Source of the DNA: Pleurocapsa sp. FMAR1
Lineage (GTDB): Bacteria > Cyanobacteriota > Cyanobacteriia > Cyanobacteriales > Xenococcaceae
Assembly (NCBI RefSeq): GCF_963665995.1
Contig: NZ_OY762512.1
Span: forward strand, 558,001-622,000
Direction of reading: 5' to 3'
Length of the DNA: 64,000 nucleotides
Part shown: positions 1 to 64,000 of the stretch, one piece after another
Numbering within the stretch: position 1 is the first letter of the stretch
Layout: the number at the start of each line of letters is the position of its first letter
Notes under the pieces: model-generated
The model's database searches: none
The model's input: only the letters and a program-made list of their open reading frames with translations
What the model was told of the DNA's origin: nothing
Position numbers and translations under genes: made by a program

Positions 1-2
1 TA

Positions 3-2936
3 CCAGAAGTAGATGGTAGAATTATCACCCGCGCTATTTCTTTTAAATCGGTACAAACCTGGAACAAAAAGCTAGAAACTAACGTGGTTGTTTATCAGCC
101 AAAAAGCGATCGCACGGATTTTGTCGCCGACTCAGCAGCTAACTGGGTTAATCTCGCTAATACAATACCTAAAGACAGGAAAGTAGCTTTAATTCTTGCT
201 AACTATCCTAACAAAGACGGCAGAATTGCTAACGGCGTGGGTTTAGATACTCCCGCAAGCTGTATTAAAATTCTTGAAGCTTTACAACAATCAGGATATA
301 CAGTTACAAATATGCCCAAGACGGGAGAGGAATTAATTCAACGTCTGACTACAGGTATTACCAACGATCCTGAAAGTCGCGCCTCTCGCCCAACATATCA
401 AAGTTTATCGATAGAAGATTATCAAAAGTATTGGCAGACATTACCTGAAGCGGTACAGCAAAGTATAACAAATAGATGGGGCGTTTCTGTTGAACATCCT
501 CATGAAATTGCCAAGCAGGATGGGGAGATGGGGAGATGGGGAGATAGGGAGATACAAATTCCTGGAATACAGTTGGGGAATGTGTTTGTAGGGATACAAC
601 CATCGCGGGGATACGATCGCGATCCTAGTTTAAATTACCATGCACCAGATCTAGAACCTACTCACGAGTATTTAGCTTATTATCATTGGCTAAGAAGTTG
701 CTTTGGGGTACAGGCGATCGTTCATGTCGGCAAACATGGCAACCTAGAATGGCTACCAGGGAAAAGCTTGGCATTATCAGCCAGTTGCTATCCTGAAGTT
801 GCCTTACAAACTATTCCCAATATCTATCCCTTTATTGTCAACGATCCAGGAGAAGGTTCACAAGCAAAAAGGCGATCGCAAGCCGTAATTATCGATCATC
901 TTACCCCGCCCCTTACCCGTGCGGAGTTATACGGTGGGTTAGAAAAATTAGAGGCTTTAATCGATGAATACTATGAAGCACAAAGCTTAGATCCGACTCG
1001 CTTAAATATTATTAGCGATCGCATTACTAAACTAGTTCAGCAAGAAAACTTAGACCAAGATTTAGGTATCAAACCCAATGAGACTGAAACTTTAGCGCAA
1101 TTTCTCTCTGTCGCTGATGGCTATCTCTGTGAACTAAAAGAAGCACAGATACGAGATGGTTTACATATCTTTGGGCAATGTCCCCAAGGAGAACAACTAC
1201 GAGATCTAATTATTGCGATCGCTCGTTCACCTAGTTATAACCGTATCGGTTTAACTCAGGCATTGGCAAAAGATTTTGGTTTGGATTTTGATCCTTTATT
1301 AGGCGGAGATGTAGGGGCGTGTCTTGGTGCGCGTTCCCTTGCGCCTAACGGCGACGCGGGGTCGCACCGCTTTCGCGAAACGCCCCTACAGGGTATTGCA
1401 GGTTTGCCAGATAATTATCTAACAGAATTAAAACAAGCTAGAAATAAAGGTGATGCGATCGCCATCCTCGAAGAAATTGCCATCGAATTAGTAGATAACT
1501 TGCTCAACAATACACTTCTTACCTCTTACTGTACGGGCGATTCGCGAATCGCCCCTAACCTATTACCTATTACCTCATTACAGCTTCAGTGGATTAAAAA
1601 CACCCTACTGCCGAATCTAATCAAAAGCGATCGCGAAATAACTAACCTAATCAAAGCTTTAGATGGCAAATATATACCCAGTGGTGCATCGGGCGCACCC
1701 ACTAGAGGTAGACCAGAAGTATTACCCACAGGACGTAACTTTTATTCGGTAGATATTCGCGGGATTCCTACCGAAACCGCCTGGGAAGTAGGCAGTAAAG
1801 CAGCAGAGGTAGTAATTGAACGCTATACCCAAGAAAACGGCGAATATCCCCAATCCTTGGCAATTTCTATCTGGGGAACCTCAACCATGCGGACTGGAGG
1901 CGATGACATCGCTCAAGTAATGGCATTAATGGGAGTAAGACCAGTCTGGGACGGGATGTCTCGACGAGTTGTGGATTTTGAAGTGTTGCCAGCCTCTATC
2001 TTAAATCGTCCTCGTGTGGATGTAACGGTACGGGTGTCAGGCTTTTTTAGGGACTCTTTCCCTAACATAATCAACTTATTAAATAAAATAACAAAAACTG
2101 TTGCTAGTTTGCCAGAAACGCCAGAGATTAATCCTCTAGCTAATGCAGTTGAGACAGAACAACAGCTATTACAAGAGGCGGGAATAGATGCTGAGGCAGC
2201 CCAAAAACGAGCTAGCTATCGGGTATTTGGCTCAAAACCAGGGGCTTACGGTGCGGGAATCCAGGGTTTAATTGAGGCGCAAAATTGGCAGAGTGATGAA
2301 GATTTAGCTAGAGCTTATCTTAACTGGAGTTCTTATGCTTATGATGGCAGTGGTCAAGGCTATGCTGCACCAGAATCCTTTAAGCGTCGCTTAAAACAAC
2401 TTCAGATCGTGCTACACAATCAAGACAATAGAGAACACGACATACTTGACTCTGATGACTACTATCAATTCCAGGGAGGAATGACTGCTGCGGTACGTAG
2501 TCTGACAGGAAAAAACCCAGAGGTGTATTTTGGCGATAACTCCCAGCCGAGTAATCCAAGAGTCAGAAAGTTAACCGAAGAAATAGCCAGGGTGTATAGA
2601 TCGCGAGTAATAAATCCTAAATGGATTAAAGGTGTAATGCGTCACGGTTATAAAGGTGCGTTTGAAATGGCAGCGACGGTAGATTATCTTTTTGCCTACG
2701 ATGCTACGGCCAATTGCGTCGCCGACTATATGTATGAGGGGGTAGCTCAAGCATATATTTTTGACGAACAAGTACAGCAATTTATTCAAGCCAAAAACCC
2801 CTGGGCTTTGCGGGATATGTCTGAAAGACTCTTGGAGGCACATCAACGAGGATTATGGCAAGATGTCGATGCACAAATGATTGATGATTTAAAAGCGATC
2901 GCTAATCAATCTGAAGGAGTGATTGAGGAAATTTAA
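3..2936 (+). CDS. cobN: Cobaltochelatase subunit CobN, 3' part (5' end outside window)
   Basis: CobN is the large subunit of the ATP-dependent chelatase that inserts cobalt into the corrin ring in aerobic cobalamin synthesis, and is related to the Mg-chelatase H subunit. The frame stays open to the window edge: an in-frame PEVDGRIITRAISFK stretch precedes the first internal GTG at 84, so that GTG is not the start. About 977 codons are visible. Family proteins are about 1,250 residues, so several hundred residues lie upstream. Recognisable blocks are HVGKHGNLEWLPGK, the SIWGTSTMRTGGDDIAQVM region and the C-terminal HGYKGAFEMAATVDYLFAYDAT block. The frame carries three stretches that look like intergenic repeats (522-553, 1311-1389, 1535-1554) without breaking it. 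A short gap separates it from the TPR-sulfotransferase. The family call is firm; whether the insertions affect activity is unknown. Confidence 0.93.
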   Translation, partial: PEVDGRIITRAISFKSVQTWNKKLETNVVVYQPKSDRTDFVADSAANWVNLANTIPKDRKVALILANYPNKDGRIANGVGLDTPASCIKILEALQQSGYTVTNMPKTGEELIQRLTTGITNDPESRASRPTYQSLSIEDYQKYWQTLPEAVQQSITNRWGVSVEHPHEIAKQDGEMGRWGDREIQIPGIQLGNVFVGIQPSRGYDRDPSLNYHAPDLEPTHEYLAYYHWLRSCFGVQAIVHVGKHGNLEWLPGKSLALSASCYPEVALQTIPNIYPFIVNDPGEGSQAKRRSQAVIIDHLTPPLTRAELYGGLEKLEALIDEYYEAQSLDPTRLNIISDRITKLVQQENLDQDLGIKPNETETLAQFLSVADGYLCELKEAQIRDGLHIFGQCPQGEQLRDLIIAIARSPSYNRIGLTQALAKDFGLDFDPLLGGDVGACLGARSLAPNGDAGSHRFRETPLQGIAGLPDNYLTELKQARNKGDAIAILEEIAIELVDNLLNNTLLTSYCTGDSRIAPNLLPITSLQLQWIKNTLLPNLIKSDREITNLIKALDGKYIPSGASGAPTRGRPEVLPTGRNFYSVDIRGIPTETAWEVGSKAAEVVIERYTQENGEYPQSLAISIWGTSTMRTGGDDIAQVMALMGVRPVWDGMSRRVVDFEVLPASILNRPRVDVTVRVSGFFRDSFPNIINLLNKITKTVASLPETPEINPLANAVETEQQLLQEAGIDAEAAQKRASYRVFGSKPGAYGAGIQGLIEAQNWQSDEDLARAYLNWSSYAYDGSGQGYAAPESFKRRLKQLQIVLHNQDNREHDILDSDDYYQFQGGMTAAVRSLTGKNPEVYFGDNSQPSNPRVRKLTEEIARVYRSRVINPKWIKGVMRHGYKGAFEMAATVDYLFAYDATANCVADYMYEGVAQAYIFDEQVQQFIQAKNPWALRDMSERLLEAHQRGLWQDVDAQMIDDLKAIANQSEGVIEEI
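522..553. repeat. GGGGAGAT-type tandem repeat inside cobN
   Basis: Four near-identical copies of a GGGGAGAT-like octamer lie in tandem and in frame, coding for a GEMGRWGDRE segment unlike the rest of CobN. Such G-rich runs normally sit between genes in cyanobacteria, so this looks like an in-frame expansion or insertion. Confidence 0.7.
1311..1389 (-). repeat. 79-bp palindromic repeat element inserted in frame in cobN
   Basis: The element is bounded by a perfect 10-bp inverted repeat (GTAGGGGCGT at 1311-1320, ACGCCCCTAC at 1380-1389). Its GC-rich interior, read as the reverse complement, matches the repeat at 47311-47362 (about 25 of 29 bases over the best stretch) and the cluster at 32686-32766. 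It keeps the cobN frame and codes for an Arg/Gly/Ala-rich stretch. It resembles a MITE or small dispersed repeat. Confidence 0.75.
1535..1554. repeat. 20-bp perfect palindrome inside cobN
   Basis: The 20 bases GGGCGATTCG|CGAATCGCCC are a perfect palindrome, in frame, and are followed by CCTAACCTATTACCTATTACC, which itself looks intergenic. The encoded TGDSRIAPNLLPITS is probably another inserted segment. Confidence 0.7.
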
Positions 2937-3013
2937 TCGTCATCAATATGGCGTAAATCTTATCTTGAGTGCAAGATAGAGGTCTAAATAAGTTTACAAA
3001 CTAGCCAAGCTGT

Positions 3014-4501
3014 ATGAATTTAGATGTTGCAGAATATCTTAAGTCAGCCGAAGAATATATTGCTCAGGAAAAATGGCAGGAAGCTAAAATTAATTTTCAA
3101 CGGGCAATTGAAATAGATCCTCATCGTTGGGATATTTATTTTAATTTAGGCGTAATTTTTTTAAAACAGCAACAATACGAAGCAGCAGTCAATAAGTTCG
3201 AGCAAGCTATTAGAATTAAGCCTGATTATGATTGGTCTTATAATAATTTGGGTGAAGCATTTTTAAAATTAGGTCGTCCTAAAGATGCAGTTCAATCTTT
3301 TATTCAAGCTGTAACTATTAATCAAAATAATCCTCAGTTTTACTATAATTTAGGCGAAGCTTTAGTTCAAAAAAATGCAGTCGATCAGGCACTTGTCTGT
3401 TTTCGTCAGGCACTAGAATTAGATCCAAAAGATCATCAGCTTCAGTTTCAATTAGGCAAATCTTTAAAAAATCAAGGCTTAACTAAAGAAGCAGTAGAGT
3501 GTTTTTGCCGAGCAATTAAGCTAAATCCTAACTATACTTTTGCCTATATTTCTTTAAGATATACAAAATTAGAGCCAAAACAGCGCGAGCACCTAATTAA
3601 CTTTTATCAACAAATATTAATCGATCATCCTCAGCAACCAGACGCTTTGGCTAATCTGGCTGACTTATTAGCTGCTCAAGGAAATATAGTAGAGGCGATC
3701 GCTTTTTCTCGTCAAGCTATTCAAACTAAAACAATCAAAGAAAACCCGCAGTTTGCTAAATTTGATTGGCAAATTAAAAAAAAAGCTCCAGATTTCATAA
3801 TTATTGGCGCAGGAAAATCTGGCACAACTTCTTTATACAGATATTTAGGCGATCACCAGCAAATACTATTACCAAATAAAAAAGAGCTACGTTTTTTTGA
3901 TCGAGACTTTGACTATGGCTATGAGTGGTATTTAGCTCAATTTCCTGGGATTAGCGATCGCGCCGATTTATTAACAGGAGAAGCTTCCCCTAGCTATTTC
4001 TTTTTACCCCATGTAGCTCAAAGAATCAAAGATTTGGCATCAGAAACTAAATTAATTGTGGTGCTACGCAATCCAGTAGAACGTACTATTTCTGACTATT
4101 ATCACAACCAAAAAGCGGAGAACAAGAACTTAAACTTAGAACAATTAATCGACTCAGAAATTACTTGGCTTGAACAAAAAAGTGAACAAGAATTAAGCTA
4201 CGGAGGTGGCTTATTATCCCAAAGTCTTTACTACTATAAATTAAAACGCTGGCTAAATATATTTCCCAGAAATCAGTTTTTAATTTTAAAAAGCGAGGAT
4301 TTATTTACTAATCCGAGTCTGGTAATGAGAGAAGTTTTAGATTATTTGAGCTTACCTAATATGCAAAAAGATGACTATTCAAAACATAATACTGGCTTTT
4401 ATCCTCAAGTTGAATTTAATTTAAAAAGTAAATTAAAAAGCTATTTTAAATCTCATAATCAAAAATTAGCAGACTATTTAAATATGAATTTTGATTGGTA
4501 A
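3014..4501 (+). CDS. TPR-repeat sulfotransferase
   Basis: The N-terminal half (about residues 5-235) is a series of TPR units, for example WDIYFNLGVIFLKQQQYEAA and PQFYYNLGEALVQKNAVDQA. The C-terminal half (about 255-495) is a PAPS-dependent sulfotransferase. Its 5'-phosphosulfate loop is IIGAGKSGTTSLYRYL, and its 3'-phosphate site is VVLRNPVERTISDYYHN. The domain ends in the usual LADYLN...W tail. The enzyme should transfer sulfate from PAPS to a glycan or protein, with the TPR part selecting the acceptor or partner. No signal peptide or membrane segment is seen, so it is probably cytoplasmic or peripheral. Bacterial relatives often sit in polysaccharide loci, but here the neighbours (cobN upstream, convergent dihydroorotase-like gene) give no substrate clue. 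The domain call is strong; the acceptor is unknown. Confidence 0.9.
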   Translation: MNLDVAEYLKSAEEYIAQEKWQEAKINFQRAIEIDPHRWDIYFNLGVIFLKQQQYEAAVNKFEQAIRIKPDYDWSYNNLGEAFLKLGRPKDAVQSFIQAVTINQNNPQFYYNLGEALVQKNAVDQALVCFRQALELDPKDHQLQFQLGKSLKNQGLTKEAVECFCRAIKLNPNYTFAYISLRYTKLEPKQREHLINFYQQILIDHPQQPDALANLADLLAAQGNIVEAIAFSRQAIQTKTIKENPQFAKFDWQIKKKAPDFIIIGAGKSGTTSLYRYLGDHQQILLPNKKELRFFDRDFDYGYEWYLAQFPGISDRADLLTGEASPSYFFLPHVAQRIKDLASETKLIVVLRNPVERTISDYYHNQKAENKNLNLEQLIDSEITWLEQKSEQELSYGGGLLSQSLYYYKLKRWLNIFPRNQFLILKSEDLFTNPSLVMREVLDYLSLPNMQKDDYSKHNTGFYPQVEFNLKSKLKSYFKSHNQKLADYLNMNFDW

Positions 4502-4614
4502 TCTTTCCAATAAAAGATGTCGGTTTATCCTGTCTTTATATCAAAGATGTATGCTTTTTATTTATTCATCAACACTGCTTAAACCCAGGGCTATTTGATT
4601 CTCGCTCTTCTTCC

Positions 4615-4718
4615 AGAGAATAAATTCTCTGTCTAACAAACAAAGTCCGTTTAAACGGACTTAAGATTTGCGGTGCGACCCAGCTGCTGTTCCAGCAGCC
4701 AAGAAATAGATTTCTTGG
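4615..4718. repeat. Composite of four perfect hairpins between convergent genes
   Basis: Four hairpins follow one another: 4615-4630 (7-bp arms), 4643-4662 (a perfect 20-bp palindrome around GTTTAAAC), 4683-4699 (7-bp arms) and 4699-4718 (8-bp arms). Between the second and third lies GCGGTGCGACCC, which is also the start of the repeat family seen at 1311-1389 and 47311-47362. A 71-codon minus-strand reading frame crosses the cluster but is not a credible gene. It may help separate the convergent transcripts. Confidence 0.75.
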
Positions 4719-4808
4719 TACATTAGATTCAAAATGAAATAGCTTTGACTTAAGCCAATGACTCATTACTTTACGGACGGACATTCGCCCCTAGCTGATT
4801 ACTAATAG

Positions 4809-6080
4809 CTAGCTGTTCCAGGTTTTAATAACTTTTCCTATAATTTGTTGATTATAAAAAGGCGTATTAGCAGCAGAAGATTTGAGATTTTCTTGATTAG
4901 CTAACCAAGTTTTTTGCGAATCGAATAATATTAAATTAGCAGCATCGTCTAGCGCGATCGCTATAGGTTCTTGTTGTAGACATTGACGGGGACGACTACT
5001 CAAACCCTGCCATAGTTCTAAAGCAGATAGTTTTCCAGTTTCTACTAGTCCTTGCCATAAAAGAGGTAGAGCTAACTCCAAACCAATTACTCCTGGTGGT
5101 GCAAGAGCAAATGCTACGGTTTTTTCTTCGTAGGTATATGCCTGATGGTCAATGGCGATCGCATCAATAATTCCTTGTTTAACTCCAGTAATTAATGCAG
5201 CCTGGTCTTTTTTATCTCCCAAGGGTGGTTCAAGGCGCAAATTGGGGTCATAGCTACCCACTGCATCATCATTCCATAACAGATGCATCCAGGTCGTGCT
5301 GGCGGTTATCGTTACGCCTCTGGCTTTGGCATCGGCAATCAACTCCACTCCTCTTTTCGTAGAAACGCGCATAATATGAACGGGAGTCGGAATTTCTGCC
5401 ACTATTTCTAAGACTGCTGCTATAATTGCTGCCTCTGAAAAAGCAGGATTTCCCAACATACCGTAACAAATAGAGGTTATTCCTTCTCGAACTACTCCTT
5501 TTCCTGCTAGTTCGTTGCAGTTAAGAGCGATCGCCATCGGCTTTTGCCAAGGTTGAACATATTCCAAAACCTGTCTAAATAGATTCAAATCACTTAAATT
5601 ATAGCGATCGGCAAAGCCAATTACTCCTGCCTTTAATTCTCCCAGTTCACTCATCTGTTTGGTATCGGTAACATGGGAAACAGCACCCCAAAAACTTAGC
5701 TGAGATACAGGCTTGTTGCGATCGTCATTGGTTAAATAGCTACTTTTTTGCTTAACAGCAGCTAATATTTCAGCATTATCAATCCGAGGTAGAGTGTCAG
5801 GTAAAATTCCTACTTGCGTAAACCCCCCCGCAGCAGCAGACTGAGCCAAAGCTAATAAAGTTTCTCTGGCTTCATTTCCAGGTTCTCCACTATGGCTATA
5901 TAAATCTACTAATCCTGTTCCCAAGACCAAATTTTGTCCTGAAAGTATTTGTGCTTCGGTGGGATAGTCCGTCAGGCGATCGCCAATTTGCTTGATTTTA
6001 CCGTTTTCAATTAGCACATCCGACAAGCGATCGATTTCTTGAGTAGGGTCAATTACTCTTACCTGTTGCAGTAGTTCCAT
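4809..6080 (-). CDS. Dihydroorotase-like protein lacking most metal ligands
   Basis: This is a full-length amidohydrolase-fold protein (423 residues) of the dihydroorotase family. The order of motifs is kept, including EPG..EARETL, the PPLGDKKDQAAL block, IDAIAIDH and the APPGVIGLELALP end. Yet catalytic metal ligands are changed. The usual DxHxH reads D59-L-Y-S-H63, the following Arg is Gly, the HCED histidine is Asn (LNCNE), the HI.H.S histidine is Arg (HIMRVS), and the PHH motif is WMH. Proteobacterial genomes carry a comparable inactive paralogue, PyrC' (PyrX), that scaffolds aspartate transcarbamoylase. I infer a structural or regulatory partner, or a changed chemistry, rather than a classical dihydroorotase. 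It stands alone, back to back with purA across about 150 bp. Confidence 0.82.
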   Translation of the reverse strand: MELLQQVRVIDPTQEIDRLSDVLIENGKIKQIGDRLTDYPTEAQILSGQNLVLGTGLVDLYSHSGEPGNEARETLLALAQSAAAGGFTQVGILPDTLPRIDNAEILAAVKQKSSYLTNDDRNKPVSQLSFWGAVSHVTDTKQMSELGELKAGVIGFADRYNLSDLNLFRQVLEYVQPWQKPMAIALNCNELAGKGVVREGITSICYGMLGNPAFSEAAIIAAVLEIVAEIPTPVHIMRVSTKRGVELIADAKARGVTITASTTWMHLLWNDDAVGSYDPNLRLEPPLGDKKDQAALITGVKQGIIDAIAIDHQAYTYEEKTVAFALAPPGVIGLELALPLLWQGLVETGKLSALELWQGLSSRPRQCLQQEPIAIALDDAANLILFDSQKTWLANQENLKSSAANTPFYNQQIIGKVIKTWNS

Positions 6081-6162
6081 TCTTTGCTTTTGGTTTACAA
6101 GTTAATCGCTGATAGCTTTACAGGCTTTTAATTGTCTTGATAGAACTAACATTTAATAGTAG

Positions 6163-6192
6163 TTGACATTATGTACTGCAAATCATCATAAT
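6163..6192 (+). promoter_or_regulatory. Candidate sigma-70 promoter of purA
   Basis: TTGACA at 6163-6168 is followed after 18 bp by CATAAT at 6187-6192, about 36 bp upstream of the purA start. Both hexamers are close to consensus. No experimental support is visible. Confidence 0.5.
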
Positions 6193-6213
6193 AATAGTTT
6201 GTGTAAACTTTAG

Positions 6214-7557
<1,344 letters not shown>

Positions 7558-7645
7558 CAAATCTAACCTGTAACAAGGTAAGCAAACTGCAAACCGTAGT
7601 TAAAATATTGAACCATATTACTTACTATCAAAATAATTAAAGACT

Positions 7646-8317
7646 ATGAACATTACAGTTGAATGCAAAAGCAGACCTGAAGGGAGTAAACCCAGAGCAT
7701 TACGTCGCGAAGGATTAATTCCTGTTGCCTTGTATGGTCATGATGGAGCTAACTCTGTTTCTCTGACAATACCTGCAAAAGAAGCACAAATGCTATTAAG
7801 ACAAGCAGCAATTAATAACACGCTAGTTGATTTGCAAGTTCCAGATATTTCTTGGAAAGGCAAGGCTTTAATTAGAGAAGTACAGGCTCATCCTTGGAAA
7901 AGAACCTTAAATCATCTCAGTTTCTTTACTGTTTCTGCCGACCAACAGGTAGAGATTGTTGTTCCAATAATACTTGTAGGTGAAGCTGCTGGTACCGAAG
8001 AAGGGGGAATTGTCGAGCAAATCATGACTGAATTGAATATTGCTTGTGCTGCTGACAAAATTCCTGAATCTATTGAAATTGACGTAACCAGTTTTGAAAT
8101 TGGTAGCCTTTTACACGTAGGAGAAATTGCTCTACCAGAAGGTGCTGTTGTTTTAGATGATCCTGAAAGAACCGCTATTTCGGTTGTTGTTCCAGCCAAG
8201 CCTGTGACCGAAGACGAAGAAACTACAGAAACAGAAATTATAGGAGAGTCAGAAGAATCAACCGAAGCAGCAGATTCAGAAGAATTAGCCGAAGCAGCAG
8301 ATTCGGAAAAATCTTAG
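7646..8317 (+). CDS. rplY: 50S ribosomal protein L25 (general stress protein Ctc form)
   Basis: This is the long L25/TL5/CTC form. The N-terminal 5S rRNA-binding domain (about residues 1-92) is followed by the beta-rich CTC domain up to about residue 185, with the FFTVSADQQVEIVVPI and DPERTAISVV blocks. The last 30 or so residues are a Glu/Ser/Ala-rich tail with two near-repeats of EAADSEEL, typical of cyanobacterial and thermus-type L25. It binds 5S rRNA in the central protuberance of the 50S subunit. A strong hairpin terminator follows at 8388. Confidence 0.95.
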   Translation: MNITVECKSRPEGSKPRALRREGLIPVALYGHDGANSVSLTIPAKEAQMLLRQAAINNTLVDLQVPDISWKGKALIREVQAHPWKRTLNHLSFFTVSADQQVEIVVPIILVGEAAGTEEGGIVEQIMTELNIACAADKIPESIEIDVTSFEIGSLLHVGEIALPEGAVVLDDPERTAISVVVPAKPVTEDEETTETEIIGESEESTEAADSEELAEAADSEKS

Positions 8318-8387
8318 TGAAGCTGATTTTCAGGTTTAGAATTTAGCTTTCGATTTTTGCAAAAACTTGCTGTACGTGCAGACTTTA

Positions 8388-8415
8388 CCAGGAATATTTG
8401 ATATTCCTGGTTTTT
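8388..8415 (+). terminator. Rho-independent terminator after rplY
   Basis: A perfect 10-bp stem (8388-8397 with 8401-8410), a 3-nt TTG loop and an immediate TTTTT run lie 70 bp downstream of the rplY stop. The left flank lacks an A-run, so it should act on the plus strand only. Confidence 0.9.
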
Positions 8416-8476
8416 GCTATTTGTGCCGAGAAGCTACCTAAGAAAAGTTTTATTATGTAATTTAGCAATTTGCCGA

Positions 8477-8851
8477 TCACTTCTTCTTTGCCTGATGTAA
8501 AATTAAGCGATTTCCTTCTGGATCATAAGCATAAATCTCCTGACCATGGGAACTATATATTATTTCTCCTGGTGGAGTGTAACCCATATCAGCTAGAAAA
8601 GCGATCGCCTGTTCTAAATTTTCTACCTCGATACATAAGCTCATACTGCTGCTAATATTATCGAACTCCAACTTTCGTTCCGTTTTGGGTTGAAAGATGC
8701 CCAAACGCAGTTTTTGTAATTGGAACTCTCCGTAAACCCCAGGAAGATAAACTGTAGGCTGTTTTTGTAACAGATGACTATAAAAGTCAATTAAAGCTTG
8801 AATATTATTAGTAGATATAGTGACAAAGACATCCAGATAATCAAAATTCAT
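8477..8851 (-). CDS. VOC (glyoxalase/bleomycin-resistance fold) protein
   Basis: A single VOC domain begins at MNFDYLDVFVTISTNNIQALIDFYSHLL and ends with the typical IYAYDPEGNRLILHQ. The middle SLCIEVENLEQAIAFLADMGY is the second beta-alpha-beta module. The ATG at 8851 is preferred: a longer reading frame to 8908 adds a hydrophobic, non-family N-terminus. Members bind a divalent metal and include glyoxalase I, dioxygenases and antibiotic-binding proteins; the ligand here cannot be read from sequence. It converges on rplY. Confidence 0.82.
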   Translation of the reverse strand: MNFDYLDVFVTISTNNIQALIDFYSHLLQKQPTVYLPGVYGEFQLQKLRLGIFQPKTERKLEFDNISSSMSLCIEVENLEQAIAFLADMGYTPPGEIIYSSHGQEIYAYDPEGNRLILHQAKKK

Positions 8852-9240
8852 ACAATCTTTAAAGTTATTCCCTAAGAATCCATTTATAGTAAAGAATATA
8901 CAAAACATATTAAGCTAGTAAAGCCTAGCGTTTAAACTCTTGAACCTGTTTTGGTAATATAGTTTACTTTGCAATCTTAAAAGTATGGTCTTGTTCTCAA
9001 GTATTCCATTGGTATATATAGCAGTTAATAACCAATTTTTAGTAACATCTAAACTCAAATAAAATACTCATTAATCAAATTAATATTAATTTTTTACTAA
9101 AGATAGCCCTATTTATTTAAACACTGTTTTACACAACAATTTAATCAATTAGCTGTGAATGATATAGTAATCTTCAATCACTGCTTAATAGTATTTTGAA
9201 AAATCATAAATCAAATTAATTTAAAAGTATATTTAATCTA
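8852..9240. other. AT-rich non-coding interval
   Basis: Apart from the possible promoter regions of the two divergent flanking genes I see no gene, hairpin or repeat here. The sequence is very AT-rich. Confidence 0.6.
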
Positions 9241-9960
9241 ATGATCAAAGTCTTAATAGTAGACGATCAAAAAACAGTCCAAGAAATTATAAAAAGTTAT
9301 ATTGAAGAAGAATCAGGCTTAGAACTTGTTGGTTGTGCTGAAAATGGTCAAGAAGCCATAGATTTAATTCAAGCACATCGACCTAATATCGTATTGATGG
9401 ATATTGAAATGCCTATTTTGGATGGGCTGTCAGCTACCAAAATTATTACTGAAAAGTTTATAGATACTAGTGTCTTAATTATTAGCGTTCACAATGAAGA
9501 TACCTATTTAAATTCTGCTTTACAGGTAGGTGCCAAAGGATACCTCAAGAAAAATACTCCCGCCAAGGAATTAGTCAACGCCATTTATTCTGCTTATAAA
9601 GGATATTTTCAGTTAGGACCTGGCTTACTGGAAAAATATTTGCATAAAGTTACTGATTCTCAATCCAATTCCCAGGAAATAGAGCAGCTAAAATCAGTAA
9701 TACTTCAGCAGTCTAAACTGCTAGAAAATTTGAATACTGACTACAGTAGACAATCAAGACGCGATCCTCATAGTCAGGATAGAAAATCTAAGAATCAATA
9801 CTCTTTAGAAAATCAATACGCTAATTTGGAACAGCAAGTAAATTATCTTAGCAGCTTTGTAAAAAAACTCAATCAAAGAGTTGGTTTTCTGCAACAGTTT
9901 GGTGTTCTAATAACACTGTGTTGCGTAATTTTGGGCATATTGCTGCTAGCCACTTTATAA
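9241..9960 (+). CDS. Response regulator with coiled coil and C-terminal membrane anchor
   Basis: Residues 1-120 are a receiver domain with acidic D8/D9, phospho-acceptor D54 (LMDIEMP), S82 and K103 in GYLKK. There is no helix-turn-helix output domain. Instead residues about 130-215 are polar and rich in Glu/Gln/Leu heptads (IEQLKSVILQQSKLLENLN, YANLEQQVNYLSSFVKKLNQ), suggesting a coiled coil. The protein ends in one hydrophobic helix, FGVLITLCCVILGILLLATL. I infer a receiver tethered to the membrane, perhaps signalling through partner binding. No kinase gene is adjacent. It lies alone between an AT-rich gap and a decayed transporter gene. Confidence 0.85.
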   Translation: MIKVLIVDDQKTVQEIIKSYIEEESGLELVGCAENGQEAIDLIQAHRPNIVLMDIEMPILDGLSATKIITEKFIDTSVLIISVHNEDTYLNSALQVGAKGYLKKNTPAKELVNAIYSAYKGYFQLGPGLLEKYLHKVTDSQSNSQEIEQLKSVILQQSKLLENLNTDYSRQSRRDPHSQDRKSKNQYSLENQYANLEQQVNYLSSFVKKLNQRVGFLQQFGVLITLCCVILGILLLATL

Positions 9961-9984
9961 ATAGTAAAGAATGCTCAAAAGATC

Positions 9985-10322
9985 ATGGCATCTGACTCCT
10001 CAAAAAAAACTATTTTTGCGGCTATTGCTGCTAACAAGAGCGATCGCCATTACTAAATTTATTGCTGCCTGGATTAGCGGTAGTTCGGCTATGCTCTATT
10101 GAAGGTATTCATTCGGTAGTCGATACCAATGAATTACTATTATTATTAGGCATCCATCTGAGTCAAAAACCAGCAGATGCGATTCATCCTTTTGGCTATG
10201 GTCAGGAATTATATTTCTGGACTCTAATCATAGCGATTCTCATTTTTGCCCTCGGTGGTGGAATGTCTTTTTATGAAGGCGTAACTCATTCAATCGAGCC
10301 GTCTCCTTCAACCGATAATTGA
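9985..10322 (+). pseudogene. Remnant of a cation diffusion facilitator (CDF) transporter
   Basis: The ATG at 9985 opens MASDSSKKTIFAAIAAN, then the frame hits a stop. The continuation AIAITKFIAAWISGSSAML is in another frame, and EGIHSVVDT...GIHLSQKPADAIHPFGYGQELYFW in a third. Together these match the first two or three transmembrane helices of CDF zinc/cobalt/iron exporters, which normally run to about 300 residues. The C-terminal two thirds are missing. Two frameshifts plus truncation make it non-functional. Confidence 0.85.
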
Positions 10323-10339
10323 TCTATTGTTAATTGATT

Positions 10340-10918
10340 ATGCTTGCTCCCTGGCGATCGCCTTTATCCAGTTCCATACACCGTAACCGTTCTAAACCTT
10401 TTTCTCGCTATTTTCAGTTGGCTACGGTTACCTCAGAAGGTTATCCTGCTAATCGCACAGTAGTATTTCGTGGCTTTTTAGATGATCAAGACAACGCACT
10501 GAAAATCATTGTTGATTCTCGCAGTGCCAAGATACAGGATATTGAACATCAGGCAATTGGCGAAATTTGCTGGTATTTTACTAAAACCAGGGAACAGTTT
10601 CGGATTGCAGGGAATTTACGTTTAATTACTCCTAAAGATACGCACACTGACTTACAACACGCACGTCAAGCTACTTGGCATGATATTTCCGATTCAGGGC
10701 GATCGCAATTTGCTTGGCCAGATCCAGCCCAACCCGTAGCAGATAAATCAGCCTTTGACATATCGCCTTTAGATCCCAATACCCCTTTAGACAATTTTTG
10801 TTTATTGTTGTTAATCCCCAATAGAATTGACCATCTACAATTACGAGGCGATCCTCAACAACGCTGTATATATACTCTCGAAAAGAAAACTTGGTCAACT
10901 CAGTCTGTCAATCCTTAA
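10340..10918 (+). CDS. Pyridoxamine 5'-phosphate oxidase-like FMN protein (Alr4036 type)
   Basis: The protein (192 residues) has the split-barrel flavin-binding fold of the pyridoxamine-phosphate oxidase superfamily. It starts LAPWRSPLSSSIHRNRSKPFSRYFQLATV, has the TVVFRGF and IVDSRSAK strands, and contains GEICWYFTKTREQFRIAG. This is the cyanobacterial and plant Alr4036-type subgroup, predicted to be FMN-dependent but without a proven substrate. ATG at 10340 is chosen over the TTG six bases upstream. It begins just after the CDF remnant. Confidence 0.85.
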   Translation: MLAPWRSPLSSSIHRNRSKPFSRYFQLATVTSEGYPANRTVVFRGFLDDQDNALKIIVDSRSAKIQDIEHQAIGEICWYFTKTREQFRIAGNLRLITPKDTHTDLQHARQATWHDISDSGRSQFAWPDPAQPVADKSAFDISPLDPNTPLDNFCLLLLIPNRIDHLQLRGDPQQRCIYTLEKKTWSTQSVNP

Positions 10919-11097
10919 GTAACGGGTAATCAGTATATTCTTCTGGCGCATCTTAAGTGTCACCTCTGCCATAGAAGGTTTTGGGGTTGGATTCGTTCAA
11001 TTCTGCATTCTACTCGACCAGATGCGATGCCTAAATCTAGTTCCGCGATCGCATTTATTTTGACTTTTCAGACATCCTCTAAGATATTTTTCCATAC

Positions 11098-12450
11098 TTA
11101 TATAGTGGGTAGCATCAAAATCCATTCAATCCAACCCCTTACCGTACTAGCTCGTCTTTCACGAGTAGTATCCGAACCAACAGCAATTTTTTCACTACCT
11201 TTGCCCATAATAAACACAATTTCCTCTTCGCAAAGAGGCTCTGCTTTCTCTAACCATGCAGCTAAAGAGTCATTAAATATTCGGTGTTGCAAAATACACT
11301 TAAGAAGCTCGATATTTCGTTTCTGGGGATGTTGAGACATTACAAAATACCCATGTTTGCTGAGAGAGTAAGTTACCTCTTGTTTGGTTTTTTGTTCTCG
11401 CGTTATCAGCCCTAAATATATCGCTGCTGTAACATAATAGTTAGTCTGTCTTTCATTAAAAGCGTATATTAGCGTAATTTCATCTTTACTCAGAAACTCA
11501 TTGGCATTGTATAACCTCCCCAATAAATCAATAATTCTGAGAAAGCTATCAGCTTGAGGAAAAGGAATATCTTCATCATCGGGAATTATTCTAGTTTCAA
11601 CCAAGATGCTTCTGATATCAGACATCTCGATATCGCTTTTACTGATACAGTATCTATGTTCTGAAACTAACTCTAGCGAGTTGTATAAATCCTCCTTATT
11701 AAAGCGGAAGCGATAAAACGTAAATATGTCGTTGGATATCGTCAGGAATATAGGAACAACCTCTTTTTCTAGCTTGGAATTCCAGAGTCGGTAAGGATAA
11801 TAAAGCTGTCGAACAATAAAATCGTTTACTGTTTCACTTTTAGCTTCAATGATCGCAAACTGACTTTCACCCTCAAATCCCCCATCAATTTCACATTGGG
11901 AATTAGTGACTTTAATATCGTGAAACAATCCTGTTTTCAGATTTCGGATCTTATAATCAAATTTCCCTGTAGACATTCTGCCCAAGACAGTAAAATTCGT
12001 AGTTTCGCCCATAATGTCATCAATCATGCCTGAGAGGAAGGCACAGATAATGGCTGAAGACTCAGAGTAAATATTGCTAGGCTCAAGAGTTTCAATTTGA
12101 GGCGGAAGCTCTCGATAAACAACATCTACCGAAGTTTTTCTGGGAAGTTGAAAATAACTTTTAAAAGCCCCAATGATGTAGTTTCCCCGCGAGATGGGCT
12201 GAATTGTTAAGCTATTGTCCCTAAATATTTGGGGAAGTTTAACGGCATGGTCAAACTTGGTCATCAGTCGAGCTTCGCGCTGCTGATTGATTCTAGTCGA
12301 TGATATTTGAAAAAAGCCTTGTCTGGCTATTTCATCAAGAATTTTATCCTCTTTGAAAATAATCTCCCAGGCTCTATCATTTTTTGACCGAGAGGGATGC
12401 CGAGGCTTCCTCGGCTTATCCAATCGAGGTGTTGACTTGTTTGCGGTCAT
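11098..12450 (-). CDS. Putative type II restriction endonuclease (PD-(D/E)XK)
   Basis: This 450-residue protein directly follows, and overlaps by 35 bp, the gene for a Dam-like DNA methyltransferase. That arrangement is typical of a restriction-modification pair with coupled translation. A PD-(D/E)XK-like core is visible: D189 in CEIDGG, then FAIIEAK with E202 and K204, followed by a RQLYYPYRLW helix. The C-terminal part (about 310-450) looks helical, perhaps a DNA-reading winged helix (TNYYVTAAIYLGLITREQKTK). It is not similar by eye to DpnII or MboI, the usual partners of this methylase type, so its cleavage site is inferred only from the partner. The N-terminus contains a small palindrome (12400-12416) coding PRKPR. 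Confidence 0.72.
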   Translation of the reverse strand: MTANKSTPRLDKPRKPRHPSRSKNDRAWEIIFKEDKILDEIARQGFFQISSTRINQQREARLMTKFDHAVKLPQIFRDNSLTIQPISRGNYIIGAFKSYFQLPRKTSVDVVYRELPPQIETLEPSNIYSESSAIICAFLSGMIDDIMGETTNFTVLGRMSTGKFDYKIRNLKTGLFHDIKVTNSQCEIDGGFEGESQFAIIEAKSETVNDFIVRQLYYPYRLWNSKLEKEVVPIFLTISNDIFTFYRFRFNKEDLYNSLELVSEHRYCISKSDIEMSDIRSILVETRIIPDDEDIPFPQADSFLRIIDLLGRLYNANEFLSKDEITLIYAFNERQTNYYVTAAIYLGLITREQKTKQEVTYSLSKHGYFVMSQHPQKRNIELLKCILQHRIFNDSLAAWLEKAEPLCEEEIVFIMGKGSEKIAVGSDTTRERRASTVRGWIEWILMLPTI

Positions 12451-13504
12451 ATCTGTTATGGATCAACAGTTCATTTATTCTGCCACGCTTTGAACCCACC
12501 GCATTAATAGCTCTGGAGGCTTTAACTTCTACAATTTCATAGTTCGGATCAGAATAAAGCTCTTTAATCAAAGAAGCAGAGGAATTACTTACTAGTACCT
12601 GACAGCCACGCTCGGTTAACTTGTCACAGACTTCCTTTAATCTAATCTGCTCTTCCTCTCCAAACCCATTAACACTATACCCAGTAAAGGATGAAGTGTC
12701 AGATATGGGATGATAGGGAGGGTCGAAGTAAATAAATGCTCCTTTTCTCGCAGTAGCCACCGCCTTAGCAAAATCTCCTTCAAGAATTCTGACATCTTTT
12801 TGATTGAGATAAGCACTCACCGACCTAATGACCGCAGGATCGGCAATTAGAGGGTTAGAGTAGTTACCATAAGGTACGTTAAATTGACCGCTACTGTTGA
12901 CGCGAAACAAACCATTAAAACAAGTTTTGTTGAGATAAATAATTCTGGCAGCCCGCTCTTGAGGACTTCTATCCTTAAAGTCATCTTTTCTATCCTGCTC
13001 TCGCAACCAGTAATAATGTTCTTTAGAGTTCTTGTCCTGATGTTGTTGACACAACTCCAGTAACTCTTCAGGATCGTCTTTAATTACGCGATAACAGTTG
13101 ATAAGTTCCTTATTGGTATCGTTGATAACGCTCTTTTTAGGCTGTAGGGAGAATAATATCGCCCCAGCACCAACAAAGGGTTCGTAATATTGACCGAACT
13201 TTTGAGGGACATACTCTTTAATAGTAGGTAAAAGCTGCCGTTTTCCGCCAGCCCATTTCAGGAATGGTTGAGCGAGAACATTATGCTTGTATGCTTTTTT
13301 CCTATCAGTTTGAGGCGAGGAAATGCTCCCAGGCTCTATCGAGCCTCGACGTTGCTTTGCAACGGCGGCGGACTCCAGTCCGCGAGAGCATATTCCACTC
13401 GCCTGTTGAGATAGTGAGGACACAGAATGCGAAGCGTCTTCTCGTCCGTAAGATGTCGGTTTAGCAGCAGTATTATCTGGCATTGTATTAGGAGTGGTGT
13501 CCAC
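12416..13504 (-). CDS. DNA adenine N6-methyltransferase, Dam/DpnM class
   Basis: The D12-class methyltransferase core starts at residue 79 with QPFLKWAGGKRQLLP (SAM-binding motif I region) and continues with YYEPFVGAGAI, NDTNKELINCY, NKTCFNGLFRVNSSGQFN and the catalytic DPPY at 261-264. It closely resembles M.DpnII/M.MboI, which methylate adenine in GATC. The first 75 residues are not part of the family. Most of them (about 22-58) are coded by a triple-hairpin repeat at 13331-13440, so a repeat seems to have entered near the original start. GATC lies inside every HIP1 octamer of this genome. The enzyme protects DNA from the endonuclease coded downstream. Confidence 0.9.
   Translation of the reverse strand: MDTTPNTMPDNTAAKPTSYGREDASHSVSSLSQQASGICSRGLESAAVAKQRRGSIEPGSISSPQTDRKKAYKHNVLAQPFLKWAGGKRQLLPTIKEYVPQKFGQYYEPFVGAGAILFSLQPKKSVINDTNKELINCYRVIKDDPEELLELCQQHQDKNSKEHYYWLREQDRKDDFKDRSPQERAARIIYLNKTCFNGLFRVNSSGQFNVPYGNYSNPLIADPAVIRSVSAYLNQKDVRILEGDFAKAVATARKGAFIYFDPPYHPISDTSSFTGYSVNGFGEEEQIRLKEVCDKLTERGCQVLVSNSSASLIKELYSDPNYEIVEVKASRAINAVGSKRGRINELLIHNRYDRKQVNTSIG
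13331..13440. repeat. Hairpin repeat forming the methyltransferase N-terminus
   Basis: Three perfect hairpins lie side by side: 13331-13346 (6-bp arms), 13350-13364 (6-bp arms) and 13368-13383 (7-bp arms). The segment is in frame with the methyltransferase and translates to a Ser/Arg/Ala-rich stretch with no family counterpart. Confidence 0.75.
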
Positions 13505-13610
13505 CAGTTAAAGGTATCATCTCTGAAGATAAGCACAAGGTATAATGCCTTAATCTATCAGTATGATTATACTAAACAACTTGATTTTTTAAACAACCAG
13601 GAATGCGATC

Positions 13611-13688
13611 GCTCAATCTCTGTTTAACCGACTGGGAACACCAGAAGACATTGCCGATGTGGTGGCGTTTGTAGCAAGCGATCGCTGA
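13611..13688 (+). pseudogene. C-terminal scrap of an SDR oxidoreductase
   Basis: The frame reads [20 protein letters not shown] then stop, the hallmark C-terminal motif of short-chain dehydrogenases (RxGxPEDIAxxVxFLxSD). The Rossmann fold and catalytic part are absent, so this is a remnant about 26 codons long. Confidence 0.8.
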
Positions 13689-13691
13689 TTA

Positions 13692-13836
13692 CTAAGCCCA
13701 AAGTAGAATCATAACCTCGCCAGCCAGCCCCAGGTAAATACACTTCTACCCACGCATGAAGATCTCTTAATTATTGTTCTAGGTCGCCTTCTCGGTAGCC
13801 GCTAACGAATCTAGCAGCAATACCAAATTCAATTTT
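13692..13836 (-). pseudogene. Scrap of a transglutaminase-like protein
   Basis: On the minus strand the frame reads FGIAARFVSGYREGDLEQ, a stop, then [25 protein letters not shown]. This is the core of bacterial transglutaminase-like proteins, including the catalytic His of DLHAWVEVY. It is cut at both ends and has one internal stop, so it is decayed. Confidence 0.8.
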
Positions 13837-13839
13837 GTA

Positions 13840-14778
13840 TCAACTTAACTCTTTGGCAATACCTTTAATGTTCCCTATCCGCAAATTGGGTAAAACTAGC
13901 GAAGTCTTATAGTCAGAATGTTGCTTTTCTAATTGAGCAACAATTTGCTCTTGTTCTGACGGCGTAACTTCGCGATCGCCTGCAAGTGCTTCGGCTACTA
14001 AACGACGCATAGTTTCTATATATTTAATCTGAGCCTTGATTAGTCTTTCTACTCGATCTGGTTTACCATGACCATGATAAATTATAGTCTCTTCAGGATA
14101 TTGTAGTTGTTGCGATCGCAGTTGATTTAGCCAGTTGCTACTAAAACCATCACCCAGAAAAGGAATTGTCTGATTGACTACAAAATCTCCAGCAAATAGC
14201 GCATTTTGTTGGGAAAGATAGTAAAGCGTTGTAGTTATAGTTTCATTTTCGGGCAAGTCGATAACTTCAAAAGTAAGCCCACCCAACTTAATTGTGTCTC
14301 CAGTTTTTACTATATGGTTAGGAAGAGGAATCGTATCTTTATCTGGAAAATCGTTACCGTGTAGTTGATTACGCGCTTTTATAAACCCTTGTGAATCTGT
14401 TTTAAGATCGTTATAGGTAATCTCAGAAGCATAAATCGGAACATCCTCTATTGCAGCATCGACAAATACGGGTAGTCCGCCATAATGATCTGTATGAGGA
14501 TGAGTAATTAAAATTCCTAAAATCGGTTTATTAACGGCAAGTATTTCATCTAAAGCATATCTGGCTTGAGAAAGAAAGCGTCCTGCATCAATCAAGATAA
14601 TTCCTTTATTGGTTTCAATCCAGTATAAATTTACCGCATCTATTGGTGGAGATTCATAGCGGTGTATGGTCACTGTTGGCTGGTTTTGCGCCAGGGTAAG
14701 ATTGGTACTAAAAAACGCACTTAAACCAACCAAGAAAGCAAACAGCACATTTATTAATTTTATTTTGTTAGAAAGCAT
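13840..14778 (-). CDS. Secreted MBL-fold metallo-hydrolase
   Basis: An N-terminal signal peptide (about residues 1-30, ending near LTLAQ) precedes a metallo-beta-lactamase-fold domain. The zinc motif is THPHTDHYGG (H93, H95, D97, H98). Further ligands are likely in FAGDFVVNQ (Asp) and YHGHGKPD (His). The C-terminal helical part (about 250-312) is not part of the core. Members hydrolyse diverse esters, thioesters and lactams; the periplasmic substrate here is unknown. The gene is divergent from a TetR regulator with a perfect 24-bp palindrome between them, so it is the likely target of that repressor. Confidence 0.88.
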   Translation of the reverse strand: MLSNKIKLINVLFAFLVGLSAFFSTNLTLAQNQPTVTIHRYESPPIDAVNLYWIETNKGIILIDAGRFLSQARYALDEILAVNKPILGILITHPHTDHYGGLPVFVDAAIEDVPIYASEITYNDLKTDSQGFIKARNQLHGNDFPDKDTIPLPNHIVKTGDTIKLGGLTFEVIDLPENETITTTLYYLSQQNALFAGDFVVNQTIPFLGDGFSSNWLNQLRSQQLQYPEETIIYHGHGKPDRVERLIKAQIKYIETMRRLVAEALAGDREVTPSEQEQIVAQLEKQHSDYKTSLVLPNLRIGNIKGIAKELS

Positions 14779-14829
14779 AGCCCAATTATTATTTTATGTG
14801 TCTTCAAAATTTATACTCATAGTAATGTT

Positions 14830-14853
14830 TATTTTGGTCGATCGACCAAAATA
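14830..14853. promoter_or_regulatory. Likely TetR operator: 24-bp perfect palindrome
   Basis: Centred on GGTCGATCGACC (14836-14847), the dyad extends without mismatch to 12 bases on each side. It lies between the divergent MBL hydrolase and TetR genes. Such dyads are typical TetR-family operators, so I infer it controls one or both genes. Confidence 0.8.
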
Positions 14854-14912
14854 CTGAAGAACGATAAATTAGTATTTTTGAATAATGCTCGAATAGTTAA
14901 TAAAGATAAACA

Positions 14913-15491
14913 ATGGCTGCCAAACGCAACTTTGATAGCGAAGAGGTTTTAGATGGTGTTATGCGTACCTTTTGGTCACATGGCTACAGAGGAACGAGTC
15001 TAGAAGATTTAGCTCGTGCTACTGGTTTGCGTAAAGGCAGTTTACATAATGCTTTTGGCAATAAAGAAGATTTGTTTTTGCTAGCACTCGAACGATATGC
15101 CCAGCTTTTTGATCGTCGTCTTGACAATGCACTCGATGACCCCGATCCATATCGAGCAATTGAACGCTTTCTAGAAGCAATTGTCGAACGAATGTCAGAT
15201 TCTTTTAATCCTAGAGGATGCTTGTCAACCTACGCTTGTATAGAGTGGCAGGATTTACCGCCAAAAGCAGCAGCTAAAGTGTCTCACACTTTGGCAGGAC
15301 TAGAAGAACAATTAACAAAAATAATCAAAAAAGGGCAGCAGCAAAGCAACTTTGCTTCAGATAAAGATGCGCGATCGCTGGCTCGTTTTCTGATTGCGAC
15401 AACACGAGGCATGGCTACATTACACAAAGTTACGGGCGATTTGGATACTGTACGAGATGTAGCTAATTGTGCGATTGGCGTACTTAAATAA
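14913..15491 (+). CDS. TetR/AcrR-family transcriptional regulator
   Basis: The N-terminal helix-turn-helix (about residues 8-55) is clear: GYRGTSLEDLARATGLRKGSLHNAFGNKEDLF. The rest is a helical ligand-binding domain with a CLSTYACIEWQ segment, whose two cysteines may matter for sensing. At 192 residues it has the usual length. It is probably a repressor that binds the palindrome at 14830-14853 and responds to a small molecule related to the divergent MBL hydrolase. The convergent downstream neighbour is the CoaBC-like gene. Confidence 0.92.
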   Translation: MAAKRNFDSEEVLDGVMRTFWSHGYRGTSLEDLARATGLRKGSLHNAFGNKEDLFLLALERYAQLFDRRLDNALDDPDPYRAIERFLEAIVERMSDSFNPRGCLSTYACIEWQDLPPKAAAKVSHTLAGLEEQLTKIIKKGQQQSNFASDKDARSLARFLIATTRGMATLHKVTGDLDTVRDVANCAIGVLK

Positions 15492-15551
15492 TTTGCCAGC
15501 CTAGTTTTTTATCCCTTATTCAACACCTAAGTATTTTTACTTCCATCACTT

Positions 15552-16826
15552 TTAGTGTTTATCGTCTATTGATTCTAAGTAATCAGCGATCGCTTTGGCA
15601 ATCTCCTTTTTTCCCACTGCTTTTTGAGGTGGTTGGTTTTTTGTTACTAGATAAGCCACCTGCGCGCCTGTAGCTTGATGTTCTTCGCCACGGTTAGCTA
15701 GCACCATTTGATAACCCTGCTGTAATCTAGTTTCGGCAATACTGATTAATTCTGCATGGGAGATGTTTTCTTGATACTTAAAAGTAATCATGCCCAAGCT
15801 AGGATATTTAGCTTTTACCTCCCTAATTACCTTTTGAGTAGCTACTAGGTCAATTTTAGACAATGCCCCACCGCTAGGGATTTTGCCTGAGTATACTTGA
15901 GCAGGTTTATAGTCAGCAACCGCAGCAGAAAAGATTCCATAACGATAATTATTTTCTAATTCTGTCATTACTGCTGACAGATATTCATCGTAGGTAGTAA
16001 CTATTTGATGGGGGAGATAGCTAGGAGGAGTATAGCTGCCTTGTCCATGAATTAATTTTACTTTTGCGCCTCGAAGATACAATTCTTCAGCGATGCAGAT
16101 GCCCAATCTGCCTGTAAAGCGATTAGTGAGACGACGTATATTGTCTATCGGTACAGGGGTAGGACCCCCTGTGACTAAGATCGGGATATCCTTGAGAGAT
16201 GATAAACTAACTGCGCGACATACAGCCAAGGCGATCGCTTTTTCTTCTGGCAGATTGTTTTTACCATTAGCAACTTTGGGCGGGATAATTTTTACTCCCA
16301 TTTGATTTAGCTGCTGTAGAGATTTAGTCAAAATAGAGTTGTGCAAACTACCGTGCATTGTCGGTGCAATCAGAATTTGACATTTTCCTTTTTCCATTCT
16401 GCCAATAGCTGAAGCCAAAGTAGAAGCAATGACACCATCGGCAATGCCCAATGCCATTTTATTGATGGTGTTATAGGTTGCAGGGGCGACTAAATAGGCA
16501 GCAAAAGGATTGTCATCGCTGAGGTGTTCCGCATTTGCTGTTAGCTTAGTAACCACAGCATTAGTGGTACTCCATTCCAAAGCATCAATAGTGGTGTATC
16601 TTAATGCTTCATTCGAGGCAAAAGCTACGACATCAGCCCCTTGACGGCGGAGAGTACGAGCGATTAAGGGAGCTTTCATGGCTGCAATGCTACCTGTCAC
16701 CAACAGGGCAATACGCTTATTTTGCAGATGATTTGATTCTAAAGTAACTTGGCGATCCGTAGGGGACGCGATCGCGTAATCGCCTAATTCTGATTCTGGT
16801 GGCGGTTGAAAATCCCAATCATTCAT
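15552..16826 (-). CDS. CoaBC-like phosphopantothenoylcysteine synthase/decarboxylase, divergent
   Basis: Residues about 35-215 form the flavoprotein (CoaC) domain: LLVTGSIAAMKAPLIARTLR, VAPATYNTINKMALGIAD. Residues 218-424 form the CoaB domain: ILVTGGPTPVPIDNIRRLTNRFTG, SAAVADYKP, and a VLANRGEEH segment. In E. coli Dfp the substrate motif is PAMNxxMW, followed by a Cys-containing ACG.xG.GRM loop. Here it is PTMHGSL, and that Cys loop is absent (PPKVANGKNNLPEEKA). From memory this is closer to archaeal CoaBC. It may make 4'-phosphopantetheine by the archaeal-like variant, or be a paralogue with another role. I leave the symbol blank. Confidence 0.72.
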   Translation of the reverse strand: MNDWDFQPPPESELGDYAIASPTDRQVTLESNHLQNKRIALLVTGSIAAMKAPLIARTLRRQGADVVAFASNEALRYTTIDALEWSTTNAVVTKLTANAEHLSDDNPFAAYLVAPATYNTINKMALGIADGVIASTLASAIGRMEKGKCQILIAPTMHGSLHNSILTKSLQQLNQMGVKIIPPKVANGKNNLPEEKAIALAVCRAVSLSSLKDIPILVTGGPTPVPIDNIRRLTNRFTGRLGICIAEELYLRGAKVKLIHGQGSYTPPSYLPHQIVTTYDEYLSAVMTELENNYRYGIFSAAVADYKPAQVYSGKIPSGGALSKIDLVATQKVIREVKAKYPSLGMITFKYQENISHAELISIAETRLQQGYQMVLANRGEEHQATGAQVAYLVTKNQPPQKAVGKKEIAKAIADYLESIDDKH

Positions 16827-16865
16827 ATACTACTTTGGAGTAAATATGCGGTGCGTTCAACACTG

Positions 16866-16970
16866 CTTGCTCTTGCATGAATATATTTTTTCAATACTAG
16901 TTTTGAATTCCTGACCTCTGACCTCATTCTCAATTGATATTTCTGATTCGTGCCAGAGGTCTACTACTTG
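16866..16970. repeat. Dispersed repeat with TGACCTC units
   Basis: Intergenic element: a TGCATGAATATA...AATACTAGTTTTGA part, then TGACCTC tandem units, then TTTCTGATT(C/T)GTGC(C/A)AGAGGTCTA. Other copies are at 24185-24312, 25331-25380 (partial) and 41134-41220; bare TGACCTC units also occur at 57571-57592. Function is unknown. Confidence 0.7.
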
Positions 16971-17117
16971 CTCTTGGCTTTTAATCTTTTAAAATATTAT
17001 CTCAATCTGTTACTTATTAAAGATTCAGTTTTGGTGGGCAAAGATCTTTATTTGAAACGTTTTTTGCGCTGAATTTTATTTTGCCCACCCTACAAAAGCT
17101 TATTACCTATTAAAGAT

Positions 17118-17447
17118 TCAGCCTTTCGTAAATAGCTGATATCCCCCTGTAAAGCTAGCTAAGGAAAGAACAAACTGCCAAAGACTAGTCGGTTGTAGAA
17201 TTGCTTTACTGCTTAAGAATACGGCAACAATACCAATGGCGATCGCAATTCCTGCCCAACTTTTAATAGCGCGAGGTAATACAAAAAGCATTAACACTCC
17301 TGCGGTGAGAAAGAGAATAGACGTATCGGCAGCGACTCCCCGCCACCAGTAAAGATAAATGTTATTGGTAAAGTAAATATTTTGTCCTAAAAAATAAACT
17401 CCTAGTAGCAATAAACCTAATCCAAGTAACCTAGCAAATAATCTCAT
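17118..17447 (-). CDS. Small four-helix membrane protein of unknown function
   Basis: About 109 residues from ATG 17447, with hydrophobic segments at about 2-20 (LFARLLGLGLLLLGVYFLG), 38-56, 62-80 and 88-106. I do not recognise the family. An alternative TTG start at 17486 would add a polar 13-residue leader. It lies 31 bp after the globin gene on the same strand and may be co-transcribed with it. Confidence 0.7.
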   Translation of the reverse strand: MRLFARLLGLGLLLLGVYFLGQNIYFTNNIYLYWWRGVAADTSILFLTAGVLMLFVLPRAIKSWAGIAIAIGIVAVFLSSKAILQPTSLWQFVLSLASFTGGYQLFTKG

Positions 17448-17517
17448 ATCTTTTATGTGATTAAACTCTAATTCTAGGTTGCCCAAATGCTCATGCTTAA
17501 ATATATAACCATCAATT

Positions 17518-17952
17518 CTAAGTTTCTAGATTAAGGACTTCTGGAGGATAATTACAGCCATCTAACATTATTTCTGTGATAGCCGAATAGGCTTCCGTCC
17601 AAGCCACTGCATATTCATCTGTCCATTGGTCTTCTAGGACGACAGCCATTGTTTTAAGTAAGTTTCCGCCGACCTTGGGATAATGTTCTGGCAGAACTCC
17701 ATACTGTACGTGTTTAGCACCCAAGCCTTTAAGCGCGCTTGTCAAAGTATCTGGCTTAGTGAGGTTGTTCACTACTAATACCAAGGAGTCAAATAATTTT
17801 TTAGCTTGCTCGTCCATCTGAGCATCAGAAAACAAGGGTTTAACCTCTGGATAATCTTTAAATAGATTACTGTAAAAATAATTGGTAAAATCAGTTTCGC
17901 GATCGCATATCAAAGCAAAGCTAGTTTCTAGCAGATCTGTTTTAAGAGTCAT
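17518..17952 (-). CDS. Single-domain globin
   Basis: The 144-residue protein has a three-on-three globin fold related to the haem domain of flavohaemoproteins. The proximal histidine is likely in LGAKHVQYGVLPEHY, and FSNLFKDYPEVKPLF-like spacing (YSNLFKDYPEVKPLF) marks the B-C region. The C-terminal ends shortly after the H helix with no reductase domain. It should bind haem and O2 or NO, with roles such as NO detoxification or redox sensing that cannot be chosen from sequence. A small membrane protein gene follows immediately. Confidence 0.9.
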   Translation of the reverse strand: MTLKTDLLETSFALICDRETDFTNYFYSNLFKDYPEVKPLFSDAQMDEQAKKLFDSLVLVVNNLTKPDTLTSALKGLGAKHVQYGVLPEHYPKVGGNLLKTMAVVLEDQWTDEYAVAWTEAYSAITEIMLDGCNYPPEVLNLET

Positions 17953-18178
17953 AAATTCAAATAGAGTTTGGCAAAAGAATCTAAGCTACAAATAATATTA
18001 CAGAAAAACCTTATACCTTGATGCCATAACACCAAAATAAGAAGTACAAATGAATTGATTAGCTGTTACTCTCTACAACTTAACAATTGCCAATTTTAGT
18101 AACATAAATTAATCTTTTTAGTTTTCTTTCTCAAAAAAATTAGGTTAAATTTAGAGGTGTCTTTTGAGGGATTGTCCA

Positions 18179-18445
18179 ATGAACTCTACACCGTCTACGC
18201 GCAAAAATAATTTGACTAAATCCGAAGACCCGAATATGATATTTTTCGATCCTACCTTGATCGAGGCAGCTAGAAACATCTATCGAAAGTACTATAGTCT
18301 AGGTGTGTCAGCCAACAGCCAACCCATGGGAATAGTAATTAATCGAGATAGCCACAGAGGACAGCTAGCATTTAAAAATAAGCCAGTGCTGTTGCCCAGA
18401 GAATGTTTTATTCCTATTGGACAAATCGAAGCTGATACTTATTGA
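18179..18445 (+). CDS. Hypothetical cyanobacterial protein
   Basis: From ATG 18179 (GAGGGA lies seven bases upstream) an 88-residue protein can be read. It has no signal peptide or membrane segment. The MIFFDPTLIEAARNIYRKYYSLG and KNKPVLLPRECFIPIGQIE segments look like a small folded domain. I do not recognise the family. It precedes the prepilin peptidase gene by 50 bp on the same strand. Confidence 0.6.
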   Translation: MNSTPSTRKNNLTKSEDPNMIFFDPTLIEAARNIYRKYYSLGVSANSQPMGIVINRDSHRGQLAFKNKPVLLPRECFIPIGQIEADTY

Positions 18446-18495
18446 AACTAGTATTGTTAATTATTTAATTATTATTTTATTTGTATCGTTAAGCT

Positions 18496-19311
18496 ATGGA
18501 AACGCTGGTTACAGTAATCGCATTTAGTCTTGCTTTTACTTTTGGTGCCTGTATTGGCAGTTTCCTAAATGTAGTTATCTACCGTATTCCTGCTGGAATA
18601 TCTTTAATACATCCCCCTTCCCGCTGTCCTCGTTGTCTTCATCAGCTAGGTGTGAGCGAAAATGTTCCCGTATTTGGCTGGTTATGGCTTCGGGGGCGTT
18701 GTCGGTGGTGTAAAACTAAAATTTCTAGCCGTTATCCAATTATCGAAGCCTCCACAGGATTAATCTTTGCTTTGGTTTTCTGGCGATTTGGCTACAGCAT
18801 TGAAACCGTTGGCTATTGTGCTTTTTTGGCTTGGCTACTGGCTTTATCTTTGATTGATTTAGACACCATGACTTTACCTGCCCCCTTAACTAAATCGGGT
18901 TTAGTTTTGGGGTTAGTATTTCAAGGGATTTTAGGCTGGCATCTGGCACAAGGGCGGGGAGTCGCTAATCAACTAATGTTTGGGGTTGGTGGCGCGACTA
19001 CAGGTATCTGGTTACTCGAAATTATTGCTTTGTTGGGTACAATCATGCTGGGACAACAGGCAATGGGTGACGGGGATGGAAAGCTAATAGCAACTATTGG
19101 GGCTTGGATTGGCTGGAAGTATGTTTTAGTCTCTAGCTTTATCGCCTGTGGAGTTGGTTCAATTATTGGCGGTGGCGCGATCGCTTTAGGTATTATTAGC
19201 AAGAAACAACCCATGCCTTTTGGTCCTTTTTTAGCTTTGGGTGGTGCCTTAAGTCTCTTTTTTGGCGAGGCAATTATTAATGCTTACGTTAATGCTTTTT
19301 TTAATTTTTAG
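18496..19311 (+). CDS. pilD: Prepilin peptidase / N-methyltransferase
   Basis: This is the bifunctional membrane enzyme that cleaves type IV prepilins and methylates the new N-terminus. The N-terminal cytoplasmic zinc motif is present: CPRCLHQL and CRWCKTKI, two CxxC pairs. Both catalytic aspartates are present, in SLIDLDTMTLP and in MGDGDGKLIATIG. About eight hydrophobic helices fill the 271 residues. Its last 11 bp overlap the end of the convergent methyltransferase gene. Type IV pili drive motility and DNA uptake in cyanobacteria. Confidence 0.95.
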   Translation: METLVTVIAFSLAFTFGACIGSFLNVVIYRIPAGISLIHPPSRCPRCLHQLGVSENVPVFGWLWLRGRCRWCKTKISSRYPIIEASTGLIFALVFWRFGYSIETVGYCAFLAWLLALSLIDLDTMTLPAPLTKSGLVLGLVFQGILGWHLAQGRGVANQLMFGVGGATTGIWLLEIIALLGTIMLGQQAMGDGDGKLIATIGAWIGWKYVLVSSFIACGVGSIIGGGAIALGIISKKQPMPFGPFLALGGALSLFFGEAIINAYVNAFFNF

Positions 19312-20089
19312 CTATACTAGCATCAACTTCTAACCTAACCATGGAAACATGGGCAAGTCCCTGAGAGTCTAGAGGATTTTGGGCTAGAAAATAATCTACA
19401 AACTGAGCAATAAAATCATCGCGCTTATCTTCTGGTACGCATTTAGTAAAAGGCATCCAGGTTGTGCGTATCCAACCTGCTAACCCCTCTTTGCCTTTGT
19501 GAGTCATGTCTTTTGGTACTAATTCTAAACGCTCGATCTTAAAGCCAGATTTTTCTAACCAGATCTGATAATCTTGAAGTCCATAAAAGTAATAAGGATT
19601 GTGGAAATCATTAAAGTAAGCACTCCAGCTATCAGAAGTTGTCAATTCTGCAAAAACTTGCAAAACCTCAGCAGCATTTCCTTTTCCTCCACAGGAAATA
19701 ATTAATTTTCCACCATCTCGCAAAGCCGAATTTGCCCCCTTGAAAAATGCTTGGTGATTGTCTACCCAGTGCAGGGCAGCATTAGAAAAGATGAGATCGA
19801 ATTCCTGCTTAAATAAAAGCGATCGCGCATCCACACAATCAAAGGTAAGATTAGGATATTGACTGGTAGGATATTTCTTAGCAGCATAAGCAATCATCTC
19901 AGGAGAGCTATCTGTTCCTATCACTTTGCTTTGTGGTACGGTTGCAGCAAAGTCAGCCGTAATTTTTCCATCACCACAGCCTACATCTAAAATGGATTTA
20001 TAATTTTGTAGATCGATGTTCTTTTTTAACTCTTGCGCCCATTTCAATTGTGCATCTGAGTTTTTAGCGTAATCTTCTGGATTCCACAT
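19301..20089 (-). CDS. Class I SAM-dependent methyltransferase (trans-aconitate methyltransferase-like)
   Basis: ATG 20089 gives MWNPEDYAKNSDAQLKWAQELKKNI, the expected N-terminus. A longer frame to 20116 only adds nine residues. The SAM site is YKSILDVGCGDGKITADFA, followed by IGTDSSPEMIAYAAKKYP and LIFSNAALHWVDNHQAFFKGA, which is the Tam/UbiE-like arrangement. It may methylate trans-aconitate or another small carboxylate. The gene overlaps pilD tail to tail by 11 bp, with both stops inside the overlap. Confidence 0.85.
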   Translation of the reverse strand: MWNPEDYAKNSDAQLKWAQELKKNIDLQNYKSILDVGCGDGKITADFAATVPQSKVIGTDSSPEMIAYAAKKYPTSQYPNLTFDCVDARSLLFKQEFDLIFSNAALHWVDNHQAFFKGANSALRDGGKLIISCGGKGNAAEVLQVFAELTTSDSWSAYFNDFHNPYYFYGLQDYQIWLEKSGFKIERLELVPKDMTHKGKEGLAGWIRTTWMPFTKCVPEDKRDDFIAQFVDYFLAQNPLDSQGLAHVSMVRLEVDASIAKN

Positions 20090-20133
20090 GAAATAGATTT
20101 TAATTCTAATAGACAAGATGACAACAAACTACA

Positions 20134-20322
20134 TTATTCATATTCTTCAATGACTTGTTTCAAGATACGTTCTTGTTCTTCAACTGACGTATTTGCTGAA
20201 ATAGTAATTACATTTTGTTTTGGTCTTGATTTAAGTTCTCTTAAAGCTTCTTTGTCATGTCGATTATCCAAAAGATGTTTTTTTAGCTGACTTTTAGACA
20301 TTAACTTATATTTCGTCTCCAA
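20134..20322 (-). CDS. Small hypothetical protein (DUF6887-like)
   Basis: A 62-residue polar protein containing MSKSQLKKHLLDNRHDKEALRELKSR. This resembles the N-terminal motif of small cyanobacterial proteins of the DUF6887 kind, which often occur as pairs or with toxin-antitoxin-like partners. No partner is visible here. It sits between pepP (30 bp upstream) and the methyltransferase on the same strand. Confidence 0.55.
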   Translation of the reverse strand: METKYKLMSKSQLKKHLLDNRHDKEALRELKSRPKQNVITISANTSVEEQERILKQVIEEYE

Positions 20323-20352
20323 TTTCTACCTTCACTTTTAAATATTCAACGT

Positions 20353-21732
20353 TTATAGGAGCAAATCCTCAATATCTTCTACCTTAGTTGGCAAATCCGC
20401 AGTTAAAACTTCTGAACCAGAATCAGTTACCAAAACATCATCTTCAATGCGGATACCTCTTACATCACTAAACTGTGCCAAACGTTCCCAGTCAACTACA
20501 TCTTGATATTTGGTACGAAAATCAGAATGATTCAAAATAGCAGGAACTTGATAAAAACCTGGTTCAATAGTGACTAACATCCCTGATTCTAAGGGGCGAT
20601 TTAATCTAAGATAGCCTAGCCCAAAGCGATCGCTCCTTTCTCTCCCTGCTGCATATCCCGCCAAGTCTCCTAAGTCTTCCATGTCATGAACATCTAAACC
20701 TAGTAAATGTCCGACACCGTGAGGGAAAAATAGAGCATGAGCATCAATGTCTACTAAATCTTGAGGGTTGCCTTTCAAGATGCCCAAACTTACCAAGCCT
20801 TCGGCAATTATTTCAGCAGCTAGTAAATGAATATCCTGATACTCCACGTCAGGAAACATTTTAGCAATACAGCGATCGTGTGCAGCTAAAACTATTTCAT
20901 AAATATCTCTTTGGGTGCTAGAAAACTTGCCTGATGCCCAGGTACGGGTAATATCTGCTGCCCAGCCATTAGGGGTTTGGGCACCGACATCGGCTAAGAT
21001 CAGATCTCCTGGCTGTAGCTTATTGTGATAGGACTCGTTATGTAAAACTTCTCCATGCACGGTAACAATGCTGTTATAAGCGCAACTCATATTGTGGGCA
21101 ATAATTACTCTTTCCATTGCCCCTCGTATCTCTGCCTCAGTAGAAGAATGTCTGGTGGCTTGAATTCCTGCTTTGTGTGCTTGGATTGATACAGCAGCAG
21201 AGTATCGTAATTCCTGTAATGCTAAAGTGTCGTGATGCGATCGCAATTTAATTATAGCTCGTGCTAATTCTAAATCAATTCCTGAAGCGCGATCGGATAG
21301 TGCTAAGGGACGATTTAATAGTTTACACTGCTGCTGGTAAGTAATTTGCTCCTGTACGGCTATAGTTGCAGCAGCTTTTGTTTTGTTAGCTAACTCGGCT
21401 AAAGGATAAACTAGATCTGCACCAATCATTGCGCCTATTTCTTCCCTTTGAGGCATTGCACCATGCCAGATTGCTTGAGAAGGTGAATTATTATCCATAA
21501 ATAGCTCTAGTTTGCCGCCTTCTATGCGGATAGCAGCATCAGCTAAGGATAATCCCGCAAAGTACAAAAAGTGGCTGCTGGCGCGAAAAGGATATTTATT
21601 GGCAAAAAAGTTGCGACTGATAGGGCTACTAGACCATAAAATAACTGGATGTTGAATCAGTTGCCCTAATTTAACTCTTCTTTGTTTTAAGATTGTAACT
21701 AAATTGTTCGTATCCATCAAAAACTGATTCAT
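20353..21732 (-). CDS. pepP: Xaa-Pro aminopeptidase (M24 family)
   Basis: The enzyme removes N-terminal residues ahead of proline. The pita-bread metal site is complete: D and D in LADVGAQ...AADITRTWA, H in FFPHGVGHLLGLDVHD, E in TIEPGFYQ and E in GIRIEDDVLVT. The N-terminal creatinase-like domain (about 1-175) starts MDTNNLVTILKQRRVKLGQLI. Length (459) is normal. It lies 24 bp downstream of the sensor kinase gene on the same strand, but a functional link is not evident. Confidence 0.92.
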   Translation of the reverse strand: MNQFLMDTNNLVTILKQRRVKLGQLIQHPVILWSSSPISRNFFANKYPFRASSHFLYFAGLSLADAAIRIEGGKLELFMDNNSPSQAIWHGAMPQREEIGAMIGADLVYPLAELANKTKAAATIAVQEQITYQQQCKLLNRPLALSDRASGIDLELARAIIKLRSHHDTLALQELRYSAAVSIQAHKAGIQATRHSSTEAEIRGAMERVIIAHNMSCAYNSIVTVHGEVLHNESYHNKLQPGDLILADVGAQTPNGWAADITRTWASGKFSSTQRDIYEIVLAAHDRCIAKMFPDVEYQDIHLLAAEIIAEGLVSLGILKGNPQDLVDIDAHALFFPHGVGHLLGLDVHDMEDLGDLAGYAAGRERSDRFGLGYLRLNRPLESGMLVTIEPGFYQVPAILNHSDFRTKYQDVVDWERLAQFSDVRGIRIEDDVLVTDSGSEVLTADLPTKVEDIEDLLL

Positions 21733-21756
21733 TAAACCTCTGACGTGAATAAGATA

Positions 21757-22929
21757 TTAAGCTTTTGGGTATTTGTTAAACGATGACGCACTCTGGGGAC
21801 GAGATCTTCTAGCAGGCAAGAAAAATTTAAAGGTACTGCCTACTCCTAACTGACTGATAACAAATATTTCTCCTCCATGGAGTTCTACCAAACGGCGAGA
21901 GATGGCTAAACCAATACCTGTACCACCATATTTCTGAGAGCGGGATTTTGACGATCGCCAGAAGCGTCGAAACACATGAGCTAATTCTTCTTCGGGAATT
22001 CCAGAGCCAGTATCAGTCAGGGAAATCCAGACTCTATCGATATCAAACCAAGCTTTGAGGGTGATCTGACCTTGAGGAGTGTGGCGAATGGCGTTACTAA
22101 GCAAATTAACCAAAATCTGTTCTAAGCGATCGCTATCTGCCATGATGTAGGGCAAATGATTAGAACAGTCTAAAGTTAAAGTGCGATCGCTATCTAATAA
22201 CTGATCGCTAAACTTTTCTACTAGGGGATTGAGAATAGAGCGCAGGTTTACTGGGCGCAATTTGATAGCTAGGTTTCCTGCTTCGGCTTGAGATAGTTCT
22301 TGTAGATCATTAACCAAACGCTGAAGACGCTTGGTTTCATGAATCAGCCGAGCATAAATTGTCGAGTTGGCCAGAATAATACCGTCGGCAATCTCTTCTA
22401 AACGTCCACGAATTATGGTCAGAGGTGTTCGCAACTCATGGGTAAGGTCGTCAATAATTTCTCGCCTTCTTTGTTCTACATCCTCTAAACTAGCTGCCAT
22501 ACGATTAAAACCCATTGCCAGGCGATCTAATTCAGGAATTTCTAAATGGGACATTCTCTCATCTAGCTTACCGTTGGCAAATTTATCAACAATACTTTCC
22601 ATTTGGTTTAATGGCTGGACAATTCGCTTGGTAATCCAATAGCTGAGGATTCCTGCTGCCAAAGTACCGATTAAAAATGACCAAAAATTACCTCTAGCCC
22701 AAGCTGTCTTAAATACTTCTAAGAGCAAAGAATTGGCAGTATATATACTTAAGTCTTTTTCTTCTAAAGCTCTGACCTGAAATTGAAAAAATCGGGGAGA
22801 AAAAAAGTTCCCCACTATCGAAGAGGCTGTCACCCCTACAACAGTTACCAAAATGTGCGAAAAAAAAAGTCGGGCCTGTAAATTCAGCTTTCTCATTTTG
22901 CTCTGGCTAAAATGACTATAAGTCTTCAA
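21757..22929 (-). CDS. HAMP-domain sensor histidine kinase
   Basis: The protein has two transmembrane helices (about residues 20-40 and 80-100) with a short extracytoplasmic loop. A HAMP domain (KRIVQPLNQMESIVDKFANG) follows. The phospho-acceptor H-box is DDLTHELRTPLTIIRGRL, and the ATPase motifs are NLLSNAIRHT, DTGSGIPEE and GGTGIGLAIS. The gene overlaps the upstream OmpR-type regulator by 14 bp, so the two form one operon and very likely one phosphorelay. The stimulus is unknown; the short sensor loop could detect envelope changes. Confidence 0.93.
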   Translation of the reverse strand: MKTYSHFSQSKMRKLNLQARLFFSHILVTVVGVTASSIVGNFFSPRFFQFQVRALEEKDLSIYTANSLLLEVFKTAWARGNFWSFLIGTLAAGILSYWITKRIVQPLNQMESIVDKFANGKLDERMSHLEIPELDRLAMGFNRMAASLEDVEQRRREIIDDLTHELRTPLTIIRGRLEEIADGIILANSTIYARLIHETKRLQRLVNDLQELSQAEAGNLAIKLRPVNLRSILNPLVEKFSDQLLDSDRTLTLDCSNHLPYIMADSDRLEQILVNLLSNAIRHTPQGQITLKAWFDIDRVWISLTDTGSGIPEEELAHVFRRFWRSSKSRSQKYGGTGIGLAISRRLVELHGGEIFVISQLGVGSTFKFFLPARRSRPQSASSFNKYPKA

Positions 22930-23617
22930 ATTTATAACCTACGCCGACAACAGTTTGAATGAAGATTGGTTTACTGGCATGGGGTTCAACTTTCTTGCGT
23001 AGTCTAGCTATATGAGTATCAATCACCCTTTCTTCGCCAAAAAAATCATCACCCCAAAGCTTTTCGATTAGTTGTCCCCTTTCCCAAACTCTGCCTGGAT
23101 GTTTGATAAACAAAGCCATGAGCTTAAATTCAGAAGAGGATAAATCAAGCTGTTCTGTTGATTCAGGATCTAAATGGCGATTGATACAGTGTTGTTCTAG
23201 GTCAATGGTAAAAGATTTGGTCTTGATCGATCCCAGGCGATCGCTTTCTCGCAAACGACGACGTAACAAAGCTCGCACCCTAGCAACTAATTCTCTAGGG
23301 CTAAAAGGTTTGATGTAATAATCATCAGCCCCTGTAGACAAACCAATGATGCGATCAATTTCTTCCCCCCTAGAAGACAACATTAAAATGTAGGGGTCAT
23401 TAGCCACTGGTTTTTGGCGAATTTGGGTGCATATTTCTAAACCATCTATTCCAGGAAGTCTAATATCGAGAATAATTAAATCAGGCTGTAGTTCAGCAAA
23501 AAGCTGTAAAGCTGCGTTACCGTCATGACAGACGCAACAAGAAAACCCTTCTGCTACTAAACATTCTTGAATGATTTCAGCTATCTCACGCTCGTCTTCA
23601 ACGATTAAAATCTCCAT
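22916..23617 (-). CDS. OmpR/PhoB-family response regulator
   Basis: The receiver domain has D51 (LIILDIRLPGIDG) as phospho-acceptor, with E7/D8 and the K of YIKPFSPRELVARVRALL. The C-terminal winged helix (about 130-233) has LSSSEFKLMALFIKHPGRVWERGQ and the recognition segment RVIDTHIARLRKKVEP. It is translationally coupled to the kinase gene that overlaps its end. The receiver is unusually rich in cysteine around residues 19-30 (Cys at 19, 27, 28, 30), which could be redox-sensitive, but this is speculation. Confidence 0.94.
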   Translation of the reverse strand: MEILIVEDEREIAEIIQECLVAEGFSCCVCHDGNAALQLFAELQPDLIILDIRLPGIDGLEICTQIRQKPVANDPYILMLSSRGEEIDRIIGLSTGADDYYIKPFSPRELVARVRALLRRRLRESDRLGSIKTKSFTIDLEQHCINRHLDPESTEQLDLSSSEFKLMALFIKHPGRVWERGQLIEKLWGDDFFGEERVIDTHIARLRKKVEPHASKPIFIQTVVGVGYKFEDL

Positions 23618-23764
23618 AGTTAAGCAAATTACTTTTTTGATGATTTAGGAATTTGATATTTAATTGCACCTTTATAGTTATGTAATTTTACGATCTTTCC
23701 TGGAACGAATAAAAAACCCAATGCCAAAAAGTATTATAATTATCCTAAATTTTTAAAAAATGAT

Positions 23765-24166
23765 ATGGCAGATATTGTTGATATTGCAGTGAACACAGAG
23801 GGTTTTAGTACATTAGTCGCTGCGGTCAAGGCAGCTAATTTAGTAGAAACCTTGAAAACGCCAGGACCATTTACCGTTTTCGCTCCTAATGATGCTGCCT
23901 TCGCCAAGCTGCCTCCAGGTACGGTACAAACCTTAGTTGACAATCCGCCTCAATTAGCCAGAATACTAACTTATCATGTGGTTGCAGGCAAATTAACCAA
24001 AGCAGATTTAAGTCAGGTAGATTCTGTAGATTCTGTAGAAGGTTCGCCAATTTCAATTAATTGTGCTGATGCTTTTGAAGTAAAAAATGCCACAGTAATT
24101 GCAGCAGACATTGAAGCCGATAATGGCATTATTCATGTGATTGATAACGTTATTTTAATGGGATAA
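23765..24166 (+). CDS. Fasciclin (FAS1) domain protein
   Basis: One complete FAS1 domain of 133 residues with both conserved boxes: [22 protein letters not shown] (H1) and the [12 protein letters not shown] end (H2), with the central [16 protein letters not shown]. There is no signal peptide, so unlike many FAS1 proteins it would be cytoplasmic or exported by an unrecognised route. Cyanobacteria often carry such single-domain forms; adhesion or binding roles are assumed. A DNA repeat with TAACAAG and TGACCTC units lies just downstream. Confidence 0.92.
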
Positions 24167-24184
24167 CACTAGCAACGCTACGCT

Positions 24185-24312
24185 TAAGTAGTGAGTAATA
24201 AGTAACAAGTAACAAAAGGGTACTATATGCAAAAGTGCGCCTTTGTGACCTCTGACCTCTGACCTCTGACTTCATTTTCAACCAGTGTTTCTGATTTGTG
24301 CAAGAGGTCTAT
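24185..24312. repeat. Intergenic repeat: TAACAAG units, then TGACCTC units
   Basis: AGTAATAAGTAACAAGTAACAA lies at about 24191-24215 and three TGACCTC units at 24246-24271. Then comes TTTCTGATTTGTGCAAGAGGTCTA, matching the copy at 16866-16970. Similar TAACAAG units are at about 34868-34888. Function is unknown. Confidence 0.7.
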
Positions 24313-25226
24313 TACACATCTCGTATCGCCTCGATTATTTGTTGTCGTAACCATTGATGTGCCAGATTATTAGTATGACGCTGATGCCAAACCATGGATA
24401 CAGTGAAGCTTTCCATGGCAATAGGTGGAGGTAAGATTTTTAGGCTCATCGCTTTGGCGCATTGTTGAGCCATCCGCTTGGGTAATAATGCCATACAGTC
24501 GGAATTGGCTAATAAAAAAGGGACTGTCATAAAATGGGTTGTAGACCAAATTACTTGGCGAGACTGCTGCTGTAGTTCTAAAAGGCGATCGCTTTCTCCT
24601 TGAAAATCATCTCGCAGAGATACGAGAATGTGCGATCGCGCTAAATAATCAGCTAAAGATATTTTTGTTATTGAGTCGTCTCCTCGAAAGACACAAACAA
24701 ATTCTTCCTGATATAAATCTTTCTGAACCTGCCAACTTTTGAGGTTTAAGCTGGGGTTAATTGCTAAGTCTATTTCATTGTCATCCAAAGCATCCATCAC
24801 GGTTGATTTGTCTAAATGATTAATCCGAATCCGTATATTTGGTGCTTGAGTAGCTAACTGCGGTAATAAATTTACGCCAATAGTGGCTTCTACATAGTCA
24901 CTAGTCGCAATTTTAAAAGTATTGGTTGCTGTGGCTGGATTAAAAGTTTCTTTTTCTAGTAAAGTTGCTTGAATTTCTATCAGAATTTGTCGAAGGCGAT
25001 CGCTTATCTGCCGTGCATAAGGCGTAACTTCCATCTCTCTAGAAGTGCGAATTAAAATATCATCATGCAAAATAATTCGTAGTTTTTTCAGCGAATAACT
25101 CATTGCCGATTGACTCAGATTAAGCTTTTCGGCTGCTTTGGTGACGCTGGCTTCGGTAATTAAAACATCTAGGGCGACTAACAAATTTAGATCGAGTTGG
25201 CGGAGATTGGAGTAGTTAATATTCAT
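24312..25226 (-). CDS. LysR-family transcriptional regulator
   Basis: The N-terminal winged helix is clear: LDLNLLVALDVLITEASVTKAAEKLNLSQSAMSYSLKKLR. The C-terminal half is a periplasmic-binding-protein-like effector domain of the NodD/SyrM-like subgroup (FKIATSDYVEATIGVNLLPQL). It is divergent from an NAD(P)-dependent oxidoreductase gene. A perfect 8-bp inverted repeat with 3-bp spacer (25238-25256) lies 12 bp from its start. I infer autoregulation and control of the divergent gene; the effector is unknown. Confidence 0.93.
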   Translation of the reverse strand: MNINYSNLRQLDLNLLVALDVLITEASVTKAAEKLNLSQSAMSYSLKKLRIILHDDILIRTSREMEVTPYARQISDRLRQILIEIQATLLEKETFNPATATNTFKIATSDYVEATIGVNLLPQLATQAPNIRIRINHLDKSTVMDALDDNEIDLAINPSLNLKSWQVQKDLYQEEFVCVFRGDDSITKISLADYLARSHILVSLRDDFQGESDRLLELQQQSRQVIWSTTHFMTVPFLLANSDCMALLPKRMAQQCAKAMSLKILPPPIAMESFTVSMVWHQRHTNNLAHQWLRQQIIEAIRDV

Positions 25227-25237
25227 TTAAAATTTTG

Positions 25238-25256
25238 ATATTGATAGCATCAATAT
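25238..25256. promoter_or_regulatory. Candidate LysR binding site
   Basis: ATATTGAT-AGC-ATCAATAT is a perfect 8-bp inverted repeat with a 3-bp spacer and contains the T-N11-A pattern of LysR regulators. It lies directly upstream of the LysR gene. Confidence 0.65.
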
Positions 25257-25330
25257 ATATTATCCATAAGATTTGTTTGACTAATACATTCAGTTTTATT
25301 ACTCTACAGATACGAACACAGAAATAATTT

Positions 25331-25380
25331 GCACCTGCAATTTCGCATTTGCTTTCAATATTAGTTTTGATTTCCATTTC
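25331..25380. repeat. Partial copy of the dispersed repeat
   Basis: GCATTTGCTTTCAATATTAG followed by TTTTGATTTCC matches the left part of the repeat at 16866-16970 with a few changes. It lies inside the LysR/oxidoreductase intergenic region. Confidence 0.5.
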
Positions 25381-25441
25381 AGTTATTAAATATCTCAGAT
25401 AGATATCAGTTAAACTTGATCGCCTAAATAAAGGAGTAACA

Positions 25442-26092
25442 ATGAAAATTGGATTTATTGGTTACGGAAGTATGGCTGAAGCATTAGCTTCTAAATGGGT
25501 TACTAAGCACTCGCTCTTTATTGGTGGGCGCAACCTGGAAAAAGCTGAAAAGCTGGCAAAAAAATTAGGAAAAACTGTTGAATTTGGTTCAGAAGCCGAA
25601 GCTGCCTCGTTTGGCGAAATTGTAGTCTTGGCAACTAGACACGAGGCGGTTTTTGAAGCGATCAATGCTGCTGGCGGGAGTGATGCTTTAGCTGACAAAG
25701 TTTTACTCGATATTAATAATCCAGTAGATAAATCTGATTTTTTAGCAAAAACTTATGATGGCATTTCTTTAGCGGAAGAGATAGCTAGAGTTGTCCCCAA
25801 TGCTCATGTAGTTAAAGCCTTTAATATGTGTCAAGCGAAAGTATGGCAGATGAATCCTCCAGTATTTGACGATCGCCCTTTTGTGGTAATGTATTGCGGA
25901 GATAACAATTTCGCTAAACAAAAAATTGCCACTTTAATTGAAGATGTTGGTTGTGAAGCTAAAGATATTGGCGATTTAAAATATGCGCGAATGCTCGAAC
26001 CTGCTGCGGCGATCGTCATTAAATTGCTCTTGTCAGGACACGATCCTTATACAGTCCTTAATCTTATCCAGCCAGAATTAAAAGCAATTTAA
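25442..26092 (+). CDS. NAD(P)-binding oxidoreductase of the F420-dependent NADP reductase family
   Basis: The 216-residue protein begins with a Rossmann motif, MKIGFIGYGSMAEALASKW, followed by SLFIGGRNLEKAEKLAKKLG, where the Arg suggests NADP preference. The fold continues with VVLATRHEAVFEAI and LLDINNPVDKSDF, then a helical C-terminus. Relatives include F420-dependent NADP oxidoreductase and YrrM-like dinucleotide-binding proteins. The substrate is not known. It is divergent from LysR and was probably followed by the now broken NTF2-like gene, so the trio may have been a LysR-controlled unit. Confidence 0.85.
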   Translation: MKIGFIGYGSMAEALASKWVTKHSLFIGGRNLEKAEKLAKKLGKTVEFGSEAEAASFGEIVVLATRHEAVFEAINAAGGSDALADKVLLDINNPVDKSDFLAKTYDGISLAEEIARVVPNAHVVKAFNMCQAKVWQMNPPVFDDRPFVVMYCGDNNFAKQKIATLIEDVGCEAKDIGDLKYARMLEPAAAIVIKLLLSGHDPYTVLNLIQPELKAI

Positions 26093-26121
26093 GCCAATAC
26101 GTAAACTAACCACAAAAATCA

Positions 26122-26597
26122 ATAAGTTCAATAACAAATAAACAAACGGTTCGGGCTTTTTACAACTATATCTATTAGGGTAAGCTAGACCAAGCTCTAT
26201 CTGAATGTACCACCACAGAGTTAGAGTGGTTGGTTGCGATAGAAAATGCCGAACTCAATGCAGAAATTCCTTGGGCGGGAATCGTACATAAAGGTCATCA
26301 AGGTTTTAAAAAACTAAACGAACAACTCGCCAAAGAGTTTGAGGGACTGCAATTTGAAGCTCAGGACTTTTTGCTGAGGTCGATACAGTAATCGTCTTTG
26401 GTACTTTTAAAATTAAGCATCGTCAAACAGGTAAAATCGCCGATTCTGATTTTGCAGTTCGCATTACAATGCGCGACGGCACCCTCGACAGTTCCTACAA
26501 CGGGGGAAACCCCCGCAACGGACTGTCTCGCAAAATGGCGAGGGGGCATTTCTTTGAAAATACTTTTGGTGTCGCTTCGGCGCGTATACTCAAATAG
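26122..26597 (+). pseudogene. Broken NTF2/SnoaL-like protein gene
   Basis: Joined frames give QTVRAFYNYIY-stop-GKLDQALSEC, then ELEWLVAIENAELNAEIPW and GFKKLNEQLAKEFEGLQFEA, and after one frameshift AEVDTVIVFGTFKIKH. They end GHFFENTFGVASARILK. This is a SnoaL/NTF2-like fold protein. Defects: a TAG replacing a probable CAG at 26176-26178, one missing T in a T-run near 26370, and an in-frame hairpin insertion (26478-26543) before the last strand. It follows the oxidoreductase gene on the same strand and was probably part of its operon. Confidence 0.85.
26478..26543. repeat. 66-bp hairpin insertion in the NTF2-like pseudogene
   Basis: Nested arms are GACAGT with ACTGTC, and inside them CGGGGG with CCCCCG. 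The length is a multiple of three, so the flanking pseudogene frame is kept. The element separates ITMRDG from GHFFENTFG. Confidence 0.75.
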
Positions 26598-26657
26598 GAT
26601 GTCAAATTCCAGCAGTCAGAAAAGATGAAGCTGAAAAAATTTTAAATTAGTTCATTA

Positions 26658-27041
26658 ATGGCGATCGCCGTATTGGCAATTGCAACTAATAATAGAGCGA
26701 TCGCCCAAAAAGATACGGAGTTTTCTCAAGATATCGTGTCATCTGAAATTGTGGCATCTTTACCTAAAAGATATTTCTTAGAGAATACGGCTGTTGGTGC
26801 TGATAGAGCTTTTTATATTACTAATTATGTGGGTAAAGAAATCTGGCGATATCATCCTGAAGATGGCTTAAGTCACTTTGCCGAACTCGATGCACATCCA
26901 ATTGGAATTAATTTTGATTCAGATGGAACTGCATACATCGGCGCACATCAGGTTAGGCAGTTTTTGGTTAATGCACAAGTCAAAAGTATATCGTCCGATA
27001 AAGTTGCACCCTATATCAAACCAGAGGCGGAAAATGTTTGA
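26658..27041 (+). pseudogene. Truncated beta-propeller (SMP-30-like) secreted protein
   Basis: The 127-codon frame begins with a short hydrophobic leader ending near AIAQ, then ASLPKRYFLENTAVGADRAFYITNYVGKEIWRYHPEDG and PIGINFDSDGTAYIGAHQV. These are two blades of an SMP-30/gluconolactonase-like or NHL-type propeller. Such proteins need about 300 residues, so this appears cut after the second blade and ends in unrelated sequence. It lies in a debris zone next to another pseudogene. Weak family call, fair confidence that it is incomplete. Confidence 0.55.
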
Positions 27042-27253
27042 GAGTATTAGGCGATCGCGATCAAAAACCATCAATAGCAATCGATGATTTAATTTTGTCT
27101 GCTTAACCCGAACTCACGTTATTTAGATATATTTAATGAGCAGCATGGTATCTGTAGGTTACGCTTTAAAAGACTCTGGTTGTATTCAAAATAGATTAAA
27201 TCAGTTAATGCTTTATAACATAACCGTTTATTAAATAATCAATCATAAATGAA

Positions 27254-28621
27254 ATGATCCAAGACAGAGTAATTGTAATCGGTGGTGGTTTAGCGGGAAC
27301 AGAGGCAGCTTGGCAAATAGCTCAAGCAGGGGTGGCTGTTACTCTTTATGAAATGCGCCCCATCAGAACTTCTCCTGCTCATCATACAGAAGAATTAGCC
27401 GAATTAGTCTGTAGTAACTCTTTTGGCGCGAACAATAGCGATCGCGCTGCGGGTTTACTTCATGAAGAATTACGCCGTCTTGGTTCGAGAATCATTGCCA
27501 CCGCCGATTATCATTCTGTTCCCGCAGGTGGAGCATTAGCCGTAGACAGAGGGGTCTTTAGTAGTGATTTAACTAGAACTTTAGCTAGCCATCCTCTAAT
27601 TGAATTAAAAAGAGGCGAAATTACCGAAATTCCCCAGGATAGTATTGTCGTGCTTGCCACTGGCCCTTTAACTAGTCCCCAGTTAACAGAAGACCTGCAA
27701 AAGTTTACGGGCATGGAATACATGAGCTTTTTTGATGCTGCCAGTCCTATTATTGTTGGTGAATCTATCGACCGAGAAGTCGCTTTTTTGGCATCTCGCT
27801 ACGATAAAGGTGAGGCTGCTTACCTCAACTGCCCGATGAACAAAGAGCAGTATCTTAATTTTCAGCAAGAGTTATCTAAAGCCGAACAGGCAGAATTAAA
27901 AGATTTTGAACGGGAAACTGCTAAATTTTTTGAAGGCTGTTTGCCTATTGAAGAACTGGCACAACGGGGAGAGGATACTATGCGCTATGGGCCGCTCAAG
28001 CCAGTAGGCTTGTTTGATTCTCGTCTAGGAGATTTTCGCGCCCTAGAAAACAAAGGTAAACGTCCCTATGCCGTCGTTCAACTGCGTCAAGAAGACAAGG
28101 CGGGGCAACTATGGAACATGGTCGGTTTTCAAACTAATCTACGTTGGGGAGAACAAAAACGGGTCTTTAAATTAATTCCAGGTTTAGAGAATGCCGAATT
28201 TGTACGTATGGGAGTCATGCACCGCAACACCTTTATCAATTCTCCTCAGTTATTAGAACCAACTTTGCAATTTAAAAGCAAGAAGACTATTTTAGCTGCT
28301 GGTCAACTAGTTGGTACGGAAGGTTATACCGCAGCAGCAGCAGGAGGCTGGTTAGCAGGTACAAACGCTGCTCGTTTAGCACTAGGACAAAAACCTCTGA
28401 GTATGCCTGAGACAACCATGATGGGCGCGCTCTTTGATTTTATTAGTTCGGCATCTCCCAAACATTTTCAGCCCATGCCTCCTAACTTTGGTATTATTCC
28501 CCCATTGCCAACTAAAGTTAAAAATAAAAGAGAAAGATATGGTCAGTATCGCGATCGCTCTTTTGCCGATTTAGCTACCTGGAAACAATCTTTACAGCCA
28601 GAATTAGCCACGATTAATTAA
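27254..28621 (+). CDS. trmFO: Methylenetetrahydrofolate-tRNA-(uracil-54-C5)-methyltransferase
   Basis: TrmFO makes ribothymidine at position 54 of the tRNA T-loop using methylene-THF and FADH2. The FAD-binding motif [19 protein letters not shown] is at the N-terminus. The cysteines expected for catalysis are in [13 protein letters not shown] and [12 protein letters not shown]. The GIDA-like signature [16 protein letters not shown] and the [17 protein letters not shown] cofactor loop are intact. Length (455) is typical. A small membrane protein gene follows after 12 bp. Confidence 0.96.
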
Positions 28622-28633
28622 ACGAGTCCAGAT

Positions 28634-28876
28634 ATGAAAGAACAAATTGTCACTTGGATAAACCGCATTCTTGTTGCTGATGTATTTTTAGTTTTCTTTG
28701 GCTTTATCTGGTTTGCGATCGCCGTTATTGGTCGTTACCTTAATGTTCCTTTGGGTTTCGATATTTGGTATCGACTTTGGCAGCCAGTTTTCAATCCAGC
28801 GATCGGTATTCTCTTTTTAGGGGCATTTGCTACCTGGTTAATTAATAAAATCTCTAGCAAGTTTGGTTCTGAATAA
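28634..28876 (+). CDS. Small two-helix membrane protein
   Basis: The 80-residue protein has two hydrophobic segments: about residues 14-35 (VADVFLVFFGFIWFAIAVIG) and 52-72 (FNPAIGILFLGAFATWLINK). I do not recognise a named family, though such proteins are widespread in cyanobacteria. The 12-bp gap to trmFO suggests co-transcription. Confidence 0.7.
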   Translation: MKEQIVTWINRILVADVFLVFFGFIWFAIAVIGRYLNVPLGFDIWYRLWQPVFNPAIGILFLGAFATWLINKISSKFGSE

Positions 28877-29310
28877 ATTATCAGGTAAGGGTTAGTAAAT
28901 ATTCAATTTTCAATTGTCTAAAAGTTAAGAGCTAAAAGCTACGAATAGTATTATCAAAATCTAGCCTCTAAATCAACAACGTTTAGGCAGGGATTGCCAA
29001 AAAAAGACGATGAGCTAAGATTGCAGATATAATTACCTTTATTTTTTTAGATTTTAATTGATTGTGTCAACTAAATTAAGCTTTATTCTTTATTGCTTCT
29101 CTAATAAGCATAATTATTACCCTCAGAAATCAACTTTACTTAGTGGTCAACCGTTCTCCACCTTGCTAAAGGTCTTGTTCGTATGGAGGCAAGGCTTGCA
29201 GTTGACTGCCTTCGACGATGAAAATCTAGCTGCGAAATACTTTTATGAATTAACCCATTAGAAAAATAAATTAATGTAGGCAAAAATTACATCTATTAGG
29301 AAAGTACATT
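28877..29310. other. Intergenic interval without an assignable gene
   Basis: No convincing gene was found. A 67-codon frame (29058-29261) ending LTAFDDENLAAKYFYELTH has some coding character and might be a scrap of a lost gene, but I cannot name it. The promoter of the downstream PP2C gene should lie here. Confidence 0.4.
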
Positions 29311-31365
29311 ATGCTTATTTGTCCACGGTGTGAATTTGAAAATCCTGAAGCTAATAAATTTTGCCAAAATTGCGGTGTTTCGCTGACGGACAAAATGTGT
29401 TGTCAATGCCAAGCAAATATTCCTATCGAAGCAAAAACCTGTAGCTTTTGCGGTGCTGCTAATCATACTGTGCTGTGGGCAATAATTTCTCAAAAACCAG
29501 TAGCAAAACCTTTACCTCAAGCAGAATTAGCTAAAGCGATCAGTATTTATAACAACAATCATGAACAATTAGAAATCGAAAGTATATCTGACCTGTTTGT
29601 CGAATGTAGAGACAAAGCCAAATCTCTATTACAGCTTCACGGAGAAGACCACACCTCAAGTCGCTACGAAATTGAGGGGGATAATAATTCTGAAACATCT
29701 TTGCCTACTAATGACTATAATTCTGAGTATACATATCTACAAAAAAAAGTAATTGATAAATATCCTTTGCAAAAATCCCACTTGGCAACTCTCCAAAAAC
29801 AACAAATGGATTTGTTTGCAGAATTAAGCCAAAGTTTAAACAATTCCTATTTAAAAGCGGCTCAATACTGGAATTTAGTCGGACTGCCAACTCATGCTTT
29901 ACCCTATCTAATTTTAGAAAAATACACGCCTACAGTTCCCAAAATCTATGATGCGTGGCAGCAAGAAGATCGGGGAGTCGTGTTACTACCAGACCGTTCT
30001 GAGTGGCAATTACTTAAAGATGTATGGTCTCAACAAAAACTGCCGCTGCTACAGATAATTTGGTTTTTAGATGAAATGGCAAAAATGTGGGAACCTTTGC
30101 AGCAGATTAGCTGCGCTCAAAGTTTGCTAGTAGACAAAAATTTACGCATAGATGAAGATCAAGCCTTTTGTTTACAGCAATTGTATATGGATGAGTCTGA
30201 CAGTTGCCCGACTCTTAAAGATTTAGCTAAAGTATGGCAAGTTTGCTTTGCCGAATCAAATTCAGATAATCTAGATGAACTAAACAAATTATTAGAGAGA
30301 GTTATTTCAGGAGAGATAGATGAAATAGAACAGCTAAGATTAGAGCTTCATAATATTGGTCTTGGTGAAGACGAAATTGAGTCCTTTGATATTCATACTA
30401 ATTATTCTGACGTGAACATTCCCCAATCTGAACCCGACAAAATCCAATCCAACGATGATTTAGAATCTGCTGAACAACCAGTTTTTTTCCAGGAAGAAGA
30501 TATGATGTACAGTAGCGATTTTGAAGAACAAGCCACGGCAATGATACCTATGCACCTAAGAAGTATTGCTGATGCTAGCTGTACTGACATTGGCTCCCAA
30601 AGAGACCATAATGAAGATTTTTTTGGGGTCAAAACCTTAATTGAGAAAGCAGAAAATACTACCGAAACTAACCTTAGCGTGCGTGGTTTGTATATAGTCT
30701 GTGATGGCATGGGGGGTCATGCAGCAGGAGAAGTTGCTAGTGCTATGGCGGTTGAAAATCTCCAAAAGTATTTTCAAAGCCACTGGCAGCAAAAATTACC
30801 AGAGCAAAAAACTATTGAAGAGGGGATTTTATTAGCCAATCAAGCTCTCTATCAAACAAATGTAGATAATTCTCGTTCTGGTAGCGGTAGAATGGGAACT
30901 ACTTTGGTAATGGCTTTTTTACAAGATACTCAAATTGCGATCGCTCACGTCGGAGACAGTCGCATATATCGCGTTACTCGCAAGCAAGGACTAGAACGCT
31001 TAACCTTGGATCATGAAGTTGGTCAAAGAGAAATTAATCGAGGGGTCGAACCCGACATTGCCTATGGCAGACCTGATGCCTATCAGTTGACTCAAGCCTT
31101 GGGACCTAGAGACAACAACTATGTGCGTCCTGATATTCAGCTTATCGAAATTACCGAAGATTGCCTACTATTGCTTTGTTCTGATGGTCTTTCAGATAAT
31201 GATTTATTAGAAGAAAATTGGCAAGAATATCTTAAACCTTTGCTTCGTTCCCAAAGCGATCTCCAGGGAGGTCTATTTAAACTGGTAAATTTTGCTAACG
31301 AACACAATGGTCATGATAATATTACTGCCGTCTTGGTGAGAGTCAAGCTAAAGCCTGATTTTTAA
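29311..31365 (+). CDS. Zinc-ribbon PP2C-type protein serine/threonine phosphatase
   Basis: The N-terminus carries two zinc-ribbon modules: CPRCEFENPEANKFCQNCG (residues 4-22) and CCQCQANIPIEAKTCSFCG (about 30-48). A long middle region without clear motifs (60-410) is acidic near its end. The C-terminal PP2C domain (about 425-680) has the metal motifs SQRDHNEDFF, VCDGMGGHAAGE, IAHVGDSRIYR and LLLCSDGLSDND. It removes phosphate from Ser/Thr. It lies 34 bp before an FHA-kinase gene that also has a zinc-ribbon-like segment, so the two probably act on the same targets or on each other. Confidence 0.92.
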   Translation: MLICPRCEFENPEANKFCQNCGVSLTDKMCCQCQANIPIEAKTCSFCGAANHTVLWAIISQKPVAKPLPQAELAKAISIYNNNHEQLEIESISDLFVECRDKAKSLLQLHGEDHTSSRYEIEGDNNSETSLPTNDYNSEYTYLQKKVIDKYPLQKSHLATLQKQQMDLFAELSQSLNNSYLKAAQYWNLVGLPTHALPYLILEKYTPTVPKIYDAWQQEDRGVVLLPDRSEWQLLKDVWSQQKLPLLQIIWFLDEMAKMWEPLQQISCAQSLLVDKNLRIDEDQAFCLQQLYMDESDSCPTLKDLAKVWQVCFAESNSDNLDELNKLLERVISGEIDEIEQLRLELHNIGLGEDEIESFDIHTNYSDVNIPQSEPDKIQSNDDLESAEQPVFFQEEDMMYSSDFEEQATAMIPMHLRSIADASCTDIGSQRDHNEDFFGVKTLIEKAENTTETNLSVRGLYIVCDGMGGHAAGEVASAMAVENLQKYFQSHWQQKLPEQKTIEEGILLANQALYQTNVDNSRSGSGRMGTTLVMAFLQDTQIAIAHVGDSRIYRVTRKQGLERLTLDHEVGQREINRGVEPDIAYGRPDAYQLTQALGPRDNNYVRPDIQLIEITEDCLLLLCSDGLSDNDLLEENWQEYLKPLLRSQSDLQGGLFKLVNFANEHNGHDNITAVLVRVKLKPDF

Positions 31366-31399
31366 AGACCATAGTTCTTTTTGCTTATTTAATCGATAA

Positions 31400-32641
31400 T
31401 TGCCCAATATGGTCATTTTTACGCTTTTAGAACCGCAGACAAACCAACCTCTTCAACAGTGGGAGTTTTTAGAGCAATCAGTGATTCGTATTGGTCGCGC
31501 TCAAAATAATGACATTGTGCTGCATGGCTATTTTCAAGTCTCTCGACAGCATCTAGAATTAACTCTCATAGATCCTCAACAAGAAAAGTGGCAGTTAATT
31601 AGTAGAGGAACTAACGGTACTTTAGTCAATAATGATTTTGTGACCGAAACTATCTTAAATAACGATGATTTGATTCGACTGGCAGAAAATGGACCCGTAT
31701 TTAAGTTTGAACTAGAATCTTCCTTAGCTGAAAACCAAGAAAAGGTAGAAACAACTGAGATTCTTAAGCCTGCTGTTATTTGCGATCATCAAGATAATCC
31801 AGAAGGCAGTATTTTTTGTCGCCATTGTGGCGAGCCAATAGTCGGCGATGAGCATTATGTTGGCTCTTATCAAGTCTTACGGACTCTTGGTAGAGGAGGA
31901 ATGGGAACTACCTATCTAGCTTGGGATCGCAACCGCACTATCAAGAATGCACCTATGCTCTTGGTTCTTAAGGAAATGAACGCAGATATGGCGCGCATTG
32001 CCAAAGCAAGAGAATTATTTGAAAGAGAAGCACGTATCTTAAAGTCTTTAGAACATAAAGGTATTCCTAAATATTATGATTTTTTTGTAGAAAACAACCG
32101 CAAGTACATCGTCATGGAATTAATTCATGGTTACAATTTAGAGCAATTAGTTAACCTGCGAGGAGCAACCGATGCCCTCAGAACAATTAACTGGATGATT
32201 CAAGTGTGCGATATTGTGGAATACCTGCACAACTTGGAACCACCTTTGGTACATCGAGATATCAAACCAGCCAACTTAATGCTGCGTAATTTAGATAGTC
32301 GCCTAATGCTGTTAGATTTCGGGGCAGTAAAGGAACTAGGTACGGCCTTAGAAACTCGCATTGGTGTGGAAGGATACAGTGCGCCAGAACAATATCGAGG
32401 CAAACCTTGTCCTCAATCAGATATTTATGGAATAGGCACGACGATTATTTTTCTTTTAACTAGCCAAACACCAATGCAGTATTATCGCTATCAAAGCAGC
32501 AAATTTGAGTTTGATGTTGATAGCATTCCTGGGCTGCCTACTAACTTAGGAGAAGTTTTATCAATTGCTTGCCAACCCGAACCAAAAGACCGCTATCAGA
32601 CAGCTAAAGAACTAAAGGAAGCTCTTTCTGCTTGCCTATAA
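31400..32641 (+). CDS. FHA-domain serine/threonine protein kinase
   Basis: The order is FHA domain (about 28-95; IRIGRAQNNDIVL, SRQHLEL, NGTLVNN), a zinc-ribbon-like stretch with three Cys (CDHQDNPEGSIFCRHCG, 128-144), then a protein kinase domain (157-413). The kinase has GRGGMGT (164-170), the lysine of VLKEMN (K191), VHRDIKPANLM (catalytic D287) and DFGAVKE, with GVEGYSAPEQYRGKP as activation segment. All catalytic residues are present. The FHA domain should bind phospho-threonine, linking the kinase to its own products. There is no transmembrane segment. Paired with the PP2C gene upstream. Confidence 0.95.
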   Translation: MPNMVIFTLLEPQTNQPLQQWEFLEQSVIRIGRAQNNDIVLHGYFQVSRQHLELTLIDPQQEKWQLISRGTNGTLVNNDFVTETILNNDDLIRLAENGPVFKFELESSLAENQEKVETTEILKPAVICDHQDNPEGSIFCRHCGEPIVGDEHYVGSYQVLRTLGRGGMGTTYLAWDRNRTIKNAPMLLVLKEMNADMARIAKARELFEREARILKSLEHKGIPKYYDFFVENNRKYIVMELIHGYNLEQLVNLRGATDALRTINWMIQVCDIVEYLHNLEPPLVHRDIKPANLMLRNLDSRLMLLDFGAVKELGTALETRIGVEGYSAPEQYRGKPCPQSDIYGIGTTIIFLLTSQTPMQYYRYQSSKFEFDVDSIPGLPTNLGEVLSIACQPEPKDRYQTAKELKEALSACL

Positions 32642-32685
32642 GGTTACGCTTGAGCATTAAAACTTCTGACTTCTGACCTCTTTCG

Positions 32686-32766
32686 AGACCCCGCGTCGCC
32701 GTCAGAAGTCAGACCCCGCGTCGGCGTAAGACGCAAGGGAATGCTGACTTAGCAAGGGAATGCTCG
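32686..32766 (+). repeat. Cluster of the GACCCCGCG repeat family
   Basis: Two copies of GACCCCGCGTCG(C/G)CGT are seen, then GCAAGGGAATGCT twice. The unit is the same as inside cobN (1311-1389, reverse orientation) and at 47311-47362. TGACCTC/TTCTGACT units are interleaved. Intergenic, after the kinase gene. Confidence 0.75.
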
Positions 32767-32788
32767 AATTGACTTCCCCAGAGCGGTA

Positions 32789-33007
32789 CTAGTCCTCATC
32801 CCAATCTTCTACAGAGAGTAGTTCACAAATTGGATCTTGAGGAGAAAAATCGAAGTCCAGTAGTTCATTTTTCCAATATGACCAATCATCGCCCAATAAT
32901 AAGGCAATTTTGCCAATACGATCGTCTGGTTTGACGATATTAGAGTCTACCAAGGAAGATACCTTGCGCTGCAATTTCATCATCGGATGTGCAACTTGTT
33001 TTGTCAT
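32789..33007 (-). CDS. DUF4327 family protein
   Basis: This 72-residue protein has the family pattern HPMMKLQRKVSSLVDSNIV, then IGKIALLLGDDWSYWKNEL, then DPICELLSVEDWDED. DUF4327 proteins are small, soluble and restricted mainly to cyanobacteria; no function is established. It stands alone, converging on the kinase gene. Confidence 0.88.
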   Translation of the reverse strand: MTKQVAHPMMKLQRKVSSLVDSNIVKPDDRIGKIALLLGDDWSYWKNELLDFDFSPQDPICELLSVEDWDED

Positions 33008-33218
33008 ACGCTTAATTTTGCCTGCTATGATATGTTGATTAAATAGTTTAGGGTCTGGTTTCTGTTTGGCTTACGTTTTGAAACTTTAAGCCTGAAGTTC
33101 TCAGATCAACCTGACATACTTGTAACTTAATATATACTATTTCGCAAGGATTTGCTTCAATTAGTACGGTAATTACTCTATAAAGTGAGAATAGCCGACG
33201 ATGAGCAAATAAACAATT

Positions 33219-34808
33219 ATGGGTAATAAAGGAATATTTTTAGTTTCTGGATGGATAATTGCTGGGTTAGTCACTCCTGTTTTAGCTTTAAATGATTCTA
33301 TCAGCGAAAAAGGGGTTAATGCTCTGCGTTTGCATTCTTCTCCCTATAATTTGTTGGGTCGAAAAATTGGTATTGGTCAAGTAGAGGTAGGTCGTCCTGT
33401 TAAACTAGGTAAAGATAAAGCAGCTAATACCTTAAAAGCAATTTCTCCATGGGCAGTTTTTTATGGCGATCAAAGTGCTATAACAGATAAAAATGTAGAC
33501 GATCATGCCAGCATGGTTGCAGAGGTAATGATTGCTGAAGATAAACAGCTACAGGGTATTGCCCCCAAAGCCAAGCTGTATGCCTCGGCGGTAGGCTCTT
33601 TAAGTGAAGGAGGACAGCCTCAAGAATGCTTGGCGAGCCAGCATATTGCTCAACAGAATGGCGGTGATATTCGAGCTATTAATTTCAGTTTTGGAGAATC
33701 TCTAGAGCGAGATGAACGAGACGAAGCAAAGCTAGACGGCAAAGCATTATTAACTTCCTGTATTGATTGGTCTGCTCGCAACCATGAAGTTTTGTACGTA
33801 ATAGCAGGAAACCAGGGGGAGGGAGGAATTCCGATTCCTACAGATAATTTTAACGGCATTACTACTGCCTACACTACAAAGAGGAAGGGTAAATTTAATA
33901 AGGTAGATTTTGCTAATTTAAGTGATTTACCCAAAGGAATTGGACGTAGCTTTATTAGGAAAGAGATTGACTTTGGCGATCGCCGTGCCGTTAGTTTGCT
34001 TGCCCCTGGCGGACAAATTGCTGTTTTCAATCAAAAAAGGGAAATAGAAAAAGTTAGCGGTACAAGCTTTGCTGCCCCTCATATTACAGGTGCGGTGGCT
34101 TTGTTACAGGAATATGGGGATAAGCGTTTAAAACAGACACCTAAATCATCTAACTGGAGTTTAGATTCCCGTCGTCATGAAGTAATGAAAGCCGTGCTGT
34201 TAAATTCTGCCGATAAAATTGCCGATCGCGGCGATGGCTTATTATTAGGTATGGAGCATACTATTTTGGGTAAAAAAAACCATACCTGGTTTGATTCTGA
34301 TGCCTATCAAAATCCCCGTGTGCCTCTAGATATACAGATGGGTACAGGGCAATTAAATGTTTGGCGAGCATACCAACAGTTTAGTGCAGGAGAAAACAAA
34401 AATAAAACTGTAAATGCTCTTGGTTGGGATTATAGAAAAATAGCAGCCAATAACTATCAGGAGTACTATTTGCAAAAACCTTTAGTTAAAGGAAGTTATG
34501 CCGCTATTACTTTAGCTTGGGATCGTTTAGTAAAATTAAATGATCTTAATCGCAATCAGCAGTATGATGAAGAAGAGACTTTTAGCGATCGCGGTTTAAA
34601 CAACTTGGATGTTTATCTCTTACCCATAGATGAAGAGAGTGACATGAGAAACACCTGTTCTTCTTCTAGTTTTGAAGACAGTGTAGAACACATTTTTTGT
34701 CCTATCCCTGCTACAGGACGTTATAAAATTCGAGTTCGTTATCGCCATCAATTCAACGAGCCAATTCAACCCTATGGTTTGGCTTGGTGGACAAAAGCCC
34801 AGAGCTAA
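33219..34808 (+). CDS. Secreted subtilisin-like (S8) peptidase with unusual catalytic Asp region
   Basis: A signal peptide (about residues 1-23, ending VLALN) leads to a subtilisin-fold domain. The nucleophile is in SGTSFAAPHITGAVALLQ, the histidine in DDHASMVAEVMIA and the oxyanion Asn in YVIAGNQGEGG. The usual Asp strand (VAVIDTG) reads IGIGQVEVGRP here, with Glu but no Asp in the expected position. Activity with Glu, or loss of activity, is possible. After the peptidase core comes a beta-rich C-terminal region (about 385-529) ending IRVRYRHQFNEPIQPYGLAWW. It has its own promoter region and converges on the M16 peptidase gene. Confidence 0.85.
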   Translation: MGNKGIFLVSGWIIAGLVTPVLALNDSISEKGVNALRLHSSPYNLLGRKIGIGQVEVGRPVKLGKDKAANTLKAISPWAVFYGDQSAITDKNVDDHASMVAEVMIAEDKQLQGIAPKAKLYASAVGSLSEGGQPQECLASQHIAQQNGGDIRAINFSFGESLERDERDEAKLDGKALLTSCIDWSARNHEVLYVIAGNQGEGGIPIPTDNFNGITTAYTTKRKGKFNKVDFANLSDLPKGIGRSFIRKEIDFGDRRAVSLLAPGGQIAVFNQKREIEKVSGTSFAAPHITGAVALLQEYGDKRLKQTPKSSNWSLDSRRHEVMKAVLLNSADKIADRGDGLLLGMEHTILGKKNHTWFDSDAYQNPRVPLDIQMGTGQLNVWRAYQQFSAGENKNKTVNALGWDYRKIAANNYQEYYLQKPLVKGSYAAITLAWDRLVKLNDLNRNQQYDEEETFSDRGLNNLDVYLLPIDEESDMRNTCSSSSFEDSVEHIFCPIPATGRYKIRVRYRHQFNEPIQPYGLAWWTKAQS

Positions 34809-34976
34809 GAGCTATAGTCATTCCAATTAATTTTCGTAGGTTTATCTGTACTAGAAGTAGCGAGTAATGAGTAACAAGTAACAAGTACTAAGATTGAACA
34901 TTCGTATGTTTCCTATTTAAAACGACTATAAAAGCAGTCTTAAGCATCCAAACTCACGCTATCTTTAGAAGCTTAG

Positions 34977-35008
34977 AGCTTGTAGCTTATGGCTTATAGC
35001 TACAAGCT
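34977..35008. repeat. Inverted repeat between convergent peptidase genes
   Basis: AGCTTGTAGCT (34977-34987) and AGCTACAAGCT (34998-35008) are perfect 11-bp arms around a 10-nt loop, nine bases beyond the M16 gene stop. There is no T-run, so it is a weak terminator candidate. TAACAAG units lie upstream at about 34868-34888. Confidence 0.6.
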
Positions 35009-35016
35009 TGGCTCGT

Positions 35017-36300
35017 TTACTCAGGTTTCATGGTGACAATGCCATAGGCTTCTGGATTGAGATATTTCTGGGCTGCTGCCTGTAAATCCTGGGCAGATAT
35101 AGCTTGAATATGTTGTGGATAATTGAGGGCGGGTGCTAGATCTTTTAGCTGTGAATAATAATAGCCATAAAGATTAGCGCGATCGCTTGGTCGTTCATTA
35201 GCAAAGACAAATCGATTCGCTACTTGAGTACGAATACGCTCAATATCCTTAGCTGCAATCGGTTCAGTCTGAATATTTTTGATTTGTTGGGCGATCGCCT
35301 GTTCCACTTCAGGAATATTTTCCGTGGGCAAAGCAGCAGAAATATAAAATACTCCTTGGTGGGTTTGGGTCATATTACTTACGCCTATCTGATTAACCAG
35401 ACCTTTTTCTTCGCGCAACTCTCTAAATAAACGGGATACCTTACCCTGTCCTAAAATTACCGCCAGGATATCTAGGGCATAAGTTTCGGCTAAATCTTCC
35501 ATCCCAGGAACACGCCAACCCATGACTAATCGTGCCTGCTGCAAACTCTCATCAGTATATTCATAACGAGCTATGGAAGCAAAAGGCTGTTCTGGAGTTA
35601 CCGAGGGAGTAGTATTTTTAGTATATTCCTCGCCAGAATCATAATGCTGGGCAAACCCTTGGGTAACAATCTCAATTAACTCTTCTACTGGCAGATTACC
35701 CACAACCGCTGCGGTCATTGACTGGGGTTGATACCAAGCACCATGAAAATCGCGCATTTGTTGCGATCGCAAGTTTTCAATTACTGTACTTGGACCTAAT
35801 ACAGGGCGACGATAAGGAAGAGTTTCAAAACAGGCTTCCATTGAGCGATAAAAGGTACGACGACGTGGGCTATCTTCCGAGCGACGAATTTCTTCGAGTA
35901 CAACTAATTTCTCTCGTTCAAAAGCTTCATTTTCAATACTAGGATTTAAAACCACGTCTAGCTGAAGGGGAGCTAGTTCAGCAAAATCTTTGGGAGCAGT
36001 GGTTATATAGTAATGAGTATAGTCTTGGCTAGTAGCTGCATTAGTTACTGCACCCCGTTCTTCAATCAAATGCTCAAATTCACCCATTTTTAGATTAGGC
36101 GTGCCTTTAAACACCATATGTTCCAAAAAATGTGCCATACCGTTAATATCATCGCTCTCTTTGGCTGAACCAACATTAATCCACACATTGAGGTTCACCG
36201 CATCCACAGGCATTTGTTCGGCGATAATGGTTAAGCCATTATCTAATTGGCGTATAGTTGGGGCATTGAGCTTAGGCTGTTTAGTAATAATGGAAGTCAT
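35017..36300 (-). CDS. M16 family zinc peptidase (processing-protease type)
   Basis: The inverted zinc motif HxxEH is intact in GMAHFLEHMVFKGTPNL, with the distal Glu likely in EREKLVVLEEIRRSED. The C-terminal M16 domain has the LREEKGLVNQIGVS segment. At 427 residues it is a single-unit enzyme like mitochondrial processing peptidase subunits and Synechocystis M16 peptidases. No signal peptide is seen. It probably degrades small peptides. It is followed by a repeat-bearing gap and tsaB. Confidence 0.93.
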   Translation of the reverse strand: MTSIITKQPKLNAPTIRQLDNGLTIIAEQMPVDAVNLNVWINVGSAKESDDINGMAHFLEHMVFKGTPNLKMGEFEHLIEERGAVTNAATSQDYTHYYITTAPKDFAELAPLQLDVVLNPSIENEAFEREKLVVLEEIRRSEDSPRRRTFYRSMEACFETLPYRRPVLGPSTVIENLRSQQMRDFHGAWYQPQSMTAAVVGNLPVEELIEIVTQGFAQHYDSGEEYTKNTTPSVTPEQPFASIARYEYTDESLQQARLVMGWRVPGMEDLAETYALDILAVILGQGKVSRLFRELREEKGLVNQIGVSNMTQTHQGVFYISAALPTENIPEVEQAIAQQIKNIQTEPIAAKDIERIRTQVANRFVFANERPSDRANLYGYYYSQLKDLAPALNYPQHIQAISAQDLQAAAQKYLNPEAYGIVTMKPE

Positions 36301-36500
36301 TAAATATATTTTTGGCTTTATATAAGCTATTTAGAAAACTTATAGTTATTCTAATCATTATTAGGCGATAAAAGAATCAGGAATTCGAGATTTAATACCG
36401 ATTACTGGTTAAGCTTGATGTGAATCAACCTTTTTGCTGTTTATTGTAGATGATGAGACTCTAGTTAATAGGGCAGAAAATTAAGGTTAATGTTTACGTC

Positions 36501-36560
36501 AGGGGCTTGGGGAGGGCGTAACCGCCCCAATGGGGGGTTTGGGGGGCTAGTCCCCCAATA
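36501..36560. repeat. G-rich hairpin repeat
   Basis: AGGGGCTTGGGGAGGGCGTA, then ACCGCCCCAATGGGGGGTTT, then GGGGGGCTAGTCCCCCAATA. Two self-complementary runs occur (GGGCG with CGCCC; GGGGG with CCCCC). It resembles G-rich intergenic repeats of other cyanobacteria. The rest of 36301-36645 holds no gene. Confidence 0.65.
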
Positions 36561-36645
36561 TTCAGTTATGGTTTTAAAGACAAATTTCAAATAAAACGGC
36601 AAAATCGAACATTTCTAATTCACATCAAACGTTGATTACCGATTG

Positions 36646-37278
36646 CTAGTTATTAACTGGATGTTGACCATAAAAAGGGATAACTTCTGACCAATGATCG
36701 GACTTTCCCTGTTGCCAGTCGGCATAAGCCAAGTCCAATACATTAGTTACCGTACCAGCAATATTATCCTCGGCAATAATTAGTTTATAAGCATCCAAAC
36801 TATCTAAAATTTCTTGCCAAGCTGCCTGACTGATTAACGTATCCTCCATATATGCTTGAAGTTGCCCTTGTTCATCTAAGCGGTAAATAGCCACAAATAG
36901 TTCTTCTCTTCTGGCAGCCATTTGTACTGCTAACAATTCATTGCCAAGATGATTTTGGGCTGCTGCCACTGCTGCTAGATTAGAAATACCAAATAAGGGA
37001 ATATCTAACTGTTGAGCTATGGTGCGCGCTGTAACAACTCCTACACGAGTTCCTGTAAAGCCTCCAGGCCCTTTGGCTACGGCAATAAACTCTATATCCT
37101 GCCAAGTTTGCGGTAGGAGCATTTTTTGCAAGTATTGATGCAGATGAGATGCTAAATCTCGCCCTAAGTCCCAAACCTCATGGCGACTGTTTCCCTGATA
37201 ATTATTGAGAGCTATTCCAAGCTGAGGTGTACTGGTGTGAAGAGCGATCGCATATTTATGACTATTGAGGACGGGCAT
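36646..37278 (-). CDS. tsaB: tRNA threonylcarbamoyladenosine biosynthesis protein TsaB
   Basis: TsaB is the dimerisation partner of TsaD in the complex that makes t6A at position 37 of ANN-decoding tRNAs. The N-terminal ASKHA strand AIALHTSTPQLGIAL is present. So is the GPGGFTGTRVGVVTARTIAQQLDIPLFGISNL motif, split here as in the family. The pseudo-active region QMAARREELFVAIYR follows. Length (210) is normal. It lies about 100 bp upstream of nothing obviously related; mfd is the next gene on the strand, ahead of it. Confidence 0.95.
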   Translation of the reverse strand: MPVLNSHKYAIALHTSTPQLGIALNNYQGNSRHEVWDLGRDLASHLHQYLQKMLLPQTWQDIEFIAVAKGPGGFTGTRVGVVTARTIAQQLDIPLFGISNLAAVAAAQNHLGNELLAVQMAARREELFVAIYRLDEQGQLQAYMEDTLISQAAWQEILDSLDAYKLIIAEDNIAGTVTNVLDLAYADWQQGKSDHWSEVIPFYGQHPVNN

Positions 37279-37377
37279 AAGCTAATAACGCCGTTGGTGA
37301 TTAAATGTATGACGCATATAATGTTTTCGTAGTTAAAAGTATATCTTAAATCATTACTTCTACATGATTACCCTTAT

Positions 37378-40300
37378 TTAAACCAATTCCAATTCAGGTA
37401 AAGCCTTGTGAATTATACCTAACCATTCGCTCAAATTATCCAATTGCTTCTGAGGTTTAACAATACCCAAACCGCGCACGATGACTTTCTTTGGCGCATA
37501 GACAAAACGCGATCGCAAGTGCTTAGGCAGATTTTTCGCTAATAAATTCCAAGCAGGTTCAGCCATTGGGGTTTCCAAGACAATATTTGTTTGTCCTTCA
37601 GGCTTAATACGGGAAAAGCCGATCGCCTTAGCTATTTGCTTTAATTCCATTACCTGTATTAGCTGTTGAGTCGGGGAGGGAATTGCACCATAGCGATCTT
37701 CCCATTCGGCTGCAATCTGTACCAGTTCTTTTTTTGAGGATGCAGTAGCGATCGCCCGATAGGCATCCATTTTTTGTCCAGCATCAGCAATGTAGCTGGC
37801 GGGGATAAAGGAGGTAAGCTTGAGATCTATTTGGGTATCTTCTACTTTGGGTATTTCCTGTCCTTGAATTTCTTTGATTGCTTCTTGCAGCATTTCCATA
37901 TAAAGCTCAAAGCCAATGTTAGTTATTTGCCCAGATTGTTCTGCACCCAAAAGACTACCCACACCGCGTATTTCCATATCCCGTGTCGCTAGTTGATAGC
38001 CCGAACCCAATTGACTAAATTCTTGTAAAGCTCTAAGTCTTTTGCGAGCCGTATCTGATAAAGTTTGTTTGTTGGGGTATAGTAACCATGCGTGTGCTTG
38101 AATCCCCGCTCGTCCGACTCTTCCTCTTAGCTGATACAGTTGGGATAAGCCAAATCTTTGGGAATCTTCGACAATAATTGTGTTGACGCGAGGGATATCT
38201 AAACCAGACTCGATGATGGTGGTGCAAAGTAGTAAATCCGCTTCGCCATTACCAAAAGTAAGCATGGTTGATTCCAATTCCGCCTCTGGCATCTGTCCAT
38301 GAGCGATCGCAATTTTGATATTAGGAATCATCTCCCGTATCTGTGCGCTAACTTCTTCAATGCCTTCGACTCTTGGTACAACATAAAATGCTTGTCCACC
38401 CCTGTCTAACTCATTACGGATGGCGTTGCGAATTACTTCAGGGTTATAAGGAGAAAGATGGGTTTTAATTGGACGACGAGATGGCGGAGGCGTGGTAATT
38501 AAGCTCATTTCCCTAATTCCCGACAGGGACATATATAACGTGCGGGGAATAGGAGTGGCAGAGAGGGTTAATACATCTACCTGCGCTTTAAAAGCCTTGA
38601 TTTTTTCCTTTTGGTTAACCCCAAACCGTTGTTCTTCATCTACCACCAGCATTCCTAAGTCTTTAAACTTGACATCCTTATTTAATAGCTGTTGAGTACC
38701 CACCACTAAATCTAACTCTCCTGTAGCCAGCCGTTGCATAATCTCTTTTTTCTCAGAAGCAGTGCGGAAACGATTTAATAAGCCAACGTTGATCGGATAA
38801 GGCGCAAATCTTTCTTTGAGGGTGTGATAGTGCTGTTGCGTCAAAATAGTTGTAGGTGCGAGAAACGCTACCTGCTTATTACCACTGGTAATTACTTTAA
38901 AAATTGCCCTAATTGCCACTTCCGTTTTACCAAAACCCACATCGCCACAGACAAGCCGATCCATCGGGCGATCGCTTTCTAAATCTATCTTGATATCTTG
39001 GGTGGCTTTGAGTTGATCTGGGGTAGGTTGATAGGGAAATGAATCTTCTAGTTCTTGTTGCCAAGGGTTATCAGGAGGGTAGGCATAACCTTCTAGTTTT
39101 GAGCGTTTAGCATAGAGCTTTAATAAATCTACCGCCAACCTCTTAATATTTTTCTTAACTCTAGTCTTAGTGTTTGACCAAGACTTTGCTGCCATTTTAT
39201 TTAACTCTGGCGGACGCTTGCCTACCTGTCGAAATCGCGTCAGCATATCCAAAGAATCAGCGGGAACTCTTAGTATTCCATCGGCATATTGAACTACCAA
39301 ATATTCACGGTGGACTAAAGTTTCTAGCTCAATAAATTTCCCTAAGCCGTGATGCTTATGCACCACATAATCTCCTGGACGTAATTTGTTTAGATCGACT
39401 TTTTTAGAAGTAGCCCGACGACGCTTACGAATATAGCCTGATGTCGCTAAAATTTGCTGTCCAAAAAATTCTTTATCCGTAACAATGACAATTCGATAAG
39501 TCGGTAAAATAAACCCTTCTAATTCTGCTAAACCTGAATATTTTACCGCTACGGCTGTACTTTGAATATGAGCTTTTTCAATGGCTCTAAAGTCTTGAGG
39601 ATTAGGAACAAACTGAACGGGACAATCATGTTCTTGTAATAGAGAAGCCGAACGACTAGGCTGGGCAGAAATCAACCAAGTTTGATATTTTTCCAAGGTC
39701 ATCCCGCTGTATATTTCTCGTTTACCTCTTAGAATCCCCGCTAGTTTGGCAAACTGGTTGGGCGTAGTAGGAATAGGACGCGCCTGTAAATTATGTACTG
39801 ATACCGCGTCAGGTTTAGCTATATTTAAACGAGGTTTTTCTTCGGCAATTTCAGATAAATAAATACAGTCAAACTTATCAGTTTTGGCTAAACAATTTTG
39901 GAACTCAGCGTGAATTTTGGGCAGACTTTGCTCTAAACCTTGCCATTGAGATTCTGCCAGTTCTATCCAGCGATCGCTATGTGCCTGGCATTGTTCTAAT
40001 TCATCAATAGCTATCAAGGTATTGTCAGGTAAATAATCTAAAATCGAAACATGTTTATCAAAAGCAATTCCTAAAAATCGCCTCATCCCTTCTGGCGGAT
40101 TGCCCTCAAGTAGAGCTTCTAATTCTTCATCATCTAAATAGCTTTCAACACTTTTACCATTTTCCAAAATACTATTAGCAATTATGGTATTAAAAGAAGT
40201 TGGCGTTAATAACAACTGCTCCAGTTTGTCTAAAGATCTTTGAGTAGCAGGATCGAACTCCTTTAACTTTTCTAACTCATCCCCAAACCACTCCAGCCTC

Positions 40301-40884
40301 ACGGGTAATTCTGCTGATACTGGGAAGATATCCACAATATCGCCTCTTCTACTCCATTGCCCTTCTGTTTCTACCAAAGCTACTCGTTCATAACCCAATT
40401 TAGCCAAAGATTCATCTAGCTGCTTCGAGGTCAACTCCATCCCCTGCTGTAGCGTCTGACAATAAGACCCAAACACCTCTGGGGGTGGCAAATGAGGCTG
40501 AAGCGATCGCTCTGTAGCAACTATGGCGATCGGTTTATGATTATCTCCCTCATTGATAATTGACAAAACCTGCATCTGTCCCCAAGTTATCTCTGATTCG
40601 GGGTCAAATGGGTCATAAGGACTTGCTTCGGAGGTAGGATAAAAATTTACTGTCTGCCACCCCATCGCCTCTAATTGGGCAGCCCAGCGTCCAGCCTCTT
40701 CTAAGGTAGGACAAACTAAAAATAAGTTTTTGTCTTGGGCTTTTGCCAAACTAGAGCTAACAATTCCCTTTGGTAAACGTGGTATGCCATTAAGCAGCAA
40801 TGACTGCCCTTTATCAAGTTTTATTAGTAATTCTCTGGTTAAAGGCGATTTTTCTATCGTCCGTACTACCGATGCAAAAGCCAT
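37378..40884 (-). CDS. mfd: Transcription-repair coupling factor Mfd
   Basis: Mfd pushes stalled RNA polymerase off lesions and recruits UvrA. The 1,168-residue protein has the UvrB-homology region at the N-terminus ([18 protein letters not shown]), the RNA polymerase interaction domain ([18 protein letters not shown]) and a RecG-like helicase module. That module has P-loop [23 protein letters not shown] box and motif [13 protein letters not shown]-terminal TRCF domain ends in PELELV. All domains seem intact. It is monocistronic, with a repeat-rich gap on its upstream side. Confidence 0.97.
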
Positions 40885-40943
40885 AATTTGAAGAGATGAG
40901 AGATGAAGTATGAGGGATGAAGTATGACGGATAAATAATAACT

Positions 40944-40973
40944 GTTCCCTCTTAAAAAAGATAGCGAAAAATA
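40944..40973 (+). repeat. Left copy of a direct repeat flanking the redox operon
   Basis: TTCCCTCTTAAAAAAGATAG followed by CGAAAAAT here corresponds to TTCTTCCTTAAAAAAAGATA followed by GCGAGAAAT at 44701-44729, about 25 of 29 positions alike. The two copies lie on either side of the five-gene locus at 41.4-44.65 kb in the same orientation. The rest of 40885-41414 holds only the TGACCTC repeat and the operon promoter region. Confidence 0.5.
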
Positions 40974-41133
40974 AGACTAATTAGTGCAAGTATATTAGAA
41001 TTATGTCAAAATTACGGATGATTACGTTTGGGAGATGATTACTAGACCTAGCTTGAAAATAGAAGCTAGAATAACCCAAATTCATTAATGGTTTTATTTT
41101 TATCCCTGGGTTGTGAACTATAGTTCATGGGAT

Positions 41134-41220
41134 CTCTTGCATGAACATACTTTTTCGATGCTAGTGTTTGATTTCTGACTAGCTGCGGTGGGTACACCTT
41201 GCTGACCTCTGACTTCATAA
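41134..41220. repeat. Dispersed repeat with TGACCTC units
   Basis: TCTTGCATGAACATACTTTT, then TCGATGCTAGTGTTTGATTT, then TGACCTCTGACTTCAT match the copy at 16866-16970, with a short GC-rich insertion in the middle. It lies upstream of the Met-rich lipoprotein gene. Confidence 0.65.
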
Positions 41221-41414
41221 AGTTGCAAGTACAGTTACCTGAGAAAACGCTGAGTTTTAAATGAGACTTTCCAATACATAGATTCAGTAAATTTATAGAT
41301 TTAATTCAGATAAGTTTCATTCACAGTCAGCATACTTGAGTAAGTTAAAAGGTCAAAAGCCTTTTAAGTTAAGCAATTTACCTATCGATCTCTCAAGATC
41401 AACCTACAATTTGG

Positions 41415-41813
41415 ATGACAACAATTATGAATATGAATCAGAAAATTATTGGCTTAGTCACTACCTTAACTTTAATTGGTAGTCTCGCCGCTTGCTCTAC
41501 TCCCAAAGCAGAGAGTCAGCAAACTACACCCAATGTAACTGCTGAAAGCACAACACAACCCGACACTATGCAGCAGGGTGAGACGATGAAAGATGATGAC
41601 GGTGCTATGCAGCAGGGTGAGACGATGAAAGATGATGACGGTGCTATGCAGCAGGGTGGCACGATGAAAGATGATGGCGATGCCATGCAACAGGGTGAGA
41701 CGATGAAAGATGATGGCGGTGCTATGCAACAGGGTGGCACGATGAAAGATGATGACGGTGCTATGCAGCAGGGTGGCACGATGAAAGATGATGGCGGTGC
41801 TATGAAAAAATAA
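41415..41813 (+). CDS. Methionine-rich repeat lipoprotein (MXKDX-like)
   Basis: A lipoprotein signal ends LIGSLAAC with the lipidated Cys at residue 27 (numbered from ATG 41415; ATG 41433 is an equally good start). After a Thr/Gln-rich linker come six copies of a 13-residue unit, MQQG(E/G)TMKDD(D/G)(G/D)A, then MKK. Each unit has two Met, one Lys and two or three Asp, and no Cys. Low-complexity proteins with MxKDx repeats are known as a small secreted family without assigned chemistry. The gene leads an operon of envelope redox proteins, so I infer that the surface Met residues are oxidised and then reduced, or that the chain binds copper. The repeat copies are almost identical in DNA. Confidence 0.88.
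   Translation: MTTIMNMNQKIIGLVTTLTLIGSLAACSTPKAESQQTTPNVTAESTTQPDTMQQGETMKDDDGAMQQGETMKDDDGAMQQGGTMKDDGDAMQQGETMKDDGGAMQQGGTMKDDDGAMQQGGTMKDDGGAMKK
41568..41801 (+). repeat. Six 39-bp coding tandem repeats
   Basis: Six units of exactly 39 bp fill 234 bp and are nearly identical, which points to recent duplication and likely copy-number variation between strains. Because the period is a multiple of three, long mirror frames also appear on the minus strand. Confidence 0.95.
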
Positions 41814-41952
41814 ACACCCACAAAACCCCAGTTGCTTCATCTCTTATCCGAACAACTTTCATTGATCGAGTTCTTACACGCTAAACCAAATTAGTTGGCA
41901 ATTGTGCAAGTAATCGATTTGTACTTCTTGTAATTTATTTGGTGAAACTATC

Positions 41953-42570
41953 ATGGACAAAGTTTCTCGTCAGCGTCGTCAAGTTTTATTTTATTTAGGT
42001 CTGGGTGTGGTTGGAGCAGGCGTAACGGCTGCTCTTGGAGTAGGCACTAAAGGCAATAATTCGACCGCAACGGCTTTACCTACTCCTGCTGCGACCAAAG
42101 CCGAAACTGCTTCTGCTGCCTTAGCTGCTGCTGGAAAACAACTCCCCGATTTTCAGGGGATTCAGCAATGGTTAAACTCAGATCCTCTGGCGATCGCCGA
42201 TCTCAAAGGCAATGTTGTCTTAATTCAGTTTTGGACGTTTGCCTGCATCAATTGTCAGCGCACGCTGCCTTATATTGTCAAATGGAACAGCAAGTATGCA
42301 GCACAGGGATTGAGAGTAGTTGGCATTCATACGCCAGAATTTGCCTTTGAGCGCGAGCCGAATAATATCAAACGCGCCCTAAAACAGCATCAAATTACCT
42401 ATCCTGTCCCAGTCGACAACGAATACAAAACGTGGAATGCATACAGCAATCAATATTGGCCTCATTTGTTTTTAGCAGATCGACACGGCTTTATGCGCTA
42501 CGATCATATTGGCGAAGGCGCTTATGATACGACTGAGCAGACCATTCAACAGCTATTGAAAGAAACCTAA
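41953..42570 (+). CDS. Exported DipZ/TlpA-like thioredoxin-fold protein
   Basis: An N-terminal export signal (RQRRQVLFYLGLGVVGAG; possibly Tat because of the RR pair) is followed by an Ala/Thr linker and a thioredoxin-fold domain. Its active site is FWTFACINCQRTLPYI with C98-I-N-C101, the motif of the thioredoxin domain of DipZ. The domain ends WPHLFLADRHGFMRYDHIGEGAYD, the cis-Pro-like region. It should pass electrons from the CcdA-like protein coded next to an envelope acceptor. It is the second gene of the Met-rich lipoprotein operon. Its DNA looks more GC-rich than neighbours outside the operon. Confidence 0.88.
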   Translation: MDKVSRQRRQVLFYLGLGVVGAGVTAALGVGTKGNNSTATALPTPAATKAETASAALAAAGKQLPDFQGIQQWLNSDPLAIADLKGNVVLIQFWTFACINCQRTLPYIVKWNSKYAAQGLRVVGIHTPEFAFEREPNNIKRALKQHQITYPVPVDNEYKTWNAYSNQYWPHLFLADRHGFMRYDHIGEGAYDTTEQTIQQLLKET

Positions 42571-42602
42571 CCTGACAATTTGCACTTGCGTTTCTTTTCT
42601 TC

Positions 42603-43295
42603 ATGAATACATTTACCCTTTCTTTTCCAATTGCGATCCTTGCTGGAATTTTGACCGTTTTGTCTCCTTGTGTATTGCCAATTCTGCCAGTATTAGTGGG
42701 TCGATCGCTCCAGTCTCATCGCTATGGTCCAGTTGCTTTGGTGGTTGGCTTAGTTGGAGGCTTTGCGGTTGCGGGGAGTTTATTAGGTATCAGTGCTAGC
42801 TGGTTCACTGGACTCGCTAATTTTCTCAGGTACGGCGCGATCGCAATTCTGCTGCTCTTAGGTATCCTGGCGTTATTTCCCAGCTTGAGTTATAAATTGT
42901 TCAGCTACTTGCCAATCCAGCAATGGACTAAAGAACGTCCTCGAATTGGACTGTGGGGAGAGTTTTGGTTAGGGACTCAATTGGGACTGCTGTGGACACC
43001 CTGCGCGGGACCCGTTTTAGGCGGAATTCTAGTGCTGGCAGCCGTCAATCATCAGGTGGTAAGTGCTTTTAGTTTACTGATGGCTTATGGGTTTGGAGCA
43101 GCGTTGCCGCTCATTGCGCTTTCTTATGGAGGACGTAAAATTAGTCGGCGACTGCTCAGTTTGCGTCGTCACAGTGTAGTCTTACAAAAAGCTGGAGGTG
43201 CGATCGTAATTGTGACGGCGATCGCAATTCTGTTGGGTTGGGATGTCCAAATTCAGCTTTGGCTAGCTCCCTATTTTCCGACATTTTCAATTTAG
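42603..43295 (+). CDS. CcdA/DsbD-type membrane thiol electron carrier
   Basis: A 230-residue protein with six predicted helices. The two conserved redox cysteines lie in helices 1 and 4: LSPCVLPILP (C23) and LLWTPCAGPVLGG (C134). CcdA-like proteins move electrons from cytoplasmic thioredoxin across the membrane to exported thioredoxin-like proteins. The partner is most likely the CINC protein coded 32 bp upstream; in mycobacterial DipZ the two are fused. This supports a dedicated reducing route to the envelope. Confidence 0.92.
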   Translation: MNTFTLSFPIAILAGILTVLSPCVLPILPVLVGRSLQSHRYGPVALVVGLVGGFAVAGSLLGISASWFTGLANFLRYGAIAILLLLGILALFPSLSYKLFSYLPIQQWTKERPRIGLWGEFWLGTQLGLLWTPCAGPVLGGILVLAAVNHQVVSAFSLLMAYGFGAALPLIALSYGGRKISRRLLSLRRHSVVLQKAGGAIVIVTAIAILLGWDVQIQLWLAPYFPTFSI

Positions 43296-43312
43296 AATAA
43301 GGAACTTTAATC

Positions 43313-43921
43313 ATGAATTCTGCCATACCCGCCAAACGTGGAAAATCTAAGCCGTCTCCATCTCAAACCCTCCTCTCAAAAATCTTTCACTGGACAAATT
43401 TGATTAGTCTGTTTGTAATGCTTTTTAGTGGATTGCAAATCTACAACGCCAATCCAGTGTTTGGCGGACGTGGAGGGTGGCATTTTCCCGATTTTTTAAC
43501 TCTAGGCGGATGGTTGGCAGGTGGACGGCATTGGCATTTTACGGCGATGTGGTTTTATGCCTTGAATCTGCTGTGGTATGGGTTATATGTGTTTATTTCG
43601 CGCCGTTGGGAGAAACGATTTGTCAGCGAAAGTGATGTTAAGGCTTTGCGGGTGAGCCAGAATCCTAAGCGCAAAAATTACGCACTCCATCGATTGGTTT
43701 ATACAGCCATTCTGCCGATTTTACTCTTGTCGATCGCGTCTGGTTTGGCAATGTATAAACCCGCTTCATTTCATTGGTTATCCAGCTTATTTGTCAATTG
43801 GCAGACGCTTCGTACCATTCATTTTCTTGCCGTTCCTATTGTGATCTTATTTACTCTGGTTCACTCATTGTTAGCCTTAAGAGTTGGTAGTGTTCGCCTC
43901 ATAAAATCTATGTTTATCTGA
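43313..43921 (+). CDS. Cytochrome b561-type membrane subunit
   Basis: Four hydrophobic helices carry histidines suited to haem binding: ILSKIFHWTNLISLF-like start (KIFHWTNLISLFVML), RHWHFTAMWFYALNLLWYG, YALHRLVYTAILPILL and TIHFLAVPIVILFTLVHSLLAL. The protein matches the b561/thiosulfate-reductase cytochrome b subunit fold, similar in role to MsrQ/YedZ although not the same subfamily by eye. It probably passes quinol-derived electrons to the molybdopterin protein coded 25 bp downstream. It lies 17 bp after the CcdA-like gene. Confidence 0.87.
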   Translation: MNSAIPAKRGKSKPSPSQTLLSKIFHWTNLISLFVMLFSGLQIYNANPVFGGRGGWHFPDFLTLGGWLAGGRHWHFTAMWFYALNLLWYGLYVFISRRWEKRFVSESDVKALRVSQNPKRKNYALHRLVYTAILPILLLSIASGLAMYKPASFHWLSSLFVNWQTLRTIHFLAVPIVILFTLVHSLLALRVGSVRLIKSMFI

Positions 43922-43946
43922 GGATAATTATTTATTATTTATAAAA

Positions 43947-44648
43947 ATGTCTAAATTTATTTCTCGTCGTCAACTGTTGCAGTGGTCTGGATTATCTGGT
44001 GCCGCTTTACTGCTTAATAGCTGCGGTTCAAGTTTAGGATCGAGTGAAGTCGGGCAAGCTTTTGAGCCACTCAATCAAGCATCACAAGCCTTGTTACTTG
44101 CCCACAAAGCCGTTCCTGAATTTCCAGTCAGTGCGATCGAGCCTGATAAACTTTTAATCAACACCTTCGATCAAACGCCACAAATCGATCCTGCACAATA
44201 TCGCCTACAGATTGAAGGTGAAGTTAATCAGCCGATGCAGTTAAGTTTGACAGATCTTCAGGCACTACCGCTAACATCAATGGTGATTCAGCACGTGTGT
44301 GTCGAAGGCTGGGCAGCGATCGTCCAATGGGGCGGAGTGCGACTATCCGAATTGCTTCGATTAGCCCAACCTAAATCAAATGCCCGTTATGTTTACTTCA
44401 AATCTGCCGATGGTTACTACGAAAGCTGGGATTTAGCTTCGGCAACACATCCTCAAACGCTGATGGCATATCAGAAAAATGGACAGCCTTTGTCGGTTGA
44501 TAACGGTGCGCCTCTGCGTCTGGCTTCCCCAATTAAATTGGGCTACAAACAAAGTAAATGGGTAACTCAAATTATGCTGACAAATCAGTTGATGCCGACT
44601 AAAGGATATTGGGAAGATCTAGGATACGAGTGGTTTGGAGGATTGTAA
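43947..44648 (+). CDS. Tat-exported molybdopterin oxidoreductase (sulfite-oxidase/MsrP fold)
   Basis: A Tat signal with SRRQLLQWSG (R7-R8) leads to LLLNSCG, a possible lipidation site at C26. The Oxidored_molyb domain follows (about 70-233). The molybdenum-binding Cys is C118 in VIQHVCVEGWAAIVQWGG, and LRLASPIKLGYKQSKWV is the usual cofactor-binding segment. E. coli MsrP (YedY), of this fold, reduces methionine sulfoxide in periplasmic proteins using its b-type partner MsrQ. I infer a similar reductase role here, with the Met-rich lipoprotein of the same operon as a candidate substrate. Sulfite or nitrate chemistry is an alternative. Confidence 0.88.
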   Translation: MSKFISRRQLLQWSGLSGAALLLNSCGSSLGSSEVGQAFEPLNQASQALLLAHKAVPEFPVSAIEPDKLLINTFDQTPQIDPAQYRLQIEGEVNQPMQLSLTDLQALPLTSMVIQHVCVEGWAAIVQWGGVRLSELLRLAQPKSNARYVYFKSADGYYESWDLASATHPQTLMAYQKNGQPLSVDNGAPLRLASPIKLGYKQSKWVTQIMLTNQLMPTKGYWEDLGYEWFGGL

Positions 44649-44700
44649 ACTTGCTGCTTTTATGCAGAAGAATCAAGCTATTGGATAAGGGATACTTCTT

Positions 44701-44729
44701 TTCTTCCTTAAAAAAAGATAGCGAGAAAT
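44701..44729 (+). repeat. Right copy of the flanking direct repeat
   Basis: This is the partner of 40944-40973 in the same orientation, 53 bp beyond the end of the molybdopterin gene. The rest of 44649-44964 shows no gene. Confidence 0.5.
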
Positions 44730-44964
44730 GGATGCCATTGATTTAGAGAGAATGCTAGTTAAGAAATTGGTTGCCCTTTGACAGAAAAATATTTACCAAC
44801 TCCAAACGCCATCGCATAGAGTATTAAAAGCCTAAAATTCTAATCACAAAACGACAACGCCAGTGAAAATAATACTCAAGTTTGTTAACAGTTAATATGT
44901 TGGTTGCCTATTATGTGGATATGGTAGATTTTAATATTTGTTGAAGAAAAACGATTAATACTCT

Positions 44965-46074
44965 ATGTCGTATAAAATTGCGAACTTTACTTGCTCTGCT
45001 TTTATAGCTCTAGCACTTCTTCTACTGCCCACGGCAACCAAGGCTAATTCCGAGCAGGCGATCGCTCAAGCAAATTATCTAGAGCTTAACAATTTGTTGC
45101 TTAAGGGTAAACAGTATGTAGAGAAACAAAATTACGATCGGGCTTTAAAAACTTACGAGAAAGCAGCTAGTTTAGATCGTCAAAATTCGCAAATTTTTTC
45201 TGGCATTGGTTATGTGCAGACTCTAAGAACAGAATATGATGCAGCAGCAAAAGCTTATCAACAGGCGATCGCTTTATCTCCTGACGATCCTAAACTTTAC
45301 TATGCTTTAGGCTTTTGCCTGGGTAATGCAGGAGAAAACGCTAAAGCAGCAGTAGCCTATGAAAAAGCCATTGAACTAGAACCAGACAACATTCAAAACC
45401 ATCTTGGTTTGGGAGTGGTCTTGCTGCGAGAAAAGGAATACGATCGAGCAGTTGAGACTTATAATCATATTTTAGCGATCGCTCCTGACAACGAACAGGC
45501 TTATAGCGTTGTTTCTCGCCTTTTAATTGAACAAGACAAATCCCCCCAAGCTATTTCTTTAATTCAAAAAGCCATTCAGCAATATCCTCAATTAGCTGAT
45601 TTACAAATTCAGTTAGCTACTGCTCTTTTGAGCAAAAATGACTTTACATCAGCATTAAAAGTATTAAAGATAGCTAAACAAAATGATCCTTATGACCATT
45701 CGATTTATTTGCGTACAGGAGACGTACTGTATCAACAGCAAAAATTCGACGCAGCTTTAATTGAATATCAACAAGCATCTCGACTAAAGCTCAATTCCGC
45801 AGAAGCTATTGAAGGTATTGGTAAAGTTTATTTAGCAAAGCAGAATTACATTCGTTCTACCTCTGAGTTTAGACGTTTGACGACAATTGCTGCTAATAAC
45901 CCTTCTGGATATCGTTATTTAGGCATTTCTCTAAGAGCTAGAAAAAGATATGATGAAGCGATCGCTGCCTTTAATCAAGCTCTAAAGTTATATAAAAGCG
46001 CAGGTAATACCCAAGAAGCAGATAAAGTTGCTGTCTTTATTGACGAGCTTAACGGGAAGCTTAATCAAAATTAA
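44965..46074 (+). CDS. Secreted TPR-repeat protein
   Basis: A signal peptide (about residues 1-28, LLLLPTATKA) is followed by about nine TPR units from residue 40 to the end, for example DPKLYYALGFCLGNAGENAKAAVAYEKAIE in two pieces and GYRYLGISLRARKRYDEAIA. There is no catalytic domain. It probably acts as a periplasmic scaffold. It is separated from the redox operon by 316 bp and probably transcribed alone. Confidence 0.88.
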   Translation: MSYKIANFTCSAFIALALLLLPTATKANSEQAIAQANYLELNNLLLKGKQYVEKQNYDRALKTYEKAASLDRQNSQIFSGIGYVQTLRTEYDAAAKAYQQAIALSPDDPKLYYALGFCLGNAGENAKAAVAYEKAIELEPDNIQNHLGLGVVLLREKEYDRAVETYNHILAIAPDNEQAYSVVSRLLIEQDKSPQAISLIQKAIQQYPQLADLQIQLATALLSKNDFTSALKVLKIAKQNDPYDHSIYLRTGDVLYQQQKFDAALIEYQQASRLKLNSAEAIEGIGKVYLAKQNYIRSTSEFRRLTTIAANNPSGYRYLGISLRARKRYDEAIAAFNQALKLYKSAGNTQEADKVAVFIDELNGKLNQN

Positions 46075-46382
46075 TTCGATGAATAAACCTTGAGGATTAA
46101 AAAAAAGAAACACAAGTTTTTTGTGATTTGGCTCATATATCATAGGTCAAAAAAACAGTTATTTTGGCTTTATATCATCAGCCTTAGAGTAAATCAAGAA
46201 CTTTTTCGTAGAAATTAGAGCGATCGCATTGCTTCGGAGTTAGCATGACTACCCTTTATTATTGGCTTCTGGTGGCAGAAATAATGACCGCGAGAGAGGA
46301 TCTCTAATCGCGGTGTTGACTTTAGAGTAATTTATAGCTGTTCCAATGGCGATCGCTTACTTAAGCAAAAAGTTGGAAGAAA

Positions 46383-46535
46383 CTGCCAATTCCTAAAGCT
46401 AGCGTCGAACAACAAAATGAAATAGCAAAGCTTGTTGATGAGATTTTACTTCTTAAAAATTCTAATTTACAACATGATGTATCTGCTATCGAATCTAAAA
46501 TAGACGATCGCGTCGCTGCGCTTTATGGCTTGTAG
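46383..46535 (+). pseudogene. C-terminal scrap of an Eco57I-type DNA methylase/restriction enzyme
   Basis: The frame reads LPIPKASVEQQNEIAKLVDEILLLKN, then SNLQHDVSAIESKIDDRVAALYGL and stop. This is the usual tail of TaqI/Eco57I-type methylases (LPIPxxxxxEQxxIxxLVDxIL...IExxIDxxVYxLYGL). The catalytic part is missing. It lies 30 bp before the Uma2 gene. Confidence 0.8.
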
Positions 46536-46565
46536 GACAATAGAGAAGAGAGTGAATCTTTTAAA

Positions 46566-47141
46566 ATGGATAAAATCATGCGATCGCCCTTAAACCTCCT
46601 TACCGTCAAAGAATACCTTGAATTCGAGCAAGATGGCGAAATACGTCACGAATACGTAGCGGGACAAGTCTATGCTATGACTGGAAGTAGCAGAGAACAC
46701 AATCTTATCGCTACTAACATTATTGCTATATTACGTCCTCATCTGCGTGGTGGTTCGTGTCGTGCTTTTGTTTCGGATATGAAAGTAAAAGTTAAGGCAC
46801 AACAAGCGGATATATTTTATTATCCCGATCTTTTAGTCACCTGCAACCCCAATGATAGTAAAAAATACTTTAAAACCAGCCCCAGTTTAATTGTAGAAGT
46901 TCTTTCTAATTCGACTGAAACTACAGATAAAAGAGAGAAGCGTATTAATTATCAATCTATTGATAGCTTACAGGAATATATTTTGGTTTCACAAGATGAA
47001 ATTAAAGTAGAAATTTATCGTCGAGATAATAAAGGTAATTGGACAGTTGAAACTTTGGCTAAGGATGACAATTTGTCACTAGATTCTGTTTGTTTAACCT
47101 TAACAATGGCAGATATTTATGAAGATGTTTTTAGCCTTTAG
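46566..47141 (+). CDS. Uma2 family (DUF820) putative endonuclease
   Basis: The 191-residue protein has the Uma2 restriction-endonuclease-like fold: LTVKEYLEFEQDGEIRHEYVAGQVYAMTG at the start, FVSDMKVKV, YYPDLLVTC and SLIVEVLSNSTETTDKREKR. The Asp and Glu-x-Lys-like residues (PDLLV, IVEVLS) match the PD-(D/E)XK pattern. These proteins are very numerous in cyanobacteria and their targets are unknown. It may start at the second Met (46581), which is followed by RSPLNLLTVKEY. It sits in a zone of broken defence genes. Confidence 0.9.
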   Translation: MDKIMRSPLNLLTVKEYLEFEQDGEIRHEYVAGQVYAMTGSSREHNLIATNIIAILRPHLRGGSCRAFVSDMKVKVKAQQADIFYYPDLLVTCNPNDSKKYFKTSPSLIVEVLSNSTETTDKREKRINYQSIDSLQEYILVSQDEIKVEIYRRDNKGNWTVETLAKDDNLSLDSVCLTLTMADIYEDVFSL

Positions 47142-47160
47142 ATTTTAAATAATTATTTAT

Positions 47161-47470
47161 ATGGTGATAAGTAAACCCATGCAACCAGCTTTACATTTAA
47201 CCACCAAAGTTTTACCAGGAAACAAGATTGAAATAGAAATTCCCGAAGGAGAAATTGGCGATACTGTTGATGTATTCGTTGTTTTACCAAAAAAACATCA
47301 AGCAACAAAGCGGATGCGACCCCGCGCCGACGCAAGGCGCAAGGGAACGCGCACCAAGCAAGCGATCTGTATTAGAAACAATTGAAGCAAGCCGTAGTAG
47401 AAACACTTTTAGAAGTGCTGAGGATATAGATCGTCAAATACAAGAGGAAAGAGATTCATGGGACAGTTAG
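47161..47470 (+). pseudogene. Small Uma2-associated gene broken by a repeat insertion
   Basis: Removing 52 bp (47311-47362) joins MQPALHLTTKVLPGNKIEIE, IPEGEIGDTVDVFVVLPKKH and QATKRSVLETIEASRSRNTF, then RSAEDIDRQIQEERDSWDS, a typical small protein coded next to nuclease-like or toxin genes (the C-terminal IDRQIQEERDSW is common there). The insertion shifts the frame (52 is 3x17+1), so the two halves are read in different frames. Start is either 47161 or 47179. It probably once coded an antitoxin-like or regulatory partner. Confidence 0.82.
47311..47362 (+). repeat. 52-bp repeat insertion that breaks the small gene
   Basis: The element CGGATGCGACCCCGCG...GCACCAAGCAAG matches the reverse complement of the repeat in cobN (1311-1389) and the cluster at 32686-32766. 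It interrupts CAAAG|CGATCTG. Its boundary gives a partial repeat of CAAGCAA, as a short target duplication would. Confidence 0.8.
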
Positions 47471-47526
47471 TTATTTCATCTCAGAGTAAGGCTTGATAAA
47501 TTATTGGAGAAAAATCAGATTTAAAA

Positions 47527-47799
47527 CTATGGAAAATATCTATAAATTTCTTTTCGATGAAGGAAACGTACAAAGGCAACAATATCTTGCTTGATAACCA
47601 AACCTACTCTGTAGTTACCTATTCGAGAACGATAGTGGAGTTTATTCTTTTTCCCCTTGAGTTTCTTAAGATTGGGAATTTGAGCCAGACTATCTGCTAT
47701 TTCTACCGCATTAATAAATTCTTCGAGACGATTAAGTGTTGCTTTATCTTTGATAGCGCGAATGTCTTTGAGAAAGCTATTTTTAAAATCTGTCTGCAC
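47527..47799 (-). CDS. RelE/ParE-family toxin
   Basis: The 90-residue protein has the RelE/ParE fold pattern: SFLKDIRAIKDKATLNRLEEFI, IPNLKKLKGKKNKLHYRSRIGNYRVGLV and VAFVRFLHRKEIYRYFP. RelE-like toxins cut mRNA in the ribosome; ParE-like ones act on gyrase. The conserved RIGNYR and HRKEIYR residues fit RelE more. The start is GTG and overlaps the antitoxin stop by one base (TAGTG), so translation is coupled. Confidence 0.9.
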   Translation of the reverse strand: MQTDFKNSFLKDIRAIKDKATLNRLEEFINAVEIADSLAQIPNLKKLKGKKNKLHYRSRIGNYRVGLVIKQDIVAFVRFLHRKEIYRYFP

Positions 47800-48008
47800 T
47801 ATTCACCACTTAAAACTTTAAATATTTCTTCTCGGCTGACGGATTCACTATTTTCACCTTCTTCGATAGCGCGAGATAGTCCAATATCTTCTAAGGCTTC
47901 TACTAATAGAGAGCTTACTAATTCTTGATTTTCTTCCATCACCTCGACAATAGCCTCTTTGAATAAGGCTTTCATCTTTTGGTCATCTGCGCTTACTGAA
48001 TTAGTCAT
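47799..48008 (-). CDS. Putative antitoxin of the RelE-type pair
   Basis: A 69-residue acidic protein, with ALFKEAIVEVMEENQELVSS and the C-terminal SESVSREEIFKVLSGE, is coded immediately ahead of the toxin and shares one base with it. The order antitoxin-toxin and one-base overlap are typical. The C-terminal SREEIFKVL resembles the toxin-binding tail of small cyanobacterial antitoxins. It should bind and neutralise the toxin and probably repress the operon. The DNA-binding part is not evident, so the family is not named. Confidence 0.82.
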   Translation of the reverse strand: MTNSVSADDQKMKALFKEAIVEVMEENQELVSSLLVEALEDIGLSRAIEEGENSESVSREEIFKVLSGE

Positions 48009-48077
48009 TTTAAATTTTTATTCCTAACTCTTTTATATTAATCCACTATAAATCACCTATCATGGATACACCTCGAT

Positions 48078-48534
48078 ATGCCAAGTCACGAGATTATTGA
48101 TAATCGTAAGCAAAGATTAGTAGACAAAATAAACTGTATTCTCGAATCAAGTAGCGCAGCACATTTTGCTGTAAGCTACTTCTTTATTTTAGGTTTTACC
48201 GCCAAAGTGCGATCGCCTCAGATACATCAAGCAACTACGCTTACTAATTGGTAATACCTCTAACCGCGAGACAATCGAACAAATCGCTCAAGGATATAAA
48301 AGATTAAAACTAATTAGCGATCGCCTTGAGGCTGAAACGGTAGAAACGGTACGTTCTGATATTGAACTATTAGACCAAACCGATGAGGCACAGACGCTTA
48401 TTAAAAATCTAGTGCAGATGATTGAAGAAGAGCGTCTTGAGGTCAAGGTATATACCAAGGGTACGCTACACGCTAAAGCCTATATCTTTGATTACGGTCA
48501 AGTTGACGATGATAAAGGTATAGAATTAGCTTGA
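48078..48534 (+). pseudogene. N-terminal scrap of a PLD-domain SNF2-type helicase
   Basis: Frame one reads MPSHEIIDNRKQRLVDKINC then ILESSSAAHFAVSYFFILGF. After a frameshift near 48225 the other frame gives LRLLIGNTSNRETIEQIAQG, DQTDEAQTLIKNLVQMIEEE and KVYTKGTLHAKAYIFDYG. The HAKAYIF motif is the HxK of the phospholipase-D domain that opens large SNF2 helicases in bacterial defence loci. The helicase part and the rest are lost. Confidence 0.8.
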
Positions 48535-48625
48535 ACCGAAAGTTTTATATATTTACATAATGTTTCTAACCAATAGGCGATCGCGCTTTTGAGCTAACAA
48601 TAATGCAATTTATTTACGGCTTTTG

Positions 48626-48757
48626 TCAAACCATAATTTTTCCATCATCACTAGAGCTAGCAATAGTTCGATTATCAGGGCTAATAGCAATGGAAGTAAT
48701 CACATCTGAATGACCTCTAAGATTGCGAATTACTTTCCCTGTGCTAATATCCAATAT
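48626..48757 (-). pseudogene. WD40-repeat scrap
   Basis: On the minus strand about 43 codons read LDISTGKVIRNLRGHSDVIT then SIAISPDNRTIASSSDDGKI, one WD40 repeat, then a stop. It has no start and is cut upstream. Cyanobacteria have many large WD40 proteins that could be the source. Confidence 0.75.
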
Positions 48758-48786
48758 TTATTTGTAATAATGAGGAATTACTAAAA

Positions 48787-49326
48787 CTAATAACAAGTAA
48801 GATAGTTAGAATTTACCCAACCTTTCAAGCCATTGACCGGACTGCTAGAACCTTGTACAACTTGTACGTATGACCAAACTCCCTGTTGTTGGAGAGGACG
48901 CACTGTATTGCCATTATTCAACCCCGCTCGCGATTCTCCATTAGGAGTAAAACGCAAAGCCAATTGCCCTTGAGAAATATTGATCACATCACAAAAACTA
49001 CTCGAATATTGAGCTTGACTTGTCTGTTGAAGACTGACTTGACTTTGATGAATATAGCCCTGACCACAATAGTCAGTTTTATACCAACCATTGTTCTGAC
49101 CGTAAACATTAATGGTAGTCTTCGATTGAACTGAACAAATTATCTGACCGTTGGGAACAGATCTGATATTAGATGGAGGGTTAAAAACTACTGCTTTTCT
49201 AGTAGATTGAGCGATCGCTATTGGAGCTGTAAAGAAGGAGACAGTAACAGCAGGTACTGCGATCGCTGCCATTAAAGCTAAATTTGCCAATCCTTTTATT
49301 TTGTAGGCTTGTATTTTTTTCAACAT
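48787..49326 (-). CDS. Secreted protein with two SH3b-like domains
   Basis: A signal peptide (about 1-40, ending PIAIAQ) precedes two bacterial SH3-like modules: SNIRSVPNGQIICSVQSKTTINVYG (about 53-80) and ALRFTPNGESRAGLNNGNTVRPLQQQGVWSYVQV (123-158), ending GWVNSNYLTCY. Such modules bind cell-wall peptides. Four of the cysteines may form disulfides. It lies 13 bp downstream of a second secreted-protein gene that has an internal stop, and may have shared its transcript. Confidence 0.8.
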   Translation of the reverse strand: MLKKIQAYKIKGLANLALMAAIAVPAVTVSFFTAPIAIAQSTRKAVVFNPPSNIRSVPNGQIICSVQSKTTINVYGQNNGWYKTDYCGQGYIHQSQVSLQQTSQAQYSSSFCDVINISQGQLALRFTPNGESRAGLNNGNTVRPLQQQGVWSYVQVVQGSSSPVNGLKGWVNSNYLTCY

Positions 49327-49339
49327 AAATAATCGATCA

Positions 49340-49882
49340 TTAAAATATTTGAGCTTGGGCTACTGGCTTAAAGTTTTGCGTAAACCTGAGCCAGGTCTGT
49401 ACTTTTCCACCAACGATATTTAGCTTGGGTACGTCAATAGTTGTATCCGCTCGATAATAGGTAACTGGTGTTACTTCTGAGCGTCCTAAACCGTAGGCAG
49501 TAGCAATATCGCCAGCTAGGCTACAGCTAATGTTAAATGCACCCATATCAAGATCGCGATTTCCTGCATAGTATTGCCATTTAATGCCATCCCAATTGCG
49601 ATCTGCTTGCTGATCGAGACATTCTTAATGAGTTAACTCAAACATTTTTGCCATGTGTGCGTCATAGCGACGTAATCCCCCACCTGCTTGAATAGTAGTG
49701 TTACGATCGGGAACGACAAATTGAGCCACCATCATGTTGTTATCAAAGCCAGCGTTGAAAATAATCCATGAAATTGGAACTGAAGTTTGAGCGTTGGCAA
49801 ATACTTTTTTAACTGAACTTACAGCAAGTAATGAGCTACTTAAAAGAGTAAAAAGCCTTATTTTATGAATTAGTTGTTTCAT
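49340..49882 (-). pseudogene. Secreted-protein gene interrupted by an in-frame TAA
   Basis: From ATG 49882 the frame gives a signal peptide, then SWIIFNAGFDNNMMVAQFVV and YDAHMAKMFELTH, then TAA at 49625-49627. The same frame continues without shift, ECLDQQADRNWDGIKWQYYA, then MGAFNISCSLAGDIATAYGL, to a second stop at 49340. The whole would be about 180 residues. I do not recognise the family. The clean in-frame continuation suggests one nonsense mutation, or less likely readthrough. Confidence 0.7.
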
Positions 49883-50355
49883 AATAGTTTTAGCTATAAA
49901 TTATCAATATATGAAAAGCATAAATTTAATAAAAATATGAATATAATCTAAATCAAACATAATCTGATAACGTCAATTTCGCTTCTGAAGATGTACCTAA
50001 AAGCTATGCTTTAGATGCTAAGTTTTGCAATAAATACAGTTGACTAAAGCTAGAAATAATGTTAATTTTGAACGCATGATTTGGTAATAAAATTTTATGT
50101 TCATCGTCTAGACAACTCTCTAGATAAAACTTTTGCAGGGTATAAAAAGGTAATGAAACAAGGTGAAAAAGCGATCGCACGTTGGGCTAATAATTAGGCG
50201 AGTTATTCTTGTGAAAATACTTTTCTTATTCTGAAAATTTTAAGATCAGTAGTAGAGTAAAGCTTAAATATTGTTGAACCAATTGAAATGATTAGAATGC
50301 TGGAAAATCCAGTAAATTAATACTTATTAATGACCCGCAGCGTTACTAGACTTGT
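49883..50355. other. Intergenic interval without a gene
   Basis: AT-rich. A 29-codon frame (about 50109-50198) ending FAGYKKVMKQGEKAIARWANN looks like the tail of a lost gene, but I cannot name it. The promoter of the epimerase gene should lie at the right end. Confidence 0.4.
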
Positions 50356-51537
50356 ATGAACCAAACATTTAAGAATCTAGCCCAAGTATATAAAGATACC
50401 TTGCTCAATAATGTAGTTCCTTTTTGGTCAAACCATTCGGTTGACGAGGAATATGGTGGGTATTTTACTTGTTTAGATCGTCAAGGAAATGTCTACGATA
50501 CCGATAAGTTTATCTGGTTACAAAATCGTCAGGTATGGACATATTCCATGTTGTACAACCGTTTAGACCCCCGAGAAGAATGGTTGAAAATTGCCAAACA
50601 GGGAGCAGATTTTCTGGCTAAAAATGGACGAGATGAGTTGGGGAATTGGTATTTTGCTTTAGATCGAGTTGGACAGCCTCTGATTCAACCCTATAATATT
50701 TTTTCTGACTGTTTTGCAGCCATGGCTTTTAGTCAATATGCCTTGGCTGCTGGAGATGAAAACGCCAAAGAAATTGCTTTGCAAGCATACAACAACGTAT
50801 TACGTCGTCAGCATAACCCCAAAGGTAAATATAACAAAGCTTTTCCTGGCACGCGATCGCTCAAAAGTTTAGCTGTACCTATGATTTTGGCTAACCTATC
50901 TCTGGAGATGGACTGGTTGCTTGAGAGTAATCAGCTAGAAAAGATTTTAGCAGCAACAGTTCAAGAAGTAATGGGCGATTTTTTGGATACTGAGACAGGA
51001 TTAATGTACGAAAACGTGACCCCCGAAGGCAAACATTTAGATTGTTTTGATGGTAGGTTAATTAATCCTGGTCATGGTATCGAGGCGATGTGGTTTGTCA
51101 TGGATATTGCTAACCGTAGTCATGATTTAAATTTAGTTAATCAGGCTGTTGATGTAGTTTTGAATACTCTTAAGTTTAGTTGGGACAAAAAATATCAGGG
51201 TATTTATTATTTTATGGATGCTCAAGGACATCCTCTTCATCAATTGGAATGGGATCAAAAACTTTGGTGGGTACATTTAGAAACTTTAGTAGCTTTATTA
51301 ATGGGATTTAATTTAACTGGACGACAAGAGTGTTTAGATTGGTTTGAAAAAGTTCATAATTATACATGGAAGCATTTTCTTGATGATGATTATGGAGCAT
51401 GGTTTGGTTATTTAAATAGAGAGGGAAAAATCTTATTAAACTTAAAAGGTGGCAAATGGAAAGGCTTTTTCCATGTTCCTCGTGCCTTATATCTATGTTG
51501 GCAACAGTTAGAAACTTTACATTTGAAATCGAAATAG
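50356..51537 (+). CDS. N-acylglucosamine 2-epimerase family protein
   Basis: The 393-residue (alpha/alpha)6-barrel protein belongs to the AGE / renin-binding-protein family, which interconverts N-acetylglucosamine and N-acetylmannosamine. The sequence is close to the cyanobacterial slr1975 type. Motifs are [34 protein letters not shown] (with the catalytic-region His) and [21 protein letters not shown]. It could feed ManNAc into envelope sugar synthesis or salvage. It is monocistronic and followed by mscL. Confidence 0.92.
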
Positions 51538-51623
51538 TTGCTAATCAAAAACAAATTTATTGCCAAATCTAAATCTGCAATTACAATAAGAGCGTTTATA
51601 ATTTTTGAATAAACAAAAAAATT

Positions 51624-52055
51624 ATGGTTAGAAGAGGAACACAGGCAGCAGGTGGCTTTTTATCAGGTTTTCGCGACTTTATCATGCGTGGTAATGTTGT
51701 CGATCTAGCTGTGGCAGTAATTATTGGTGCTGCATTTAGTAAGATTATTGATTCTTTGGTTGCTGATATTATCACTCCTGCAATTCTCAATCCTGCCATG
51801 AAAGCTGCTGGAGTAGATAAACTTTCCGAATTGTCCGCAGGTGGTATTCAGTACGGTTTATTCGTAGCGGCAGTTTTAAACTTTTTGATAATTGCTTTTT
51901 GTATATATGTGCTTGTACAGGCTTTTGAAAAGGCTAAAAAACGTGTGATTCGTCAAGAGGCATTAGAAGAAGAAGAACCTGATGTTAATCTAGTAGCTCA
52001 AGAAAGGTTGACTGGTGCAATTGAAAGATTAACCCATGTAATAGAAACAAAGTAA
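51624..52055 (+). CDS. mscL: Large-conductance mechanosensitive channel
   Basis: MscL is a homopentameric pore that opens under membrane tension to release solutes in hypo-osmotic shock. The N-terminal amphipathic helix and TM1 are GFRDFIMRGNVVDLAVAVIIGAAFSKIIDSLV. TM2 is LFVAAVLNFLIIAFCIYVLVQAF, and the C-terminal charged bundle contains RLTGAIERLTHVIE. Length (143) is typical. A terminator hairpin follows at 52086. Confidence 0.96.
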   Translation: MVRRGTQAAGGFLSGFRDFIMRGNVVDLAVAVIIGAAFSKIIDSLVADIITPAILNPAMKAAGVDKLSELSAGGIQYGLFVAAVLNFLIIAFCIYVLVQAFEKAKKRVIRQEALEEEEPDVNLVAQERLTGAIERLTHVIETK

Positions 52056-52085
52056 AAGCTTTTTATAAATAGAGTTATATTTTCT

Positions 52086-52121
52086 GCTAATGAGCGTATT
52101 ACATGACCTCGTTAGCTTTTT
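52086..52121 (+). terminator. Rho-independent terminator after mscL
   Basis: GCTAATGAG (52086-52094) pairs with CTCGTTAGC (52108-52116), nine pairs including one G-U, then TTTTT. It lies 30 bp after the mscL stop, between convergent mscL and mraY. Confidence 0.8.
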
Positions 52122-52131
52122 AATTTAGAAG

Positions 52132-53286
52132 CTAGTGCAGCCAATAAGCGATCGCCACCAGCATAATATTAACCAGATAAAAGACACCGACTACCTGAGT
52201 TTCACCCCAGCCACTAAGTTCAAAATGATGATGAAGGGGAGCCATTTTAAATAGGCGTTTACCTTTACCTTCAGGGGTTTTAGTTGCCTTGTAATAAGTG
52301 ACCTGGGCGATCACCGATAGAGATTCCACAAAGAAGATACCGCTAACTACAAATAATGCCCAAAGATTGTTGCTAGTAAGTCCAACTGCTGCCAATGCAC
52401 CACCCAAAGCCAAAGAGCCTGTATCCCCCATAAATACCGTGGCAGGGTTGCAATTGTGAACCAAAAAGCCCAGACATCCACCGCTAAGACAAGCGCAAAA
52501 AATGGTCAGATCGCCATGACTAGGACTAATAATTACCCCTAAACCCAATAAAGCGATCGCGCCTGTCCCCGCAGCTAATCCGTCTACTCCATCGGTTAAG
52601 TTGGTAGCGTTGCTTTCAGCCGTGAGAACAAACAATGCCAAGGGCAAAAAAAACCAACCTAAAGCTAAATGCAGTTCTCCTGGCAGGGGAATATCTGTAA
52701 TCGAGGGAAACTGATACCACAAAAGCCACAGTGTAAAAACTACCCCAAACAAAACTTGTAAAGTTAGCTTCATCCGAGGGGATATGCCCTTATTTGATTT
52801 ACGTCGCAATACCTGCCAATCATCAATCCAGCCAATAAAGCTATAGCCGAAGGTAAGCAAACAAACAGCAATTAACTCTGGCGAAATTGATGTACCATTA
52901 GTCAACTTTACCCAAATCAAAGATGCAGCTATAGCTACAGTCACAAAAAAAATTCCTCCCATTGTGGGAGTTCCCGCTTTTTTTAAATGACTTTGAGGAC
53001 CATCTTCCTGGACAACTTGTCCTGTTTTGAGCTTGTTGAGTATGGGAATAACCCAAAACCCCAACAAAGCACTGATCGTGGCGCAGCCCAAAAGGGGAAA
53101 TAGTAGCAAACCCCATTGCTGATTCGGAGAACGACCAGCAGATTCAAAAGCGATCGCTCCTATGGTTAAAACACAGATCAGAAAAATTAATAAGGCTTTA
53201 CCAGAAGGATTGATCAATTTTTCTGTAGAAAGCGATTTAGCATTCACCATTAAATTACGTTGAGTTTTCCGAAAATTACTGGTCAT
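52132..53286 (-). CDS. mraY: Phospho-N-acetylmuramoyl-pentapeptide transferase
   Basis: MraY makes lipid I from UDP-MurNAc-pentapeptide and undecaprenyl phosphate at the cytoplasmic membrane. Catalytic aspartates are in GWIDDWQVLRRKSNKG and NATNLTDGVDGLAAG, with FMGDTGSLALGG and the HHHFELSGWGE motif near the end. About ten transmembrane helices are visible. A TTG at 53307 would extend the frame, but ATG 53286 (MTSNFRK) or 53250 (MVNAKSL) is more likely. It is not in a dcw cluster here. Confidence 0.95.
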   Translation of the reverse strand: MTSNFRKTQRNLMVNAKSLSTEKLINPSGKALLIFLICVLTIGAIAFESAGRSPNQQWGLLLFPLLGCATISALLGFWVIPILNKLKTGQVVQEDGPQSHLKKAGTPTMGGIFFVTVAIAASLIWVKLTNGTSISPELIAVCLLTFGYSFIGWIDDWQVLRRKSNKGISPRMKLTLQVLFGVVFTLWLLWYQFPSITDIPLPGELHLALGWFFLPLALFVLTAESNATNLTDGVDGLAAGTGAIALLGLGVIISPSHGDLTIFCACLSGGCLGFLVHNCNPATVFMGDTGSLALGGALAAVGLTSNNLWALFVVSGIFFVESLSVIAQVTYYKATKTPEGKGKRLFKMAPLHHHFELSGWGETQVVGVFYLVNIMLVAIAYWLH

Positions 53287-53356
53287 CACAAAATGTTGAA
53301 CAGACAAAGATTTTATCTTTTTGGCGATCCTTATTTTTTTATCGATCTGCTAAATT

Positions 53357-53593
53357 TTAATCATCATCATCAGCAACAACAACATCATCTACAAAGTCAT
53401 CGTCATCACCATCCATGAGGACATCTAAATCATCGTCAGATTTAACTTTCTCTTTTTCTACTTCTACTGGTTCACGAGGAATTAGACGATTACTAGCTTT
53501 GAGCCAGTCTAGTAAAGATGCTTCTTGCTTAAGGGGGATCACAATTGCAGGTTCGTAACGAGGTTCTTGTACTAAAGCAGGATTTTTATCCAT
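53357..53593 (-). CDS. DUF3134 family small acidic protein
   Basis: 78 residues with the family core NPALVQEPRYEPAIVIPLKQEASLLDWLKASNRLIPRE followed by a highly acidic tail (VLMDGDDDDFVDDVVVADDDD). DUF3134 proteins are small and cyanobacterial, with no known function. The gene lies between a DUF4388 protein gene and mraY on the same strand. Confidence 0.85.
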   Translation of the reverse strand: MDKNPALVQEPRYEPAIVIPLKQEASLLDWLKASNRLIPREPVEVEKEKVKSDDDLDVLMDGDDDDFVDDVVVADDDD

Positions 53594-53654
53594 AATTGAT
53601 GATATTGATAAAATTTATGATTGTGGGCTTAAAATTATATACTATCTTTTTATC

Positions 53655-54467
53655 TTACTGCTTGTAACTGTAATTAGATTGAATGTTTTGAGCTTTTTGG
53701 TTGTCAGGTTTAGTCCAATCATAGTTAGGGTAAAAAACTGACTCCACAAGTCCTACAGCTATTAATCTAAAAGCGATCGCCTGAATTGTTGATAATGATT
53801 GCTTCATTAATCTAGTTATATCTATGAGCGAAGTTTTGCCATTGGCCAACTCCCAAATTTCGCGCTCGACTGCCGTTAATTTAAGATGCGATCGCTCAAC
53901 AACACGTTGCAGAGCAAAACTAGGTTCTGGTAAGTGATTGCTAAAATTATCCCAATTGCTTATTAGTCTAAGGGCATAGATAGTAACTTCAGTGGTTTTT
54001 ATCTGTTGTCCAGTCATTTCTAGCCAAGGAATCGTCAAAATTCGATTTGAAAGCTGAGAAAAATCATCAAACCTAAAGCGACCGCCATCTAGCTGAAAAA
54101 GACGATAAACTTGATGAAGCTGCAATTGAAAAACCAAGCTTAACCTTTCCTTGTTTAATAGCTTTTTCCTGTGTAAATAAACTCCTAAAGGCATTGAGGT
54201 AGGACATAGAGTCCTTAGTCTAGAAACAATTAGTGGACTTAACCATCCTCTCCCCGCAATTAAATTAATCAAACCTTTTTGATTTATGCAATCACTGACC
54301 GCAATTAATTGTCCTTTTTTAAACCAGATATAGTATATACCTTGGCGTTTTGCGGTTTTGCTAGAAATTGGAGTTTCGATAATTAGACGACCCGACTTGG
54401 AGTCACGTTCAATTAATTTAAATAACTCTGGAAGTGAAAATGATTCAAGAGAGCGAATAATACTCAT
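53655..54467 (-). CDS. DUF4388 (PatA N-terminal-like) protein
   Basis: The 270-residue protein starts SLPELFKLIERDSKSGRLIIE, continues IYYIWFKKGQLIAVSDCINQ and has LLNKERLSLVFQLQLHQVYRLFQLDGGRFRF. This is the DUF4388 domain, present at the N-terminus of the cyanobacterial PatA-type response regulators. Here no receiver domain follows; instead a helical, winged-helix-like region (about 190-250, with WELANGKTSLIDITRLMKQS). It may act in a signalling complex controlling motility or gliding. The exact role is not known. Confidence 0.82.
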   Translation of the reverse strand: MSIIRSLESFSLPELFKLIERDSKSGRLIIETPISSKTAKRQGIYYIWFKKGQLIAVSDCINQKGLINLIAGRGWLSPLIVSRLRTLCPTSMPLGVYLHRKKLLNKERLSLVFQLQLHQVYRLFQLDGGRFRFDDFSQLSNRILTIPWLEMTGQQIKTTEVTIYALRLISNWDNFSNHLPEPSFALQRVVERSHLKLTAVEREIWELANGKTSLIDITRLMKQSLSTIQAIAFRLIAVGLVESVFYPNYDWTKPDNQKAQNIQSNYSYKQ

Positions 54468-54819
54468 TGGTAATTAGCTTCTTCCCTAAAATTTTGTTGA
54501 TAACTGTCTTTCTTTTTGTTTGACAACACAATAGCTGCTCTCAAAAGCTTCGATCAAATTACTTAAACAAGATAACTTAGTTTATTATAGGGGAATCGCT
54601 AAAGCTCTATTTTGTAATTTTAGTTCCAGAATTTTCTATGACCGTAAAAACCGCGATTTATACCAACATAAATTTGCTTTCTCTCATATCTGCCCAAGAT
54701 AATTAAGCTTTTTTTCTCAACTACCAATTCAATAAAATTAGCTGGCAAAACTAAAAATACGGCTTGATTTCGCAAAAACTTGACCATAACCATTATTACG
54801 CACGAGGATTTGTGTGCTT
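54468..54819. other. AT-rich divergent intergenic region
   Basis: It holds the promoters of the DUF4388 gene and lepB. I see no hairpin, repeat or small gene. Confidence 0.5.
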
Positions 54820-55380
54820 ATGACCGAAAAAGAAGAAAATCCAGTAGTTGAACTGTTAAAAACTCTAGTCTCTGCTGCTATCTTAGCGTTTGGTATTCGC
54901 GCCTGTGTAGCTGAAGCTCGTTATATTCCTTCTGAGTCAATGCTTCCCACTTTAGAAATTAATGACCGTTTGATTGTAGAAAAGATAAGCTACCATTTTC
55001 ATAAACCAGAACGAGGAGATGTTGTGGTTTTTTCGCCTACAAAAGCTTTAAGAGAACAAGACTATAAGCAGGCTTTTATTAAAAGGGTAATCGGTTTGCC
55101 AGGAGATACTGTGGAAGTAAAGAATCATGGAGTATACGTTAATAATAAACGATTAACTGAAAAATACATTCTTGATGCTCCTAACTATACATTTGGTCCA
55201 GTCAAAGTTCCTCAAGGGCAATACTTCGTTTTTGGAGACAATCGCAATAATAGTTATGATTCTCACTACTGGGGCTTTGTTCCCCTTGAAAATATAATTG
55301 GCAAAGCAACTGTCCGTTTTTGGCCTCCTAAGCGAGTTGGATCTCTTTATAAAGAACCTCTCTATCCTCAATCTAAGTAA
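54820..55380 (+). CDS. lepB: Signal peptidase I
   Basis: LepB cleaves signal peptides at the outer face of the membrane. One N-terminal transmembrane anchor (VVELLKTLVSAAILAFGIRA) is followed by the catalytic Ser in YIPSESMLPTLEINDRL and the catalytic Lys in FIKRVIGLPGDTVEV. The GDNRNNSYDSHYWGFVP motif (box E) is present. ATG 54820 is chosen; GTG 54814 is five bases after AGGA (54805-54808) and could also be used. Length about 186. Confidence 0.95.
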   Translation: MTEKEENPVVELLKTLVSAAILAFGIRACVAEARYIPSESMLPTLEINDRLIVEKISYHFHKPERGDVVVFSPTKALREQDYKQAFIKRVIGLPGDTVEVKNHGVYVNNKRLTEKYILDAPNYTFGPVKVPQGQYFVFGDNRNNSYDSHYWGFVPLENIIGKATVRFWPPKRVGSLYKEPLYPQSK

Positions 55381-55514
55381 ATTATTTTAGATCTCGTCGT
55401 TTATTAGAAAAACGCTGGGCAAACAAATGCTCTTGTAGACAACAAATAGGTTAGTCTCAAGAGTATTATTCATAGGTATAGGTATAAATTTTTGTATAGT
55501 TGGGTCAAAATTGA

Positions 55515-56528
55515 CTAGCGAAACATACTGCTAACCGAACTAGCCTCATGAATACGCCATATCGCTTCTCCTAAGAGATTAGCTACCGAGAGTACAGTTA
55601 ACTGCTTGAACTTTTTATCATCTGCAATCGGAATCGTATTAGTAACAATGACCTCTTTAAAAACTCCACTAGATAATCTAGATACGGCTGGATCAGAGAA
55701 GACAGCATGGGTAGCACAGGCGTAAATTTCCTTTGCACCTTCTTTCTTCAGCAATTTGCCGCCTGCTGCTAAAGTACCTGCCGTATCAATCATGTCATCT
55801 ACCAGAATCGCGGTTTTGCCCTTGACATCTCCAATTACGTTCATCACCTCAGCTACATTATGAGCCTGACGACGCTTATCAATAATTGCCAAAGGAGCAT
55901 CATTAAGCTTTTTGGCAAATGCTCTGGCTCTGGCTACACCACCTACATCTGGTGAAACTACAACTATGTCGTCTAAATTTTTAGTTGATAAATAATTTAA
56001 AATAGCAGGAGAACCGTATACATGATCTGTAGGGATATCAAAATAGCCTTGAATCTGCGCCGAATGCAGGTCCATAGCTAAAACTCTACTTGCTCCTGCC
56101 TCTGTCAGTAAATTGGCTACTAGTTTGGCTGTAATAGATTCCCTGCCCGCAGTTTTACGATCTGCTCTAGCGTAACCATAATAGGGAATGACTGGAGTTA
56201 TCTGACGTGCTGATGCTCGACGACAAGCATCGATCATAATCATTAATTCCATTAAGTTATCGTTTACAGGATTGCAGCAAGGCTGAAGCAAGTAAACATC
56301 TGCCCCTCGGATTGATTCTTGAATTTGGATATAAAGCTCCCCATCAGCAAACCGTTTGCGAATCATTGGACCGAGATCCATTCCTAGATAGCGGGCAACC
56401 TCTCTTGCAAGAAAATCGTTGGCAGAACCAGAAAACAATCTAAGGCGATTGGAATCTGAGAAAAAGGGAGTTTGCTCCATCGACTGAGGCACTAAGGTGG
56501 TACTATGGCTCACGGCAAATATATTCAA
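55515..56528 (-). CDS. prs: Ribose-phosphate pyrophosphokinase
   Basis: Prs makes PRPP from ribose 5-phosphate and ATP for nucleotide, His and Trp synthesis. Motifs seen are LRLFSGSANDFLAREVARYLG, the ATP loop PYYGYARADRK and the PRPP/metal segments AMDLHSAQIQGYFDIP and VVVSPDVGGVARARAFA. The PRPP-binding VDDMIDTAGTLAAG is also present. An N-terminal 25-residue extension precedes the core, as in other cyanobacteria. It is monocistronic and divergent from bioD. Confidence 0.97.
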   Translation of the reverse strand: MNIFAVSHSTTLVPQSMEQTPFFSDSNRLRLFSGSANDFLAREVARYLGMDLGPMIRKRFADGELYIQIQESIRGADVYLLQPCCNPVNDNLMELMIMIDACRRASARQITPVIPYYGYARADRKTAGRESITAKLVANLLTEAGASRVLAMDLHSAQIQGYFDIPTDHVYGSPAILNYLSTKNLDDIVVVSPDVGGVARARAFAKKLNDAPLAIIDKRRQAHNVAEVMNVIGDVKGKTAILVDDMIDTAGTLAAGGKLLKKEGAKEIYACATHAVFSDPAVSRLSSGVFKEVIVTNTIPIADDKKFKQLTVLSVANLLGEAIWRIHEASSVSSMFR

Positions 56529-56826
56529 CTTAATTCAGGGCAATCTTATCATTACTAGGCTATTGTTATGCACAATATTTTTGGTAGAGAAAAACTCAAA
56601 ACTCCTAGTTAATTACAAATATTTAAAGTAAAAATTTGGCTTTTGCTTGGGCTTTTGGATGATATTTGTTCATCTGTATACCAAATCTCTCTAACATATT
56701 ATATTTTTTTTGCTACTTTTCAACATCAGTACATCTTACTACGGTAAATTTGATTAGCTTTATCGATTACATAATCTTGATATTGTAATAGAGCAGGTAT
56801 AAAAAACGACAATTACATAATAGGTT

Positions 56827-57564
56827 ATGACAGCACTATTAATTGCGGGGACAGATACGGATGTGGGTAAAACATTTGTAACCGTTGCTTTAGCTACTTA
56901 TTGGCAACGCTACCAATTGGATAAATATAAAAGTGAGAAAACCGTTTTGAGCATATTTAAATTAATGCAAACTGGTTCAGGGGATGCCGAATTATACAAC
57001 CGCCTATTTGCTGAGTCTGAATTCACTGATGTTGTTGTACCGCTGCGCTTTAATGCTCCTTTAGCACCACCCATCGCTGCTGCTCAAGAAGGTAAGATAA
57101 TTGATTTGGGTAAAATCTGGCAGGAGTTGCAGGCTTCGCAACGGAAATCCAACCTAGTTTTATTAGAGTCTTTAGGTGGTTTAGGCTCTCCCGTAACTAA
57201 TGAACTGACTGTAGGTAATATTGCTGCGGACTGGCGTTTACCTACGGTTCTGGTTGTACCTGTAAAGCTTGGTGCGATCGCCAATGCCGTAGCGAATGTA
57301 GCTTTGGCACGCAGTCTTAATATAAATCTTAAAGGAATTATTCTTAATTGTTCTCAAATCGAAGCAATGGCAAACATTGAGGATTTGACCCCAACTGATT
57401 TGATTCAGGCTTTAACCCAAGTGCCAATTGTAGGTACTTTGCCTCACATCAAGAATTTGAATGATACACAAAAACTAGCCCAGATTGCTTCTAGTTGGGA
57501 TTTGGAATTAATCTTTCCGAAGACAAAAGTCTCTAAGTACATGGACAGAAATAACTACAGTTAA
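56827..57564 (+). CDS. bioD: Dethiobiotin synthetase
   Basis: BioD closes the ureido ring of dethiobiotin from DAPA, CO2 and ATP. The P-loop is IAGTDTDVGKTFVTVALA, then FKLMQTGSGDAELY and PLRFNAPLAPPIAA. LLESLGGLGSPVTNELTVGNIAADW is the second nucleotide segment, and it ends VGTLPHIKNLND. Length (245) is somewhat long, mainly at the C-terminus. Other bio genes are not nearby. Confidence 0.93.
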   Translation: MTALLIAGTDTDVGKTFVTVALATYWQRYQLDKYKSEKTVLSIFKLMQTGSGDAELYNRLFAESEFTDVVVPLRFNAPLAPPIAAAQEGKIIDLGKIWQELQASQRKSNLVLLESLGGLGSPVTNELTVGNIAADWRLPTVLVVPVKLGAIANAVANVALARSLNINLKGIILNCSQIEAMANIEDLTPTDLIQALTQVPIVGTLPHIKNLNDTQKLAQIASSWDLELIFPKTKVSKYMDRNNYS

Positions 57565-57570
57565 TTATTA

Positions 57571-57682
57571 CTGACCTCTGACCTCTGACCTATCTAACCT
57601 TAAAGTGTTCTATCCGAACAGGATTTAGTATCACCCCGTCCCCAAGTCCCCAAGTCTCCAAGTCTCCAAGTCCCCCAGTCAG
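57571..57682. repeat. TGACCTC units followed by CCAAGTC tandem repeat
   Basis: Two or three TGACCTC units (57571-57592) lie after bioD, and then seven or so CCCAAGTC/TCCAAGTC units (57638-57682). The interval to 57740 holds no gene. Confidence 0.7.
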
Positions 57683-57740
57683 CCTTTACCATCTTATCAT
57701 TCTGTCAATGCCTAAGTCCTAGTTATATTGCTAACGAATT

Positions 57741-58610
57741 CTAAGAAGCATCAGTTAAATTTTTATTGAGAAAATCAATAGTTTCTGTCCAAGCTTTTTC
57801 CGCAGCTTTAGGGACATAGTTTTGACCAGAGGGATTAGCAAAAGCATGACCTGCATGGTCATAAATCTGGATATCTGCTTCTTTACCCAGTTTATTTAAA
57901 GTAGATCCTAGTTTTTTTACTTTGGCTACGGGAATTGACTCATCTTCTGCCCCAAATATGCCTAGAATAGGCATTTCTAAAGTTGCCAATTGTTTTTCGG
58001 TAGCTGTACCGATCTCTCCACCATAGTAGATTACTGCTGCATCAAGCTCTTGGGGAAACAGCAAAGCGGTTTCTAATGACCAACTACCACCAAAACACCA
58101 GCCAATAGAAGCAATTTTAGGTGCTTGCTTTTCCTTTGCCAAAAAATTATAGGCTTTTGTAATATTTGCTTCTGCACCTAAAGGATTGCCTGTTACCTCA
58201 AGTACTAATTGTGTTGCTTTTTCTGGAGTTTTTGCTATTTGACCGTTATACAAATCTACCGCCAAAACTTGATAACCTTCTCCTGCTAACCTTCGCGTCA
58301 TTGCCTTAATGTTTTCGTTTAATCCCCACCATTCATGAATAGCTAGGATTCCAGGTAGAGGCTTGGTGCTATCTTTGGGATAGGCGTAATAGCCGTTAAT
58401 AGCCTTGCCGTCTATGGTGACATATTCAACGGTTTCTGTGACTACAGGTGCTTTTGGCTCAACCATGGCGATCTCTGTGGGACTAGGATAGTCATGGCGA
58501 TGAACGGCTAGAAGCGCGTCTGGCTTGACTAACCCTAGCCCTAAACTTATGAGTAACGTGGCTAAAAAAATTACTCCTAGAACCAGCTTCTGCTTACTAA
58601 ATCTGCCCAT
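57741..58610 (-). CDS. Membrane-anchored dienelactone hydrolase family protein
   Basis: An N-terminal hydrophobic segment (KLVLGVIFLATLLISLGLGL) is followed by a linker and a DLH alpha/beta-hydrolase domain. The triad is Cys in IGWCFGGSW, Asp in GAEDESIPV and His in DHAGHAFANP. Members hydrolyse dienelactones or related esters; the natural substrate is unknown. It is the last of a minus-strand series with aldo/keto reductase, DJ-1/PfpI and TetR genes, so it may belong to the same stress response. Confidence 0.9.
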   Translation of the reverse strand: MGRFSKQKLVLGVIFLATLLISLGLGLVKPDALLAVHRHDYPSPTEIAMVEPKAPVVTETVEYVTIDGKAINGYYAYPKDSTKPLPGILAIHEWWGLNENIKAMTRRLAGEGYQVLAVDLYNGQIAKTPEKATQLVLEVTGNPLGAEANITKAYNFLAKEKQAPKIASIGWCFGGSWSLETALLFPQELDAAVIYYGGEIGTATEKQLATLEMPILGIFGAEDESIPVAKVKKLGSTLNKLGKEADIQIYDHAGHAFANPSGQNYVPKAAEKAWTETIDFLNKNLTDAS

Positions 58611-58716
58611 AGTTTTTTCTTGTATACAAACATAATCATGTTATCTACTTTTCCAACTAGAAACAAATAAATTTCATAGATACGAAAACATCAGAAGCAG
58701 TAATCGCGTCATTGAT

Positions 58717-59697
<981 letters not shown>

Positions 59698-59815
59698 GTT
59701 ATTTCTCCGATTTAGTAAAAAAGCGAATAATTTTTACCATTTTGTTTACCTTTAAATTAAATGGGGATGTCTTCTAAAGCCGAATTACAAAATAATTGAG
59801 ATATCTTGAATTTTG

Positions 59816-59843
59816 GCAGGGGCGTAATAAAATACGTCCCTGC
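59816..59843. repeat. Inverted repeat between aldo/keto reductase and PfpI genes
   Basis: GCAGGGGCGTA and TACGTCCCTGC form an 11-bp stem with one mismatch around a six-base loop. The GGGGCGT end resembles the terminal repeat of the element in cobN. Confidence 0.6.
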
Positions 59844-59876
59844 ATACAATCCTTTGCTTAAAAACTAAGAGCGATA

Positions 59877-60431
59877 TTAGTTAGCTACTGTTTGTTTGGC
59901 AAATAGCTCGATCGCTTTAGCGTTAAAAGCGGGAATATCGTCGGGGTTACGGCTAGTTACCAAACCGTTATCTTCTACTACTTCGCGATCGACCCAACTA
60001 GCACCTGCATTTTTCAAATCGGTTTGCAGAGAAGGCCAAGAGGTAACGATACGACCTTTTACTGCATCAACTTCAACTAGAATCCAAGGGCCGTGACAGA
60101 TTGCGGCAACGGGTTTGTCAGCATCGAAGAAAGATTTAACAAACTGTACTGCTTTATCTTGGGTACGTAACTGGTCGGGGTTAGCTACTCCACCAGGAAG
60201 CAATAAAGCATCATAATCGGCTGGATTGGCGTTATCTAGGGGAACGTCTACCGAGAAAAAGTCGGCTTTATCAAAATGATTCCAGCCTTGAACTTTGTCG
60301 CTATTGGGAGAAATAATATGAGCTTGCGCTCCTGCTTCTTCAAAAGCTTGTTTGGGTTTGGTCAATTCTACTTGTTCAAAACCATCAGCGACTAAGATCG
60401 CTATTTTTTTGTTGTTTAATTCTTGTGACAT
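59877..60431 (-). CDS. DJ-1/PfpI family protein
   Basis: The 184-residue protein has KIAILVADGFEQVELTKPKQAFEEAG, then ALLLPGGVANPDQLR, and the nucleophile elbow VAAICHGPWILVE with a Cys-His pair. It belongs to the PfpI/YhbO-like branch, in which members act as glyoxalase III, proposed protein deglycases, or peptidases. Aldehyde (methylglyoxal) stress is the usual context, which agrees with the aldo/keto reductase gene downstream and the TetR gene upstream. Confidence 0.93.
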   Translation of the reverse strand: MSQELNNKKIAILVADGFEQVELTKPKQAFEEAGAQAHIISPNSDKVQGWNHFDKADFFSVDVPLDNANPADYDALLLPGGVANPDQLRTQDKAVQFVKSFFDADKPVAAICHGPWILVEVDAVKGRIVTSWPSLQTDLKNAGASWVDREVVEDNGLVTSRNPDDIPAFNAKAIELFAKQTVAN

Positions 60432-60516
60432 AATTGGTTCTTTTGTTTGTTTCTATTTGATTTGTTTGTTGGGTTGAGATTCCTCACACCTTATTGCTTA
60501 TGGTTTAAGCGCGACC

Positions 60517-60699
60517 TTAATTTTGAATCCGTTCTAAAAGCGGCTGCAAATACCTTTGGACGTGAGTTTGACCAGAGCGCAAAGTCAAGGCTTTGTTGAC
60601 AACTGCTCCTAACGGTACGTGGTCTACATAACCGCCGTAAACTCCAGGAATCGAAACCGTACCGCCTTTGCGACAGGCAAGAATTGCTTCCCGTAGCAC
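60517..60699 (-). pseudogene. Scrap of a zinc alcohol dehydrogenase
   Basis: The frame reads [40 protein letters not shown] and [19 protein letters not shown], the late coenzyme-domain part of formaldehyde-dehydrogenase-like zinc alcohol dehydrogenases. The N-terminal catalytic domain and the end are absent. Just upstream on its strand is a candidate TetR operator (60703-60717), so the deletion seems to have kept the operator but removed the first part of the gene. Confidence 0.85.
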
Positions 60700-60702
60700 G
60701 AG

Positions 60703-60717
60703 TAGACCAGTCGTCTA
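60703..60717. promoter_or_regulatory. Candidate TetR operator (site 2)
   Basis: TAGACCAGTCGTCTA is a near-dyad. Its core GACCAGTCGTCTA (60705-60717) matches GACCAGTCATCTA (61375-61387) upstream of the TetR gene in 12 of 13 bases. It resembles the TAGACC...GGTCTA dyad bound by NemR. Confidence 0.65.
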
Positions 60718-60756
60718 TTGGCAACTATCAGAATCCTACTAATTGCAGCAGCAATC

Positions 60757-61359
60757 CTAAATCTTACTAAAGTCAGATATACTCAAAACCTGCTGGAATA
60801 GAATTTTGATGAAAATTTGCATCGGTACTGTAGACTTCATGACCTTAGCTTGTAAAATAGCTCCTTCCCAACTAGACAAAATAAACTTAGCCAAAACCTC
60901 AAAGTTGCAAATGTCCTCGATTTCTCCAGCTTCATAAGCTGCTTTTAAACAGCGAATAAAATACTGTTCCCATTCAGCAAATATTTGATTGAGGCGATCG
61001 CGAAACAATTCATTTTGCGTTGATAATTCTTGAGCGAGATTACCAATTAAGCAACCATTGTTACAGTGATGAGCTTCCATCTCAGCAATTTTGAATTCAA
61101 AATAGTTACGTAATCGTGTCAATGGAGAATACTTTTCGTCTTCTAAAAAAGTTTTAAACCTGTCACGATATTCCTGGGCAAAATCATCAACAATCGCTAG
61201 TCCAAAATCTTCTTTGCTAGAAAAATAATAATAAAATGAACCCTTGGGAACGCCAGCTTTAGTTAATACATCATTGAGGCTTGTTCCCTTGAATCCTTGC
61301 TGGACGACAATTTCCTTGCCGACTTGGATTAGTTCATTGCGTTTATTAGCACGGTTCAT
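60757..61359 (-). CDS. TetR-family transcriptional regulator (AcuR/NemR-like)
   Basis: The helix-turn-helix is QQGFKGTSLNDVLTKAGVPKGSFYYYFSSKEDF (about 18-50). The ligand-binding domain has EAHHCNNGCLIGNLAQELS, a Cys-rich motif typical of the subgroup that senses electrophiles or quinones through cysteine. Length (200) is normal. It is upstream of the alcohol dehydrogenase scrap, DJ-1/PfpI, aldo/keto reductase and dienelactone hydrolase, all on the same strand. Two matching candidate operators (61368-61389 and 60703-60717) suggest it represses itself and that group. Confidence 0.92.
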   Translation of the reverse strand: MNRANKRNELIQVGKEIVVQQGFKGTSLNDVLTKAGVPKGSFYYYFSSKEDFGLAIVDDFAQEYRDRFKTFLEDEKYSPLTRLRNYFEFKIAEMEAHHCNNGCLIGNLAQELSTQNELFRDRLNQIFAEWEQYFIRCLKAAYEAGEIEDICNFEVLAKFILSSWEGAILQAKVMKSTVPMQIFIKILFQQVLSISDFSKI

Positions 61360-61367
61360 ACTTTAAT

Positions 61368-61389
61368 TATAGTTGACCAGTCATCTATA
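61368..61389. promoter_or_regulatory. Candidate TetR operator (site 1)
   Basis: TATAG-T-TGAC-CA-GTCA-T-CTATA is an inverted repeat with 18 of 22 symmetric positions, starting nine bases upstream of the TetR start. It shares its core with site 2. Confidence 0.7.
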
Positions 61390-61406
61390 AAAATTAAACA
61401 ACCAGA

Positions 61407-61468
61407 ATCAACGTCAATTGATTCTGAACAGCAACCAGTTGACGTTGATCTGTATTATTTGTTATAAT
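61407..61468 (+). promoter_or_regulatory. Strong promoter with a symmetrical -35 dyad
   Basis: ATCAACGTCAA (61407-61417) and TTGACGTTGAT (61439-61449) are perfect 11-bp arms. The right arm contains TTGACG, which with TATAAT at 61463-61468 (18-bp spacer) makes a good plus-strand promoter. No plus-strand gene begins until rsmH at 61962, so it could give a long leader or a non-coding or antisense RNA across 61591-61791. Confidence 0.6.
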
Positions 61469-61590
61469 CTAAAATAGTGGTTACCTGCAAAAAGAGATAA
61501 CCCTATATACTTATCCAAAAAAGGCCTCGATATTAGATTTTGCCCAACGCTGTTATTAAGAAAAAACCTGTAGCGTGGTGGTAATTCTCT

Positions 61591-61791
61591 TTATTTCATT
61601 GGGTTTACAGCACTTTTTTGCTGATGAATTTTTTCTGGTACGGGCTGTGCGTTACTGCTAAAAGGCGAATAGGATGCAATCATGACAATAGGTAAAATCA
61701 AAGTTACTATCGCAACTCCAGTACCTAAAACACCTGCCCACCTATGACCAGGAGGATCTTCGACTTTTTCTGGGCGTTGGCTAACTTCCAT
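61591..61791 (-). CDS. Small single-helix membrane protein
   Basis: A 66-residue protein with a polar N-terminus (RPEKVEDPPGHRWAGVLG), one transmembrane helix (TGVAIVTLILPIVMIAS) and a short Gln/Lys/Pro-rich tail. I do not recognise the family. The DPPGHRWAG motif at the membrane edge looks conserved-type rather than random. It stands alone, divergent from rsmH. Confidence 0.65.
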   Translation of the reverse strand: MEVSQRPEKVEDPPGHRWAGVLGTGVAIVTLILPIVMIASYSPFSSNAQPVPEKIHQQKSAVNPMK

Positions 61792-61961
61792 ATGTAAATA
61801 TGATAAATCTAGCTTTATCTTAGTGAATGGTTAAAGAAAGTAGAAATTTAAAGACAATCTTTATATCTACCTAATCATTATAGTCATAAATCTCAATTAT
61901 GTTGGTATCTTACTTGACTTAAGTTATAAAATTTTAATTAAGCTATTTTGGAGATTAATTA

Positions 61962-62840
61962 ATGGAAGCACAGATAAACACTTTTAGTCATCGTTCTGTG
62001 CTGAGTCGGGAATTAATAGCAGGGTTAAATATTAATCCACAAGGTCATTACTTAGATGCAACCGTTGGTGGTGGCGGACACAGTGAACTAATTTTAGATC
62101 GCGGAGAAAATATCAGGCTGTTGGCAATAGATCGCGACGAGACGGCGATCGCGGCTACTAAAGCCAGATTAGCAGGTTACTATCCTCAACAGCTAGATTT
62201 TTGGCAGGGAAATTTTGCTGACTATCAGCCAGACAATTTGTTATTTGAGGGAATTATTGCCGATTTGGGCGTTAGCTCTCCCCAGCTAGAGGTTCGGGAG
62301 CGAGGATTCAGCTTTCGTAATGCTGCTCCTTTAGATATGCGTATGGATCGTTCAGACGGCATTACCGCAGCGGAGATTGTTAACCACTGGAAAGAGGTTT
62401 CTTTAGCTGATTTGATTTATGAATATGGAGAGGAAAGATTTTCCCGTCGGATTGCTAAGAAAATTGTGCAGCAACGCCCTTTTCAAACCACTACGGATTT
62501 AGCCACGGCGATCGCCTCTACTGTACCAGGAAAATATCGTCATGGCAGAATTCACCCTGCTACCCGTACTTTTCAAGCTCTGCGGATTGAGGTTAATCAA
62601 GAACTAAAGTCATTAGAAAAATTTATCGACCATGCACCTAGTTGGCTCAAGCCTGGGGGGATTATTGGGATTATCAGCTTTCATAGTCTAGAGGATCGCA
62701 TTGTTAAACATCGCTTTCGAGGCAGCGAGCTATTAGAAGTTATTAGCAAAAAGCCAATTACGGCTCAACCAGACGAACAACGAGACAATCCGCGATCGCG
62801 ATCGGCTAAGTTAAGATTTGCGCGAAAAACCAGCAAATAA
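61962..62840 (+). CDS. rsmH: 16S rRNA (cytosine-1402-N4)-methyltransferase
   Basis: RsmH methylates N4 of C1402 in the decoding centre. Motifs are [17 protein letters not shown], the SAM loop [57 protein letters not shown] and [26 protein letters not shown] and [15 protein letters not shown] end the list. Length (292) is typical. It is not in a dcw cluster here; the convergent FeoA genes follow after eight bases. Confidence 0.97.
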
Positions 62841-62848
62841 GCTAAATC

Positions 62849-63100
62849 TCAGTCGCTTTCTGTCATTGTTTCGATACAAAGAGCGTTGGCTTCTGGTTTA
62901 GATAGAGTCAAAATTTTATCTTGCAACATAATTTGCGCGCCTCCTTGAGCCACAGAAAAATCTAACACTACAAAAGCCGTACCAGGAACTAGCCCTTTAG
63001 AAATCAACTTGCCTATATAACCACCATAAACTCTGTTATAGCTAATAACGATCGCTGCCGAACCCAAAGATAATTCAAAGATATTAATAGTTATTCTCAT
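62849..63100 (-). CDS. FeoA-domain protein
   Basis: A single SH3-like FeoA domain in 83 residues: GSAAIVISYNRVYGGYIGKLISKGLVPGTAFVVL and GGAQIMLQDKILTLSKPEANALCIE. FeoA binds to the ferrous iron transporter FeoB or acts alone. The gene is nine bases downstream of a second, longer FeoA-like gene. FeoB is not in the window. Confidence 0.88.
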   Translation of the reverse strand: MRITINIFELSLGSAAIVISYNRVYGGYIGKLISKGLVPGTAFVVLDFSVAQGGAQIMLQDKILTLSKPEANALCIETMTESD

Positions 63101-63109
63101 AAACCCTCT

Positions 63110-63469
63110 TTAGCTGGCAAAAGTAACCATGATTTTTTGAGCAATTTCTGAGCCAACACCAATTAGCTTGTCCTCAAAGCTGAGAATTACTGAACCATTA
63201 TTAGTTTTGCTGATTAACTGCACTACTTGCCCTGGTTTTAACCGTAAATTTCGTAATTGGCGAGTGACTTTGCCTGAAGTATAGAGCTTGGTAATTAACC
63301 AGGAGTTTTCTGTAGGTATCTGATGCAAAAAATGGCAGTCGGAATTAGGATCTAGCTGTTTTACTGGCTCTAAAGTCGATTTAGAAGATATATCGCCAAT
63401 AAAGGTAAATTCCTGAAATCCTTTAGATTCCTTAGCATTTAAAGATTGAATATCTACAGAGTGAGTCAT
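63110..63469 (-). CDS. Longer FeoA-domain protein
   Basis: From ATG 63469 about 119 residues. The first half (about 1-60) is polar with no family match; the second half (about 55-119) is a FeoA-like SH3 fold: WLITKLYTSGKVTRQLRNLR, LKPGQVVQLISKTNNGSVIL and KLIGVGSEIAQKIMVTF. It may pair with the short FeoA just downstream in ferrous iron uptake. Confidence 0.8.
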   Translation of the reverse strand: MTHSVDIQSLNAKESKGFQEFTFIGDISSKSTLEPVKQLDPNSDCHFLHQIPTENSWLITKLYTSGKVTRQLRNLRLKPGQVVQLISKTNNGSVILSFEDKLIGVGSEIAQKIMVTFAS

Positions 63470-63620
63470 GACCAAATTTATTGAGAGAAATTACTATTTA
63501 TATTCTATAAATAGATATAGCGCGATTTGGTCTTGTTGACAATTATTTTTAAGTAGATTTATTTTATTCGTGGCGATCGAGAACTTTAAGCTCCAGATTA
63601 TCTGTAGAGATGCGATCGCC

Positions 63621-64000
63621 TTAATAATTATCAGCTTCTCTGAGTTCCCAAGTTTCATCTTCTCGCATTTCTAATATTCGACTGTGATACTGGGCTAAAC
63701 TAGGGCGATGACCAACGCTAACAAAGGTAATATTGGCTTTGAGCAGATGTTGATAAAGACTGTCCTCATTTTTGATATCCAAAGCACTAGTAGCTTCGTC
63801 AAGAATTACGTAACTAGGTTGATGAATCATGATTCTGGCAAATGCTAGTCTCTGCTGTTCCCCTAGAGATAAAACCTCATCCCAATCCTTTTCGACATCA
63901 AAACCACCAGAACGTTCAGCCAGATCGGGTAAATTAACGGCATATAGAGCAGCGTTTAATTCTGACTCCAAAGTTTTCAGATCGTCGTAAGGATAGCTTA
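63621..64000 (-). CDS. ABC transporter ATPase/permease, C-terminal part (SbmA/YddA-like)
   Basis: The frame is open to the window end, so the N-terminal permease and P-loop are outside. What is seen begins YPYDDLKTLESELNAALYAV. It has the signature WDEVLSLGEQQRLAFARIM, Walker B VILDEATSALD and the switch His in FVSVGHRPSL. LSLGEQQRLAFAR rather than LSGGQ is characteristic of the SbmA/BacA/ABCD-like subgroup, which imports peptides, cobalamin or acyl-CoA-like substrates. The first internal TTG at 63971 is not a start. Confidence 0.9.
   Translation of the reverse strand, partial: SYPYDDLKTLESELNAALYAVNLPDLAERSGGFDVEKDWDEVLSLGEQQRLAFARIMIHQPSYVILDEATSALDIKNEDSLYQHLLKANITFVSVGHRPSLAQYHSRILEMREDETWELREADNY

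Follow-up and report, generated by a model that had tools for sequence, protein, structure and literature searches.

We propose that five adjacent genes in the window, the 64,000-nucleotide stretch of cyanobacterial DNA analyzed here, form an envelope methionine-redox module in which a Met-rich sponge lipoprotein, an MsrP-like/b561 pair, and a split DipZ are conserved together, and we put the probability of this reading at about two in three. All five genes lie on the + strand in the order Met-repeat lipoprotein, TlpA/DipZ-like thioredoxin, CcdA, four-helix b561-type cytochrome, and MsrP-like molybdoprotein (Table 1). An open reading frame check reproduced the co-directional cluster described in the initial annotation, including its coordinates and its intergenic gaps of 139, 32, 17, and 25 bp, and the terminator scan lists no candidate site on the + strand within the 139 bp that separate the lipoprotein gene from tlpA.

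Table 1. Coordinates of the module genes and upstream boxes, numbered from the first letter of the window
Feature	Position	Strand	Evidence
11-bp direct-repeat box CTCAGCGTTTTCTCAG, reverse arm of divergent pair; second box overlaps at 41250-41265	41239..41254	-	
11-bp direct-repeat box TTCAGATAAGTTTCAT, forward arm, 51 bp from reverse arm	41305..41320	+	
Met-repeat lipoprotein, 132 aa, lipobox Cys27	41415..41813	+	ORF and composition
Six 13-residue units MQQG(E/G)TMKDD(D/G)(G/D)A; Met spacing 6,7,6,7...	41568..41801	+	Repeat scan, composition
TlpA/DipZ-like thioredoxin-fold protein, 205 aa, twin-Arg N-terminus, CINC at 42244-42255	41953..42570	+	Family, alignment, PDB matches
CcdA-like transmembrane thiol carrier, 230 aa, two conserved Cys (23, 134)	42603..43295	+	Family, alignment
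b561/Ni-hydrogenase-type cytochrome b, 202 aa, four long predicted helices	43313..43921	+	Family, alignment, model
MsrP-like molybdopterin oxidoreductase, 233 aa, Tat signal and lipobox Cys26, presumed Mo-ligand Cys118 in CVEGW	43947..44648	+	Family, alignment, PDB match

Conservation across loci and genomes excludes chance as the source of the five-gene association, and the association of the lipoprotein with the other four genes is real. The lipoprotein, which had been claimed as part of the module, adjoins 26 of the 28 unique loci that carry all four partners; the two complete loci with no lipoprotein nearby are L053 and L077, one of which is from the same genus. Regular absence of the lipoprotein from homologous loci, named in the initial annotation as evidence against its idea, is thus not a property of the full module (2/28), but it does hold for molybdoprotein/cytochrome loci without the thiol genes, where the lipoprotein stands beside 2 of 39 loci and is missing from 37. 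Because most molybdoprotein/cytochrome loci have no sponge, this pair has another use as well.

Genome counts agree. Among 386 genomes, the lipoprotein is present in 13 of the 17 with this CcdA versus 2 of the 369 without it, and in 14 of 57 with a molybdoprotein match versus 1 of 329 with none. These counts use the 15 genomes that the lipoprotein profile search (A5) matched at an E value of ≤1e-10; at ≤1e-3, the same search matched 36. A tree-aware test gave a nonsignificant p of 0.25, with too few contrasts (3 pairs). Also, a Kovacikia plasmid carries the module, which provides out-of-sample confirmation of the association. The module has a patchy distribution, with only one carrier among 12 further genomes from the genus. 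Genome G377 has the lipoprotein and no molybdoprotein match; its module contig ends after tlpA.

The six 13-residue repeats ascribed to the lipoprotein were recovered as 6.1 tandem copies of a 39-bp unit, with a 92% match. Each of the six units keeps both of its Met; variation is confined to the E/G and D/G positions and two synonymous sites, and in the lipoprotein alignment the Met columns belong to a small set of conserved positions in a repeat that otherwise changes fast. Cys27 is the sole Cys of the window protein, and its mature part contains no His or aromatic residues. An NCBIfam search returned weak, unrelated matches only. The protein shares with the MrpX/MXKDX sponges an exported, low-complexity Met/Lys/Asp repeat and, by the locus and genome counts above, linkage to an MsrP-type gene. 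Strict M-x-K-D-x is found in relatives (MSKDK), whereas the window unit reads MKDDD.

A different use of such a Met string would be metal handling, whereby the lipoprotein would buffer Cu(I) or another metal, TlpA and CcdA would assemble or protect a metalloprotein, and the molybdenum pair would be incidental. TlpA-fold proteins and CcdA are used in metal-enzyme assembly elsewhere, and the box-associated histidine kinases of L055 and L071 match best to the heavy-metal sensor TIGR01386, at 229 and 238 bits, below the cut-off of 292.6; the box-associated kinase of L070 has another best match. However, Met-Met gaps are always at least 5 residues long, with 0 of 211 gaps at ≤3 residues versus about 67 in shuffles, so copper motifs of the MxM or MxxM type are disfavored, and His and Cys ligands are nearly lacking too (no Cys and one His in total in the mature parts of 25 lipoproteins). 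Moreover, the molybdenum pair belongs to the module, and Msr genes occur in some loci. Two-component control is not peculiar to metals, as the reactive-chlorine-responsive inducer of msrPQ in Escherichia coli, HprSR, is of this kind by the account in PMC12503329. We therefore regard metal handling as unlikely.

The family matches bear out the earlier identification of a thioredoxin, a CcdA, a b-type cytochrome, and a Tat molybdoprotein, although they add points that had been missed or left loose: the lipobox Cys of the molybdoprotein, the twin-Arg N-terminus of the TlpA-like protein, and the assignment of the cytochrome to Ni_hydr_CYTB. The TlpA-like protein matches AhpC-TSA/Redoxin (1e-12), its family keeps the RR pair in 16 of 16 aligned sequences, and its best solved relative is DipZ (PDB 5cyy, 2hyx), in which CcdA and TlpA-like domains are fused; here, they are two genes. 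CcdA matches DsbD_TM (2e-12), and its two conserved Cys, together with a TlpA CxxC domain nearest to DipZ, are those of a DipZ/CcdA-TlpA relay. Fused CcdA-TlpA homologues exist in other phyla. The pair is, as predicted from these sequence features, a split DipZ.

The molybdoprotein matches Oxidored_molyb (4e-38), with a TAT-signal match slightly below cut-off. MsrP (NF003767) is its best equivalog family at 104.1 bits, below the 207-bit cut-off. Its lipobox Cys, invariant in the 15 molybdoproteins of alignment A2, makes it a probable Tat lipoprotein; the L213 molybdoprotein, more distant and outside A2, has no lipobox Cys. A structure model of the molybdoprotein (pLDDT 55) was too poor for use. 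The superfamily also includes sulfite dehydrogenases, and in a sulfite- or thiosulfate-oxidizing locus such an enzyme would pass electrons to the cytochrome, with CcdA and TlpA acting like SoxV and SoxW. The SoxC and SorA models do match, at 66 and 62 bits, far from their equivalog cut-offs of 420 and 600. MsrP is nonetheless the better match in NCBIfam and also in the PDB (MsrP/YedY, 1xdq, 1.7e-20; next, a sulfite dehydrogenase, 8e-9), and the motif CVE(A/G)W is kept, with Cys118-Val-Glu invariant in 15 of 15 alignment rows (one row being its own MsrP-like L003). Sulfite oxidation, which leaves the Met-string lipoprotein unexplained, is thus quite improbable.

The cytochrome belongs to the Ni_hydr_CYTB/b561 family (PF01292, 8e-17), has invariant His at 26, 75, 126, 170, and 184 and no Cys, and was modeled at a pLDDT of 73. 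MsrP/MsrQ pairing, offered in the initial annotation as a precedent, does not carry over: MsrQ belongs to Ferric_reduct (PF01794), a family with 0 matches in the genome at an E value of 0.001, which rules out MsrQ as the partner and leaves the b561-type cytochrome in its place.

We infer the oxidant, the enzyme activity, and the signal in this module as follows. Envelope oxidants, HOCl-like or other, would hit the Met string first. Electrons would then pass from (plasto)quinol through the b561 cytochrome to the molybdoenzyme, which would reduce Met sulfoxides and so recharge the sponge. In parallel, thioredoxin electrons may cross the membrane via CcdA/TlpA. In some relatives, the electrons of this thiol arm could go to an exported MsrA or MsrB, while in this genome the arm perhaps acts on oxidized Cys of envelope proteins. 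Finally, a dedicated regulator would switch the module on, acting through boxes of the two-component type in the window and in many relatives and through an ECF sigma factor in others.

Regeneration of the sponge by two routes had been suggested earlier. The thiol route appears to lack a terminal enzyme in this genome, as inspection by eye revealed no signal peptide on either MsrA or on the single MsrB, and the cytochrome and molybdoprotein offer TlpA no free conserved Cys to reduce. Disulfide exchange from the thiol arm to the other arm was considered and is unlikely, given that conserved Cys are absent from the cytochrome and, in the molybdoprotein, limited to that of the lipobox and the presumed Mo ligand. 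Elsewhere, at L060, L081, L074, L079, and L291, the module contains or adjoins an MsrA or MsrB whose N-terminus is hydrophobic and which, as judged by eye, is apparently exported. Among 59 more distant loci, 14 also have MsrA/MsrB genes close to the gene for CcdA/DipZ, and L124 groups a secreted Met-rich peptide with DipZ and a Tat-like MsrB. Recharging of one Met-string lipoprotein from two independent pools (plastoquinol via b561 and the MsrP-like Tat lipoprotein, and NADPH via thioredoxin and the split DipZ) is a tentative proposal that we rate as possible but doubtful.

Alternatively, the functions may be separate, with the thiol pair repairing envelope Cys, the molybdenum pair repairing MetO of ordinary envelope proteins, and the lipoprotein being structural or adhesive and merely coregulated. 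The lack of any free conserved Cys linking the arms and the 37 of 39 molybdenum loci without the lipoprotein speak for such a division, but the retention of Met columns in a fast-changing repeat and the tracking of the full module by the lipoprotein make it, in our judgment, rather improbable.

Two lineage-specific promoter elements lie upstream of the module: the paired 11-bp-repeat box of the window and, in others, an ECF element. The box pair, with its 51-bp spacing, is upstream at 12 lipoprotein-bearing loci, counting the window. The ECF element, built from L049, L050, L060, L061, and L081, has five independent hits (L051, L063, L084, L085, and L086); its 30 hits overall are close to those in mononucleotide shuffles (9 to 28), and only placement stands out. 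The anti-sigma factor of L049 matches NF052375. Two candidate regulators in the window genome were set aside: an ECF sigma factor nearest to that of L049 (47% identical) lies about 0.3 Mb away, with the ECF element absent upstream of the window module, and a response regulator nearest to that of L070 (75%) lies at 4.96 Mb, with neither a kinase gene nor a box in its 1.5-kb flanks.

Hypochlorite-scavenging Met sponges have been described for two proteobacteria with MsrPQ-type partners (PMC8315932, PMC5748585). The module would extend the sponge idea to oxygen-evolving bacteria, with another cytochrome replacing MsrQ and with an added thiol arm, to which some relatives join a dedicated MsrA or MsrB that appears to be exported. 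One cassette is associated with two different kinds of regulator, and its mostly intact retention in relatives suggests a rechargeable antioxidant shield of the cell envelope. If dual recharge is true, the scavenging of oxidants in the envelope or lumen of cyanobacteria could draw its power directly from photosynthetic electrons. The module also allows a direct test of Mo- and thiol-dependent MetO repair as parallel feeds to one sacrificial protein.

Comparison with known systems begins with E. coli, where MsrP is paired with MsrQ in place of b561 and the msrPQ operon has, to our knowledge, neither a sponge nor CcdA/TlpA. As described in PMC12503329, MsrPQ with HprSR provides Mo-dependent envelope MetO repair under two-component control, as proposed here. 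In Streptococcus pneumoniae, CcdA and the thioredoxin-fold lipoprotein Etrx feed exported MetO reduction by SpMsrAB2; the model in PMC3914529 has no Mo route or sponge, while the window genome has no visible exported MsrA/MsrB. Brucella BcrX-BcrQ-BcrP with BcrS-AbcS shares an MXKDX Met-rich protein and an MsrP-like enzyme, has an ECF sigma gene adjoining the Met-rich gene, and is HOCl induced, but it uses an MsrQ homologue, unlike the b561 here, and the main text of its description never mentions thioredoxin (PMC8315932). The analogy with Azospira suillum drawn in the initial annotation fits, as does that with Brucella: MrpX-YedY1-YedZ, the SigF/NrsF regulon, likewise combines a Met-rich sponge with an MsrP-type reductase and is under ECF sigma control, as are some relatives of the module (PMC5748585). 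Unlike that system, the sponge here is a lipoprotein, the cytochrome is b561 type rather than YedZ/MsrQ, and a CcdA/TlpA pair is added. The module may best be read as a variant form of the MrpX/MsrP hypochlorite scavenger that also has a DipZ-type thiol arm.

The cyanobacterial module is conserved and separately regulated, with a predicted role in methionine redox. As the initial annotation claimed, its five ORFs are read in one direction, with intergenic gaps of 139, 32, 17, and 25 bp. Pfam and NCBIfam assign four of them to TlpA/ResA-like thioredoxin, DsbD_TM/CcdA, Ni_hydr_CYTB (b561-type), and Oxidored_molyb, the last with a TAT-signal match, and give no family for the first, the lipoprotein. 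No + strand terminator-like site is listed in the gap that follows the lipoprotein gene, in a scan whose overall site counts resemble those of shuffles. The opposite-strand neighbor (mfd-like, named by eye) and a TPR protein gene 316 bp downstream appear not to belong to the module.

The six Met/Lys/Asp repeats first described in the lipoprotein correspond to a 39-bp array of 6.1 copies. Both Met positions are kept in all six units, and the only variation is E/G, D/G, and two synonymous sites. Across 25 lipoproteins, the mature parts (2,091 residues) contain 236 Met, 219 of them preceded by Ala, along with a single His; Cys and aromatic residues are absent. Successive Met are 5 to 18 positions apart; none of the 211 gaps is ≤3, versus a mean of 66.5 and a minimum of 52 in 500 shuffles. 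These gaps are nonindependent, arising partly through tandem duplication, yet they are preserved across units of differing length. Because of this spacing, the near-absence of His, and the lack of Cys, Cu(I) Met motifs are disfavored; the arrangement would suit individually accessible, oxidizable Met. For Rhodobacter sphaeroides MsrP, well-reduced sites are typified by a GAGM(O)QAEED-type peptide and poorly reduced ones by a PGYM(O)EEW-type peptide (PMC7402097); the resemblance of GAMQQGE in the window to the former is suggestive only.

Coordinates of features in the window and in compared loci
Sequence	Positions	Strand	Feature
Window	41415-44648	+	Five-gene module
Window	41254	-	YTCA(G/T)-N6-YTCA(G/T) box
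Window	41305	+	YTCA(G/T)-N6-YTCA(G/T) box, divergent, 51 bp apart
L208	3131-3182		Thirteenth box pair; molybdoprotein/cytochrome-only locus without lipoprotein, several kb from genes
L055	11456-11878		Small, apparently exported protein between box pair and lipoprotein (no Pfam match)
L078	5001-5423		Small, apparently exported protein, same position
L179	5338-5766		Small, apparently exported protein, same position
L062	8729-9226		DM13-type (electron transfer) gene in/near module (Pfam)
L067	4906-5496		DM13-type gene in/near module (Pfam); Met-rich N terminus
L083	7789-8409		DM13-type gene in/near module (resemblance)
L066	8642-11602		Apparently degraded tlpA and ccdA with uninterrupted cytochrome and molybdoprotein frames; no lipoprotein found
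L124	282-5057		Nitrospirae MAG: regulator, kinase, DipZ, Tat-like MsrB, Met-rich secreted peptide, side by side

Co-occurrence was assessed in the surroundings of CcdA or molybdoprotein matches, at 82 loci counting the window (77 once 5 duplicates were removed). They include the 21 closest of at least 80 loci from a CcdA scan of named genomes and 52 of 62 molybdoprotein matches, those in G090, G098, G107, G114, G121, G123, G235, G274, G369, and G426 being left out; L066, L067, and L068 were excluded from the count because their thiol genes are broken or fused. The proposed association of lipoprotein, molybdoprotein, and CcdA genes is present: the lipoprotein adjoins 26 of the 28 loci having all four partner genes (TlpA, CcdA, cytochrome, and molybdoprotein), versus 2 (L179 and L213) of the 39 molybdoprotein loci that lack the thiol pair of CcdA plus TlpA. 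L054 was counted by hand among the 26 because its contig stops within the repeats; the missing end was found on another contig. Regular absence of the lipoprotein, which the initial annotation took as evidence against its proposal, is thus not seen for the full module (2/28, L053 and L077) and is seen for molybdoprotein loci without the thiol pair (37/39). The association with the full module has a Fisher p of 4.8e-14, not corrected for ancestry; starred branches of the molybdoprotein tree give only 3 independent contrasts, with the lipoprotein changing in the same direction in 2.5 on average and in the opposite direction in 0 (p 0.25). Among seven loci with no molybdoprotein in the stretch, the lipoprotein is absent from L052, L058, L059, L065, and L087 and present in L061 and L079, both at contig ends.

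Several loci merit separate mention. In L053 (G003, same genus as the window), ccdA spans two reading frames and no lipoprotein gene is present close by, through MAG error or real decay. L066 has apparently lost the thiol arm together with the lipoprotein. In L067 and L068, a protein matching CcdA plus TlpA adjoins the cytochrome-molybdoprotein pair, and no convincing Met lipoprotein was found. L069, from a record titled Tatlockia sp. MGR_bin123, carries a cyanobacterial module on a probably misbinned contig (CcdA 86% identical to the query).

At the genome level, 15 of 386 genomes strongly match a profile built from the 25 lipoproteins (E below 1e-10, a threshold of our choosing). They comprise 13 of the 17 genomes that carry this CcdA and 2 of the 369 others (G085 and G212), an uncorrected p of 4e-19 obtained with a profile that includes several of the very proteins matched and with up to 12 candidates scored per genome. 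A molybdoprotein match accompanies 14 of the 15; the remaining genome is G377, where the contig bearing the module stops after tlpA. The lipoprotein gene is separated from its partner genes in G341 and G212. Plasmid pA of Kovacikia minuta, found independently, has the order lipoprotein, TlpA (spread over two frames), CcdA, MsrA, cytochrome, and molybdoprotein. Distribution is patchy: among 12 further genomes in the genus of the window, one has this CcdA.

Two promoter elements accompany the module. Lineages in which ECF sigma and anti-sigma genes adjoin the module have ATCC(A/G)A-N14..17-CGTA ahead of the sigma, lipoprotein, tlpA, and cytochrome units. Of its 30 matches in 2.35 Mb (both strands), 21 lie ≤350 bp from a module gene start, 5 of the 21 in loci unused in deriving it. 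L064 has the sigma gene and lacks the strict element, and the window has neither beside its module. The window instead carries the divergent boxes, a pattern first noticed there and in L069, L070, and L071. Across 1.18 Mb, this 51-bp pair was counted 13 times, and in 12 cases it lies upstream of a lipoprotein gene at a distance of roughly 1 kb or less; Kovacikia boxes differ in spacing. Next to the module, L055, L070, L072, L078, and L179 encode a kinase-regulator pair, and L069 and L071 a kinase; L055, L078, and L179 also have a box ahead of the kinase gene. From their 11-bp period, we infer that the boxes are OmpR/PhoB-type sites. Overall, 29 detector-called lipoprotein loci comprise 10 with the ECF-lineage element, 12 with the box pair, and 7 with neither.

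The molybdoprotein is probably a Tat lipoprotein, because the twin Arg and a lipobox Cys are invariant, as is C-V-E-(A/G)-W, in all 15 alignment rows, including L003, another MsrP-like gene of the window genome, located apart from the module at 1.58 Mb. Tat export had been recognized initially and the lipobox Cys overlooked; the L213 molybdoprotein, outside this alignment, lacks that Cys. Searched alone, the molybdoprotein matches MsrP/YedY (1xdq) at 1.7e-20 versus sulfite dehydrogenase at 8e-9, and it reaches 104 of the 207 bits of the MsrP equivalog cutoff. The cytochrome has five invariant His across 16 rows, and four long helices in a predicted model (pLDDT 73); a PDB search at E 0.01 gave it no sequence relative. 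In the TlpA-like protein, the N terminus carries RR in 16/16 rows; its family's best solved relative is DipZ, followed by the Trx-like part of plant SOQ1. Conserved Cys comprise two in CcdA, the TlpA CxxC, and in the molybdoprotein only the lipobox Cys and presumed Mo ligand, with none in the cytochrome; disulfide exchange passing electrons from the thiol arm to the Mo arm therefore seems unlikely, and the arms look parallel.

Methionine sulfoxide reductase genes lie near the thiol arm in some loci. By Blast, with export judged by eye, L060 and L081 have an MsrB with a hydrophobic N terminus next to the module, and L074, L079, and L291 have an N-terminally anchored MsrA flanked by CcdA and cytochrome. 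Other phyla have CcdA and TlpA joined in single DipZ-like proteins, and among the matches listed, 14 of 59 more distant loci (L090-L148) have MsrA and/or MsrB near a CcdA/DipZ gene (L092, L099, L105, L113, L114, L124, L127, L130, L136, L137, L138, L142, L145, and L146), not all with an evident signal. Only L124 of these 59 has a convincing Met-rich secreted protein nearby; its gene content reads as a Met sponge plus thiol arm without Mo. Both MsrA proteins and the sole MsrB of the window genome show no signal peptide on inspection by eye, and no MsrQ-family protein was found there.

Because it has no MsrQ and misses the MsrP cutoff, the module is not classed as MsrPQ, which in Escherichia coli is controlled by HprSR (PMC12503329). 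In searches of a literature collection with few subscription journals, we found no description of this combination in titles, abstract openings, or text passages (PMC9751292 and PMC8945050 included). Among known relatives, Azospira suillum has MrpX with YedY1/YedZ under SigF/NrsF (PMC5748585), Brucella has BcrXQP, controlled by an ECF pair and induced by HOCl (PMC8315932), and pneumococcus has CcdA-Etrx-MsrAB2 (PMC3914529). The module would act as a merger of the A. suillum MrpX/YedY1/YedZ and pneumococcal CcdA-Etrx-MsrAB2 systems.
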